This document shows, piece after piece, positions 1-46,396 of a DNA stretch of 46,396 bases. Source of the DNA: an uncultured Clostridia bacterium. Lineage in GTDB: Bacteria; Bacillota; Clostridia; Christensenellales; CAG-314. Every line of letters begins with the position of its first letter. Position 1 is the stretch's first letter. The stretch covers positions 1 to 46,396 of the forward strand of contig CANRFV010000012.1 of the NCBI GenBank assembly GCA_947629985.1, written 5' to 3'. The position numbers and the translations under genes are program-made. The notes beneath the pieces were generated by a model. It made no database searches. It was not told the DNA's origin and was given only the letters and a program-made list of their open reading frames with translations.

Positions 1-40
1 ATAAGTTTATCACAAAATTTTACAAATTCGCAGAGGCACA

Positions 41-2107
41 ATGAAAAAGAAAACGCTCATCATATCCGTCACTATCTTGCTGGTGGTCGCTCTGCTTGCG
101 GCCATAATATTCGCTCTCATCCTGCCGGCATTGCGCGGCAAAGACGAAACCGAATTTGAGTTTGATGCAGGAAATTTGGCGATCGAAAAACAACTTTATC
201 CCACATCGCATGGAGGCAGGACTTTTTATGTGGCTGCCGACGGAAATGACATTGACCACGCTGACGGCTCCATAGAAAATCCCTACAACATCGACGCACT
301 CAGATGGTTTACTCGACCGATCAACGATCCTCAATGGAAGGCAAGCCACTTTTTCAAGCCCGGCGACCAAATTTTGCTCAAGCGCGGAGATGTTTTCAAA
401 GCAAACCTGGAAATACATTTTTGCTATGGCGAAAAAGACAACCCGATCACCATTGCGTCATATGGAGACTCGGACAAAAGACCCGTCATTGAAATCACCC
501 ACGGCGCAGGTCTTTTGGATCTTGCAAACGCCGGATCGGCGGCTGTGATAATTCACGAATGTTCAAACATTGTAGTTCGAGATTTGGAAATCAATATCAA
601 ATGGACATCCAGAAGAACTTTCATTTCCGACGGGGCCGGCGGAATTGTTGTCGCGTATGACGAAGTTGGAGAAGACAAATATGAAAATGTTTATATCGTG
701 AACAATGTCATCCACTCCGAGTGCATTGAGTCTGAAAATCCTTGTGATGCAAACACTTTTGGGATCAGACTCAACAGTTATGAACAGACTTATGATTTAT
801 CTCCGGACGACTTTGCCCTTACCGGTTTTTATTGCACGGACAACCTTGTATATAATGTGGGAAGGGCAGGAATTTCCGCACAGGGATGGATACAGGAAGA
901 CAACATGTCGCAAATGAAATTCACGCTTTTTAACGATGTTCACTTGGACAACAATATTGTGCATGATGTCGGCACGATCGGAATATTTGCCGGCGCTGCA
1001 ACAGGTTGTACAATGAATCGCAACCTCGTTTATAACACGGGAATGTATGTGTGCGCCGATGGCGAAGACCCGCAAGAAGGCGAAGGCGGACTTATGTCCA
1101 TATGTCTTAAAGACAGCGAGATCAAATATAACGTCACCTACAACAACTTTCGACAAGGCATTGTGAATGACGGGATCGGCATTGACATTGACTGGAATTG
1201 CATGAATATTGTTGTACAATACAACTATGTTTATGCCTGCGACGGCAGCGGCATCGGAACGATGGCAAATTATAATTGCAAAATATTGAACAATCGCGTC
1301 GTGGACAATCGCATCATCACAAACCATCCCGGGCAAATTTCCGTGTGCGATTTTGTGCCTTGGGGAAAAGAGGGCGAAACAGCACGCAAATATATTGGCT
1401 ACAACTCGCCAGATCTTCTAACGGTGAGAAATCTTGAAATTGCCGAAAACTTTGTGTCTGCCGCTCCTCACAATGGTGAAGGCGTCAATCCGGATTTTCC
1501 GGGCAAATGTTTGTTTTATGCAAGACGCGGAAACGGCGAAGGCGATTGGAACGGCAACACTTTTCACGACAACCGTGTGGTCTATTCCGGCACCGACAAC
1601 GATTTTTACTATAATATGATTGTCAACGAAAACGACGAACTTCAAGCCACCGTCACTTGGGACAAATTCTATAGCAACAAATATTTTGCAAAAGATCTGT
1701 CGTTTTTCAATTGCCTGGACGAAACGGCATACGACCACGATGAAAACGCAATGCTTGTTCCTCTTTGCATGGATTTTTCAAGTTGGGCAAAAAGAGATCT
1801 CGGCTCGACCTTTGAACATTACACCCCCGACATCAGACCCGGCAAGCCGTCAAATGCGAAAATCAAATTTGAAAACGGAAAATTGAGCCTATCCTGGAAC
1901 AGATCAGAGGGCGACGTTTGGCATTACAATATTTATAAAGTCGGCGAAGGCGAAGAAACGAGTTATCGCAACTTGCAGGCGCAAACAAAAACCACTTCAT
2001 TTGACTTTGCCCCCGAAGAAAAAGGCGTGTTCTACATCGTCATTCAGCCGGAAAGCAACATGGGCATATTCGGCGAAGCACTGAAGATCAAGATCTCGCT
2101 GAAATGA
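41..2107 (+). CDS. Exported right-handed beta-helix repeat protein
   Basis: 688 aa. The N-terminus has lysines followed by a hydrophobic segment (residues ~6-30) without a clear lipobox, so it is a signal peptide or signal anchor. Residues ~60-600 show the spaced N/V/I/G-rich pattern of parallel beta-helix (pectate-lyase-like) proteins, with repeated units such as NNIVHDVGTIGIF and YNYVYACDGSGIG. The last ~95 residues (SLSWNRSEGDVWHYNIYKV) resemble a fibronectin type III domain. A role in polysaccharide binding or degradation at the cell surface is inferred from the fold; no catalytic residues can be assigned. The start has a modest RBS (AGAGG). Its upstream promoter lies outside the window. 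Product name is fairly secure, substrate unknown. Confidence 0.75.
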   Translation: MKKKTLIISVTILLVVALLAAIIFALILPALRGKDETEFEFDAGNLAIEKQLYPTSHGGRTFYVAADGNDIDHADGSIENPYNIDALRWFTRPINDPQWKASHFFKPGDQILLKRGDVFKANLEIHFCYGEKDNPITIASYGDSDKRPVIEITHGAGLLDLANAGSAAVIIHECSNIVVRDLEINIKWTSRRTFISDGAGGIVVAYDEVGEDKYENVYIVNNVIHSECIESENPCDANTFGIRLNSYEQTYDLSPDDFALTGFYCTDNLVYNVGRAGISAQGWIQEDNMSQMKFTLFNDVHLDNNIVHDVGTIGIFAGAATGCTMNRNLVYNTGMYVCADGEDPQEGEGGLMSICLKDSEIKYNVTYNNFRQGIVNDGIGIDIDWNCMNIVVQYNYVYACDGSGIGTMANYNCKILNNRVVDNRIITNHPGQISVCDFVPWGKEGETARKYIGYNSPDLLTVRNLEIAENFVSAAPHNGEGVNPDFPGKCLFYARRGNGEGDWNGNTFHDNRVVYSGTDNDFYYNMIVNENDELQATVTWDKFYSNKYFAKDLSFFNCLDETAYDHDENAMLVPLCMDFSSWAKRDLGSTFEHYTPDIRPGKPSNAKIKFENGKLSLSWNRSEGDVWHYNIYKVGEGEETSYRNLQAQTKTTSFDFAPEEKGVFYIVIQPESNMGIFGEALKIKISLK

Positions 2108-2139
2108 ACAAAATATGATGGAAATTTGCAACAAAAAAC

Positions 2140-2172
2140 AACTCGCTTGAACCAAAAGAGTTCAAACGAGTT
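2140..2172 (-). terminator. Intrinsic terminator downstream of the Nudix gene
   Basis: A 13-bp stem (one mismatch) with a 7-nt loop. On the minus strand it is followed by TGTTTTTTGTTG. It lies just after the Nudix gene and after the CTCCGCCA repeat at 2178-2185. Confidence 0.7.
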
Positions 2173-2177
2173 GCGCT

Positions 2178-2185
2178 TGGCGGAG
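2178..2185 (-). repeat. tRNA-Ser 3'-end repeat, copy U1 (CTCCGCCA)
   Basis: On the minus strand this reads CTCCGCCA, the last eight bases of the tRNA-Ser at 3817-3908. It lies between the Nudix stop and the terminator hairpin, in the same orientation as the copies at 2882 and 3454. Confidence 0.5.
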
Positions 2186-2215
2186 CTGATGTAATGTAAA
2201 ACGAATATAATTTGT

Positions 2216-2635
2216 TTATAAATTTTTTTCTTGCAAAATTATTTTTACATTATTTTTCACAGTATTCCATGTTTTCTTCAAATTAGGATAAGACAACTTT
2301 TCTTCAACCTCAGCAAAAGGAATCCAATGCACCTCGTGAGTGTCGGTGCTTTTATTGTCGCTTTTGCCTTTATCAAGTGCAAAATACATATAGCAAACAC
2401 AATCTTCGCCACTTGGTGTGGAATATTCTTCTATAAAAGGAGGAAACTTTTCCACAATTTCGGCTTTCCTTTTTGTCTCTTCCGCCGTTTCGCGTAACGC
2501 ACAAGTTTTTGTGTCTTCGCCATTTTCTAAATGCCCTTTTGGGAACGAATAATCTTTTTGTTTAGCCCGATAGATTATTGCAATCGTGCCATTTTCTTGG
2601 TTTATTAAAAAACAACCTGCTTTTATCGTTTTCAT
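2216..2635 (-). CDS. Nudix hydrolase
   Basis: 139 aa from the chosen ATG (MKTIKAGCF), preceded by GGAAAG; longer in-frame starts upstream (to 2692) lack an RBS. The Nudix box is visible at residues ~37-59: G(5)E(7)RE-T-AEET, giving the catalytic REx2EE core. Single-domain Nudix proteins of this size hydrolyse nucleoside diphosphate-X compounds (for example diadenosine polyphosphates or damaged nucleotides); the substrate cannot be read from sequence. The gene is the distal unit of three minus-strand units downstream of tRNA-Ser and is AT-richer than the chromosomal genes to the right, which fits acquisition. Confidence 0.88.
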   Translation of the reverse strand: MKTIKAGCFLINQENGTIAIIYRAKQKDYSFPKGHLENGEDTKTCALRETAEETKRKAEIVEKFPPFIEEYSTPSGEDCVCYMYFALDKGKSDNKSTDTHEVHWIPFAEVEEKLSYPNLKKTWNTVKNNVKIILQEKNL

Positions 2636-2692
2636 ATCTTTCCGCATAGAAATGATTATAATACAAATTACACAATTATAAAAAGTCCACAC

Positions 2693-2881
2693 CCTGTTTT
2701 TGCTTATAGTGTGAAAGTTTTATTCTAGCATAAACGACTTGTATTAAGCGTTAGCGTTAATTGCCGAGGTCTTGCATAAGCTGGCTGCTTCGCCCTCGGC
2801 TACTGGGTTAGGCGGCGCGTTGAAGACGCGCCTAATCCTTCCCCGATACAAAGGAAAATGGCGTAATTAAGCCATTTTAAC
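2693..2881. other. Structured non-coding stretch between Nudix and deaminase units
   Basis: Two strong hairpins are visible: GCCGAGG...CCTCGGC (about 2763-2799) and TTAGGCG-gCGCG / CGCGCCTAA (about 2809-2836). A third, AAAATGGC-8 nt-GCCATTTT, is at 2855-2878. The last sits immediately downstream (minus strand) of the CTCCGCCA copy at 2882, the same arrangement as at 2140-2185 and at the tRNA itself. No ORF with an RBS is seen. Confidence 0.5.
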
Positions 2882-2889
2882 TGGCGGAG
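2882..2889 (-). repeat. tRNA-Ser 3'-end repeat, copy U2
   Basis: The minus strand reads ...ACTCTTACTCTCCGCCA, close to the tRNA-Ser end ...CCCTCTTTCTCCGCCA. A T-loop-like TTTCGACAC lies just upstream, but the 5' T-stem does not pair, so only a 3' remnant is present, not a tRNA. Confidence 0.55.
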
Positions 2890-2922
2890 AGTAAGAGTGT
2901 CGAAACGGACTAAATCCAAGCA

Positions 2923-3348
2923 CTAATCTTGTGATTGATATCTTTCCCAACCCCACCAATAAGGCATGACATCAATAAGTTTAATGGTTTTTCTCTTTTC
3001 AAAATCAATAATAATTTCCATATCTTTATTTTTCTCTGAGAGCTGCAAAAAGAATTCGCGGCAAGCACCACATGGCATTCCATTTTCTCCAGTCGGTGGA
3101 TTATTCCTGAAAGCGATCAATCGTTTTACAACCGTCTGTCCACTTTGAATATACATATTTAAAGCAGCCACTCTTTCAGCGCATAAATTTATAACACCGC
3201 TTGCACCTTCAATACAAAAGCCCGTGAATATCTCTCCATTTTCGGCTTGAATTGCACATACAACATGATGGGCGTCAATGAATGGAGAGATGCTTTCAGG
3301 ATGATATTCTTTTTTTGCAGCCTGATATAACTTATCCCAAATGTCCAT
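2923..3348 (-). CDS. Cytidine deaminase-like zinc hydrolase
   Basis: 141 aa, normal for the tetrameric cytidine/blasticidin-S deaminase superfamily. The zinc-site motifs are present: CAER at residues ~56-59 (first zinc ligand Cys and the catalytic Glu) and PCGACREF at ~92-99 (two further Cys ligands). The family deaminates cytidine, deoxycytidine or related aminopyrimidine nucleosides; the NPPTGENG insert and the C-terminus PYWWGW differ from housekeeping Cdd, so the substrate may differ. The start has a strong RBS (TTAGGAGG). It is the middle unit of the tRNA-Ser-linked array, flanked by CTCCGCCA copies at 2882 and 3454. Confidence 0.85.
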   Translation of the reverse strand: MDIWDKLYQAAKKEYHPESISPFIDAHHVVCAIQAENGEIFTGFCIEGASGVINLCAERVAALNMYIQSGQTVVKRLIAFRNNPPTGENGMPCGACREFFLQLSEKNKDMEIIIDFEKRKTIKLIDVMPYWWGWERYQSQD

Positions 3349-3453
3349 TTTTTCCTCCTAATTTTGCCTTTTTGGCAAACAAAATTGTTCATGGTAAATC
3401 ATGATTATACAAAAAGTAAACTCACAAAAATTTTGGTACGTCAAAAGAACTAA

Positions 3454-3461
3454 TGGCGGAG
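3454..3461 (-). repeat. tRNA-Ser 3'-end repeat, copy U3
   Basis: The minus strand reads CATTTCGCACTCTCCGCCA, sharing CTCTCCGCCA with copy U2 and TCTCCGCCA with the tRNA. It separates the HNH remnant from the deaminase unit. Confidence 0.5.
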
Positions 3462-3484
3462 AGTGCGAAATGTAAATCGAATTT

Positions 3485-3743
3485 TCATCTATTACCTTTT
3501 GCTCTATTGTGTGTTTTGCACAACATCTGACAATTTGAAATATCGGTTGCACCACCATTACTCCAAGCAGTTACATGATCAGCGTCCATTTCATTTAATT
3601 TATAGATACGAGTTTTATTTGCATCGTTACCCAAAGCACATAATGGACAGTTAGAAACCCCATTAGATTCAGCTTCTTTTGTTTGAATCTTGTATTTAGT
3701 TGACTTTATATTCTATTGCAGCATCTATAATCTGATTATTCAT
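3485..3743 (-). pseudogene. Frameshifted small HNH endonuclease
   Basis: The start ATG at 3743 has a good RBS (AAGGAG, 7 nt upstream) and encodes MNNQIIDAAIEYKVN before a stop. Shifting by one base near 3710 opens a frame running IKSTKYKIQTKEAES, then CPLCALGND, MDADHVTAWSNGG, ISNCQMLCKTHNRAKGNR and a stop. That frame is an HNH domain: CPLC and the later Cys/His pair (CKTH) bind the structural zinc, and DADHV carries the catalytic His. Intact relatives are ~85-90 aa or the tails of larger nucleases. One frameshift (real or a sequencing error) breaks it here. Confidence 0.65.
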
Positions 3744-3765
3744 AAGTTCTCCTTATTTAATTATA

Positions 3766-3812
3766 TCAAAAAACAAACCTAAACCAAACTTTTTGGGGTT
3801 CGATTTAGGTTT
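3766..3812 (-). terminator. Intrinsic terminator of tRNA-Ser
   Basis: The outer stem AAACCTAAA/TTTAGGTTT (3775-3783 with 3804-3812) plus inner pairs is followed on the minus strand by GTTTTTTG. It starts five bases after the CCA end of the tRNA. Confidence 0.75.
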
Positions 3813-3816
3813 TGAT

Positions 3817-3908
3817 TGGCGGAGAAAGAGGGATTTGAACCCTCGCTACGCTATCCACGTACTACACCCTTAGCAGGGGCGCCCCTTCGGCCTCTTGGGT
3901 ATTTCTCC
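3817..3908 (-). tRNA. tRNA-Ser(GCT)
   Basis: 92 nt including an encoded CCA. The acceptor GGAGAAA pairs with TTTCTCC, the discriminator is G, there is a long class II variable arm, the T-arm is GGTTCAAATCC and the anticodon is GCT (codons AGC/AGT). Its 3' end (CTCCGCCA) recurs three times downstream in the same orientation. Confidence 0.95.
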
Positions 3909-4162
3909 ACATCCGGTATGATACAATTTTCAATTGCGTGATTATTTTAGCACAAATTTGTTCAATAGTAAAGTCATTTTGCACAAATATTGCAAATTTG
4001 TGTGCGGTGCGGCAGTGCAGTTTGGGCAGCAAGCGGCAATACGCGCTCGGTTTGGGCGCTTAAATTTTGCGTTTTATCGCCGTCGTGCCATATTAAACCC
4101 GCCTTGTAAACATCGCTTTGCCGTTCGCAAATAAATTTTAATCACATTCGTCGTCAAATCGA

Positions 4163-4191
4163 TTGATTTTTTGCAAACAAACGTATATAAT
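4163..4191 (+). promoter_or_regulatory. Promoter of tRNA-Ala
   Basis: TTGATT, 17-nt spacer, TATAAT; the predicted start is ~7 nt before the mature tRNA. Confidence 0.7.
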
Positions 4192-4205
4192 ATAGATACC
4201 GTCGT

Positions 4206-4281
4206 GGGGGTATGGCTCAGTTGGTAGAGCGTCGCGTTCGCAACGCGAAGGTCAGGGGTCCGAATCCCCTTATCTCCACCA
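4206..4281 (+). tRNA. tRNA-Ala(CGC)
   Basis: 76 nt with encoded CCA. Acceptor GGGGGTA/TATCTCC (two G-U pairs), D-arm GCTCAGTTGGTAGAGC, anticodon loop TTCGCAA giving anticodon CGC (codon GCG), T-arm GGGGTCCGAATCCCC. The CGC isoacceptor is a minor Ala tRNA. Confidence 0.9.
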
Positions 4282-4282
4282 C

Positions 4283-4323
4283 AAAACTCAAATCGAACAT
4301 TCGCTTCGGTTTGAGTTTTTTTT
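4283..4323 (+). terminator. Terminator after tRNA-Ala
   Basis: Stem AAAACTCAAA/TTTGAGTTTT with an inner CGAA/TTCG pairing, then a run of eight or more T. The A-tract on the other side may let it also serve the converging MntP-like gene. Confidence 0.8.
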
Positions 4324-4354
4324 ACTGCAATGCGCTTGCCGCGCCGCGCGCACG

Positions 4355-4867
4355 TTACAGCAATTTTACAACGGCAAGTACGGTAAGTATACATGCCGAA
4401 ATCACGTTTGTGTGCGCAATAACTATTTTGTTTGCCAAAATTTGTCCCAGCCACACGCTCAGATAGTGCATTGCGGAAAACACGATCGGCGCAACAAGTC
4501 CTATTCCGTTAAGCGTAAGCGACAAGTTGGCAATAGCGGCGTCCATTCCCACGGCAATGCCTATCGTAACGCTTGTAAGGGGCGTAACGTCGTCCAGCCG
4601 CGCCGATTCGGTTTTGCCGTCGGCGATATTTATTACAGCCAACAACAGCAGCAGTGCGGCGCCTATCCAATTGATGTATTGTTGAGCAAATTGCGACAAA
4701 AATCCGCCCACAAACGAAGTTACAAGGCACAACAGCAACGTAATAAGCGCAACCGCCGCAGGCAAAAGCGTGCTTTGCCGTTTGTTAAGCGACAGTGAAA
4801 ATCCCGCCACAAAACTGTCCAACGATACGGTAATTGCGGTTATCAAAATAATTGCCAGGTTTTTCAT
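4355..4867 (-). CDS. MntP/YtaF-family membrane exporter (putative Mn2+ efflux)
   Basis: 170 aa with six hydrophobic segments in two related halves. The first carries SLDSF (residue ~15) and the second GMDAA (~106), the paired acidic transmembrane motifs of the MntP/DUF204 family. MntP exports manganese; the related YtaF is a sporulation membrane protein, and which of the two applies cannot be decided. RBS GGAG lies before ATG at 4867. I looked for a yybP-ykoY manganese riboswitch upstream and did not see one. Confidence 0.82.
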   Translation of the reverse strand: MKNLAIILITAITVSLDSFVAGFSLSLNKRQSTLLPAAVALITLLLCLVTSFVGGFLSQFAQQYINWIGAALLLLLAVINIADGKTESARLDDVTPLTSVTIGIAVGMDAAIANLSLTLNGIGLVAPIVFSAMHYLSVWLGQILANKIVIAHTNVISACILTVLAVVKLL

Positions 4868-5092
4868 AACGTACTCCGAAACTTATCTCAAATGTGCCGT
4901 TTGCGCCAACGTTTGCGACGCGCAAGTCAATTTTGCCGTGTATGCAAATATGCGCAAATGTACACGTGCGGTGCGTTTGTGCGCGCACTTTGCATATTAC
5001 ACAGTATGCAAAACAAAATTTTTATGTTTGTATAGCAATCACATCAAAACCCAACTTTCGTCCGCAACAATTTGACGATATTCCGAAATTTA

Positions 5093-5121
5093 TTGACATC
5101 TGCCGCAAAATGAGATATACT
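5093..5121 (+). promoter_or_regulatory. Promoter of candidate small RNA A
   Basis: Perfect -35 TTGACA, 17-nt spacer, -10 TATACT. Confidence 0.75.
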
Positions 5122-5127
5122 AACAAT

Positions 5128-5211
5128 AGGTAAACGGCATTATGCGCGTTTACACCTGCCGATATTGGATTGCGGCATTGCCCCGAACGGATAGTTTCGG
5201 GGACTTTTTTT
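5128..5211 (+). ncRNA. Candidate small RNA A
   Basis: About 84 nt between a consensus promoter and a terminator (CCCCGAA-7 nt-TTTCGGGG then T7 at 5181-5211). Two further hairpins are visible: GTAAACG/CGTTTAC near the 5' end and GCCG/CGGC in the middle. No start codon with an RBS lies inside. Family unrecognised. It lies between mntP and the left end of the prophage. Confidence 0.55.
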
Positions 5212-5226
5212 ATTCTTCGAACTTTA

Positions 5227-5255
5227 TTGACAAAAATCAAAAACCATAATACAAT
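5227..5255 (+). promoter_or_regulatory. Promoter of candidate small RNA F
   Basis: TTGACA, 17-nt spacer, TACAAT, starting 16 nt after the terminator of RNA A. Confidence 0.72.
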
Positions 5256-5259
5256 ATCA

Positions 5260-5340
5260 ATGTGGCGTCGGGGGATTCCGACCGGACAATTGAAGTCTAT
5301 CCACATTAAAGGGTAACGATTTGTTGCCCTTTATTCTATT
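5260..5340 (+). ncRNA. Candidate small RNA F with three-way junction
   Basis: AATGTGG near the 5' end pairs with CCACATT, enclosing GTCGG-6 nt-CCGAC and GAC-7 nt-GTC. A terminator-like stem AAAGGGTAAC/GTTGCCCTTT (5308-5332) follows, but its T-tract is weak (ATTCT). It could be a small structured RNA or a leader whose downstream gene was displaced when the prophage inserted 32 bp further on. Family not recognised. Confidence 0.5.
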
Positions 5341-5371
5341 GAACGAAGTTTTCGCGACAAAGTTTGATCAT

Positions 5372-5387
5372 ACGGTGCAACTAATTT
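5372..5387 (+). repeat. Prophage left attachment repeat (attL core)
   Basis: ACGGTGCAACTAATTT, identical to 17505-17520. The inner part GGTGCAACTAA matches 8 of 11 bases of the E. coli dif XerC arm GGTGCGCATAA. Confidence 0.7.
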
Positions 5388-5446
5388 GAATTGTCAAGAT
5401 TATTTTTGCAATTTGTTGAAAAAAATTTTAATTTCGTTTACAATTA

Positions 5447-5482
5447 AAGCCTATGACGGCAAAATTTTGCCGTCATAGGCTT
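5447..5482. repeat. Perfect 36-bp palindrome
   Basis: Two 18-bp arms with no loop (AAGCCTATGACGGCAAAA and its complement), downstream of the transposase gene. It could be a terminator, a packaging hairpin or a single-strand origin; T-tracts on either side are too short to call a clear terminator. Confidence 0.65.
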
Positions 5483-5597
5483 GTTTGCGTGCATTGAGTA
5501 ACAAATTGAGACGTTTCGAAAAGTTGAGAAGAACAAAATTGCGTACGACAAAATACAAGTCAAAGACTTGTTAAAAGAATCTTTATTAAATAAAACG

Positions 5598-6638
5598 TCA
5601 GTTCAACTTACTAAGTTGTTCGGCAAACATTTCGTCGGACGTGGCAAAATTCAGGACTTGTCTTGGATAACTATTTATCCAATCTTCTATAGCCTGTATG
5701 TCTTTGGCAGAATACTTGGACAAGTCGCTACCCTTGGGGACAAGACGTCGAATCTCACGGTTAAGCCGCTCATTAGTGCCACGTTCCCATGCGCAATATG
5801 GATGGCAGTAATATGTCGTTGTGCGTTTGCCGCGGTAAATAGATTTTTCAATTCCGTGAACGTTGGAAAACTCGCTGCCATTGTCCATAGTAATGGACTT
5901 AAAAACTTTCCGGAACAATTTGCCATAACGCCGTTCAAGAACATTAAGACAATGTATAACACTTTCTGAAGTCTCGTCTGGCATTCCGAATATAATTTCC
6001 TGACGCGTTAATCGTTCTGAAAGAACTAAAAACGCCGACCGAGATGAACCGCAAACACAGTCAAGTTCCCAATGACCAAAAGTACGCCGCTCAGATACTT
6101 CATCTGGGCGTTTTTCAATACTCGTTCCCTTTGGCGGACGTTTTGCAAACACTTTTCTATACTGTTTTTTGCATTGACGTATATTTGACACAGACAAATT
6201 ATCAAAAATACCAATAGATATGTACCGATACAGTGTCGTTTTTGAAATTCGAGTATTAAACAACCCCTTACGGTTTATTTCGCCCAAAGCAGCACACGGA
6301 GAAAGTTTGTCTTGCAATACACGTTTTTCTATATAACGCACAAAAGCAAAATCTTTGCCCAATTTTAACGGTGCGCCCTTGGACGTCATGGCAAAATCAG
6401 TCCGATTTTGCGCCAAATTGGGACTGTACCGCTTTACGGTTTTATACTGCCTTGTACCTACATAGTCCAAGGACGAAACAGTATGATCGTACTCGCCGCG
6501 TTTAATTTCATAATAAACCGTGCGTACCGACACGCCGAGAGTGTCGGCAATTTGTTGCTTGCTCAACTTTGCACGCAACAATACTTCCAATTGTTGACGT
6601 TGTGTAAACGTCAAGTTTTTACTACCTTTCTTTTTCAT
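5598..6638 (-). CDS. IS30-family transposase
   Basis: 346 aa from the ATG with RBS AAGGAAGG 8 nt upstream (an in-frame ATG at 6680 has none). The N-terminus has a helix-turn-helix (LTFTQRQQLEVLL, IADTLGVSVRTVYYEIKRG) typical of IS30. The DDE catalytic core shows FGHWELDCV (first Asp), ITMDNGSEF (second Asp) and NERLNREIRRLVPKG (Glu). I could not find convincing terminal inverted repeats close to the gene, and its RBS style matches the phage genes, so it may belong to the prophage rather than be a passenger IS. IS30- and IS3-type transposases are known in some inoviruses, including Spiroplasma plectroviruses. Confidence 0.88.
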   Translation of the reverse strand: MKKKGSKNLTFTQRQQLEVLLRAKLSKQQIADTLGVSVRTVYYEIKRGEYDHTVSSLDYVGTRQYKTVKRYSPNLAQNRTDFAMTSKGAPLKLGKDFAFVRYIEKRVLQDKLSPCAALGEINRKGLFNTRISKTTLYRYISIGIFDNLSVSNIRQCKKQYRKVFAKRPPKGTSIEKRPDEVSERRTFGHWELDCVCGSSRSAFLVLSERLTRQEIIFGMPDETSESVIHCLNVLERRYGKLFRKVFKSITMDNGSEFSNVHGIEKSIYRGKRTTTYYCHPYCAWERGTNERLNREIRRLVPKGSDLSKYSAKDIQAIEDWINSYPRQVLNFATSDEMFAEQLSKLN

Positions 6639-6708
6639 AACGTTAACCTTCCTTGCGTCATTATACCAAAATTCATTCATTTCTTAAAATTTCAAACCAA
6701 ATGAGTAT

Positions 6709-6770
6709 TACGCAACACCTTGCTATATTACGAGCGGCGCGCTGCGCGCGCCGTCGCAAGGTGTTGCGTA
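6709..6770. repeat. Long hairpin between rep and transposase
   Basis: 15-bp perfect arms (TACGCAACACCTTGC at 6709-6723, complement at 6756-6770). The loop holds a second GC hairpin, GGCGCGC/GCGCGCC. A large cruciform-capable structure. Confidence 0.65.
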
Positions 6771-6803
6771 AAAATCGACTCAACGACCGTTTTGCGGGGC
6801 AAA

Positions 6804-6853
6804 ACAAAAGGGCGTTTTGCGCTAAACCGCTGCAATAACGCCCTTTTGTTTCT
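6804..6853 (-). terminator. Terminator-like hairpin after rep (probably bidirectional)
   Basis: 13-bp stem ACAAAAGGGCGTT/AACGCCCTTTTGT with a 20-nt loop and T-rich tracts on both sides. Another hairpin (GCACCT/AGGTGC) lies nearer the rep stop, about 6914-6938. Confidence 0.55.
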
Positions 6854-6967
6854 GTTTTGCCCTATACGCAATCGGTTTTTCATTGAGATGTGCTTTTTCG
6901 CCGTACGCCCAAAAGCACCTTATGTACGTCCATAGGTGCACAGAAAAGATTATTAAACTATACGCGT

Positions 6968-7966
6968 TTACACTAATAGTTTATCAAAAATAGACAGTTG
7001 CGTGTATGGGATATTTAAGACATTTGTTTCCCAATCCAAAACATCATCAAATACCACGAAACGTCTAAAATAGCCGTCAATCGGACAGGCTAAATCTCTA
7101 ACATTTAATTCGGTATAGATATGAGTTTTTATACCCCGACTGTAAAAAATCTTTTCGTCAGACTTACCTATGTACTTTAATATGTAATCAATTGCATTAC
7201 CTTTACGTAGTTCCATTTCGTTTAACTCCTGAAAATCGTTACGTCCAAAACGTAACTCAAAAAATGTGTTACAAGCAATTTCCTGCATATCGTGGGCAGA
7301 CGTGGAGTAGTCGCGCTTTTCATACACCTTTCCGACCATTTGACCATCAGGCACAAAAAACAATCCGTGAAAATGCAGCCGTCCCGTGTCCGGTGCGCGT
7401 TCGAAAACTCCCATATACTTCCAGCGACGGCGCGTATGCAAATTTCCCAAGCAACGGCGCACCTTCTTTTCGAATGCAACTTCGTCCATTTTGTTATCGT
7501 CGTAAGTTAAAGTTACAAAATAATTCCACTTGTTAAGATACGCCTTGTTGCGAAAACGCTTTTTACGCGCCAATACGCTGTGGTATTTGTTTTTCAAACG
7601 CTTTTTAACATATTCACGGGCGGCCGACATTTCACCGAATTGCTCCGTCAAACGCTCAGTCAAGGTGTTTTCCAGCGCGACACCGCGCAGCCCCGAATTA
7701 TGCGCAAACGAATATACTTCGTCAAAATAGTTCTGCATTTTACCTTGTTCGGCAGATATGTTGTAACGCTTGCGCGGAAATTGTGTAAACACTGTCGAAA
7801 CATTGACAGCCACATAATGACCGCCGTCATTATGTATCTTATAAATACTACATTCCTGCGGTTCGTCCTTAAACCAAACGATCGGCTTGTCGCCGTGCGG
7901 GGGCGTTGTATAAAGATTTACATTAAATTGTTGTATTCTGTGTACATAAGATGTTACGTCCGGCAT
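6968..7966 (-). CDS. HUH-type rolling-circle replication initiator
   Basis: 332 aa from ATG (MPDVTSYVH), chosen because GGAG lies upstream; an in-frame TTG at 7984 is the alternative. Rep motifs appear in order: motif 1 YFVTLTYDD (~149-157), motif 2 GRLHFHGLFF (~195-204) with the His-x-His that binds the metal, and motif 3 DYILKYIGKS (~260-269) with the likely nicking Tyr and a Lys. Such proteins nick the phage plus-strand origin and start rolling-circle replication. The structured intergenic region 7993-8225 just upstream is the likely origin. Confidence 0.88.
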   Translation of the reverse strand: MPDVTSYVHRIQQFNVNLYTTPPHGDKPIVWFKDEPQECSIYKIHNDGGHYVAVNVSTVFTQFPRKRYNISAEQGKMQNYFDEVYSFAHNSGLRGVALENTLTERLTEQFGEMSAAREYVKKRLKNKYHSVLARKKRFRNKAYLNKWNYFVTLTYDDNKMDEVAFEKKVRRCLGNLHTRRRWKYMGVFERAPDTGRLHFHGLFFVPDGQMVGKVYEKRDYSTSAHDMQEIACNTFFELRFGRNDFQELNEMELRKGNAIDYILKYIGKSDEKIFYSRGIKTHIYTELNVRDLACPIDGYFRRFVVFDDVLDWETNVLNIPYTQLSIFDKLLV

Positions 7967-7992
7967 TATCTTTATATTCTCCAATTTAGTTG

Positions 7993-8225
7993 ATGTAGGC
8001 TACGCATAAGGGGCGGCGGCTTCGTTGGCAAGTCTGCCAACTTCGGTGCTTGCGGTTTGCGCGCACCCACATTCCAGCCTAGTCCGCCGCCTTGCAACTC
8101 AACGCTGTTGCTCTTCGCCCCACACCCCTACGGGCTACCCAGTGGGTACCGCAACACGCTGCTTTTACGTTCTGGTTAGGGGAAGAAAATACTCGCAATA
8201 TGAATTTTGCTGCATAATATACAAG
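7993..8225. other. Hairpin-rich phage intergenic region, candidate origin and packaging signal
   Basis: Between zot and rep, with no ORF. GGCGGCGG (8012-8019) pairs with CCGCCGCC (8084-8091) and encloses a perfect GTTGGCA-agtc-TGCCAAC hairpin (8024-8041). A third hairpin, TACCCA-g-TGGGTA, is at 8136-8148. Such clusters in filamentous phages hold the plus and minus origins and the packaging signal; the assignment is by position and structure only. Confidence 0.5.
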
Positions 8226-10421
8226 TTATGGTCGGTTACTTTTTTGTTTGAACAAATTTACGAGCAAATCGGCAAAAAAGTAACTATGTTGTCTTGCGAA
8301 CTCTTGTACAGTCGCTTTTACGGCGCTATAACAAGGTACATCTTCTAAGCCGACAAGACTGCTTAGTGCCTTATTTGCGAAAAATGCGCTGTATGCGTCT
8401 GTTGCAAAGCGTTTGCTGTATATTTTTTTGTACGACAAATAATATGTCTTGTCTTTAATTTCGCCATCGCGTGTGCCCTTTTCAATTTGTAAGTCCATTT
8501 TGCAATACCCAAAAGTATTGTTTAAACGCTCTCGGTATGCATAAAACTTGTGCGAAAGCCCTTTTATCAAATACATCAGTAACGTATTATCCCCACGGCG
8601 AAAACGAAAGTCGGTATATTTGTCCCAAAACTTGTTTTGTTCCCAATCAAAAGCCAATTCGCCAAATGCGAATGTCGGCATAGCAAGTTTAGAATCCGAA
8701 TTGCCGTCAATATGGACAATTTCGCACAAATCTCGGGCGTCTGCGCCCCAACTGTCGGGACGTTGCTCGTCCGAAATTATTTTGACAAACGGAAAGTTAT
8801 CTACCGTAGCGGAGTGGCGAACCATTTTCAAAAAACTGTTAAACAAATCGTTTTTTTGATTCGCTCCGTCATCATTCTTTTTAACTTCTCTAAGTTCCAA
8901 AGCGTTGCCGCGTTCTTTTCCTATTTCAGTGCATAAAACCACGCCAAACTCAAAATAATTGGCGTATTTGTTATCTTCCAATACCTTTTTACCAAGTCGT
9001 AAAGCGTCAAAGTCCAATATGTGGCAATGTCGGCTGTAAGCGTCCATAAGTCGCGCGTCCGTCTTAAACAACTCGGAGTGCCACAACGGAAAATTGCCCA
9101 AATCTTGTAATATATTTTCAGTACGTACAGAGTAATTGGCTTGTATAAGCGAACACTCCATTATGTAAATAAAATACAATTGGCAATAATTTTCCAACAC
9201 CTTCCAGATGTCCAAGACTTCCAACGCATTGTTAAATTCAAGTCCGTAACGGCGATAATCGTAGCCGAATAACCCCACATTACGCCCTTTGCGCACGCCT
9301 TTACGCCATGCACGATGGCAGCACTGTACAAATTTTCTGCAACTTGCCAAATTATAGATATAATGCACAGATATTGCCTGCTTAATAGCATTTTCAAATA
9401 CTATCCACGGAAAGTACGGAAATTTTAAGTCATTTTGCAACAACTTTTCAAACGCCTTGTCGCGGAACATAATTTCGGTCGAAAGCCCCATATCCGTAAG
9501 CAAAGTTGTCTTGCGTTTGCCCATTGTGCCGACGATCATCGAAACTATCGGCAACTCGTTTATTAAGCCCCTGTTTTTCATTTCGTTGTGTAGCAATTTA
9601 CGGTAACCGATAGATTTGCGTATTTTATCCCACACAAACCAAGCAATAAGCAGCCAACCAATAAGTGGAATTGTGTTTATTGCCGTGCTTAAATCCAGCA
9701 ACAATTTACATACTTGCCTATAAAGGGATACCACATCAAACGATATGATAAAGTAAAAATAATAGGCAAAAAACTCCAACAAAATTGCGGCAGCATTAAA
9801 GTTAAACAACCACACAAAAAGCCACAAACGCCAATAAAAGACGTGTTCTTTTAAAAATTGTACAAACTGCTTGCACCAAGCCTTTACGGGCGCATAAATG
9901 CGCGCAGAGCCCTTTTTCCATACGCGCAAACAACGTGTATCAACATTGTACTTGTTGTTTGTTTTATCGGCACACAGCCGACAAATCAACACAACTACCA
10001 ATATAAACGGCAACAAAATAAGCAATATTTGTGCCAAAACATACAAGCCGTTTGCCAAATAAGCAATATAGTTTGTGCAATTATCCCAACTCGCCCACAC
10101 GTGCCAATAGTCGCCCCAAGCCAAAGTAAACTCCTGCCAAGTAGACGGCAAATTAAAGGGTAGTTGCAGCGGCACGCTCGACCAATTATTTACGGTAACA
10201 CTCGGTAAAACACCGTCGCCGAAAGACACAATATAATATGCCACCGACAGTCCGAAATCTCGGCAACTTTCGCCAAAACGTATGTAACTATCGGTAAAAC
10301 ACAATGCAGATACGAACAGACAAGCAATCGTAATACCTATGCAAATGTAATGCCGATAATTAAGGCGCTGCAAAAAATGCTTTACACGGCGGATACTTTT
10401 TTTAAAATTAACCTTTTTCAT
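8226..10421 (-). CDS. Zot/pI-like phage assembly ATPase
   Basis: 731 aa. Hydrophobic segments lie at ~25-43, ~123-149, ~199-229 and ~251-264. A P-loop ATPase region follows, with Walker A-like GTMGKRKTT at ~298-306 after the beta-strand PIVSMIV. The expected Gly before Lys is replaced by Arg, so this is an atypical P-loop. Filamentous-phage pI/Zot proteins energise virion extrusion at the inner membrane; here the membrane segments precede the ATPase, unlike the classical order with the ATPase first. ATG overlaps the stop of the 30-aa ORF (ATGA), implying translational coupling. Confidence 0.75.
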   Translation of the reverse strand: MKKVNFKKSIRRVKHFLQRLNYRHYICIGITIACLFVSALCFTDSYIRFGESCRDFGLSVAYYIVSFGDGVLPSVTVNNWSSVPLQLPFNLPSTWQEFTLAWGDYWHVWASWDNCTNYIAYLANGLYVLAQILLILLPFILVVVLICRLCADKTNNKYNVDTRCLRVWKKGSARIYAPVKAWCKQFVQFLKEHVFYWRLWLFVWLFNFNAAAILLEFFAYYFYFIISFDVVSLYRQVCKLLLDLSTAINTIPLIGWLLIAWFVWDKIRKSIGYRKLLHNEMKNRGLINELPIVSMIVGTMGKRKTTLLTDMGLSTEIMFRDKAFEKLLQNDLKFPYFPWIVFENAIKQAISVHYIYNLASCRKFVQCCHRAWRKGVRKGRNVGLFGYDYRRYGLEFNNALEVLDIWKVLENYCQLYFIYIMECSLIQANYSVRTENILQDLGNFPLWHSELFKTDARLMDAYSRHCHILDFDALRLGKKVLEDNKYANYFEFGVVLCTEIGKERGNALELREVKKNDDGANQKNDLFNSFLKMVRHSATVDNFPFVKIISDEQRPDSWGADARDLCEIVHIDGNSDSKLAMPTFAFGELAFDWEQNKFWDKYTDFRFRRGDNTLLMYLIKGLSHKFYAYRERLNNTFGYCKMDLQIEKGTRDGEIKDKTYYLSYKKIYSKRFATDAYSAFFANKALSSLVGLEDVPCYSAVKATVQEFARQHSYFFADLLVNLFKQKSNRP

Positions 10422-10510
10422 AAATTTACCGCCGTGTAAACAAAGTAACCCAATACTATTAAGACAACTACACCAAGCAGCAGTCGCAAAACTTTCTTAA
10501 AAATTTTCAT
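10418..10510 (-). CDS. 30-aa single-pass membrane peptide
   Basis: MKIFKKVLRLLLGVVVLIVL followed by GYFVYTAVNL: a basic N-terminus and one transmembrane helix. It sits between the 67-aa gene and zot, with a 4-nt ATGA overlap with zot. Size and topology resemble the tiny minor virion proteins pVII/pIX or pXI of filamentous phages, but no homology can be claimed. Confidence 0.55.
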   Translation of the reverse strand: MKIFKKVLRLLLGVVVLIVLGYFVYTAVNL

Positions 10511-10516
10511 AACACT

Positions 10517-10720
10517 CTATTTTTTATACAAATATTGCACCTTTACGCACCGCATACGAAATTTGGTTTGCGAGACAGGTACAAATTCGTATGTGTAAAT
10601 TTTGCAACTGCCAATATCGTCAACAAACCGAGCAAGCATTTTTTTTACATACGTTATATTGGTACTTTCGCATATCCGTTGGTCAAAACAGTAACCTACA
10701 TATTTCAATTCGCGTTTCAT
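10517..10720 (-). CDS. Small phage protein, unknown
   Basis: 67 aa, basic (MKRELKYVGYCFDQ...), no membrane segment, four Cys. RBS AAGGAAGG precedes the ATG. Not recognised. First of three tightly spaced genes (67 aa, 30 aa, zot). Confidence 0.65.
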   Translation of the reverse strand: MKRELKYVGYCFDQRICESTNITYVKKMLARFVDDIGSCKIYTYEFVPVSQTKFRMRCVKVQYLYKK

Positions 10721-10758
10721 TACTTTACCTTCCTTAACGTTTAATTTTCAAAATTTAG

Positions 10759-10787
10759 TTGACATCTTCTACAAAACGATATATACT
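10759..10787 (+). promoter_or_regulatory. Promoter of phage antisense RNA B
   Basis: TTGACA, 17-nt spacer, TATACT, pointing against all phage genes. Confidence 0.75.
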
Positions 10788-10793
10788 AATAGT

Positions 10794-10862
10794 CGAAGTC
10801 GGCATCGCTGCGGTTGAACCGAGGTGCGAAGGAGCGCGTATGTGCACCGACTTCATTTTTTA
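10794..10862 (+). ncRNA. Candidate phage small RNA B
   Basis: About 69 nt. The closing stem GAAGTCGG/CCGACTTC (10795-10802 with 10847-10854) is followed by ATTTTTT, an intrinsic terminator. Inside are CGGTT/AACCG and a hairpin GCG-AAGGAG-CGC whose loop shows a Shine-Dalgarno-like hexamer. It converges on the 106-aa gene, overlapping its last bases. It may regulate translation, or mark an RNA-polymerase priming site for complementary-strand synthesis. Confidence 0.6.
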
Positions 10863-11173
10863 TACTTTTTAATCGTATCCTTGTCATCATCATGGATACG
10901 ATATTTTTTGTCAGGATCCCGCAAAGCATCCGAATGATTTACCTCTGGTTTTTTCTTTACATATGTATCACGCTTTCCATCTTCCGCAGGGTCAATATTA
11001 TGTTTCAATTTTTCATAATCTTGCTCATTTTCAGGTGTATGCGTGAAAACAAGATACTTTGAAAATCTTCCGGATGTGCCATATACATACACCGGATGTC
11101 CAACTTTATGTTGGGTGCTCTTTTTTCTGCGAAAATAATGAGCACGATTCCATTTACGCTTTTTCTTTGCCAT
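10853..11173 (-). CDS. Small basic phage protein, unknown
   Basis: 106 aa, highly charged, starting MAKKKRKWNRAHYFRRKK, then HPVYVYGTSGRFSKYLVFTH and an acidic/basic tail. RBS AAGGTGG precedes ATG. No membrane segment. The basic N-terminus suggests nucleic-acid binding. Family not recognised. Confidence 0.65.
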   Translation of the reverse strand: MAKKKRKWNRAHYFRRKKSTQHKVGHPVYVYGTSGRFSKYLVFTHTPENEQDYEKLKHNIDPAEDGKRDTYVKKKPEVNHSDALRDPDKKYRIHDDDKDTIKKYKK

Positions 11174-11182
11174 ATAACCACC

Positions 11183-11710
11183 TTAAACCAATATTGGCAG
11201 CACAAAAGACAACGTTATGCTTTGTCCGCTTTCGGACGTAATTACAAGCGCAGTGTTAATTACCGCTTTGATCATTCCTACGTCGGGTATTTCAACATCA
11301 ACCGTGTTGTGATACTTTTTCAAAACGCTAAGCATATCCGTATCGGGCACGGTTAACACATCGTCTTTGCAAACGACATCAAACCCGGCAGAGATATCCG
11401 ACAGTTCAGACGCGGCATTAACTTTGCCGTTAACAAAGTAGACAAAATTGCCCATAGTTTCCGTCCGTAATCGCACAAATTTATATGTCCATTGTTCGTC
11501 GCAATTAACGGTTATCGTTTTACCAAGCGGATTTAATTCCATATCCGACGTAATTTCTACGCCGTCAACGGATAATGTAAGCGCCGAATCTTTAGGTTTG
11601 CCTACACAAAACATTAACAACGACAATATTGCTGCCGTAAGCAAAAGCAACGCCACACACGTGATTATATAAGCAATAGTGCCTTTTTGCATTTTAGATT
11701 TCTTTGCCAC
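11183..11710 (-). CDS. Membrane-anchored beta-domain protein, paralogue of the 193-aa gene
   Basis: 175 aa from a GTG start (VAKKSKMQKG), chosen for RBS GGTAGGTGG and because it avoids overlap with the upstream gene; ATG at 11758 is the alternative. One N-terminal transmembrane helix (~12-35) precedes an all-beta exposed domain. DGVEIT...LGKTITVN matches DGDIIT...LGKTVRVH of the product at 13520-14101. Likely virion or assembly protein, by position. Confidence 0.65.
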   Translation of the reverse strand: MAKKSKMQKGTIAYIITCVALLLLTAAILSLLMFCVGKPKDSALTLSVDGVEITSDMELNPLGKTITVNCDEQWTYKFVRLRTETMGNFVYFVNGKVNAASELSDISAGFDVVCKDDVLTVPDTDMLSVLKKYHNTVDVEIPDVGMIKAVINTALVITSESGQSITLSFVLPILV

Positions 11711-11718
11711 AAAACCAC

Positions 11719-13515
11719 CTACCTTTTCTTTACCGTACACAATTTGTAAACGCACCAAATAATCAGCACAACGACAACTAAGCCCAATATAACAGCCAGC
11801 AAATTCAGGCCGTTATTGCCTGTTATATTTGTGCCGGGTTCGACGCTACCAATAAAATCTACAGGATTGCACACAACCGGAATTATTGTTACAACGCCGT
11901 TTTTACTATAACCCATAGAAATGATATCAAAGTCCAGATATGCCACTTCCTGTGCCAGATAACCAATTACACCGTAGTTGTTAGAAACGGGAGTCGTGTA
12001 ATAATCAGATTTAGCAAGCCGGAACAGATACGTGCGCCTGTTAGTTTGTTGGCAAACAAAGTCCTTAAAGTTTGCTACATCGCTTTTTTGTATAAAAAAC
12101 TGTTCGGATATCTGATCATCGGATAACGCTGCGATATCGCTATACCTAACTTCGATTATAGGCGAAATAGGATTTGTTTCAGCGGTCCCGTCCCACTTAC
12201 CAAACAAAGCCTTCCAAAAATCAAATTTGGAACTCGCCCCTACAAGAGAAAAATCATACTCGCCCGAAATGTCCAAGTTTAACGGCAAATAACCGTTTTG
12301 TACTTCCGGGTAATTTTGATAATACGCATAGTAAAAATCGGAAAACAAATCCTTGCTGTATTTGCCGTTAATATCCTGCCCGAAAGCGGCAGAATAGTTT
12401 TGCATATAAGTAAGCAATTTGTCGCTTGTTACGCTAAAATATTCCGTGTCGCTAACTTGAAATAACCAGGCAAGAGTATCCAGCGTCATTTGCGTAAAAT
12501 TGTCCTTGGTATTGTAACAACTATAATACCCCCACGCTTCACCTGCGTCTCCCGGTTGCACATCCCAACACAATATTCTATCGTAATCGTTATTCTTGCT
12601 TTTGGGATTAGGTATTCCGCGTTGCGCGTATAAATCTTTGTAAAGTTGTTCATAATCTGCGAAAACAGCACTAGTGCCAGCAATACAGTGATCATAAACA
12701 CAAAATATCGGCGACGTTAAATATTGATAAGTTTCCGCCTGAATCGAGTAAAGCACGTCATAATCACGCACAATATTTTCAGGCACGCTAAAGTAAACGC
12801 TTGTCAGCTGATCAGCCCACATTGTATTTTTCCACGTCCGATAAATCGTAAAGTGCAAATCACTTAAATCAATGGTGGAAAGCGATTTAATATCGCAACT
12901 CAACGTGCTTTCGTTTTCCGAACTCGAATGACACCCTTTGGCGTAACCGCTATACACCCAAGTTCCCTCTACATTGTAATCATGTGCATTTACTTCTTGG
13001 GGCGCAACCAATTCTATGCCGGCTATATCATAACGTCGTTCATTTGACGAAACAGCAACGCGATCGTATATACTGCTCGGATTGCTTACTTTTATTTTGT
13101 AAAACAAATTGTCGGCAGTAGCATTGCAAATAGTCAAATTAAACTTTTCCCATACGGAAGGCACGCCTTCGTCGGTATATTCGGTAGCAATCTCTATCTT
13201 ATTTAATACATTTTCGGCAAACGCAATGCACTGCGGATTGTATACATAAAGATACAACCCGTAGTTATCACGCAGGTCAAATCGTGTGGAAAAACACCAT
13301 TCGGAAAAGTCCAACAATCGCAACTCGCCCTTGTCGTCCTTGGGATAATCTGCCACGTCAAACGGCTTATCAAATATAGTGGCATTTGATAGATCCGTTA
13401 ACACATAACTTTCGTCAAAATTCTCGGCAAAGATATCCGCCGCAAAAGCATTTGTACCTATTAAAGATGTGCTGAATAATACAAGTAATATCAGCAATGT
13501 AACGTATTTCTTCAT
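11719..13515 (-). CDS. Large exported pIII-like attachment protein
   Basis: 598 aa. Signal peptide (residues 1-25, cleavage likely after ANAFA-type sequence), a long Tyr/Asn/Ser-rich extracellular region with paired cysteines, and a C-terminal transmembrane anchor (~570-590) ending in basic KLCTVKKR. This architecture, its large size and its position two genes before the zot cluster match the minor coat/attachment protein pIII of inoviruses, which sits at the virion tip and binds the host. Sequence similarity to known pIII is not visible, as is normal for this fast-evolving protein. It starts 4 nt after the preceding stop. Confidence 0.68.
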   Translation of the reverse strand: MKKYVTLLILLVLFSTSLIGTNAFAADIFAENFDESYVLTDLSNATIFDKPFDVADYPKDDKGELRLLDFSEWCFSTRFDLRDNYGLYLYVYNPQCIAFAENVLNKIEIATEYTDEGVPSVWEKFNLTICNATADNLFYKIKVSNPSSIYDRVAVSSNERRYDIAGIELVAPQEVNAHDYNVEGTWVYSGYAKGCHSSSENESTLSCDIKSLSTIDLSDLHFTIYRTWKNTMWADQLTSVYFSVPENIVRDYDVLYSIQAETYQYLTSPIFCVYDHCIAGTSAVFADYEQLYKDLYAQRGIPNPKSKNNDYDRILCWDVQPGDAGEAWGYYSCYNTKDNFTQMTLDTLAWLFQVSDTEYFSVTSDKLLTYMQNYSAAFGQDINGKYSKDLFSDFYYAYYQNYPEVQNGYLPLNLDISGEYDFSLVGASSKFDFWKALFGKWDGTAETNPISPIIEVRYSDIAALSDDQISEQFFIQKSDVANFKDFVCQQTNRRTYLFRLAKSDYYTTPVSNNYGVIGYLAQEVAYLDFDIISMGYSKNGVVTIIPVVCNPVDFIGSVEPGTNITGNNGLNLLAVILGLVVVVLIIWCVYKLCTVKKR

Positions 13516-13519
13516 AATC

Positions 13520-14101
13520 TTAAAAAACTATCCCTGAAGGAGTAATAGATACCCCGTCTGCAGCAGGCGCAACGCTAAAACCAAGACGTAATTCGTGTTT
13601 TGTGTCGGAACTCGTAATCACTAACTCAAAATACCCGGATAACGTGGCAGAATTGTGATCAAACACAATTGCGCCGCCGTACTGCCGCGACAATATATCA
13701 TTTAGTGATTCGGCCCGAATTTGTATCGAGCCGTTATCCGCCGAAACGTCAAACGCCTTGGTATAATCGTCAACGTCTAAAAAATTGTGCTGCTTATTAT
13801 CTGCCGTTTCAAACGCAAAGTCGGCTGCGCCCGAACCTTTTACTATCTTGTAGCCAAAAGATTTATTTGCCGGATCTTCCAAAAAGTGTACACGCACTGT
13901 TTTGCCGAGCAAATCAACCTTTGAGGTGTTTTCGGTTATTATATCGCCGTCTATAGTAACGTAAAATGTTTTGATGTCGGACTTAAACCCGTTGCTCAAC
14001 TTAAAAATCGCGTAAAAAGCGCCGCACAACATTGCAATAAGCAAAACCAATATAATAACTTTTACAACAGTACCGACCTGCACCTTTTTGCGCCTTGTCA
14101 T
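13520..14101 (-). CDS. Membrane-anchored beta-domain protein
   Basis: 193 aa. Basic N-terminus (MTRRKKVQV), one transmembrane helix (~11-33), the motif SNGFKS, then an all-beta domain of ~150 residues. RBS GGGGTGAG. Paralogue of the 11183-11710 product; shares the helix + GFK linker with its two upstream neighbours. Probably a virion-associated or assembly protein; function not recognised. Confidence 0.68.
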   Translation of the reverse strand: MTRRKKVQVGTVVKVIILVLLIAMLCGAFYAIFKLSNGFKSDIKTFYVTIDGDIITENTSKVDLLGKTVRVHFLEDPANKSFGYKIVKGSGAADFAFETADNKQHNFLDVDDYTKAFDVSADNGSIQIRAESLNDILSRQYGGAIVFDHNSATLSGYFELVITSSDTKHELRLGFSVAPAADGVSITPSGIVF

Positions 14102-14113
14102 AACTCACCCCGT

Positions 14114-15304
14114 CTAAAACACAACATCCCCCGAAAGACTGACTGACGTCGCTGCAACTTGCAGCGACGTATCGGATATGTTAATATATATAACTTGAGA
14201 TACTATAGTACCGCTTTGAGTTGTACCCGACAGCTGGATTTTGAAGTCTGTGCTGCACGATATCATCGCTTCACGCAGGCGATTCCACATAGTTGCATTC
14301 ATAGAATAATGCGCCCCGGAAGCGCTGGTGTACACCGAAAACATACCGGTCTTAAACAGATTACCCTGACTTAATATGTTAGACGAGTCATACGTCTCAC
14401 TGGTGCCCTTATAGTAACCCGTATGATATTGACTAGCATAGGCGTCTAATTTCGTTTTAAGGTCGGAAGATAATTCTACGATAATCTTGTAAGAAGTAAC
14501 GGGGTCGTCAATCGTTCCGATACTGTAACTTGCCGAAAAAGAGCCACCAAAATTAGACCAATCGTTATCTATAGATCCCGAATTTGCAAGCGGGTACCAA
14601 TTCCACGATACAGTTTGCAAACGCCCCATAGTAGTGGATAACTTAAGACCGTAAGTAGACGGGTCGCCATGACTGGATGTTTTGTCCGTAAGAGTATAAG
14701 ACACACTCTCTAATTTTTTGCGGTAATCTACGTTGCAAGTGGCGGATATAGAAGTGTCTGCGCGCAAAGTAACCTTAACCACAACCTGTTCTGCAAACGC
14801 TTGCAGACATTGGACAGTAGCCGTCAATGCTCCGTCGGACGTCGGAGTTACTGTAACATAGTCGGTTACGGTTTTCCCCGTCGCCCAAGACGACGAAGCA
14901 TTTTTCCAAGCGATAGACCAATCAACGGTTTTATTAGACGCTTCTGCCGGACTCACTGTCGCAGTAAGAGTTTGACTGTTAGCCGCGGCAGCAATCGGAG
15001 CGACGTCATTTACGGGTTCTGCTACAACATTTATTCCGTGATTTTCAACGCTGGCAAAAACCAAATTTTCTCCGTGCGCCGAGACGTCTCCGATACTCTG
15101 TTCATCAATGGGCTTTTCCTTGCCGCAACGCACACACTTGCCTGACTCGTCATAATCGTGTCCAAACCAACAATATGGGTTGGCGTCCTTAAAGCCTTGC
15201 GTCAACGCGGCAGCCACACCGGTAGCCAACAGGATAACCGCCAAAAAGACGGCTATCCATTTGATACAATCACTTTGTTTATGTTTTTGTAAATCTCTGT
15301 TCAT
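14114..15304 (-). CDS. Membrane-anchored protein with CxxC element and Ig-like region
   Basis: 396 aa. An N-terminal transmembrane helix (~13-35) ends in ALTQGFKD. A short zinc-ribbon-like element CWFGHDYDESGKCVRCGKE (two Cys pairs) follows. Residues ~100-195 resemble a bacterial Ig-like (Big) domain (ATVSPAEASNKTVDWSI, YVTVTPTSDGALTATV), and the C-terminal ~180 residues are Ser/Thr/Tyr-rich beta. RBS AAGGGGTG. The size suggests a second surface or adsorption component. The CxxC/HxYD element is common in clostridial surface proteins, hinting at host-derived domains. Confidence 0.65.
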   Translation of the reverse strand: MNRDLQKHKQSDCIKWIAVFLAVILLATGVAAALTQGFKDANPYCWFGHDYDESGKCVRCGKEKPIDEQSIGDVSAHGENLVFASVENHGINVVAEPVNDVAPIAAAANSQTLTATVSPAEASNKTVDWSIAWKNASSSWATGKTVTDYVTVTPTSDGALTATVQCLQAFAEQVVVKVTLRADTSISATCNVDYRKKLESVSYTLTDKTSSHGDPSTYGLKLSTTMGRLQTVSWNWYPLANSGSIDNDWSNFGGSFSASYSIGTIDDPVTSYKIIVELSSDLKTKLDAYASQYHTGYYKGTSETYDSSNILSQGNLFKTGMFSVYTSASGAHYSMNATMWNRLREAMISCSTDFKIQLSGTTQSGTIVSQVIYINISDTSLQVAATSVSLSGDVVF

Positions 15305-15314
15305 ACTTCACCCC

Positions 15315-15911
15315 TTAAGCGTAAAAATCTATATGATCGATCATTGCGCGGTAACCGCCTTTACACGTCGAAATTGTTATTTCACAGTCAGTCGGCACCT
15401 TAATTTCCACAACGGTGTATTCACCGTCATCCGACGTTGTATCGATCACAATTTCTTCGCCACCGTTTACCGTGATTTTTGCAGAGTTGGTTTTATAACC
15501 CGACACGTAGATTTTGACGAGAGCAACACCCTTTGGCGCGTGAATGACAAACGATCCGGCTTCTGTGCTTGTACCAAGTTTCAGAGTGCTGTTGCCGACT
15601 TTGTCGAAAGCATTGCTGTAAACATTGGACAATTCCGATAACGACAGTGTATAATCTTCGTTTTCGAGATCAAGTTTATCTTTGACAATAGCGCCGTCGC
15701 TATGTACGCCCACTTCCTGTTGTTCCGGTCCGACGGTTTGTTTTTCGCCGAAGTCGAACGTCGCGACCAAAGTTTGAACGCCGTCGTCCTTGACCTTGCC
15801 GAACGTCCAATCCTTGAATCCTTTTGTAATGGCTGCCAGAACACCTACCACAAGCAGCGCTACGATTATAACTACAACAACAGTAGTAATTGTTTTACGT
15901 TTAATATACAT
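15315..15911 (-). CDS. Membrane-anchored beta-sandwich protein, candidate coat-type protein
   Basis: 198 aa. N-terminal helix TTVVVVIIVALLVVGVLAAI (~9-28), then TKGFKDWTFGK, which resembles the region after the helix in the 396-aa neighbour. The rest is beta-rich and looks like a carbohydrate-binding sandwich (VKIYVSGY, ITVNGGEE, MIDHIDFYA). The gene is preceded by the hairpin-AAAGGAG leader shared with the next upstream gene. Strong RBS and early position suggest high expression, but at 198 aa it is far larger than classical pVIII. Confidence 0.65.
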   Translation of the reverse strand: MYIKRKTITTVVVVIIVALLVVGVLAAITKGFKDWTFGKVKDDGVQTLVATFDFGEKQTVGPEQQEVGVHSDGAIVKDKLDLENEDYTLSLSELSNVYSNAFDKVGNSTLKLGTSTEAGSFVIHAPKGVALVKIYVSGYKTNSAKITVNGGEEIVIDTTSDDGEYTVVEIKVPTDCEITISTCKGGYRAMIDHIDFYA

Positions 15912-15945
15912 TTTGTTTTACTCCTTTGCCCTTTGGGCTTAAAAT
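15912..15945 (-). promoter_or_regulatory. Repeated hairpin-RBS leader, copy 1
   Basis: On the minus strand AAATTTTAAGCCCAAAGGGC is followed by AAAGGAG and TAAAAC: a GCCC-aaa-GGGC hairpin directly abutting the RBS of the 198-aa gene. Nearly identical (~30 nt) to the copy at 16204-16236. Confidence 0.65.
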
Positions 15946-16203
15946 TTATTTTTTATAAAGATAAATTCGCGCCAAATATTTTGCGCGGTTATTTGCTTTT
16001 TGACGGGAATGATAGCCATACTCGCCTTGCGCCCAGCTACCGTCATGTGTGTTAAAACCACGTCCAACAACATAATCGCCGGCAAGTGGCCGTTCAATAA
16101 CAGCGTAAATTCGACCATATTTTGAAGAATGGACGTTCCTTACGCGCCACCCGTATTGACGATAATTACGATTTTGGGGATATTGATATGTTTTTTCACT
16201 CAA
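15946..16203 (-). CDS. Small phage protein, unknown
   Basis: 85 aa, Tyr/Arg-rich (MSEKTYQYPQNRNYRQYG...), soluble, no membrane segment. Starts at TTG 8 nt after AAAGGAG. Position next to the ssDNA-binding candidate suggests a replication or ssDNA-binding role, but it is not recognised. Confidence 0.6.
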   Translation of the reverse strand: MSEKTYQYPQNRNYRQYGWRVRNVHSSKYGRIYAVIERPLAGDYVVGRGFNTHDGSWAQGEYGYHSRQKANNRAKYLARIYLYKK

Positions 16204-16236
16204 TGTTTTTACTCCTTTGCCCTTTGGGCTTAAAAT
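16204..16236 (-). promoter_or_regulatory. Repeated hairpin-RBS leader, copy 2
   Basis: Same GCCC-aaa-GGGC hairpin plus AAAGGAGTAAAA as at 15912-15945. A diverged third version (GCCgaaaaGGC AAAGGAG) precedes the gene at 16860-17306. Confidence 0.65.
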
Positions 16237-16545
16237 TTATTTGCCGTCCTTTGGTATTCCGAAATAAGCAACGGTTTTCTTATTTCGTTTGCCGTTTTCG
16301 TCATAAAAGTGATTGACAATCTGGTTTTTCGCCGTGGCGTTCAAGTCATAAGTATTACCTTTATACTTTGGCTTTCGTTTGTCGCTTGCGGTTACTATCA
16401 TATTGGGCAACCGGATATCAATCTTTCCAACAAAGTGATACTTTGGATTTAACCGCCTGAAACCATTTTTGCCATTTATCCAAGCGTCAGATGCATCAAT
16501 CAAACGTACGCCTCGGTGTTTTAAGCTATAATTTACAGTTGACAT
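16237..16545 (-). CDS. Small basic phage protein, unknown
   Basis: 102 aa, basic, soluble. RBS GAGG 5 nt before ATG. Sequence such as VGKIDIRLPNMIVTASDKRK is beta-like. Not recognised. Its start codon overlaps the -35/spacer of the opposite-strand promoter at 16539-16567. Confidence 0.6.
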   Translation of the reverse strand: MSTVNYSLKHRGVRLIDASDAWINGKNGFRRLNPKYHFVGKIDIRLPNMIVTASDKRKPKYKGNTYDLNATAKNQIVNHFYDENGKRNKKTVAYFGIPKDGK

Positions 16546-16567
16546 ATAAACCTCGCTATGCTAAAAT
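16539..16567 (+). promoter_or_regulatory. Promoter of phage antisense RNA C
   Basis: TTGACA, 17-nt spacer, TAAAAT, directed against the phage genes. Confidence 0.65.
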
Positions 16568-16572
16568 ATTTG

Positions 16573-16697
16573 ACGTGGCACCGACGCCCCGTAGAGGGCA
16601 GCAACGGCAGATGCGCGTTGACAGAGAAGAACGTTTTGCCACATTGTGCGTAGACTTCTCACTTAACCGTCCGAATTATTTCGGGCGGTTATTTTTG
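16573..16697 (+). ncRNA. Candidate phage small RNA C
   Basis: About 125 nt. GTGGCA (16575) pairs with TGCCAC (16637) around a GCCC-gtaga-GGGC hairpin; GAGAAG/CTTCTC pair further on. It ends in the intrinsic terminator AACCGTCCGAA/TTTCGGGCGGTT + ATTTTTG (16665-16697). No ORF with RBS. The 3' part is antisense to the end of the 63-aa gene. Like RNA B it points against the coding (probably virion) strand. Confidence 0.6.
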
Positions 16698-16867
16698 TGC
16701 GCCGATGGAAAAAGCGATGTAAAACACTTTTCGCAATAAACTGTGTTTTTCCGTATGTCCGGATGGGGTATGCCGTAATTTATAACACGTTGGCAGTTAT
16801 CACAACAACAAACGTTTTTCCAATAACGGCGCCCATTTAAGGCACGAACTTCCATTTGCTTATACAT
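16676..16867 (-). CDS. Small zinc-ribbon-like phage protein
   Basis: 63 aa from the ATG that overlaps the upstream stop by 8 nt; a longer reading (to 16921) would lie inside the neighbour and has no RBS. CCCDNC and CEKC give two CxxC-type pairs ~27 residues apart, typical of a small zinc ribbon. Possible DNA-binding or regulatory role. No SD of its own, so it depends on coupling. Confidence 0.5.
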   Translation of the reverse strand: MYKQMEVRALNGRRYWKNVCCCDNCQRVINYGIPHPDIRKNTVYCEKCFTSLFPSAHKNNRPK

Positions 16868-17306
16868 TGTGCTTTTGTTGCAACAGCATATTAAGCAACG
16901 CTTTGTCGCTTTCTCGCGCAAGACGTATTTTGTAACGATATTCGACGCCGTCGTTATCGACGTTGCGCGCTTCGAAGGTACGGAACTTAATAACTTCGCC
17001 AGTTGTTTCGTTCGTCATTTGCCCATCGGATATTACCAATTCAGCCGTGTCTGCTATATCGAAGATAATGTCCAGCACTTCATAACCGCCCTGATCGTAA
17101 GCAACAAAATCTACCTTAACATCGCGTCCGCGAATTTTGCCGTGTATAGCGTACGACCAATATTCTTTTCCGTCGCGTCCCGTACATTTTTCGCGTTCCA
17201 ACCTAAACATACTGACAGATTCGTTTTCCGTAACAATTTTGTCGGTTGCCACTGCTTGTCCGTTTTCTTGACTTGTAGACTTTACGTTTTCTTGTTCTTT
17301 TGCCAT
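16860..17306 (-). CDS. Candidate ssDNA-binding (pV-like) phage protein
   Basis: 148 aa. Acidic, flexible N-terminus (1-30), then a beta-rich core (SMFRLEREKCTGRDGKEYWSYAIHGKIRGRDVK split over strands, VDFVAYD, YEVLDIIFD) ending with a short helix. Size, strand pattern and its place as first gene of the operon fit an OB-fold-type ssDNA-binding protein such as inovirus pV, which coats progeny strands and represses translation of early genes. Homology is not proven. The start has RBS AAAGGAG with a small hairpin just upstream, and the hammerhead ribozyme cleaves 56 nt before the ATG. Confidence 0.5.
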   Translation of the reverse strand: MAKEQENVKSTSQENGQAVATDKIVTENESVSMFRLEREKCTGRDGKEYWSYAIHGKIRGRDVKVDFVAYDQGGYEVLDIIFDIADTAELVISDGQMTNETTGEVIKFRTFEARNVDNDGVEYRYKIRLARESDKALLNMLLQQKHNV

Positions 17307-17335
17307 ATTTAATCTTTGCTCCTTTGCCTTTTCGG
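17307..17335 (-). promoter_or_regulatory. Hairpin-RBS leader, diverged copy 3
   Basis: ACAGCCGAAAAGGCAAAGGAGC: a short GCC-gaaaa-GGC hairpin directly before AAAGGAG, same layout as the leaders at 15912 and 16204. Confidence 0.5.
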
Positions 17336-17356
17336 CTGTAAATTTAGTCCGATAAT

Positions 17357-17431
17357 ATCGGTGAGAACGCGAGTAAGGAGAGCGGAACTCGCGCCCTTTC
17401 GTCTTAATCTTCCAAGACTCATCAGACCGAT
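17357..17431 (-). ncRNA. Hammerhead ribozyme (type I)
   Basis: All conserved core elements are present on the minus strand. Stem I ATCGGT (17431-17426) pairs with ACCGAT (17362-17357). The core CTGATGA is at 17425-17419. Stem II GTCTT (17418-17414) pairs with AAGAC (17405-17401) around an 8-nt loop. GAAA is at 17400-17397. Stem III GGGCGCGAGT (17396-17387) pairs with ACTCGCGTTC (17374-17365) over ten positions including two G-U, with a 12-nt loop. The cleavage triplet CTC ends at 17363, so cleavage falls between 17363 and 17362. After cleavage CCGAT-att-ATCGG can form its own hairpin. Stem I is the open stem, hence type I. It lies in the leader of the first phage gene. Confidence 0.9.
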
Positions 17432-17450
17432 TTTCTCAAAACACTCAGAC

Positions 17451-17487
17451 AAAAATAAAAGTTTGCAGAAAACAATGATCTGCAAAC
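17451..17487 (-). terminator. Terminator-like hairpin upstream of the ribozyme
   Basis: Stem GTTTGCAGA/TCTGCAAAC (17487-17479 with 17469-17461) followed on the minus strand by CTTTTATTTTTG. It is 20 nt before the hammerhead, too close for a promoter between them, so the ribozyme would be made by read-through or the hairpin has another role. Confidence 0.6.
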
Positions 17488-17504
17488 TAATATAAAACTT
17501 TTCA

Positions 17505-17520
17505 ACGGTGCAACTAATTT
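17505..17520 (+). repeat. Prophage right attachment repeat (attR core)
   Basis: ACGGTGCAACTAATTT, identical to 5372-5387. Here it is followed by TTTATATTTGT, a weak match to a XerD-type arm after a 6-nt spacer. Confidence 0.7.
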
Positions 17521-17540
17521 TACTTTATATTTGTAAATTG

Positions 17541-17569
17541 TTGACAATCTTTTGAAATAAATGTACAAT
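17541..17569 (+). promoter_or_regulatory. Promoter of the surface-protein gene
   Basis: TTGACA, 17-nt spacer, TACAAT, 21 nt downstream of attR. Confidence 0.78.
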
Positions 17570-17575
17570 ATCTTT

Positions 17576-17664
17576 ATATGCGGTAAAAAGCGCTTTGGCG
17601 GTAGGCCGGGACGTTTTTGCCGTACACTAATGTGGGGCACTCGTTGTCCCTCGGAGGAAATATT
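17576..17664 (+). promoter_or_regulatory. Structured 5' leader of the surface-protein gene
   Basis: About 89 nt. CGGTAAAAA pairs with TTTTTGCCG around GGC/GCC elements, and GGGGCA/TGTCCC form a second hairpin just before GGAGG. The second hairpin could control access to the RBS. No known riboswitch class is recognised; the c-di-GMP-I pattern was compared and does not fit. Confidence 0.45.
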
Positions 17665-18933
17665 GTGAAAAAGTTTTTAAGTTTAATTGTTGCAATGGTG
17701 TTGCTTGTCGGCATCTTTACCACGGGAGCCGTCGCTTTTGCGCACGAAGCCGATTTGCCTGTTGCCGAAGAGACCGATCCCGCCAACCCGTCGGACGACG
17801 AACAGCCCGAACGCAAGGTTACGTTTAATGCAAGCAAATTTGAAGAATACGTATTTAACAACCACCCTGCCGAAATAGAAATGAGCAGAACGTTCATGTT
17901 GAACGTCGAATGGCTTAACGACGCAGCCAAAGTAAACGAAATTTTCGAAGGCATCGTTTACGTTTTGGAAGAAGACGAGCCCGAACAGGACGAACAACCC
18001 GCCGATGAAGGCGAGGGTGAAGGCGACGAAGAACAGCCCGAACAGCAACCCAACGACGTAATATACGTTTTGTATTGCAGCAACACAAGCGACCCCCGCG
18101 ATGACAACAGCGATTGGTCGTTTTGCCGCGTAAACAATACGTTCAGCGTTACGGGCGTAGGTTATTGGGGCTTCCGTTTTGCGGTGGTAGACGGCGCCAA
18201 AGCGTCCGTTTCCGGCTACAGTTTCAATTACGACGACGTATTGGCAACCACGTACGACAACGTTTTGTATCCCGACGAAAATGTCGATCCCGCCGATCCC
18301 GAAGCGTCCGCCCCCAAGGATCTTACATTGTGGAGTTACAGCAGAGACACAACCGCCCCCACGGCAAACCTGTCCGACAGTTTGAAGAACAAGCAGGAAG
18401 AAGGTCTTACCGTAGGCGTAAATTATACCGTTTCCACGTCCTTAACAATAGAGGATTGCTCGTCCACAACAACCACTTACGTTGTGTACAAACAAGTGGG
18501 CAGCGATAACGGCGGCGACAGCGACGGTTGGCTGCAAATTTACGACAGCGCCACGCGCGAAGTTGCCGAAGGTTACGAAAACAACATCAGCACAGGCGGC
18601 GTTATTACTCCGCTTGAAAGCGACGTTACGGGCGAATACGTTTACAAAATCGTCTACACCGTAAAGGACGCATACAACTTTGAATCGGTAACCGACGCCG
18701 ACAAACCCGCGGCTTTCAAACCCACGTTGTTGCTCAAAGTAAAACCTGCCGAAGCCGAAGAAAAATCGCCGGTAGACGTTTGGAAGATAATCCTGTACGT
18801 TATTGCAGGTTTGTCCGCAGTGGGAATAGTGGTATTGCTGTTTGTAAAACCCAAGCAAGCAACCGATGACGGAAGATACAACGCAAGTGCGGCTAACAAC
18901 TCCGACAATTCCGATTCTTCCGATGTAAAATAA
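17665..18933 (+). CDS. Cell-surface protein with C-terminal membrane anchor
   Basis: 422 aa from GTG, chosen for the RBS GGAGG 8 nt upstream. Signal peptide KKFLSLIVAMVLLVGIFTTG up to ~AFA; acidic Pro/Glu-rich linkers (EEDEPEQDEQPADEGEGEGD); an Ig-like/beta domain region; a transmembrane segment (~380-400, KIILYVIAGLSAVGIVVLLF) and a short basic then Ser/Asn-rich tail. Function unknown; likely displayed on the cell surface. The overall plan (beta domains, Pro/Glu spacer, terminal anchor) resembles the 855-aa protein at 30692-33259. Confidence 0.72.
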   Translation: MKKFLSLIVAMVLLVGIFTTGAVAFAHEADLPVAEETDPANPSDDEQPERKVTFNASKFEEYVFNNHPAEIEMSRTFMLNVEWLNDAAKVNEIFEGIVYVLEEDEPEQDEQPADEGEGEGDEEQPEQQPNDVIYVLYCSNTSDPRDDNSDWSFCRVNNTFSVTGVGYWGFRFAVVDGAKASVSGYSFNYDDVLATTYDNVLYPDENVDPADPEASAPKDLTLWSYSRDTTAPTANLSDSLKNKQEEGLTVGVNYTVSTSLTIEDCSSTTTTYVVYKQVGSDNGGDSDGWLQIYDSATREVAEGYENNISTGGVITPLESDVTGEYVYKIVYTVKDAYNFESVTDADKPAAFKPTLLLKVKPAEAEEKSPVDVWKIILYVIAGLSAVGIVVLLFVKPKQATDDGRYNASAANNSDNSDSSDVK

Positions 18934-18948
18934 CGCACAATTCATTTC

Positions 18949-18983
18949 GCCCGCAGACAAGTTGCGTCTGCGGGCATTTTTTT
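18949..18983 (+). terminator. Terminator of the surface-protein gene
   Basis: GCCCGCAGAC/GTCTGCGGGC, 7-nt loop, then ATTTTTTT. Confidence 0.88.
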
Positions 18984-19206
18984 GTTTGTGCCCGCGGCAT
19001 TTGTTAGCCCGTTGCGCGCAAGCAAACTACATATCGGCAAGCGGCGTCTTTATTACCGACACGGTATCGGCAATCGACTTGACAGCCCCGTCTACAAGGG
19101 TATTTTGGCGCCGCCGCGGCGTTTTGAGCGGTAAAACAGGCATAAATATATTTTTTATTTATGGTAGCATAAACATATTAAATGGCACAAAACTCTTGCA
19201 AAACAT

Positions 19207-19235
19207 TGCGCAGTTGTGCATATTGTGATATAATT
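19207..19235 (+). promoter_or_regulatory. Promoter of the NifU-like/GGGtGRT operon
   Basis: TTGCGC, 17-nt spacer, TATAAT; RBS GGAGG follows at ~19258. The stretch 18984-19206 holds nothing I can support. Confidence 0.6.
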
Positions 19236-19273
19236 ATTCAGTTGTAAAAATTTTATCGGAGGAAATACAATCT

Positions 19274-19966
19274 ATGCAATATTCACACGAAGTAGAATTG
19301 ATGCAATGCGTTGCAAAAGGTTGCAATCACGGTCCCGCGCCCATTCCTCAGGAAGGCAATTGGACGCAGGCATGCAAAATAGAGGACATCAGCGGTCTTA
19401 CGCACGGCTGCGGATGTTGCGCACCTCAACAAGGCACTTGCAAACTTACGTTAAACGTAAAAAACGGCGTTATAGAAGAAGCGCTTGTCGAAACCATCGG
19501 TTGCTCCGGCATGACGCACTCTGCGGCAATGGCGGCGGAAATTCTTCCCGGCAAAACCTTGCTGGAAGCGCTTAATACCGACCTTGTGTGCGACGCGATA
19601 AACGTTGCCATGCGTGAACTGTTTTTGCAAATAGTTTACGGACGTACCCAATCGGCGTTTTCCGACGCGGGTTTGCCCATCGGCGCCGGTCTGGAAGATC
19701 TCGGCAAAGGGCTGAGAAGTCAAGTGGGAACAATGTATTCCACCAAATTAAAGGGTCCCCGTTATCTTGAAATGGCGGAAGGTTACGTAACGCGTCTTGC
19801 GTTGGACGACAACGGCGAAATCATCGGTTACGAATATGTCAATCTGGGAATATTGATGAAGTTGGTTTCCGAAGGCGTATCGGGTAACGACGCTTTGGAA
19901 AAGGCAAAAAAGCATTACGGACGTTTTGAAAACGCCGCAAAATATATCGTTCCGAGAAACGAGTAA
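19274..19966 (+). CDS. NifU-like iron-sulfur scaffold-type protein, partner of GGGtGRT
   Basis: 230 aa. The N-terminal ~60 residues are Cys-rich (CVAKGC, CGCCAPQQGTC). A NifU/IscU-like core follows: LTLNVKNGVIEEALVETIGCSGMTH at ~72-96 split over the strand and ligand loop, where GCSGMTHSAAMAAE parallels the GC-A--AS segment of IscU. Proteins with this layout are commonly named iron-sulfur cluster assembly scaffold and stand next to GGGtGRT genes in Clostridia. Real function is undetermined. RBS GGAGG is 11 nt upstream; 18 nt separate it from the next gene. Confidence 0.8.
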   Translation: MQYSHEVELMQCVAKGCNHGPAPIPQEGNWTQACKIEDISGLTHGCGCCAPQQGTCKLTLNVKNGVIEEALVETIGCSGMTHSAAMAAEILPGKTLLEALNTDLVCDAINVAMRELFLQIVYGRTQSAFSDAGLPIGAGLEDLGKGLRSQVGTMYSTKLKGPRYLEMAEGYVTRLALDDNGEIIGYEYVNLGILMKLVSEGVSGNDALEKAKKHYGRFENAAKYIVPRNE

Positions 19967-19984
19967 AAAGGGGAGGATGCGACA

Positions 19985-20983
19985 ATGGCTATCAGATTTG
20001 AAGGTTATGAAAGAAGAATAGACAAAATCAACGCCGAACTTGCTAAATACGGACTTGAATCTTTGGAACAGGCTCGCGACTTGTGCCTTTCTCACGGCGT
20101 AAATGTAGAAGAAATAGTAAAGGGCGTACAACCCATTGCATTTGAAAATGCCGTTTGGGCGTACACTTTGGGTTGTGCGATCGCATTCAAACAGGGCGCA
20201 AAGGACGCGGCGACTGCCGCGGAATGTATCGGCTTGGGTTTGCAGGCGTTTTGTATCCCCGGCAGCGTAGCCGATCAACGTAAAGTAGGCTTGGGACACG
20301 GCAACTTGGGCGCAATGCTTTTAAGAGAAGAAACCGATTGCTTCGCTTTCCTTGCCGGGCACGAATCTTTTGCCGCCGCCGAAGGCGCAATAGGTATCGC
20401 CCGCAACGCCAACAAAGCGCGCAAAAAGCCCTTGCGCGTAATACTTAACGGTCTGGGCAAAGATGCCGCTTACATCATTTCGAGAATAAACGGCTTTACG
20501 TATGTTCAAACCAAGTACGATTATTTCACGGGCGAATTGAATATCGTTCGTGAAGTTCCCTTCTCGGACGGCGAGCGCGCCAAGGTGCGTTGCTACGGTG
20601 CCGACGACGTAAACGAAGGCGTTGCCATTATGCGTTACGAAAAAGTAGACGTATCCATCACGGGCAACTCCACCAACCCCACGCGTTTTCAACATCCCGT
20701 TGCGGGCACATACAAAAAGTGGTGCGTCGAAAACGGCAAAAAATACTTTTCGGTTGCAAGCGGCGGCGGTACGGGACGTACATTGCACCCCGACAACGTT
20801 GCGGCGGGCCCCGCTTCGTACGGAATGACTGACACATTGGGACGCATGCACAGCGACGCTCAGTTTGCCGGTAGCAGTTCGGTTCCCGCTCACGTAGAAA
20901 TGATGGGACTTATCGGAATGGGCAACAACCCGATGGTAGGCGCCACCGTGGCGTGCGCAGTTGCAGTTGCGCTTGCAAAGTAA
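19985..20983 (+). CDS. GGGtGRT family protein
   Basis: 332 aa. Carries the family-defining signature SGGGTGRTLHPDN at ~256-268. Rich in small residues with conserved Gly/His loops (GLGHGNLGAM, AGHESFAAAEGA). The family (PF14057 as I recall it) is widespread in anaerobic Firmicutes and has no established biochemical role; constant linkage to a NifU-like protein suggests a metal- or cluster-dependent process. RBS GGGGAGG. Confidence 0.9.
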   Translation: MAIRFEGYERRIDKINAELAKYGLESLEQARDLCLSHGVNVEEIVKGVQPIAFENAVWAYTLGCAIAFKQGAKDAATAAECIGLGLQAFCIPGSVADQRKVGLGHGNLGAMLLREETDCFAFLAGHESFAAAEGAIGIARNANKARKKPLRVILNGLGKDAAYIISRINGFTYVQTKYDYFTGELNIVREVPFSDGERAKVRCYGADDVNEGVAIMRYEKVDVSITGNSTNPTRFQHPVAGTYKKWCVENGKKYFSVASGGGTGRTLHPDNVAAGPASYGMTDTLGRMHSDAQFAGSSSVPAHVEMMGLIGMGNNPMVGATVACAVAVALAK

Positions 20984-21003
20984 ACTACATTGCGATTTTT
21001 TTG

Positions 21004-21034
21004 ACACGTCCCTACACAAGATGTGGGGACGTGT
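21004..21034 (+). terminator. Probable terminator of the GGGtGRT operon
   Basis: ACACGTCCC/GGGACGTGT with an inner ACA/TGT pairing; the following TATTATTA is only moderately T-rich. Confidence 0.55.
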
Positions 21035-21137
21035 TATTATTACATCAATTTGTTATGGCTTGGGTTTGTCGCGTAGGCAAGCCCATTATTATTTAATTTA
21101 GACGGCGCAAATTGCGGGCAAGCGACTAATTTATAAC

Positions 21138-21166
21138 TTGATTTAGTTTGTATATTGTAGTATAAT
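21138..21166 (+). promoter_or_regulatory. Promoter of the patatin gene
   Basis: TTGATT, 17-nt spacer, TATAAT, ending only 11 nt before the ATG, so the transcript would be nearly leaderless. Confidence 0.7.
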
Positions 21167-21177
21167 AATATTTAACT

Positions 21178-21990
21178 ATGAAAAAACAATCGCAGGACGA
21201 CGGCGTTTTACGGTACAAAAAACTCAAATTTAAGTTGGGCGCGGCGTTTTCGGGCGGCGGTACGCGCGGATTTGCGCATATTGGCGTAATACAAGCGTTC
21301 GAGCAAGAAAACATACGCTTCGACTGCGTTGCGGGCACATCTGTGGGCAGTTTGATAGGGGCTATGTATTGCGCGGGAATAACGTGCGAAGATATGATAG
21401 CCGCGGCAAAGCAGGTTACTCGTCGCGAAATCGTAAACAAAATGTGGGCGATCGGCTCCGATTCGGCAAATATCGCCGCCGTTGCAAGCCGTTTGTTGGG
21501 CGATATTACTTTCGACCGACTTAACGTGCCGTTTTGCGCGGTTGCGGTAGACATTTCGGACGGACAGGAAGTTTTGTTGGATACGGGCAACGTTGCGCAA
21601 TGCGTGGCGGCTTCGTGCGCGGTACCGGCGCTGTTCAAGCCCGTTTGTATGGACGGAATGGTGCTTGTGGACGGCGGTTTGCTCAACAATATGCCTGCCG
21701 ACGTGTGCCGCCGTATGGGCGCGGAAGCGGTAATAGGCGTAGATCTCAATCACACGCGCGGGCAGGGTACGCAGTCGCGCAAACTCAAAGACGTGCTTGT
21801 TGCCACCTGGGATATTACCACCAAGTCCACAATGTACAAGGGGCAAATCAACAGCGATATCGTTATCGAGCCGGAACTTGCCCGATTTAGCCGAACAAGT
21901 TTGGATAACATAGATTCGATGGTAGAAGAAGGCTATCGCGCCGCAATGGACAAAATGCCCGAAATAAAGCAGTTGCTTATCTGCAAGTAG
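21178..21990 (+). CDS. Patatin-like phospholipase
   Basis: 270 aa. The Ser-Asp dyad hydrolase motifs are present: oxyanion hole SGGGTRG (~24-30), nucleophile elbow GTSVG (~51-55) and DGG (~162-164, DGGLLNNMPADV). The family hydrolyses membrane phospholipid or other acyl esters in the cytosol or at the membrane; the bacterial RssA/YchK/NTE-like branch fits best. No signal peptide. No RBS precedes the ATG (see leaderless finding). The lipoprotein gene follows after 15 nt. Confidence 0.9.
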   Translation: MKKQSQDDGVLRYKKLKFKLGAAFSGGGTRGFAHIGVIQAFEQENIRFDCVAGTSVGSLIGAMYCAGITCEDMIAAAKQVTRREIVNKMWAIGSDSANIAAVASRLLGDITFDRLNVPFCAVAVDISDGQEVLLDTGNVAQCVAASCAVPALFKPVCMDGMVLVDGGLLNNMPADVCRRMGAEAVIGVDLNHTRGQGTQSRKLKDVLVATWDITTKSTMYKGQINSDIVIEPELARFSRTSLDNIDSMVEEGYRAAMDKMPEIKQLLICK

Positions 21991-22005
21991 TAAAAGGAGA
22001 GAAAT

Positions 22006-25000
22006 ATGAATTGCAGTTATAATACAAATAGCCCCAAATTGCGTTTTGTTGCCGCAATTTGCGTACTTGTGTTGCTGTTGTCGCTTGTGCTGAGCGCGTG
22101 CAACGGTACGGTAAAACTTATCGGCATATCCGCCGAATATACGGGCGCGGATATAGCGGTGGGCGGCAAGTTGAACAAAGACGCCGTAAACGTTACCGCC
22201 AGATATTCCGACGGCAGCAGCAAAAAAATCACCGATTTTACGCTGAGTAACTTAGACTCTTCGTCTGCCGGCGCCAAAACCGTTACCGTTACTTATGTCG
22301 AACACAACGTCAAGCAAACGGCTGAAATTACGGTAAACGTGGTTTCAAATCAACCTACGGCACAGTTGCAAAGCATTACCGCAACTTACGGCGGGGGCGA
22401 TCTGCATACGGGCGATGTTGTCGACAAATCGCTTGTAACGGTTGTTGCAACTTATTCCGACGGCAGCAGCAAGTCCGTTACCGATTTTACTCTCGGTTCT
22501 GTCGATACGTCGTCTGTGGGCGACAAAACGGTTACGGTAACCTATTCCGAGCAAAACACAACGGTGCAAAATTCGTTTACGGTACACGTAACAGGGCCCG
22601 CCAAGGCAACACTTACCCGCATTACCGCAGAATACACAGGCGGCAATTTGCAAATAGGCGCCGCGGTGGACGCCAACTCGGTAAACGTTACCGCGTTCTA
22701 CTCGGACGACACCAGCAAGAGCGTAACCGATTTCGTTTTCGGCGAAATGGACACGTCTACCGTGGGAACAAAAGAAATAACGGTATATTACACCGAACAG
22801 GACGTAACGCAAAGCGCAACCTTTTCGGTGGAAGTGGTATCGTTTTCGCTGGTGGAAATAACTGCGCAATACAACGGCGGCAGCGTCGCGTTGGGCGGCA
22901 AATTGGATCGCACTCAACTTACCGTTACGGCAAAGTATTCCAACGGTCTTACCGAATCGGTTACCGATTACCAATTAGAAACCTACGACACGTCGTCTGC
23001 GGGCGAAATTTCCGTTACCGTAACGTATACGTTGCACGGCGTAACCAAGTCGCGCACATTCGTCATTACGGTAGTCGACGCCACTCTTACGGGTATTACT
23101 GTATATTATCCCGAAGCCAGAATATTTGTGGGCGAGCAAATCGACCCCGCCAAAGTTGAAGTTACCGCAAGTTTCAGCGACGGCACTTCGGCTCGCGTAA
23201 CCGACTTTGTACTGTCCTACGATTCGCCGCATGTAAACGACAATCTTACGATAACCGTAAGTTACACCTTGCGCGAAGTTACGCAAACCGCAACGTTTAC
23301 CGTGTACGTAAGCGCACCCGTTACGCTGGACAGAATCGAAGTCAATTATACGGGCGCAACGCTGCCCGTAGGTATGCGTCTGGACAAAACGTTGCTTACC
23401 GTAACGGCATATTATTCGGACGATACGCATCAAATCGTAACCGACTACACGCTAAGCGGCGATATTTTCGACGACGTTGGCGAATATCCCGTTACCGTAA
23501 CTTACACGCGCGCGGACGTAACGGTACAGCAAACTTTCAACGTTACGGTAATACCTCCGTACAATCTGGTGCGTCTCGAAGCCAAGTACGACGGCGGCGC
23601 AATAACCGTCGGCTCGCAACCCAGCCTTATGCACCTTACGTTGACGGCGTACTTTTCCAACGGCTCGACGAAAGTTGTAAACCCGACCAAACACTCCGAT
23701 ATCGACACGTCGCGCGTGGGTTATGCCGAGTGGAAACTTACCTACACTTGGTACAATCAGGAGCAGACCGCGTCGGTAATGGTAAAGGTAGAGCCCAATA
23801 TCGAACGCATTACCGCGGTTTACAACGGCACGGTATTGATGGGCGAACAGCCCGACCGCGCGTTGCTTACCGTAACGGCATATTTTTCGGACGATACCAA
23901 CAAGCCTGTTACCGATTACGAATGCGGCGTTTGCAACACGTCCGCTGCGGGTACGGTGCGCTGGCAAATTACATTCAATTGGTACGGGCAGTCCGTCGAA
24001 ACATTTGCGGAAGTGTCGGTAGTTGCCGGTTTGGACAGAATTACCGCAACTTACGACGGCACCGTTGCGGTGGGCGAACAGCCCGACCGCGCCAAATTGA
24101 CGGTTACCGCGTATTATGCTGACGGTTCGAGTAATGTTGTAACCGATTACGAGTGCGACGCGCCGGATACGTCTCAAACGGGCGTTGTCGTTTGGCAAAT
24201 AAGTTACACCTTCTGCGGAACTACCAAGAGTACATCGGTAGAAATTACTGTTGCGTCGGGTAGCGACAAGACCGTTGCCGATATGTCAATTCACTTTATG
24301 GAATTGGGCAACAAATCAAACGGCGACAGTATATACATCAAGGCGGGCGATACGGACATCTTGATAGACGCAGGCTCGTCCAGCGGCAGCATAACAACCA
24401 CATCTAAATATATAAATCAATATTGCACCGACAACACATTGGAATATGTTATAGTTACGCATGGGGATACAGACCATATCGCGGCGTTTACGGGTACTTC
24501 GGGGGGATTTTTCGATTTGTATGAGTGTGAAAACATAATCGAATTTGCGCGCACTAACAAAGATACAGCCACTTTGAGAGAATATTATAAACGTCGTGAT
24601 GCGGAAGTTGCAAACGGCGCAAAGTGTTATAAGGCGTTGGAGTGCTACAACAATGCCAACGGCGCCAAGCGCGTTTACGACCTTGCTCCCGGTATCACTA
24701 TGGAGATACTGTATCAAAAATTCTACGAAACCCAGACGTCGAATGAGAACGATTATTCGGTGTGCTTAATGTTTACTCAGGGCGACAATCACTATTTGTT
24801 CCTTGGCGATTTGGAAGAAGCGGGCGAAAAGTCGTTGGTGGAAAGTAACCCCGATTTACCGCATGTTCAGTTGTACAAGGCGGGACATCACGGCTCGCAA
24901 ACATCTGCAAGCGACTTGTTGATGAAAAAGATCACTCCCGAGTATATTTGCATAAGTTGCGTTGCGGGCTCTACGGAATACACGCAAGACATTGCCAACA

Positions 25001-25251
25001 CATTCCCCGCACAGTCGTTTATCGACCGCATTGCGCCGTACACAGACAAGGTTTTTGTAACTACACAGTGTACGCTCAAAAAGACCGACGCGGGCAGATG
25101 GAACATCGACCAAGTTATGCCGATGAACGGCAATATCGTATTTACCTGTATCAACAACGTAATCGAAGTTCACGGCAGCAACAACGACACGTTGCTTAAA
25201 GATACCGATTGGTTCCGCAACAACCGTACTTGTCCGCAAGCGTGGAAATAA
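22006..25251 (+). CDS. Lipoprotein with nine Ig-like repeats and a ComEC-type metallo-beta-lactamase domain
   Basis: 1081 aa. Signal peptide with lipobox LVLSAC (Cys ~32). Nine tandem Big_3-like repeats of ~75 residues run from ~38 to ~755; each has the pattern I-x-Y-G...V-T-A-YSDG...VTDY...TVTYT. The C-terminal ~310 residues are a metallo-beta-lactamase fold: THGDTDHIAAF (ligand motif HxDxDH), FLGDLEEAGE and KAGHHGSQTS, close to the isolated hydrolase domain of ComEC. Being a lipoprotein it would act outside the membrane, presented on a long stalk. The usual substrate class (nucleic acid or phosphoester) is inferred only. RBS AAAGGAGAG. Confidence 0.88.
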   Translation: MNCSYNTNSPKLRFVAAICVLVLLLSLVLSACNGTVKLIGISAEYTGADIAVGGKLNKDAVNVTARYSDGSSKKITDFTLSNLDSSSAGAKTVTVTYVEHNVKQTAEITVNVVSNQPTAQLQSITATYGGGDLHTGDVVDKSLVTVVATYSDGSSKSVTDFTLGSVDTSSVGDKTVTVTYSEQNTTVQNSFTVHVTGPAKATLTRITAEYTGGNLQIGAAVDANSVNVTAFYSDDTSKSVTDFVFGEMDTSTVGTKEITVYYTEQDVTQSATFSVEVVSFSLVEITAQYNGGSVALGGKLDRTQLTVTAKYSNGLTESVTDYQLETYDTSSAGEISVTVTYTLHGVTKSRTFVITVVDATLTGITVYYPEARIFVGEQIDPAKVEVTASFSDGTSARVTDFVLSYDSPHVNDNLTITVSYTLREVTQTATFTVYVSAPVTLDRIEVNYTGATLPVGMRLDKTLLTVTAYYSDDTHQIVTDYTLSGDIFDDVGEYPVTVTYTRADVTVQQTFNVTVIPPYNLVRLEAKYDGGAITVGSQPSLMHLTLTAYFSNGSTKVVNPTKHSDIDTSRVGYAEWKLTYTWYNQEQTASVMVKVEPNIERITAVYNGTVLMGEQPDRALLTVTAYFSDDTNKPVTDYECGVCNTSAAGTVRWQITFNWYGQSVETFAEVSVVAGLDRITATYDGTVAVGEQPDRAKLTVTAYYADGSSNVVTDYECDAPDTSQTGVVVWQISYTFCGTTKSTSVEITVASGSDKTVADMSIHFMELGNKSNGDSIYIKAGDTDILIDAGSSSGSITTTSKYINQYCTDNTLEYVIVTHGDTDHIAAFTGTSGGFFDLYECENIIEFARTNKDTATLREYYKRRDAEVANGAKCYKALECYNNANGAKRVYDLAPGITMEILYQKFYETQTSNENDYSVCLMFTQGDNHYLFLGDLEEAGEKSLVESNPDLPHVQLYKAGHHGSQTSASDLLMKKITPEYICISCVAGSTEYTQDIANTFPAQSFIDRIAPYTDKVFVTTQCTLKKTDAGRWNIDQVMPMNGNIVFTCINNVIEVHGSNNDTLLKDTDWFRNNRTCPQAWK

Positions 25252-25290
25252 ACTCAAAACAGTGTCGGAAAGTATCCGACGGGAGATTTT

Positions 25291-26334
25291 ATGATAACTT
25301 ATCAATTTTACGGCACGTCTCACGGCGAAGGCTACGGCGGCGTTATCAAGGGCTTGCCCGAAGGTTTTACCTTTGACGTCAACTACATAAATCAACAATT
25401 GGCGTTGCGCAAGTGCGGCTACGGTCGCAGCGCGCGCATGCAGTACGAAGATACGGTGTCTTTCAGAGGGTATTCGGGCGATACGGTAACCGTTCGCGGC
25501 GATTTGCACTTTTTTGTTGCCAACAGGTACGTGGAATATCGCCACGAAATAACCGCCCTGCGCTCGGGGCACAGCGACGTGGTGGGCACAAAGCGTTTTC
25601 CCGACAAGACGGTGCGGCAGTTGGCGGAGTTGTCGTCTGCGCGCAACAGCATTTGCTATGTTGTGTTGGGCGCCATTTGCAAGCAATTTTTGCAATCGTT
25701 GGGCATACATACCTACCACTATGTAAAAAAGATCGGCGGCATATCTATGCGCAACAAATACGAATTCGGCGTTTCCGAGCAACAACCCTGGTTTGCGTCG
25801 GTTCATTGCCCGTGCAATTACGCAACCGACCTTATCGTAAAGGCTATCGACAAGGCGCGTCAGGCAAACAACAGTTTGGGCGGAGTGGTTGCGGTGGGCG
25901 CAACGGGCGTCCCCATGGGCATAGGCGAAATTTTGCCCTATTGCGAACGTCTTGACGCACAAATTGCGGGCTATATGATGGGTATTCCGTCGGTAAAGGC
26001 AATTTCCTTCGGAATGGGCGACGATTATTCCAATTCGGACGGCGTAGGTTGCCACGACGAATTGACGGTAAACGACAACGACGAAATAGTGTACGCCACC
26101 AACAAATGCGGCGGCATAGTTGCGGGCATTACAACGGGCGGCGATGTGTTGTTCAGCCTTACGGTCAAGCCCGTCCCCACAATAAAGGGCGTAAACACCG
26201 TAGACAGCAAAACGTTGCTTACCGTTCCGCAGCATTACGAACGCGCCGATGTGTGCGTTGTGCCCAACGTCGGGGTAATTGCCGACAATATTCTGGCATT
26301 TGTTTTGACCAATCAAATGCTCAAACAGCGCTGA
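25291..26334 (+). CDS. aroC: Chorismate synthase (divergent)
   Basis: 347 aa, normal length. Converts EPSP to chorismate with reduced FMN. Recognisable motifs are the N-terminal GTSHGEGYGG, RKCGYGRSARMQYEDTVSF (family: R-x-G-x-GR-x3-E-D), TNKCGGIVAGITTGGDV and KPVPTI near ~290. Several usually invariant positions differ; the ARET-type motif is replaced by SSARNSICYVV. First gene of the shikimate operon; RBS GGGAG. A hairpin GTCGGA/TCCGAC sits between the lipoprotein stop and this RBS. Confidence 0.88.
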   Translation: MITYQFYGTSHGEGYGGVIKGLPEGFTFDVNYINQQLALRKCGYGRSARMQYEDTVSFRGYSGDTVTVRGDLHFFVANRYVEYRHEITALRSGHSDVVGTKRFPDKTVRQLAELSSARNSICYVVLGAICKQFLQSLGIHTYHYVKKIGGISMRNKYEFGVSEQQPWFASVHCPCNYATDLIVKAIDKARQANNSLGGVVAVGATGVPMGIGEILPYCERLDAQIAGYMMGIPSVKAISFGMGDDYSNSDGVGCHDELTVNDNDEIVYATNKCGGIVAGITTGGDVLFSLTVKPVPTIKGVNTVDSKTLLTVPQHYERADVCVVPNVGVIADNILAFVLTNQMLKQR

Positions 26335-26337
26335 TAT

Positions 26338-27264
26338 ATGATAACTTTTTCGCAATTTGACATACGCAATTACGCCAACGCTCTTGTTGTAACCGACGTC
26401 AAGGTGGCGTCGCTGTACGGAATAGCGGGCGACAACGTGTACGTTTTGCCGCGCGGCGAGCGTGCCAAAACTTTTGCCAACGCAAGCAAACTGTGCAGTT
26501 GGTTTGCCGAGCGCAACGCTTGCAAAAGCGACCTTGTTGTGGCAGTGGGCGGCGGTTGCGTGGGCGACGTTACGGGCTTTGCCGCGTCGGTTTACAAGCG
26601 CGGCATACGTTTGTTACACGTACCCACAACGCTTGTTGCGCAAATAGACAGCGCAATAGGCGGCAAAACCGCGCTTAATCTCGACGGCATAAAAAACGCC
26701 GTAGGCACTTTTTACAAGGCGGATACTCTTATCGACACGCGCTTTTTGCAAACGCTTTCTTTGCGGCAACTTGCCGACGGCGCGGGCGAATTGCTCAAAT
26801 ACCGTATGCTCAACGCCGAAATAGACGCGTTGTGTTCGGCGGAAGTGTTGGACGCGGACAAGATAGTGCGCTTGTGCGCCCGATACAAACAGCAACTGTG
26901 CAAGCGCGATATGTACGACAAGGGCGTGCGCAACAGACTTAATTTCGGGCATACCGTGGGGCACGCAATGGAGTTGACATACGGCTTGTCGCACGGCGTA
27001 GCCGTGGCAAACGGCATTTATTACGAAACGTTATTGGCGCGCAAACTCGGGCGCGTAAGCGGCGAATATGCCGACAAATGGTGCCAAACCGTGCGCAAAC
27101 AATTTGCGGTATCGGCATTTACCGACCAAGCGTTTCAACTTGTATTGCAGGACAAAAAAAACAGTGGCGGGCTAATAGGCTTTGTTTTGCCGCCCGATTT
27201 TGTAACTATACGCATCACTGCGCAACAAGCGCGCGATTTACTATTGACCGATGCTCAATTTTAA
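26338..27264 (+). CDS. aroB: 3-dehydroquinate synthase
   Basis: 308 aa, slightly shorter than the usual ~350. Cyclises DAHP to 3-dehydroquinate using NAD+ and Zn2+. Visible: the NAD-binding GGGCVGDVTGF (~79-89), PTTLVAQIDSAIGGKTALN (~106-124), GELLKYRMLN and the metal ligands in FGHTVGHAMEL (~214-224). Begins 3 nt after aroC stops; its end overlaps the next gene by 14 nt. Confidence 0.93.
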   Translation: MITFSQFDIRNYANALVVTDVKVASLYGIAGDNVYVLPRGERAKTFANASKLCSWFAERNACKSDLVVAVGGGCVGDVTGFAASVYKRGIRLLHVPTTLVAQIDSAIGGKTALNLDGIKNAVGTFYKADTLIDTRFLQTLSLRQLADGAGELLKYRMLNAEIDALCSAEVLDADKIVRLCARYKQQLCKRDMYDKGVRNRLNFGHTVGHAMELTYGLSHGVAVANGIYYETLLARKLGRVSGEYADKWCQTVRKQFAVSAFTDQAFQLVLQDKKNSGGLIGFVLPPDFVTIRITAQQARDLLLTDAQF

Positions 27265-29251
27265 CGGACAGTTTCAACTTAATACAAATATTTGTTACGG
27301 AGACAAATCCATCTCGCACCGTGCTTTGATTTTTGCGGCTATTGCCGACGGAATAAGTACGGTGCGCAACATTTCGCTTGCGCGCGACGTGCTTGCCACG
27401 GCGGAGTGTTTGCGGCGTTTGGGCGCGGAAATAACTTTTTGCGGCAACACGGCAACGGTCGTCCCGATAAAAAGTTTACCTGCCGCGCAGGTGGTACTCA
27501 ACTGCGAAAACAGCGGAACAACAGCGCGTTTGCTTGCGGGGCTTGTTGCGGGCTTGGGCGTATCGGCACGCTTTGTCGGCGACCAATCGCTTAGCCGCCG
27601 CCCTATGGACAGGGTAATAAAACCGTTGCAAAGTATGGGCGCGGATATTTATTGCGAGCGCGATTGTCTGTTTGTATGCCGCGGTTCGCGCCTTAGTGCC
27701 ATCGATTACACAGCGCAAGTCAATTCCGCGCAGGTAAAAAGCGCCGTTTTGATCGCGGGTTTGTTTGCCGACGGCGTTACCGTTTACCGCGAAAACATAC
27801 CTACGCGCAATCATACGGAATTGTTGTTGCAATACTTGGGCGCAAATATTTCCGCAGACGACAACGTTATTTGCGTAAAGCGCAGCGCATTGCGCGCTTT
27901 TGACATTACCGTTCCCAACGACCCGTCGTCAGCGGCGTTTTTTGTCGCTTTGGCGCTGACAAAAGGGTTACGGGCGACATTTTCCGACGTTTTGCTCAAC
28001 AATGCGCGCTTGGGTTTTTACCGCGTGCTGGCAAATAGCGGCGCCCGTATCCGTTACGACAACGTGCATACGGTTTGCGGCGAACAGGTGGGCAATATCA
28101 GCGTGTTTCCCGGCGCGATCAAGCCGTTGTACGCAAGCGAGCGGGACGTGTGCGACGCGATAGACGAAATTCCCGCCTTGGCGGTTGTGGCGCTTGCAAC
28201 AAAGGGCACGCACGTTTTTTGCGGAGTGGACGAATTGCGCCGCAAGGAAAGCGACCGCGTACAGGCAATTCGGCGCACCGCGGCGGCGTGTTATCAACGT
28301 TGCACGGCCGACGGCGGCAATCTTGTAATTCGTTCCGACGGCAAGTTGCCGCGCGGTATGTATTTTGACGACTGTTGCGACCACCGTATTGCAATGAGCA
28401 GGGCAATATTGTGCCAAATTGCGGGCGGCGGCAGTATCGATTGCGCGCCGTTCGACATATCTTTCCCCGAGTTTTTAACAATGATGGGCGTACAACCGCT
28501 AAAATTGGGGCTTGTGGGCGCAGATGTTTCGGGCAGTATGTCGCCGCGCTTAATGGCGTATTTGGCCGCGCGCAAGGGGATATGTTGCAGTTACGACGCC
28601 GTAAACGTGCCGCCTGACGTTTCGGACGCAGATCTGTCGGCAATAATAGGCGGTTTTGACGGGGTAAACGTAACCATGCCCTTCAAAACGCGCGTTGCGC
28701 GCTTGCTCGGTACGTCAGTTCCGTCCGTAAATACCGTCGGCAAAAATATCGTTACGCAATCTACCGACGGCTACGGAATAATTGCAAGTTTGCGCAGCCA
28801 CGGAATAAGCGTGAACAACGCCAAACTGTGGATAGTAGGTGCGGGCGGCGCAGCGGAAGCGTGCGTAGCCGTGTTGAAAAAATACGGTTGCGCAATGCAA
28901 ATACTAAATCGTACCGCGTCCAAAGCGTGTTATCTTACCGACAAGTACGCGCTGCAAACGGATATTGCGCGCCCCGACGGAGTGCTTACTTTTGTGCCGC
29001 AGTGCCCGTTTGAGCAATCGATCGAGTTGCCCGACAGCGTACAGTGGGTATTCGTAGCCGATTACAAGGGGTACAGCGGCGCTGCCGACAAGGCAATGCT
29101 ACGCGATATTACGGTTGTAAGCGGCTTGGAAATGCTGTACAACCAGGGCGCAAAAAGTTTCGCTTTGTGGACGTCAACGCCAATACAGCACGGCTACAAA
29201 CAATTTGCAAGGAGTATTTCAAGTGAAAATTTTGATGTTAAGCGGCGCTAA
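27251..29251 (+). CDS. aroA-aroE: AroA-AroE fusion: EPSP synthase / shikimate dehydrogenase
   Basis: 666 aa, the sum of two enzymes. Residues ~1-415 are EPSP synthase: GDKSISHRAL (PEP/shikimate-3-P binding Lys), NSGTTARLLAG, NSAQVKSAVLIAG, PNDPSSAAFF and RRKESDRVQA. Residues ~418-666 are shikimate 5-dehydrogenase: SGSMSPRLMAY, GVNVTMPFK (catalytic Lys), the dinucleotide loop GAGGAAEACV and LNRTASK. The two act at adjacent but not consecutive steps (AroK lies between). No stop or frameshift separates them. Overlaps aroB at its start and aroQ at its end. Confidence 0.93.
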   Translation: MLNFNGQFQLNTNICYGDKSISHRALIFAAIADGISTVRNISLARDVLATAECLRRLGAEITFCGNTATVVPIKSLPAAQVVLNCENSGTTARLLAGLVAGLGVSARFVGDQSLSRRPMDRVIKPLQSMGADIYCERDCLFVCRGSRLSAIDYTAQVNSAQVKSAVLIAGLFADGVTVYRENIPTRNHTELLLQYLGANISADDNVICVKRSALRAFDITVPNDPSSAAFFVALALTKGLRATFSDVLLNNARLGFYRVLANSGARIRYDNVHTVCGEQVGNISVFPGAIKPLYASERDVCDAIDEIPALAVVALATKGTHVFCGVDELRRKESDRVQAIRRTAAACYQRCTADGGNLVIRSDGKLPRGMYFDDCCDHRIAMSRAILCQIAGGGSIDCAPFDISFPEFLTMMGVQPLKLGLVGADVSGSMSPRLMAYLAARKGICCSYDAVNVPPDVSDADLSAIIGGFDGVNVTMPFKTRVARLLGTSVPSVNTVGKNIVTQSTDGYGIIASLRSHGISVNNAKLWIVGAGGAAEACVAVLKKYGCAMQILNRTASKACYLTDKYALQTDIARPDGVLTFVPQCPFEQSIELPDSVQWVFVADYKGYSGAADKAMLRDITVVSGLEMLYNQGAKSFALWTSTPIQHGYKQFARSISSENFDVKRR

Positions 29252-29645
29252 TCTCAATATGTTGGGCAAGCGCGATCCGGCACATTACGGCAACGACACG
29301 TTAGTTCAGTTGCAGGACAAAGTTTGCACCTATGCCGCCGCGCGCGGCGTTAAAGTGGTGTGCGCGCACAGCAATAGCGAAGGGGAACTGATAAACATAA
29401 TGCAAAACAGCGCGTGCGACGCCATCATTCTTAATGCGGGCGCATACAGCCATTACAGTTACGCCTTGCGCGACTGTATCGAGTGTTTGAGCGTGCCAGT
29501 TGCGGAAGTGCATTTGTCGGACATTTACAGCCGCGAACCGTTCAGGCACAACGACGTGCTTGCGGACGTGTGCAAGGCCTGTTTTGTAGGCAAGGGCATA
29601 CAGGGCTATTACGACGCGGTGGACTTTTTGACAGGCAATGAGTAA
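29223..29645 (+). CDS. aroQ: Type II 3-dehydroquinate dehydratase
   Basis: 140 aa from GTG, chosen for AAGGAG 10 nt upstream. Forms 3-dehydroshikimate. Motifs: SGANLNMLGKRDP (family GPNLNLLGxREP), SNSEGELIN (family QSNxEGxL), NAGAYSHYSYALRDC (family NPGA-THTS) and EVHLSDIYSREPFR. The usual Pro in GPN is replaced by Ala. Overlaps the AroAE stop by 29 nt and aroK by 8 nt. Confidence 0.92.
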   Translation: MKILMLSGANLNMLGKRDPAHYGNDTLVQLQDKVCTYAAARGVKVVCAHSNSEGELINIMQNSACDAIILNAGAYSHYSYALRDCIECLSVPVAEVHLSDIYSREPFRHNDVLADVCKACFVGKGIQGYYDAVDFLTGNE

Positions 29646-30138
29646 ATTGATTTTTGTGGGTTTTGCGGCGTGTTTCAAAACGTCCGTCGGCAACATCATC
29701 GCCCGACGTATTGCGGCAGACTTTTACGATACGGACGCGCTTGTGGAACAGAGCGAACGCCGCTTTGTGCGGCAAATAATTTGCGACAGCGGCGAAGAGT
29801 ATTTCCGCCAAGCCGAGAATGCGGTTTTGGCGCGGCTAAGCAATGTTGACAATGCGGTGGTGTCGTGCGGCGGCGGCAGTGTGTTGTGCGACAATTTTGC
29901 CCAATTTGCGCGCAACGCAACGGTAGTGTGGCTTACGGCGTCGCCGGCAATCGTGCGTAAGCGTTTGGACGGCACTTCGCGCCCGCTGTTTGACAATGCA
30001 AGCGAATTGCAGTTGCGGCGCATTATGGAACAGCGCGCCCCGCTATACGCAAAATATGCCGATTTTTGCATAAATACCGACGACTCCACTCCCCAACAGG
30101 TAGCCGACGCCGTTGTGAACTGCTTAAGCAATAGTTAG
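29638..30138 (+). CDS. aroK: Shikimate kinase with altered P-loop
   Basis: 166 aa. Phosphorylates shikimate with ATP. Shikimate-binding and lid motifs are normal: FYDTDALVE, GEEYFRQAE, CGGGSVL and SRPLF. The Walker A is GFAACFKTS instead of GxxGxGKS/T: the Gly before the catalytic Lys is Phe. Lys and Thr are kept. Last gene of the operon. Confidence 0.88.
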   Translation: MSKLIFVGFAACFKTSVGNIIARRIAADFYDTDALVEQSERRFVRQIICDSGEEYFRQAENAVLARLSNVDNAVVSCGGGSVLCDNFAQFARNATVVWLTASPAIVRKRLDGTSRPLFDNASELQLRRIMEQRAPLYAKYADFCINTDDSTPQQVADAVVNCLSNS

Positions 30139-30140
30139 TT

Positions 30141-30612
30141 AGCCGACCACACGTGCGTCGGTCGATTGCTTGCTGCTGCGCTAACGCGAGCGCAATCGAC
30201 ACGTAGTGCGCTATCGCGCCGACGCAGTCGGACTTGGGAGTTGCGCGTGAACGCACGCGCGGCATTCATTTAGACTTTCGGTGGGGAGTCGCCTGCCCCA
30301 CCAACCCCCGCAATGGCGCAAACTTCGGCACCGGTCCGTAGTTTGCGGTAGTTTAATTTGAACAACTATATGATTTGATTTAGTTGATTTATTAACTATT
30401 TAGTTTAATGTTTAACGTACTTTCAATAAATAATTGTGTGCCGCACCTTGTTAGGTGCGGCACACTTGTTGTAGATTGTTTTGCAGTAAACCCGCTGAGC
30501 GAGTGTGTCCACTGCAAAATAATCTGCAACGAGCGCACGCAGTGCGTGAAGCGAAGCCTTTTTGCATGGGATATGCGAGCGGTATAATCGACCGACGCAC
30601 GTGTGGTCGGCT
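30141..30612. repeat. 472-bp non-coding element with perfect 27-bp terminal inverted repeats
   Basis: The arms at 30141-30167 and 30586-30612 are exact complements. Inside are a 13-bp hairpin (30436-30465), a ~15-bp hairpin with one mismatch (30473-30525) and a hairpin between GTCGATTGC and GCAATCGAC near the left arm. No ORF is supported and no target duplication is obvious. It resembles a MITE or a structured intergenic element. Confidence 0.6.
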
Positions 30613-30630
30613 TCGTCGGGTCGGGACAAC

Positions 30631-30663
30631 AAAAAAAGTAGCGCAACTTTACAGTTGCGCTAC
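30631..30663 (-). terminator. Terminator of the 855-aa surface gene
   Basis: GTAGCGCAACT/AGTTGCGCTAC, 4-nt loop, followed on the minus strand by TTTTTTTG. Confidence 0.88.
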
Positions 30664-30691
30664 GCATTTGAAAAAGTTTATTTAGCAGTTG

Positions 30692-33259
30692 TTATTTTGT
30701 GTTTCTGTTTCTCTTTCTAAATACTTTGATAACAATTACCACAAGCAAAGCGGCTACCAACGCCACGCTGGAAATAACCGACAGCAACAGCGTCCAATCT
30801 ATATCGTTGGGAGTGGTTTCGTCGGGAACTTCCGGTTCTTCGGGTTCTTCATCTTCTTCGGGAATGAGCGTTATTTCTTTCCATTCTTCCGCGGAAGGTT
30901 GAACAACGGTCAGCGCGTTCAAATCGCCGTCTTCGAGCAACTTGTCGAACGTCTTGTCGTAGTTTTCACTTTCGGTCCATTCAACCTTGTAGTATTTCGC
31001 TTCTTCCGAGCCTTCTTCGGCGTCCTCGTTTTCAACAAGCGAGTACGTTCCCAAAGTTTTCATATCAACGTTGTCGTAGTAAACCGTTCCTACGGGTTTT
31101 ACCGAGCCGTCGATAGTGCCGTTAAACAGCGCCAAGCGAACGGTGGTGCTTTCCGCGCCCGTTACGTAAACGATGTAGTAACGTACCCAACCGTTGTTTA
31201 CGGTGGCTTCGTTTTCGGGTACTTGTCCCAACAGTTCGCAATCTATCTTGGCGTCGGCGGGATATTTAGCGTCTACCTTACCAACAACCGCTTCGCTTCT
31301 GTCCTTGGAGTTGTCTATCAGATAGAAGTGGGGGTCAAGGTCGCCCGTCTTGGCCAATACGGAGAACACGTACACCGTTCTTGCGGAGAGCGAGATGTCT
31401 CCCGAAATGTAACCGAAACTTGTAGCGACGTTGTTTACAATACGCAAAATATTGTTTTGAGCGTCGTCTGTGGGAGCGAATTCGGCGCCTTGAAGCGTTC
31501 CGCTGCCTTCTATTGCGGTTGCAAGAGTGTTCAAACCGTCAATTGCGTCGTCGGGTTTGCCGTCTTTGTATATAGCGTTGCTGCCTGCAAATACGGGCGT
31601 CCAATTGCTGGGCTTGTTGCCTGTGTTGTTTACATCCGAAAAACTTCCGTTGGATACCGACGTGCTTGCCGAGTCGCCCAACAAGTTGAGTTTTTTGACG
31701 GTCGAGCCGGCACTGGCGTTGTTGTAGTCTTTGTACGAAATGGATTCGTACGCGGGGCTTGTAACGTACAGCGCGCCGTTGGGGATAAGTCCCTGTTCGG
31801 CATTTTCTTGGTAGTTATCTTTGTCGCCGAGTACAAACAGTATGCTTATTTCGGTTTGTACCGAGGACGGTTTGAGATAAATGTCGTATTTTACCCAGCC
31901 GCAGTTGTTGTCGTCTTCTATTTGCTGGCTTGTTACTACATTGGTAAAACTGTCCACGTCCTCGTATGTGCCGTCATCGTTTTGCTTTTGAATGTAGATG
32001 TTGGCTTTGGCAACTTTGTTTACTTGCGCAACTCTCACCCAAAAACTGATATGGTGGTGGTCTTTCAACGTTTCGCTGGAATGTACCGTAATGTTGTTGC
32101 TCAGTCTAAGCGCAAGGGGTTCGTTGCCTTCGCCGTTTTGCGACAGTTTGTAAATGGCAAAACCGGAAGGTTCGCCGCTGTCGGTGTGGAAGTCGTCTCT
32201 GTCGGTAAACGGAGATACGCTTGTGTCTTTAAGATACGCTTCGGAGTCGGCAAATGTTTCCACCGCGTCGGACTTGTCGCTTGCCAATGTAAGATAGGAC
32301 GAATCCGCGGTTATGTCTTCGTTTTCGATGATCTTGTACGAAGTGTCGCCTTCCGTTGCGTTGTCGGCGTAGTTACGATATACGTCGGCGTTTACCGTTT
32401 CCAACGTGATGTCGTCAACAAACAAAACGCCTTCGCCGTTGATGGGTTGATCGGAACCTTCGCCTACAAGGGGCAGACCTTCTTCGCCGCTGTAAACGTT
32501 GCCCAAACCTACGCTTACGCGAACGTACTTGGTGGACGCTTCACGGTTGAAGATGTAAAATACGTATTCTACCCAACCGCCGTCTTTGTTGGCGTCCGAC
32601 TTGCCGATTTCAAAGTTGTAGGCGTACCAATTTTCGCTCTTGGCGGAAACGGTGGACTTTTGGATCATTATTACCGCTTTGCTGCCTTCGGCAAGTTGCG
32701 CGGTATTTAACCATACCGATATTTTTACCGAACTTGCGGAAGATACCGACACGCTGTCGGACAAAATGCTGGCGGTGGTCGCCTGTTTGGAAGCGATCAT
32801 ATAAACGTTGCTTTCTTCTTCATCCGACGCATTGGGGTGCAATCCCGGATTGGTAATGGTGTGCCCGGGCAATTCTATCGCTATGTCGTCCGATACCGTT
32901 TGCCAATTGTCGGCATTGGTGTCTACAATACCCATAAGAGCGTTTTCGTTGGTGCTAAGCGTCGTAAAGTCGTGCGAAGAACCTTCCACGGCTTTGTACC
33001 CGTATCTTGTCCAATTTTGCGCCGTGCGCGGATAGGTAGTGCTTTCCGAATCGACGTACTTAAAGTCGCCGTTTCGTACGGGCAACGTCGACGAACCGGT
33101 CGAACCCGAATTGTTTTCGTCGGGCGTTTTGGATGCCGGTTTGATAATCAAGAACAACGATACAACAAGTATTACTACTGCCAGCGCAATTATCGCGGCG
33201 ATAATAATTGCTTTTCTCGTGTTTTCCGACAGTGCCGGAGTTTGTGTTTTTTTGCTCAT
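30692..33259 (-). CDS. Large membrane-anchored extracellular protein
   Basis: 855 aa. Short cytoplasmic N-terminus, a transmembrane/signal anchor (~15-40), a very acidic Thr/Ser/Asp-rich exterior with at least three jelly-roll-like beta regions (NGDFKYVDS, VSNGSFSDVNNTGNKPSNW and related 'x-N-G-F/S-D... P-x-N-W' starts, typical of carbohydrate-binding-like domains), a Pro/Glu spacer (EEDEEPEEPEVPDE) and a C-terminal transmembrane helix ending KVFRKRNRNTK. Probably a surface binding protein; ligand unknown. Only gene here on the minus strand between aroK and tauE. RBS is weak (AAGGG 13 nt upstream). Confidence 0.7.
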   Translation of the reverse strand: MSKKTQTPALSENTRKAIIIAAIIALAVVILVVSLFLIIKPASKTPDENNSGSTGSSTLPVRNGDFKYVDSESTTYPRTAQNWTRYGYKAVEGSSHDFTTLSTNENALMGIVDTNADNWQTVSDDIAIELPGHTITNPGLHPNASDEEESNVYMIASKQATTASILSDSVSVSSASSVKISVWLNTAQLAEGSKAVIMIQKSTVSAKSENWYAYNFEIGKSDANKDGGWVEYVFYIFNREASTKYVRVSVGLGNVYSGEEGLPLVGEGSDQPINGEGVLFVDDITLETVNADVYRNYADNATEGDTSYKIIENEDITADSSYLTLASDKSDAVETFADSEAYLKDTSVSPFTDRDDFHTDSGEPSGFAIYKLSQNGEGNEPLALRLSNNITVHSSETLKDHHHISFWVRVAQVNKVAKANIYIQKQNDDGTYEDVDSFTNVVTSQQIEDDNNCGWVKYDIYLKPSSVQTEISILFVLGDKDNYQENAEQGLIPNGALYVTSPAYESISYKDYNNASAGSTVKKLNLLGDSASTSVSNGSFSDVNNTGNKPSNWTPVFAGSNAIYKDGKPDDAIDGLNTLATAIEGSGTLQGAEFAPTDDAQNNILRIVNNVATSFGYISGDISLSARTVYVFSVLAKTGDLDPHFYLIDNSKDRSEAVVGKVDAKYPADAKIDCELLGQVPENEATVNNGWVRYYIVYVTGAESTTVRLALFNGTIDGSVKPVGTVYYDNVDMKTLGTYSLVENEDAEEGSEEAKYYKVEWTESENYDKTFDKLLEDGDLNALTVVQPSAEEWKEITLIPEEDEEPEEPEVPDETTPNDIDWTLLLSVISSVALVAALLVVIVIKVFRKRNRNTK

Positions 33260-33381
33260 AACTTTTTCAATACCCTTTTCTTGAAGTCAGTATGCCAAGC
33301 GCATACTAATAGTTATTTTAATACAAACTAAAATAAAATGCAATCAAAATAAGGTAATCATTTTGAAATAGGTACGGAAAA

Positions 33382-33747
33382 ATGTATTTGTCGGCAAAAA
33401 ACAAATGGCTCATCGTAATATTATCTGCGGCGGCGGGCTTTGTAAACGGTTTTTTGGGCGGCGGTGGCGGCATAGTTATCGTTTCGGTATTGCTTGCCGT
33501 AATGCGTCTCGATCAAAAAAAGGCGCAGGCAACGGCACTGCTTGTAATTTTGCCGCTTACGGCGGTAAGCGCGGCTGTTTACCTTATCAATGGCAACGTC
33601 GATTGGGTGCCCACGCTGTGGGCTTCGCTCGGCGTAACCGCGGGCGGCGCACTGGGCGCGCTGTTGCTGTCCAAACTTAAAAGCAACGTTGCAAAACTGA
33701 TATTTGCCGTCGTGTTGATAGCGGGCGGCATAAAAATGTTTTTTTGA
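33382..33747 (+). CDS. TauE/SafE-family permease, first half
   Basis: 121 aa, four transmembrane segments. GFLGGGGGIVIVSVLL matches the family's N-terminal glycine-rich motif. TauE/SafE exporters (~250 aa) consist of two such halves; here each half is its own gene. Substrates in the family are sulfur-containing anions; this one is unknown. Confidence 0.82.
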   Translation: MYLSAKNKWLIVILSAAAGFVNGFLGGGGGIVIVSVLLAVMRLDQKKAQATALLVILPLTAVSAAVYLINGNVDWVPTLWASLGVTAGGALGALLLSKLKSNVAKLIFAVVLIAGGIKMFF

Positions 33748-33762
33748 CAAGGAGACGCAAAT

Positions 33763-34203
33763 TTGTCGGTATTTTTGTTGATATTGTTCGGCTTTTTGGC
33801 AGGTATACTCGGCGGAATGGGTATGGGCGGCGGCACGCTGTTGGTGCCGTTGCTGTCCTTTTTGGATCTTCCGCAAAAGACGATACAGGCAATAAATCTG
33901 ATAAGTTTCTTGCCGATGTGCGCGGTTGCGCTTATTTTTCACGCAAAAAACAAACTTATCTGCACGCGGCATATCGGTTGGCTGGTAGTGCCCGCAATAG
34001 TAATGGCTGTAACGGGCGCTTTGTGCGCGGACGGCGCCGACAACAAGATATTGCGCGTGTGCTTTGCCCTGTTTTTGATAGGCGTGGGCGTTTGGCAACT
34101 TGCTGTGGCTGTCAAAGCCTGCGTCGCTTCGCGCAGAAACAAACGTTTGCCAGTTCTCGCAGACGAACAATCAGACGCCCGCGACATCACGCGCACAAAA
34201 TAG
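33763..34203 (+). CDS. TauE/SafE-family permease, second half
   Basis: 146 aa starting at TTG with RBS AAGGAG. The motif GILGGMGMGGGTLLVPLLSF repeats the glycine-rich signature. About four transmembrane segments and a charged cytoplasmic tail. Begins 15 nt after the first half; the two probably form a heterodimer. Confidence 0.82.
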   Translation: MSVFLLILFGFLAGILGGMGMGGGTLLVPLLSFLDLPQKTIQAINLISFLPMCAVALIFHAKNKLICTRHIGWLVVPAIVMAVTGALCADGADNKILRVCFALFLIGVGVWQLAVAVKACVASRRNKRLPVLADEQSDARDITRTK

Positions 34204-34318
34204 CGGCATTGTGCGCGTCAAAAACTTTGTAATACCCCGTAATTCGGCTTGCTTAACGCGCAAGCCTTTTGCATTTGCGGGCGTTTTGCGCAGATACTTG
34301 CTTTTGCGCCGCAAACTC

Positions 34319-34347
34319 TTGCAAAATTTCAGCAAATTTGGTAAAGT
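34319..34347 (+). promoter_or_regulatory. Promoter of the exonuclease-hexokinase pair
   Basis: TTGCAA, 17-nt spacer, TAAAGT; predicted leader ~10 nt. Confidence 0.55.
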
Positions 34348-34363
34348 ATTAGCGGTAGAATTT

Positions 34364-35308
34364 ATGAAGTATCTGGCTTTCGACATCGAAGCGGCAAACG
34401 GTTACCAACTGTCGAGTATTTGCAGTATAGGAATAGTAATTGCCGACGAATCTTTCAATATTATCAGCAGCCGAAATATTTGGATCAATCCCAAAACCAA
34501 GTACAATCTAAACGGCACGCGCGAAAACGTCGGCATAAATTTGCAATTGGACAAGAATCTCATCGAATCTTCGCCCGATTTTTCGCATATATACGGCAGC
34601 GTAAAAAAGTTGCTTACCGACAAGCGATACACAGTAATAGGGCACGCGGTGGATTCGGACGTGCGTATGCTCAACGCCGCTTGCGCGCGCTATCGTCTGC
34701 CGTCCATAAATTTCGAATTCGTCTGCACGCAGTTGCTTTACAAAATGTACAAGGGCGACAAGGAAGTAAAGGCGCTGAACAAAATTGCCGACGATATAGG
34801 CGTAACGTTTGTTCAGCACAATTCCGAGCAGGACGCCTACGCGTCTATGCTTACGCTCAGATATCTGGTGCAAAACAGCGGATTGTCGGTAGAACAATTG
34901 CTCGACAAGTACAAAATACGCAAGGGCAGCAACAATAATTTCGAGTTGACGCGTCCCGTGTCGCTGTCGGGGCAGGTATCCAAGCGCAAAGTTACGCAAG
35001 TCGCCTTGGAAAAAATCCGCGAATATGCCGCTTCCGTGCGCAAAACGTCCGACGAGTACGTAGGTAAGGTGTTTTGTTTGGCGCGGTCGCTGGAACTGTC
35101 CGACGGCGAACTGCTGTACCGAACGGTGGAAAGCATCGTTTCGCGCGGCGGCAGATACGTTACCAAGTTGTTTAAGTGTAACGTCTACGTGTGCAATACG
35201 TCTGCGTCTGAACAGGACATTATGCGCGAAAAGCGCGTTGACGAACTGTGCGCGCAGGGCGTGATGCTAAAAGTACAAATAGATCAGGTAATACGGGGAG
35301 AATTATGA
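34364..35308 (+). CDS. DEDDh 3'-5' exonuclease (DnaQ-like)
   Basis: 314 aa from MKYLAFDIEAANG; longer upstream reading lacks support. Catalytic acids: Asp7/Glu9 (FDIEAANG), the Asp in GHAVDSDVRML (~96-106) and His/Asp in VQHNSEQDAYAS (~146-157). The domain covers ~1-175. Residues ~185-314 form a second unrecognised domain, partly basic (SKRKVTQVALEKIREY) and resembling a BRCT-like alpha/beta tail (GKVFCLARSLELSDGELLYR). Role in DNA repair or RNA trimming is inferred. Stop and next ATG overlap (ATGA). Confidence 0.82.
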   Translation: MKYLAFDIEAANGYQLSSICSIGIVIADESFNIISSRNIWINPKTKYNLNGTRENVGINLQLDKNLIESSPDFSHIYGSVKKLLTDKRYTVIGHAVDSDVRMLNAACARYRLPSINFEFVCTQLLYKMYKGDKEVKALNKIADDIGVTFVQHNSEQDAYASMLTLRYLVQNSGLSVEQLLDKYKIRKGSNNNFELTRPVSLSGQVSKRKVTQVALEKIREYAASVRKTSDEYVGKVFCLARSLELSDGELLYRTVESIVSRGGRYVTKLFKCNVYVCNTSASEQDIMREKRVDELCAQGVMLKVQIDQVIRGEL

Positions 35309-36555
35309 CAGCCGAAACATTTTTGAAAGGGTACAAACAAAGTCCCGACGACATCGATACGGACGAAAGCATAAAGACATTTCACGACAAAATGGCGCGC
35401 GGACTGCAAGGTAACGGCGGTATGCCGATGATCCCGACGTACATAATGAACGCCGACCGCAGCAAGATCGTCAGCGGGCGCAAGCGCATCATTATCGACG
35501 CCGGCGGCACCAATTTCCGCAGCGCAACGGGCTATTTCGACGCGGACGGCAACGCCGTAATAGAAAATTTGCAAAAGACGGTAATGCCCGCGTCCGATTG
35601 CGTGCTTACCAAGCAGCAATTTTACGAGCGTATCGCGCGCAATATCGAGCGTCTTTTGCCGTTGGCGGACGATATAGGTTTTTGCTTTTCGTATCAGGTG
35701 AATATGCGCCCCGATATCGACGGCACGGTGGTAATGTTCAGCAAGGAAGTGCGCGCGCCCGAAGTTATCGGTACCGAAGTGGGGGCCGAAACGTTGGCCG
35801 CATGTCGCGCCATCGACGGCAAAAGCGGACGTAAAATAGCCGTTTTGAACGACACCGTAGCAACGTTGTTAGGCGGCATGGCGTGTTCCAAGCAACAATA
35901 TTCCGCGTATCTTGGATATATTTACGGAACGGGCACCAACGTCTGTTACATAGAGGACACGGCAAATATTGCCAAAGTGCAAGGGCTGCCCGCAGGCAAA
36001 ATGTTGATAAATACCGAGTGCGGCAACTTTGACGGCTTTGTGCGCGGCAAGTTCGATCGCGCCGTAAGCGACCGTACCGCCGTTCCGGACAAGCAATTGT
36101 TTGAAAAAGCCACCGGCGGCAAATATCTTGCGGAAATAATAGCCGAAGCGCTGCGTACTGCATTGGACGACGGCGTGTTTGGCGGCGACGTGCATTTGCA
36201 ACCTTTTGCGCTCAAAAATGTGTCGGAATTTGTAACTGGGGGCGGATTTCCCTGTACTTTCGAGTGTGAAAGCGACCGTCTTTTTGCAATGGACGTGTGC
36301 AATTTGCTGGTAGAACGCGCTGCTAAAATGGGCGCGATAGTCAACGCGGCGTTGGCAATCGCTTCGTGCCGCGACAAGTCTTTGCCCGTGGCGATTGTTG
36401 CGGAAGGAACGACCTTCAACAAACTTGCGGGTTACCGCGGCGCCTTTGAAAAATATCTTACGCAAATACTCGGCGATTACGGCATTACCTATGCTATCGT
36501 TCAGGGCGAAGATCTCAATCTTGTGGGCACGCTTATGGCAACGACGGTTTTGTAA
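35305..36555 (+). CDS. Hexokinase-family sugar kinase
   Basis: 416 aa. Actin-like ATPase kinase with phosphate-1 loop IIIDAGGTNFRSA (~65-77), the catalytic LNDTVATLLGG (~186-196), GTGTNVCYIE (~210-219) and NTECGNFDGF. This is the eukaryotic-type hexokinase family rather than the bacterial ROK/GlkA type; bacterial members are found in Bacteroidetes and some Clostridia. Phosphorylates glucose or related hexoses. Translationally coupled to the exonuclease. Confidence 0.88.
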   Translation: MTAETFLKGYKQSPDDIDTDESIKTFHDKMARGLQGNGGMPMIPTYIMNADRSKIVSGRKRIIIDAGGTNFRSATGYFDADGNAVIENLQKTVMPASDCVLTKQQFYERIARNIERLLPLADDIGFCFSYQVNMRPDIDGTVVMFSKEVRAPEVIGTEVGAETLAACRAIDGKSGRKIAVLNDTVATLLGGMACSKQQYSAYLGYIYGTGTNVCYIEDTANIAKVQGLPAGKMLINTECGNFDGFVRGKFDRAVSDRTAVPDKQLFEKATGGKYLAEIIAEALRTALDDGVFGGDVHLQPFALKNVSEFVTGGGFPCTFECESDRLFAMDVCNLLVERAAKMGAIVNAALAIASCRDKSLPVAIVAEGTTFNKLAGYRGAFEKYLTQILGDYGITYAIVQGEDLNLVGTLMATTVL

Positions 36556-36578
36556 CCGACGCGTTTGTCGCGTTTTGT

Positions 36579-36607
36579 TTGACAAAATCGTCTTGCGCTA
36601 TTATAAT
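36579..36607 (+). promoter_or_regulatory. Promoter of rnpB
   Basis: TTGACA, 17-nt spacer, TATAAT: full consensus. Confidence 0.88.
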
Positions 36608-36613
36608 AACAGT

Positions 36614-36946
36614 TGTGAGAGACAGTCGGACGGTTGCGTGGGGCAACTCACGAGGAAAGTCCGAGCACCGCAGAGCAAGAGTGCAGGCTAACGGCCTGTG
36701 AAGGCGACTTTAAGGAAAGTGCAACAGAAATATACCGCAACGGCAACGTTGTAAGGGTGGAAATGCAGGGTAAGAGCCTACAAACGTTTTGGCGACAACG
36801 CGTTACTGTAAACCCCACTCGGTGCAAGAAATGAGACAAAATGCCTGCTCGGCATCTCGACATATTCGCTTGATACTGTCGGTAACGACAGCAGTAGACA
36901 GATAACCGTCTATTACAGAACTCGGCTTACAGACTGAACTCTTACA
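36614..36946 (+). ncRNA. rnpB: RNase P RNA (class A)
   Basis: About 333 nt. The universal core GAGGAAAGTCCGAGCACC is at ~36650-36668, the 3' core GAAATGAGACAAAAT and CAGAACTCGGCTTACAG follow. P1 pairs the 5' GAGAG-ACAGTC with 3' GACTG-AACTCTT. Catalyses 5' maturation of tRNA precursors. Ends are set by P1 and the promoter and may shift by a few bases. Confidence 0.95.
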
Positions 36947-36952
36947 AAATGC

Positions 36953-36990
36953 GAGAACTTACGGTAAACATTCCGCAAGTTCTCTTTTTT
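36953..36990 (+). terminator. Terminator of rnpB
   Basis: GAGAACTTaCGG/CCGcAAGTTCTC followed by TTTTTT. Confidence 0.88.
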
Positions 36991-37350
36991 ATTCGGAGTA
37001 ATGGTGTTGTAAGCAACAAACAGCCGCCGTATTTTAAGGCGGATGTTGTTTGCGTTGTCGGTAAATAAGGTTTTTGCGCCGTTTTCAATATATACGACGC
37101 CGAGCAAAACGCCTTGCGGCGCTATCGGCAAGGCTATTTTTCGCTTTTGGCAATTAAATTTACTTAAAAATAGGGGGTTGTTTCGTTTTTTGCGACGGAG
37201 TTTGTCGGCAAAACGCTTTGTGCGCGGTATGTCTGTAGGTAGTACAGTTGCGCGCATATCGCTGCGCGCATATTTGTTTGCGGCGGGCTTACGTCGGCAA
37301 GTTTTGCGCGCGTTTGCCCGTACAAACGCGCGCGCAATTGCGTACGGCAG
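36991..37350. other. Non-coding gap
   Basis: 360 bp between rnpB and the converging small gene. Open frames exist but none has an RBS or recognisable protein features. I see nothing further. Confidence 0.5.
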
Positions 37351-37479
37351 TTACAGCGGCAGTCCGCCCGGATTGTACAGCGACAGGTCGAAGGGCACGT
37401 ACTGTCCGGGAATAAAGGGCTGTTCGTCGAAATTTTTTACGTCCGACAGTTGTTCCGCCCACAAGTCTCGGTTTTTCAT
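37351..37479 (-). CDS. 42-aa protein following the ferritin-like gene
   Basis: MKNRDLWAEQLSDVKNFDEQ then PFIPGQYVPFDLSLYNPGGLPL. ATG overlaps the upstream stop by one base (TAATG), a coupling arrangement; GGTGGGAAG upstream serves as RBS. The PGQYVP string is reminiscent of small spore-coat (CotJA-like) proteins, but the match is too short to assign. Confidence 0.5.
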   Translation of the reverse strand: MKNRDLWAEQLSDVKNFDEQPFIPGQYVPFDLSLYNPGGLPL

Positions 37480-38720
37480 TATCTTCCCACCGATGTGTTG
37501 TCGTGCCGCCTGTCGCGCAGTTCTTCTATGGGGTGTTCGGCGGTTTGATAGCGGTAATCTTCGCGATTGTCGGCAATATATTTGCTTATTATATTGTGGC
37601 TGGGCACTTCGCTGTCCTTTACGTTTACTTGCTGTTGGTAATCGAAAAATTTGGCGTCGGAATTGAGTTCGGACGCTTCGATGTAGTCCTCGCCCTTGGC
37701 TGTAAGCGTAACCGTGCCCTGCAACACGCTGCGCACGTATTCGATGTTGGAGCAGAAGTGCAGCAATTCGGGAAAATCTCCCTTTGCAATTACCTGTTGC
37801 CACACTTTGCCGTCGTATTTTTGCAACAGTTCGACTGCCTTGTGCAGGTGCGCCAATTCGTCGTTGAAGTGCTGTTCCCAGATATTTTTGATATATGCGT
37901 CGGTCTCGTCGTTCATCAACGAGTAGTACAAGTAGCACTCGGTGTACTCGTTCATCAGCAGATCTTCGCACCAAGTGCAGGTGGTGTCTTTAAGTCCGCC
38001 GTACAGCGTTACGTGCTGTTCCTCTATCATGCCTATTTCGGTGTACAGTTGCCTGCCCAATTTGTTTTGGTAAAACGCCGCTTGATTCATATAGTAATTC
38101 ATCGTTTGCTGTTCGGCGGCGGTAAGGATATTTACGTCCAATTTGGTAAGGTTGTTTGCTTGTTTGAAATTGATATAACGCTTTACGTCGTCGGTGGGGT
38201 ATCTGTGTTCGGAAATGGTGGGGCGCCCGGGCATAAGTTCGGTGTAGCCGCCTACCATTTTTTCCGCAATTACGCCCTTGTCCATTTCCAACAGGTCGGC
38301 GTAGCGGTACAGGTGGTCGAAGTCCTCCAACAGGGCAAAGTTCATTGCCTGTTTTACGTATTTGTTGGATTCGCGTCGGGCAAATATGGCGGTAAGATCC
38401 ACCGCAAGTTGTTCGTAACCGATGGTGTGTTCCAGTATGCCTTCGCCGATCGGTTTAAGCGCGGCAATGCGCTTTTGCTGTTGTTGTTCTTTGCGCCTTA
38501 TGGTCGCCAATTCGCGGCGCATTTCGTTGTCGGTAGCGTGCCTATGAAATTGATGCGAACACCAAACCGATTCGTACTCGGCGCCGTTGGCAAGAATAAC
38601 GCGCACGCGCGTGTAGGGGTCCACGTCGAATTTGTTGTACGGCTTGGGCGCCAATTCTTTCCAATTGTAGTAGTCGTCAACTGTCTTGACGGGTTTTTCG
38701 TTGAACGGGTTAAAACTCAT
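37479..38720 (-). CDS. Ferritin-like di-iron/manganese domain protein
   Basis: 413 aa. A helical core at ~200-310 carries EEQH (~232) and ELAHLHKA (~288) with a further Glu pair in ECYLYYS, consistent with a carboxylate/His-bridged dimetal site of the ferritin-like superfamily. The N-terminal ~80 residues (RVRVILANGAEYESVW, HQFHRH) form a separate beta-type part. Homologous proteins are usually annotated only as ferritin-like domain proteins. Metal and substrate are unknown. RBS AAAGGAG lies before the ATG. Confidence 0.6.
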   Translation of the reverse strand: MSFNPFNEKPVKTVDDYYNWKELAPKPYNKFDVDPYTRVRVILANGAEYESVWCSHQFHRHATDNEMRRELATIRRKEQQQQKRIAALKPIGEGILEHTIGYEQLAVDLTAIFARRESNKYVKQAMNFALLEDFDHLYRYADLLEMDKGVIAEKMVGGYTELMPGRPTISEHRYPTDDVKRYINFKQANNLTKLDVNILTAAEQQTMNYYMNQAAFYQNKLGRQLYTEIGMIEEQHVTLYGGLKDTTCTWCEDLLMNEYTECYLYYSLMNDETDAYIKNIWEQHFNDELAHLHKAVELLQKYDGKVWQQVIAKGDFPELLHFCSNIEYVRSVLQGTVTLTAKGEDYIEASELNSDAKFFDYQQQVNVKDSEVPSHNIISKYIADNREDYRYQTAEHPIEELRDRRHDNTSVGR

Positions 38721-38826
38721 TTTTTCGCTCCTTTATTCGTTTGATTCGAGTGTTGCCAATTTGCGGCGTTTTATACCGCGGCAAACGTTTGTCGGCGCGG
38801 CGCAGGGGTATTTCGGCATGCGATAT

Positions 38827-38897
38827 ACTATTTGTGAAATAGTTGCGCGCGGCAAACTATTTGTGAAATAGTGCCGCGATACTATTTGTAAAATAAT
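38827..38897. repeat. Three palindromic 17-bp repeats
   Basis: ACTATTT-gtg-AAATAGT at 38827-38843 and 38856-38872, and a diverged copy ACTATTTGTAAAATAAT at 38881-38897, spaced 25-29 bp and separated by GC-rich bits. Confidence 0.75.
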
Positions 38898-38899
38898 AT

Positions 38900-38940
38900 C
38901 GTCAAAAATAAAATTTTGCGGCAAAATTTTATTTTTGACG
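38900..38940. repeat. 41-bp AT-rich palindrome
   Basis: 20-bp perfect arms (CGTCAAAAATAAAATTTTGC) around a single G. Could melt or extrude as a cruciform; lacks the GC-rich stem of a normal terminator. Confidence 0.75.
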
Positions 38941-39017
38941 TGTGATTTTTGCAATTTCGGTCTCATACAATAGTTGTGTAAATGGGACGAGCCGTTTAAC
39001 GCGCCGTGTGAAACAGT

Positions 39018-39061
39018 TTGTCCACAAGTGTGTGCATAAATGTGGATAACTCTGTGGATAA
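39018..39061 (+). promoter_or_regulatory. DnaA-box cluster
   Basis: Two perfect DnaA boxes (TGTGGATAA, complement TTATCCACA) at 39041-39049 and 39053-39061, plus TTGTCCACA (one mismatch, opposite orientation) at 39018-39026 and near-boxes TGTGCATAA at 39031-39039 and GTGCATAA at 39063. They lie next to the AT-rich palindromes at 38827-38940. Confidence 0.65.
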
Positions 39062-39160
39062 GTGCATAACTCGCGTGATTTTCGTGCAAATCGGTGCGAA
39101 TTTTGCTGTTTTTTAACGAATTTGCACAATTTACGCAGTACAATTTAGTCGGGAGTAGCA

Positions 39161-39853
39161 ATGTTTGTAGTTTGCAATGCAAAAAAAATTACCGCCGTGC
39201 TTATCGTTTTGATAGTGTTGCAGTTGGCGCTTACGCTGTATCTGTGCGCCACGCGTTTGCCGTCCGCCGACACGTCGCTGATCGACTTTACGGTGGTAAT
39301 AGACGCTGGGCACGGAGGCATAGACGGCGGCGTGGTGGGAAGCGACGGCGTAAAGGAATCCGCGCTCAATTTGCAATACGCCAAGCAGTTGGGCGAGATA
39401 TTTCAACTTGGCGGTTTTAATGTGGTTTACACTCGCAAAACCGACGGCGGATTGTACGGCTTGGCTACCAAAGGGTTTAAGTTGCGCGATATGCAGGCGC
39501 GCAAACAAATAATAGAAAACGCCCGTCCCAACATAGTAATAAGCGTACATATGAACAAGTTTGCGCAGTCGTCCCGCACGGGTCCGCAGGTATTTTACCA
39601 ATCGGGGCGGCAGGACGGCAAATTGCTTGCCGACAACCTGCAACAGGTGTTTAACGACTTTACGGGCAACTCGCACCAAGCGATAGGCGGCGATTTTTAT
39701 GTCTGCCGCGAAATTTCCTGCCCGTCGGTAATAGTGGAATGCGGTTTTTTGAGCAATCCGCAGGAGTGCGCGCTGTTGCAAACGCCCGAATACCGCAAAC
39801 AGATCTGCAATTACATTTACAACGGCGTAATGTTGTATCTGTATTCCACCTGA
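39161..39853 (+). CDS. cwlD: N-acetylmuramoyl-L-alanine amidase (CwlD-like)
   Basis: 230 aa. N-terminal membrane anchor (~8-30), then an Amidase_3 domain: VIDAGHGGIDGG (zinc His ~50), KESALNL (zinc Glu ~65), SVHMN (zinc His) and VECGFLSNPQE (catalytic Glu). Cleaves the bond between muramic acid and the peptide stem outside the membrane. A single anchored domain of this size matches CwlD, which acts in spore cortex muramic-lactam formation; with sigK nearby this is plausible. RBS GGGAG. Confidence 0.88.
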   Translation: MFVVCNAKKITAVLIVLIVLQLALTLYLCATRLPSADTSLIDFTVVIDAGHGGIDGGVVGSDGVKESALNLQYAKQLGEIFQLGGFNVVYTRKTDGGLYGLATKGFKLRDMQARKQIIENARPNIVISVHMNKFAQSSRTGPQVFYQSGRQDGKLLADNLQQVFNDFTGNSHQAIGGDFYVCREISCPSVIVECGFLSNPQECALLQTPEYRKQICNYIYNGVMLYLYST

Positions 39854-40067
39854 ACGCGCTAATATGCGTTGCTTATCGTTGGGCGCGGTAGTCGAACCCG
39901 ATACCGCTTGCCGTATCGTTTGCGTAATCGCGTAAGCGGCGGCACAAGCGTTCAGGCTCTTTGCGTTTGCCTGAATTTTTTGTTCGTTTGTCCGCACCGT
40001 TTGCCCAAACGCCCACGTGTTTTGTCGGCGGCGCAATCGGTACAAGCGCAATTTTGCAATGTTTGTC

Positions 40068-40096
40068 TTGCAAAAAAGCGCAATCGGTATTACAAT
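40068..40096 (+). promoter_or_regulatory. Promoter giving a leaderless deacylase mRNA
   Basis: TTGCAA, 17-nt spacer, TACAAT; the predicted start falls on the ATG at 40104. Confidence 0.6.
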
Positions 40097-40103
40097 ATGT
40101 TTT

Positions 40104-40589
40104 ATGATAACCAAAGTAACCGATTATTTGCAGTCGCTGGGAATAACGTTCCTATTGCTAAGGCACCCCGCCGTAGTAACCACCGAAGAATCGCGCAAGA
40201 TAATTCACGTAGACGGCTGTATGTCCTGCAAAAGTTTGTACGTCAAGGACAAAAAGAGCAACAATTACTATTTGGTGGTGCTGCCTTTTGACAAGCGTGC
40301 GGATATGCGCGGCTTGGCAAGTTGCGTCGGGTGCGCCAAGTTCGAATTTGCCACGGAAGAAATACTGTGGCGGCACCTAAATGTGCATCGCGGCAGCGTG
40401 TCGCCTTTTGCGTATCTCAACGAACGTCCGCCCGACAACGCTCCGCTGATAATCGACGCAAGCGTTTATTATGCCGACAAAGTAAAGTTTCACCCCTGCG
40501 ACAACACGGCGACCGTGGTGCTGAGCGGCGCGGATCTGCGCAAATTTTTGGGTAGCATAGGCAAAAAGGTAATTGTGGTCAATGCGTGA
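40104..40589 (+). CDS. YbaK/ProX-family aminoacyl-tRNA deacylase
   Basis: 161 aa, normal for stand-alone editing domains. Removes mischarged amino acids from tRNA. Visible: the KSLYVKDKKSNNYYLVVLP segment with the conserved Lys, CVGCAKFEFATEEIL, and the GSVSPFAYLN loop (~101-110). The substrate subgroup (ProXp-type or PrdX-type) fits best. No RBS before the ATG; an in-frame upstream reading to 40017 crosses the promoter and is rejected. Confidence 0.85.
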   Translation: MITKVTDYLQSLGITFLLLRHPAVVTTEESRKIIHVDGCMSCKSLYVKDKKSNNYYLVVLPFDKRADMRGLASCVGCAKFEFATEEILWRHLNVHRGSVSPFAYLNERPPDNAPLIIDASVYYADKVKFHPCDNTATVVLSGADLRKFLGSIGKKVIVVNA

Positions 40590-40663
40590 ATAATTTTGCG
40601 CGTTAAATTGCCAAATATTACTGGCAAATGTACGATTTTTAATAATAATTTGTAAAATAGTGT

Positions 40664-40692
40664 TGCCATTATCGCAATAATGCTGTATAATA
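40664..40692 (+). promoter_or_regulatory. Promoter of the small membrane proteins
   Basis: TTGCCA, 17-nt spacer, TATAAT. Confidence 0.7.
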
Positions 40693-40725
40693 TATAAAAA
40701 TAATTATTTTTGGGAGGATAATTAT

Positions 40726-40953
40726 ATGGCAAAATGGTTTAATTCTCAAAGCAGATTGGTACAAATCTTATTGCTGTTGATCCCTGTAGTAAACTGGATC
40801 GTCGAAATCGGCGTAAGATGGTCTCACTTCTTTGATAAAAAAGGCTTTGGCAGTTTACTTCTTGCAATACTGGTAACGGTAGTAGGTGTTGTTTGGGGTT
40901 GGATAGACGTAATTTGGTGCTTACTCTTCAAACATCTGATTTTTGCAAAATAA
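40726..40953 (+). CDS. Small two-helix membrane protein
   Basis: 75 aa. Two transmembrane segments (~12-30, ~44-68), separated by a charged loop (RWSHFFDKKGFG). RBS GGGAGG. Paralogous in plan to the next gene (QILLLLIPVVNWIVEIG / KLLLCIPCVNIFYSIC; ...WGWIDVIWCL / ...WIIDIIWVI). Function unknown. Confidence 0.7.
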   Translation: MAKWFNSQSRLVQILLLLIPVVNWIVEIGVRWSHFFDKKGFGSLLLAILVTVVGVVWGWIDVIWCLLFKHLIFAK

Positions 40954-41051
40954 ATTTCAGCCCGACAACAAGACCCCTTTGCCTTGCGTAGGGGGCTTTG
41001 TATTTGCTCGACGCCGAATTCATTTTATAAAAAATAAAGGAGAAAATAATT

Positions 41052-41291
41052 ATGCAAGATTTTATTAAAACAGTAAATAATTTACCGTTTATCGTAAAGT
41101 TGCTGCTCTGCATACCCTGCGTAAACATCTTTTACAGCATTTGCAGAATTATCAATCAAGCAACCAAAAGTCCGGTAAATGCGCTGAATTTGGTTTTGGC
41201 TATTTTAACAGTAGTCCCCGGTGCGTTTTTTGTTTGGATTATCGATATTATATGGGTAATCAGCAAAGGTCATGCTGTTTTGCTCGGCTAA
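41052..41291 (+). CDS. Small two-helix membrane protein, paralogue
   Basis: 79 aa with the same two-helix plan and the I-P-x-V-N and D-I/V-I-W motifs as its neighbour. RBS AAAGGAG. The product of a local duplication; function unknown. Confidence 0.7.
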   Translation: MQDFIKTVNNLPFIVKLLLCIPCVNIFYSICRIINQATKSPVNALNLVLAILTVVPGAFFVWIIDIIWVISKGHAVLLG

Positions 41292-41341
41292 ACGATCTAA
41301 GTCAAACGCACATATTGTCAAATCTTTTAATTAAGTCCTAA

Positions 41342-41369
41342 AAAACTCCGCAAATTACGGAGTTTTTTT
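41342..41369 (+). terminator. Terminator of the small membrane proteins
   Basis: AAAACTCCG/CGGAGTTTT, 7-nt loop, T7. Confidence 0.9.
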
Positions 41370-41511
41370 CGATTTATCACATCGCCGACTGCTGCGCATG
41401 CAAATAACGTAATTTTGTTTTGAACGTTAAGATCTGCGGACGAGCCGCCGCCAACTACTGCGGGTGCAAACAAGGTTATTGTCGCGCGGTTGTTTTGTGT
41501 AATTTTGTTTC

Positions 41512-41544
41512 AAAAAAATCTCCGCGGCAACTTGCGCGCGGAGA
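41512..41544 (-). terminator. Terminator of the sigK operon
   Basis: TCTCCGCG/CGCGGAGA, followed on the minus strand by TTTTTTTG. The stretch 41370-41511 holds nothing else. Confidence 0.85.
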
Positions 41545-41623
41545 AATCGAATTTATTTGTTGTAATGTAATCGCGTTGTAGAACCGCCGCCTGTTTGGCG
41601 CAAACGGCAACTTTGCGGTGCGT

Positions 41624-41872
41624 TCAGCCTTGCAGACCTTCGGCTTGACGGCGCATATTTTCTATTACCACGTCGTACACTTCGCCCAAACTTGCGCAAT
41701 ATTCCAGCACTTTCCAAGGGGTATTGGTGTGGAAGTGCAGTTTGATCAGTTCGTCGTCGCCCACAACAAGCAGGCAGTCGCCTTCGATATTGGCGTTGAT
41801 GTAGTCTATTATTGCGCTGTCGCTTAAATTTTTCCCTTCGAGCAGCAGTTGAGTGTCGTAAATGTATTCCAT
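41624..41872 (-). CDS. Stand-alone FakA C-terminal-like domain
   Basis: 82 aa starting MEYIYDTQLLLEG with RBS AAAGGAG. DCLLVVGDDELIKLHFHTN, PWKVLEYCASLGEVYDVVIE and NM matches the C-terminal domain of fatty-acid kinase FakA/YloV, which normally follows a DhaL kinase domain. Here only this small domain exists. Such short proteins are often labelled 'kinase to dihydroxyacetone kinase'. Probably binds FakB or a fatty acyl phosphate; inferred. Follows sigK after 83 nt. Confidence 0.75.
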   Translation of the reverse strand: MEYIYDTQLLLEGKNLSDSAIIDYINANIEGDCLLVVGDDELIKLHFHTNTPWKVLEYCASLGEVYDVVIENMRRQAEGLQG

Positions 41873-41955
41873 AATTTCGTCTCCTTTCGATAAATTACTC
41901 CCATTGTAGTATGCGCGGGCGTATTTGTCAATAATTTGCGGCGCGCTTGCGCGTT

Positions 41956-42633
41956 TTACTCTATGTGTTGCCGTATTTTTTCCAAAGCGCGGCTTTCTAT
42001 GCGAGATATATAACTGCGGCTTATGCCCAACTTTTTTGCCGTTTGCAACTGCGTAAGCGGCGTGGAATTTTCTTCCAAGCCGTAGCGCATAAGAATAATC
42101 TTTTGTTCGCGCTCGTTTAAGTGTTCGCGTATGATATTTAGCAGATTTTGCCGCAAAATAGCCGTCTCCGCCTGATGAAACACGCTGTCCTCCTTTATTG
42201 CCAGCACGTCCATCAACGTATACTCGTTGCCGTCGTTGTCTACGCCCAGCGGATTTTGCAAATATACTGTGTTTGCATAGCGTTTGTTGGAGCGCAACGT
42301 CATCAATATTTCGTTTTCGATGCATCGCGCAAGATATGTCGCCAGCGTTGTGCCCTTGTCCGCCGAAAAACTTTCCACGCCTTTAATAAGCCCTATCGAG
42401 CCTATCGAAATAAGGTCGTCAAGGTCGTTTTTGCCGTATTTTTTGGCTATGTGCGCCACCAACCGCATATTGTGCGTAATAAGTTTGTCGCGCGCCTGCT
42501 TGCTGCCCGCGTAGTAGCGTTTAAGACATTCCGCCTCTTCTTCGGGCGTAAGCGGTTGCGGATAACTGCCGTTGCCGAAGTACCCCGTCATAAAAAACAA
42601 TCGGCTAAGCAGTTGTAAAAAAGACGATAACAT
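41956..42633 (-). CDS. sigK: RNA polymerase sporulation sigma factor SigK
   Basis: 225 aa. Region 2 (RLVAHIAKKYGKNDLDDLISIG, IGLIKGVESF, GTTLATYLARCIENEILMTLR) and region 4 (EREQKIILMRYGL, TAKKLGISRSYISRIESRALEKI) are complete. The N-terminal membrane-like stretch (SSFLQLLSRLFF) resembles the pro-sequence of pro-SigK. SigK directs late mother-cell genes in spore formation. The gene is not split by a skin-type element. RBS AAAGGAG. Confidence 0.9.
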   Translation of the reverse strand: MLSSFLQLLSRLFFMTGYFGNGSYPQPLTPEEEAECLKRYYAGSKQARDKLITHNMRLVAHIAKKYGKNDLDDLISIGSIGLIKGVESFSADKGTTLATYLARCIENEILMTLRSNKRYANTVYLQNPLGVDNDGNEYTLMDVLAIKEDSVFHQAETAILRQNLLNIIREHLNEREQKIILMRYGLEENSTPLTQLQTAKKLGISRSYISRIESRALEKIRQHIE

Positions 42634-42931
42634 AAATTAAAACTCCTTTACGCTATTGTATTGATACTGTGGCAAATATATTGTATGGGGCTTGCGTATT
42701 TTTGCGCCGAGCGTTGCGCTCTGTGCGCTTTTGTCGCGCGTAACGGGGTTGTGTTGCGTCGTATTGCCTACAATTTGCCGCTATTTATAGGCGGCACGGT
42801 GTATTTACTTGTCTGCGGTGCGTTATGCGTTGCGGTTGCGGCAAGTGCGGTTGTCGGCGCGTTTTTTGCAAGGGCGCGGCGTGGTTTTTTATTCGGCGCG
42901 GCAAATAAAGTCTGCGCAAAACGCAATACGC
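42634..42931. other. Intergenic stretch, no supported gene
   Basis: About 300 bp. A plus-strand frame runs through into the radical SAM gene, but it crosses that gene's promoter, has no RBS and reads like low-complexity GC-rich DNA. Nothing else is seen. Confidence 0.5.
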
Positions 42932-42960
42932 TTGTCAAATCCCGACAAATAAGTTATTAT
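42932..42960 (+). promoter_or_regulatory. Promoter giving a leaderless radical SAM mRNA
   Basis: TTGTCA, 17-nt spacer, TATTAT, ending 9 nt before the ATG. Confidence 0.6.
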
Positions 42961-42969
42961 ATTTGCGTT

Positions 42970-43875
42970 ATGGAGTGTTATTTGTGTCCGCGCAATTGCG
43001 GTGCGGACCGTTCGGCGGGCAGGGGCGTATGCGGCGTGGACGGCTTGCTTGTGTCCCGAATATCCGTACACAATTGGGAAGAACCCTGCATATCCGGCAA
43101 AAAGGGCAGCGGTACGGTGTTTTTTGCGGGGTGCAATTTGCATTGCCGATTTTGCCAAAATTACCGCATATCCGCCTTGCCGCACGGCGTGTACGTAAGC
43201 GAAGAACGTTTGGCGGACATTTTGCTGTACGTTCAAACGTTGGGAGTGGCAAATATCAATTTGGTAACGCCTACGCACTTTTCCGACAAAATAGCGCGGG
43301 CGTTGCGGCTTGCCAAACCGCGCCTTACCGTGCCCGTTGTGTACAACACAAGCGGCTACGACAAGGTACAAGCGCTTGCGCAATTGCAAGGTTTGGTAGA
43401 CGTGTATTTGCCCGATTTGAAATTCGCTTCGCCCGAAGTTTCGCGACGACTTGCCGGCGCACCCGATTACTTTGACGTGGCAACGCGCGCAATAACGGAA
43501 ATGCGCCGTCAGCAACCGCAGGATGTGTTTGACGACGACGGTTACATTGTGCGCGGCGTTGTGGTGCGGCATCTCGTTTTGCCTTCGTTTACTGAGGACA
43601 GCAAGCGCATTTTGGATTGGTTGGCGCATTTCGACAAGGATATTTACGTCAGCCTTATGTCGCAATATTTCCCCGCGCGCACAGACGACGCGTTTCCGCA
43701 GTTGAACAGGCGGCTGTTCAGGCACGAGTACGACAATGTGCGCAGATATTTTTTCAATGTGGGGCTGCACAACGGTTACGAGCAGGACGTATCGTCCGCA
43801 ACCGAAGATTATTTGCCCGATTTCGACGACGGCGACGTACAACAAACGATTGACAAAGTGCCGAAAGTGTTTTGA
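42970..43875 (+). CDS. PflA-like radical SAM protein
   Basis: 301 aa from MECYLCPRNC. The N-terminus has a four-Cys site (CYLCPRNC, GVCG) that would hold an auxiliary cluster or zinc. The radical SAM motif FAGCNLHCRFCQN (~54-66) gives CxxxCxxC. Downstream are VNLVTPTH and VYNTSGYD. This matches the stand-alone 'radical SAM, PFL-activating enzyme-like' family rather than true PflA; the target is unknown. No RBS. Confidence 0.85.
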   Translation: MECYLCPRNCGADRSAGRGVCGVDGLLVSRISVHNWEEPCISGKKGSGTVFFAGCNLHCRFCQNYRISALPHGVYVSEERLADILLYVQTLGVANINLVTPTHFSDKIARALRLAKPRLTVPVVYNTSGYDKVQALAQLQGLVDVYLPDLKFASPEVSRRLAGAPDYFDVATRAITEMRRQQPQDVFDDDGYIVRGVVVRHLVLPSFTEDSKRILDWLAHFDKDIYVSLMSQYFPARTDDAFPQLNRRLFRHEYDNVRRYFFNVGLHNGYEQDVSSATEDYLPDFDDGDVQQTIDKVPKVF

Positions 43876-43974
43876 CCGCGGCGCTAAGGCAAAGGGCAGT
43901 AAAATAAATTTGTGCGCAATGCGCGCGTGCGCAGAGGTGCATACGTACAAATAAATTTATTTAAGAGTGGCAAA

Positions 43975-44751
43975 ATGAAGAAAGTAAGCCTTTGGCAACT
44001 GTTTATAACTTTTTTCAAAACGGGATTGTTTACGTTCGGCGGCGGTTACGCCATGATATCCATTTTGGAAGAAGACCTTGTTGCCGACAAAAAGTGGATA
44101 ACTTCCGCCGATATGTTGGATATGTTGGTCATTGCGGAATCTACCCCCGGCGTTATTGCGGTAAACACGGCAACGTCGGTAGGGTACCGTTTGCGCGGCA
44201 TTTGGGGCGCGATAATTGCCACTTTGGGCGTGGTTTTGCCGTCTTTTGTTATAATAAACGCGCTTGCGTACGTGCTTACCGCCTTTGCGGATAACGTTTG
44301 GTACCAAGCGGCTTTTGCCGGCATACAGGCGTGCGTAACGGTGCTGATAATAAACGCGTTTGTCAAGATGTGCAAGCAATTAAACAAAAGTTGGTTTACG
44401 GCAGTGTTGCTTGTCGCCGCGTTTGCCGTGGCTGTTTTTACCGATTTCAACGTTATTTTCGTCATTATTATCGGCGGCGCGCTGGGGTTGATTTATACGT
44501 TGATATACGATTGCGTAAGCAAAAAACGCAACAAAAATTTGCCGTTGGCTCAGTCCGATCGTATGGAGCAAGCCGACGGCGACGACATTGCCGAGCCGTC
44601 AAACGGCAATAACGAACATTGCGCTTTGCACAACGACGTCAACGGCACGCATACCGACACGGACGGCGAACGCGCGCAGGACGTAAGCGGAACGGAACGC
44701 GATGAACGCGACGGTGCGTCTGACAACAACGGGGAGGACGTCGGCAAATGA
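43975..44751 (+). CDS. chrA: Chromate transporter ChrA family, first half
   Basis: 258 aa from MKKVSLW. Residues 1-190 form a ChrA half-domain with ~6 helices and the signature FTFGGGYAMISILEED and AESTPGVIAVNTAT. The C-terminal ~65 residues are an unusual hydrophilic Asp/Asn/Thr/Glu-rich tail (NDVNGTHTDTDGERAQD). Family members exchange chromate/sulfate, though many clostridial homologues are uncharacterised. Ends with a 4-nt overlap with the next gene. Confidence 0.85.
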   Translation: MKKVSLWQLFITFFKTGLFTFGGGYAMISILEEDLVADKKWITSADMLDMLVIAESTPGVIAVNTATSVGYRLRGIWGAIIATLGVVLPSFVIINALAYVLTAFADNVWYQAAFAGIQACVTVLIINAFVKMCKQLNKSWFTAVLLVAAFAVAVFTDFNVIFVIIIGGALGLIYTLIYDCVSKKRNKNLPLAQSDRMEQADGDDIAEPSNGNNEHCALHNDVNGTHTDTDGERAQDVSGTERDERDGASDNNGEDVGK

Positions 44752-45368
44752 TCTACCTTGCGTTGTTTTGGGAATATTTCAAGATAGGCTTGTTTACCAT
44801 AGGCGGCGGTTACGCAATGTTGCCGTTGGTTACGCAAATCGTGCTTAATCGCGGCTGGATGACCGAGCAGGAACTGATCAATTTTGTGGGCGTTGCGGAA
44901 TCTACCCCCGGGCCGTTTGCGATAAATTTGGCAACTTTTGTGGGCAACACCGTGGGCAGCCGCGATTACGGCGTGTTGGGCGGCATATTGGGCGCAACAG
45001 TTGCAACTGTTGCGGTGGTGCTGCCGTCGCTGGTAATTATAATAATAGTAACCAAATTGCTGGACAAATTCAAAAATTCCAAGTACGTAAATGGCGCGCT
45101 TTCGGGCATAAAACCCGTTGTTGTGGGTTTGATACTTTCGGCAGTGGTAACGGTGGGGTGCAAGGTAATTTTGCCTCAACTTAATTTCAAATCGCTTTCC
45201 GCGGACGGATTTTCGCAGTTCAATTGGATATCGCTCATTATTGCCGCGTGCGTGTTTGCCCTGTCCAATATCAAAATAAAAAAGAAAAAAATCCACCCCA
45301 TATTGTTAATTATCGCTTCGGCGGTGGCGGGAATAGTGATTTTCGGTGTATTCAAAGTACAACAATAG
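44748..45368 (+). CDS. chrA: Chromate transporter ChrA family, second half
   Basis: 206 aa. FTIGGGYAMLPLVTQI and AESTPGPFAINLATFVG repeat the half-domain signature. Short-chain ChrA pairs act as heterodimers. The ATG overlaps the stop of the first half (ATGA). Confidence 0.87.
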   Translation: MIYLALFWEYFKIGLFTIGGGYAMLPLVTQIVLNRGWMTEQELINFVGVAESTPGPFAINLATFVGNTVGSRDYGVLGGILGATVATVAVVLPSLVIIIIVTKLLDKFKNSKYVNGALSGIKPVVVGLILSAVVTVGCKVILPQLNFKSLSADGFSQFNWISLIIAACVFALSNIKIKKKKIHPILLIIASAVAGIVIFGVFKVQQ

Positions 45369-45736
45369 TGTTTTCGATTGGTATATCGTTCGCTTGAACG
45401 TATGCGCGGTGCGGCGCGTTGGCTACGCTTGTTTGTATACGTCTGCGACGGCGCGTTTGCTATGTTCGTTGTACGGGCGACAGTAGTGGGCGCATATCGA
45501 TTGCAACCGTTTAACTGCTTGCAACAAGCCGTTACGTTGCAAATTTTAACGCGTTACCGCGCGGCGTTTTGCGGCAAAGTTGGGCGCAGCGCGCGTTTTG
45601 ACGACGATCCGACGGCAATATCGCTCAACTTTTCCGTGTTGTATGTCGCTATGCGTGTAGCGGCAAAAAAAACACTCATCTCGGCGCAAAATTTGCGCAA
45701 TAGCAAAAATAAATGACAAAAATTTTTCAATTACGC
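45369..45736. other. Intergenic stretch, no supported gene
   Basis: A 112-aa frame (45378-45716) exists, but it has no RBS, no domain and a skewed Arg/Ala composition. No hairpin of note. Confidence 0.5.
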
Positions 45737-45765
45737 TTGCAAACTTTATATAAACGTGCTACAAT
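45737..45765 (+). promoter_or_regulatory. Promoter of the XRE regulator
   Basis: TTGCAA, 17-nt spacer, TACAAT. Confidence 0.7.
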
Positions 45766-45819
45766 ATAAGCACTTTAGGAAAAATCTATATTTTTAGCGT
45801 GTTGTAAGGAGTAAAAAAT

Positions 45820-46026
45820 ATGGAATTTGGAGAAAAGGTAAAGGTCGTAAGGAAAAAATTATATCTCAGCCAAGTAATGATGGCTAAGGAGTTGGGTGTA
45901 GCGTTCGCTACCGTCAACCGCTGGGAATCCGGCAGGTGCAAGCCCAATTACAGCGCACAAAAGGCATTTGCGGATTTTTGCAAAGCAAATTCTATCGACG
46001 TAGATACATTGGAAGAACGCAGATAA
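45820..46026 (+). CDS. XRE-family HTH DNA-binding protein
   Basis: 68 aa, a single Cro/CI-type HTH: KVVRKKLYLSQVMMAKELGV, then ATVNRWESGRCKPN with the recognition helix. RBS AAGGAG. Small stand-alone XRE proteins usually repress their own or a neighbour's promoter; no partner gene is present next to it. Confidence 0.88.
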   Translation: MEFGEKVKVVRKKLYLSQVMMAKELGVAFATVNRWESGRCKPNYSAQKAFADFCKANSIDVDTLEERR

Positions 46027-46056
46027 AGTTGTGCAAACTTAATAACACGGTTGCCT

Positions 46057-46146
46057 AACACAAAAAGATTTGTTGTAAGCCGTACGTAATGTGGTGGGCG
46101 ACGTAGTGCAGATCACTACGCTAATGTGTTTTTGTGTGTTTTTTGC
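46057..46146 (+). terminator. Structured 3' region of the XRE gene
   Basis: AACACAAAAA (46057-46066) pairs with TTTTTGTGT (46129-46137) and encloses GTAGTG-cagat-CACTAC (46103-46119). A T6 run follows at ~46139. It could act as a terminator or be a small structured RNA. Confidence 0.45.
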
Positions 46147-46212
46147 ATTTTGCGTAACCGAAATTTTCAGGCAAATACAAGCGGCTTTAACAGCCGCCCA
46201 AATTATAAATAC

Positions 46213-46289
46213 GGAGGCATAGCTCAGTCGGTTAGAGCGCTCGCTTCACATGCGAGAGGTCGTAGGTTCGAGTCCTACTGTCTCTACCA
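46213..46289 (+). tRNA. tRNA-Val(CAC)
   Basis: 77 nt with encoded CCA. Acceptor GGAGGCA/TGTCTCT (two G-U pairs), D-arm GCTCAGTCGGTTAGAGC, anticodon loop TTCACAT giving CAC (codon GTG), T-arm GTAGGTTCGAGTCCTAC. After it, 46290-46396 shows only weak inverted repeats (TTCACC/GGTGAA). Confidence 0.92.
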
Positions 46290-46396
46290 TCTTTCATTCA
46301 CCAAATGACTGTCGGTGAAGGTGAATTGTCAAACTAAGTGCAACACTTAGAAAGAAATTCGTTAAACAAATCTATTGGTTTTCGGTAGTTTAATAC

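Follow-up and report, generated by a model that had tools for sequence, protein, structure and literature searches.

A type I hammerhead ribozyme in the first-gene leader of a small integrated rolling-circle element from Christensenellales

Introduction

Hammerhead ribozymes occur in prophages, where they often flank genes; some are active in vitro and in E. coli, and their position next to genes suggests a processing of long phage transcripts, as stated in the available text of Perreault et al. (2011; PMC3088659). According to the accessible parts of two further sources, hammerheads are enriched near genes of Mu-like phages (PMC10085705), and a 2017 review called their role in bacteria and phages an open question (PMC6155905).

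The DNA analysed here, referred to as the window, is a stretch of 46,396 nucleotides from an uncultured Clostridia bacterium of the order Christensenellales. It carries a ribozyme that is a new member of this known class. The ribozyme shares its core, the open stem I and the intergenic location in a mobile element with the bacterial and prophage type I hammerheads, as far as these are covered by the available text (PMC3088659), and it is of the same general type as 129 listed phage hammerheads, most of which are positioned just before start codons. Unlike in these phage hammerheads, the loop is pyrimidine-rich in several copies of the family, the small element with its rolling-circle Rep carries one copy whose place recurs, and the stem III hairpin spans 33 nt in the window (median of 33 nt in nine family copies) versus a median of 16 nt in the 129 listed phage hammerheads. 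New is the setting, i.e., the recurring place in small rolling-circle elements, a 5’ end predicted to re-fold, and an apparent exchange with tRNAs.

The glmS ribozyme of Gram-positive bacteria is likewise a self-cutting RNA in a 5’ leader that leaves an mRNA with a 5’-OH end, and its fold differs from that of the hammerhead. It differs further in its dependence on glucosamine-6-phosphate, and decay follows its cut (PMC3328962): in Bacillus, the 5’-OH product is degraded by RNase J1 and not stabilised, as described in the available text of two reports (PMC3328962; PMC11780869).

With inoviruses, the element around the ribozyme has in common that it is small and integrated and encodes a G2P-type Rep and, as judged by eye, a membrane ATPase and membrane-anchored proteins. 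In contrast to inoviruses, the ATPase matches no Zot/pI family and no coat or virion gene was identified, as judged from the genes. The open-licence literature yielded no paper on hammerheads or other self-cleaving ribozymes in inoviruses or on inoviruses in Christensenellales. The hammerhead recurs at one place in a compact element, relatives with and without the ribozyme can be compared, and one relative resides in a named strain, Pumilibacter intestinalis CLA-AA-M10 (L302).

The ribozyme lies within a 12.1-kb insert

The ribozyme is situated inside a 12.1-kb insert, about 75 bp from the insert’s right end. Twenty-four other genomes of the genus match the right flank somewhere, and 17 siblings lacking the insert were compared for the empty site. 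The match to the sibling chromosome extended on the left up to 4828-4844 in 16 of the 17 and resumed on the right at 17509-17535 in 15 of the 17. Siblings matching on both sides had 116-231 bp between the two matches in 15 cases and 733 bp in one. The breaks in sibling homology and the 16-bp repeats flanking the element together place the ribozyme inside the insert. Along the minus strand, the insert encodes, in this order, a 148-aa first gene, membrane-anchored proteins (identified by eye), a 731-aa ATPase, Rep and a transposase-like gene. The major features are:

5372-5387: left copy of the 16-bp direct repeat ACGGTGCAACTAATTT (repeat search)
5598-6680, minus strand: transposase-like protein, HTH_38 with a weak rve core (Pfam), which we take to be IS30-like
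6968-7984, minus strand: rolling-circle replication protein, REP_ORF2-G2P (Pfam)
8226-10421, minus strand: membrane ATPase of 731 aa with a P-loop-like motif, used as family marker (motif and membrane stretches by eye)
16860-17306, minus strand: first operon gene (148 aa), for which neither Pfam nor PHROGs gave a family at trusted score
17314-17349, minus strand: 36-bp module, third copy (78%), comprising a small hairpin and a ribosome site of the AAAGGAG type (repeat comparison)
17451-17488, minus strand: terminator-like hairpin (-13 kcal/mol, U-rich tail), some 20-30 nt upstream of the ribozyme
17505-17520: right copy of the 16-bp direct repeat ACGGTGCAACTAATTT (repeat search)

The hairpin at 17451-17488 was not listed by a consensus terminator scan with a loop limit of 8, and no convincing promoter was found, as the region contained 3 promoter-like sites versus 2.3 expected. 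The other two copies of the 36-bp module (15916-15951 and 16207-16242) are identical to each other, and the three copies precede three genes of the operon. A further hairpin, CCGCCCGA..TCGGACGG, was noticed by eye in three elements, in the gap that separates the first small gene from the 102-aa gene or the latter’s counterpart (window 16664-16691, where it is terminator-like on the plus strand; L304 ~3894-3918; L302 ~4279-4305). The segment 4846-5371 of the window is longer than the siblings’ matching intergenic stretch and without similarity to it. The sibling comparison leaves this segment unexplained; it holds promoter-like and terminator-like sites and is perhaps the trace of another insertion.

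In a preliminary description, the element had been called filamentous-phage-like and the first gene ssDNA-binding. The Rep supports the former label, as it matches PF23343 (REP_ORF2-G2P) with 44.7 bits at a cut-off of 27.8, identifying it as a G2P-type Rep. The ATPase does not: in sequence comparisons of 18 members with Pfam and PHROGs, no Zot family at E <= 0.1 and no other trusted family was obtained, and a single marginal PDB match was to an ATPTB1 chain. ‘Filamentous-phage-like’ thus rests on the Rep and the gene layout. For the first gene, labelled ssDNA-binding, neither Pfam nor PHROG gave a family at trusted score.

Sequence and isolated fold of the ribozyme

A complete type I hammerhead can be read directly from the minus strand at 17431-17357, with stem I open and stems II and III closed by loops. 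The full consensus proposed earlier (core CTGATGA, GAAA, triplet CTC and stems of 6, 5 and 10 pairs) was found in all its parts, as was the proposed location in the leader of the mobile element’s first gene. All parts are on the minus strand:

17357-17431: type I hammerhead ribozyme (letters, isolated fold, pattern uniqueness, descriptor, covariance model)
17431-17426 and 17362-17357: stem I, ATCGGT / ACCGAT (read directly)
17425-17419: core CTGATGA (read directly)
17418-17414 and 17405-17401: stem II, GTCTT / AAGAC (read directly)
between GTCTT and AAGAC: stem II loop GGAAGATT (read directly)
17400-17397: GAAA (read directly)
17396-17387 and 17374-17365: stem III, GGGCGCGAGT / ACTCGCGTTC, with two G-U pairs
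17375-17386: stem III loop TCCGCTCTCCTT, pyrimidine-rich, with similar loops in some relatives
17362-17363: predicted cleavage between C17363 and A17362, after the triplet CTC (from the hammerhead consensus)

Stem III is extended by an additional pair, A17397-T17364. The site thus possesses the elements that characterise type I, CUGANGA, GAAA and an NUH triplet at the cut, and also three helices round the core with loops on stems II and III and an open stem I. The predicted cut is located 56 nt upstream of the ATG at 17306. The minimum free energy (MFE) structure of the isolated 75 nt is the hammerhead fold; with a z-score of only -1.47 and 20 of 200 shuffled sequences folding as well, folding energy alone decides nothing. 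Pairing of loop II with the 3’ tail, the only contact tested, was not above chance in seven of eight copies (L443, p 0.0175). This pairing was rejected on these grounds; in the window, moreover, the AAATTT concerned belongs to the repeated module.

The predicted cut would create the 5’ end of the operon mRNA

Self-cleavage by this type I hammerhead probably makes the 5’ end of the mRNA of the first gene and the structural operon. RNA would enter from upstream, which in a putative circular form means the rep/transposase end, and after passing a leaky terminator-like hairpin would be cut 56 nt before the ATG. The upstream piece would retain stems II and III as a 3’ cap, and the downstream piece would start with a 5’-OH, its freed stem I strand pairing with a second copy of the complementary strand farther downstream (CCGAU-auu-AUCGG). 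Such a hairpin should promote release of the product and shield its 5’ end from 5’-to-3’ decay, with potential effects on RNA stability and gene dosage. Among the roles proposed earlier, the separation of read-through transcripts is the one favoured by the relatives.

The hairpin itself, which would compete with stem I as described earlier, is present in the sequence and in the folds at 17349-17361 on the minus strand (CCGAT-att-ATCGG); here the 3’ strand released from stem I finds its complementary sequence a second time, farther downstream. Equivalent hairpins at the start of the product are:

window: CCGAU-auu-AUCGG
L436: CCGAC-aaaa-GUCGG
L443: UCCGU-aca-ACGGA
L400: CCGAU-N10-AUCGG

The hairpin is short in L388 and L302 and, by eye, bulged in L395, and none was found in L304, L392 and L398. 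Shuffling of each leader gave modest values (window, p 0.0135; nine family members combined, p 0.048), and seven other hammerheads of the order yielded p 0.019. In a first set of viral contigs, preceding the larger one, the 13 phage copies showed no significant enrichment (p 0.25).

The larger set comprised, among the matches listed, 129 non-redundant phage type I hammerheads (365 loci by four scans, 197 before removal of near copies), which had passed the descriptor and therefore lean towards perfect stems. In 33 of these 129 listed hammerheads, a hairpin with four or more Watson-Crick pairs starts no more than 2 nt from the cut, compared to 14.6 ± 3.2 after shuffling (highest of 300 runs, 23). 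The share among the 129 listed was 0.26 at the cut, 0.17 one base further on and 0.05-0.13 at the next 23 offsets. In addition, 84 of the 129 had a motif resembling a ribosome-binding site and an ATG within 60 nt of the cut, compared to 8 in the antisense control. Among the matches listed, phage type I hammerheads are thus mostly at positions suited to making a 5’ end, and part of them can re-fold that end. Two viral contigs each contain four hammerheads in tandem (L220:4247-5331 and L224:10528-13298), with an ATG within 40 nt in the six products shown.

The decay of the 5’-OH glmS mRNA in Bacillus makes a hairpin at the very 5’ end meaningful, and the hairpin may be protective. Being enriched among the listed phage hammerheads, it provides a handle on how a 5’-OH message could survive. 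The same precedent from Bacillus subtilis, as given in the available text of the reports (PMC3328962; PMC11780869), would fit an opposite and rather unlikely role, in which the active ribozyme is a destabiliser that delivers the 5’-OH product to RNase J, so that the cut lowers operon expression and keeps the prophage quiet. However, the ribosome site is intact and the hairpin occupies the very 5’ end of the product, and the position just before a start codon in 84 of the 129 listed phage hammerheads looks like 5’-end making, although a destabiliser could sit there too.

Folding of longer RNA

In MFE predictions for growing RNA, the window ribozyme keeps stems I-III up to +16 nt past the cut and loses stem I at +18 to +20 nt, from where the core GGUCUGAUG pairs with the downstream UAUCGGACU in an inactive form. 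Stem I was lost at +14 in L436, +22 in L395, +26 in L388 and +40 in L302; L304 kept it to +40, and L400 and L443 showed no stem I in any MFE of this test. The MFE structure of L304’s own RNA is not the hammerhead fold. These results for L304, L400 and L443 and the inactive form of longer window RNA speak against the 5’-end reading proposed above. This downstream pairing with the core implies that cleavage must be quick or that the downstream segment acts as a brake. According to these models, the downstream segment may hold back cleavage in addition to trapping the product. The earlier proposal that the hairpin renders cleavage effectively one-way is therefore plausible in itself and has to be qualified by the inactive fold of longer transcripts, in which the core pairs with the downstream segment.

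These predictions also bear on an unlikely reading of the ribozyme as a timed switch, which would cut only while the polymerase is within ~16 nt; UAUCGGACU would then pair with the core GGUCUGAUG and lock the ribozyme off, and transcription speed, pausing or a bound protein would set the fraction that is cut. The loss of stem I between +16 and +18 to +20 nt in the window and its loss at other distances in L436, L395, L388 and L302 are in line with such a switch. On the other hand, L304 retains stem I to +40 and L400 and L443 never show it, the energies ignore tertiary contacts, and the pairing of AUCGG with the core is in part due to the similarity of CCGAU and CUGAU.

Hammerheads in related elements

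A strict scan of the first 40 ATPase loci gave no hammerhead, and one clear copy, L304, was present among 80 further loci. A covariance model, R1, was built from L304, the window copy and nine phage hammerheads, and then found L302, which is the same site as L041 among the first 40 loci. When 297 genomes of the order were searched with R1, 26 of them had a match at E <= 0.1, and R1 reached at least 33 bits at 13 places in 12 genomes. Copies within the element family are:

by R1: window, L302 (G177), L388/L409 (G253), L396/L408 (G034), L395/L430 (G262) and L392 (G112)
by local search without filters: L436 (G282, 42.9 bits), L443 (G230, 36.3 bits) and L416/L400 (G013, 37.4 bits)

The R1 matches L399, L401 and L402 were judged by eye to be chance, and L397 was set aside as it has no stem I match. 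Seven others (L386, L387, L389, L390, L391, L393 and L394) are predicted type I hammerheads in other contexts within the same order; by eye, a ribosome site and an ATG are nearby in most of them, and core position 4 is C in L390 and L391. A type II/III descriptor applied to 120 ATPase loci gave only one type III pattern, in one element (L037/L297).

To compare positions, the leaders of 40 out of 51 first-gene matches were examined; the other 11 were the second piece of one gene or loci that had been scanned without a hammerhead, and L042 is cut off at the leader. Besides the window, a hammerhead was present in the leaders of 5 of the 39 other homologues (L408, L409, L416, L430 and L436), L408 and L409 being near copies. 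The predicted cut lies 50-67 nt before the ATG in these six:

window: 56 nt
L408: 50 nt
L409: 50 nt
L416: 62 nt
L430: 67 nt
L436: 64 nt

In four further relatives, the hammerhead is located at the end of a rep gene or a rep-like frame. It follows the stop of a larger rep gene (Rep_OBD and RNA_helicase) by 1 nt in L304 and 63 nt in L302, and in L392 and L443 it is within 3 nt of the end of a frame which, by eye, resembles the same rep C-terminus. The L430 hammerhead begins, again by eye, at the stop codon of another frame, and in L388/L409 a homologue of the window’s 85-aa gene precedes it.

Nine family copies were aligned to R1, which includes two of them, and the alignment is biased towards this model. 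In the alignment without filters, 98.6% of the cells were paired, compared to 24-50% in versions slid along the sequence, and both sides had changed in 13 of 16 pairs, indicating compensatory change; under default filters, which admitted some copies only as short matches, the values were 95.4% and 12 of 16. Stem III of the window and L304 shares GGCGCG-(G)AGTTC, which points to common descent. Conservation of the core in related prophages, named earlier as a test of the ribozyme, holds in part: the core is intact in eight of the nine aligned family copies, and most relatives are without a ribozyme. An altered core, CCGGCGA, was found in L416/L400 and the relative L398.

The hammerhead was absent from 34 of the 40 first-gene leaders, the window’s leader being among the six that have it, and from 78 of the 80 ATPase loci, many of which end before the leader. 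According to a crude motif test, 27 of the 40 leaders are immediately preceded by a second small gene; the ribozyme occurred in none of these 27 and in 6 of the 13 others. On the protein tree, the ribozyme trait needs five changes, at least two of them forced by well-supported branches, and is not clustered (5 changes versus a shuffled mean of 5.8). This patchy, unclustered distribution shows that the ribozyme is dispensable. Among 391 genomes of the class, 4 were found to encode the first-gene protein, and all of these belong to the same order.

The patchy distribution and the family copy with the core CCGGCGA might be taken to indicate that the window copy is a decayed or inert remnant without function in its element. 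We regard this as quite improbable, as the core of the window copy is intact, none of its three stems is missing, and position and pairing recur in distant relatives.

Chance level and covariance models

The hammerhead pattern is unique in the window, was absent from 100 shuffled versions and is also unique in the available 2.37 Mb of the host’s own genome. A looser pattern occurred at 15 places in 14 of the 297 genomes of the order, and only the window’s site passed the three-stem descriptor. In 330,061,144 bases simulated with the composition of the window, this descriptor gave 62 weak matches and none with stems of at least 5/5/8; as the script counts pairs, the window site scores 6/7/11.

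Rfam searches gave no hammerhead, neither for the whole window at gathering threshold nor for 3 kb at E <= 10. For 161 bases round the site, the best match was RAGATH-1 (RF03152; 16.6 bits, gathering 56.3), and Hammerhead_3 (RF00008) reached 13.8 bits (gathering 48.5). Core and stem order align partly with both families, and the site, being below gathering, is not a member by that test. It was absent from the Hammerhead_1 (RF00163, gathering 34 bits) matches at E <= 10, and RAGATH-1 was above its cut-off in none of the 297 genomes of the order. For 12 of 12 sources in which the descriptor or model places a hammerhead, including L218 and L220 with their short, perfect phage copies, the Rfam search likewise listed none. 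The Rfam negative was therefore weighed lightly and not taken as a refutation.

A covariance model built independently from seven phage hammerheads, none from the window’s element family, had its best window match with filters off at exactly 17357-17431 on the minus strand (24.6 bits, E 1.3e-4; next match 10.9 bits). Default filters gave only a shifted match (14.1 bits, E 0.45), for which reason we consider this evidence good and not overwhelming. The covariance-model check suggested in the preliminary description was thus negative for Rfam at threshold and positive for the models built here. That the resemblance arose by chance, as the missing Rfam threshold match and the modest folding z-score might suggest, is hardly conceivable in view of the 330 Mb simulated without a match with stems of at least 5/5/8, the independent-model match and the same position in relatives.

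tRNAs and pyrimidine-loop hairpins in the same leader

The leader of the first-gene homologue in L285 contains a tRNA-Ser (gct), identified by ARAGORN at 2314-2399. L285 and L430, which has a hammerhead, are in one supported clade of the protein tree. In L294, the region 1481-1582 matches the Rfam tRNA family with 40.8 bits (gathering 29). Its anticodon arm contains a 36-nt insert, and a CCA is encoded directly after the structure, which was not called by ARAGORN. Judged from the letters, L314 has the same tRNA-like structure with a different insert at ~3810-3945, which Rfam did not list at gathering. The 3’ ends of these structures precede the ATG by:

L285: 66 nt
L294: 49 nt
L314: 50 nt

In L285, the hairpin TTCCC-gcga-GGGAA directly follows the CCA. 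The L285 flanks on both sides are common to L292, whose insert was not called a tRNA. A host-tRNA attachment site as the reason for the L285 tRNA was rejected, as the tRNA end is not repeated at the element’s far side; together with the flanks common to L292, this indicates that the tRNA is not simply an attachment site.

A pyrimidine-rich-loop hairpin was present in 8 of 23 leaders, compared to 0.95 ± 0.92 in shuffles; the score was set after examples had been seen, and the 23 leaders include near copies. The reverse-strand control gave 3 versus 4.65 in shuffles. The L285 hairpin is inside the tRNA and that of L292 overlaps the tRNA-sized insert, which leaves six, at 17375-17396 in the window and in the leaders of L280, L289, L416, L430 and L436; the L314 insert has another by eye. 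In the scoring ribozyme leaders this hairpin is stem III, and it occurs also in leaders without a ribozyme. It is possibly a protein-binding or anti-Shine-Dalgarno element.

The findings suggest that the messages of this element family acquire their 5’ ends through RNA cutting. As the tRNA cases amount to two independent ones among the 23 leaders, near copies included, we only tentatively propose the following extension: the 5’ end of the first-gene mRNA might be made by exchangeable RNA-cutting modules located at one spot, 49-67 nt upstream of the ATG. The module would be a hammerhead in some members and, in others, a tRNA or a similar structure on which host tRNA-processing enzymes act; it would often be followed by a short 5’ hairpin and would carry or flank a pyrimidine-loop hairpin that may bind the first-gene protein. 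The hammerhead would then be one solution of a system for message punctuation. Since other relatives have a tRNA in this position, the idea of 5’-end making can be tested directly.

The ATPase family

Relatives of the ATPase occur in 44 of the 297 genomes of the order; 40 places were taken from the matches in these 44 genomes, weaker or broken matches being left out at that stage. In the genome collection, relatives were found in 140 stretches, of which 79 loci were kept. One of 50,697 phage records contained a relative, and one viral contig was found by pattern scan and none by a single-sequence query. The family (window 8226-10421, L276-L355) is thus one of small integrated elements of Clostridia, with a single viral-contig match and outside the Pfam and PHROG families, and perhaps represents an overlooked lineage of viruses or mobile elements.
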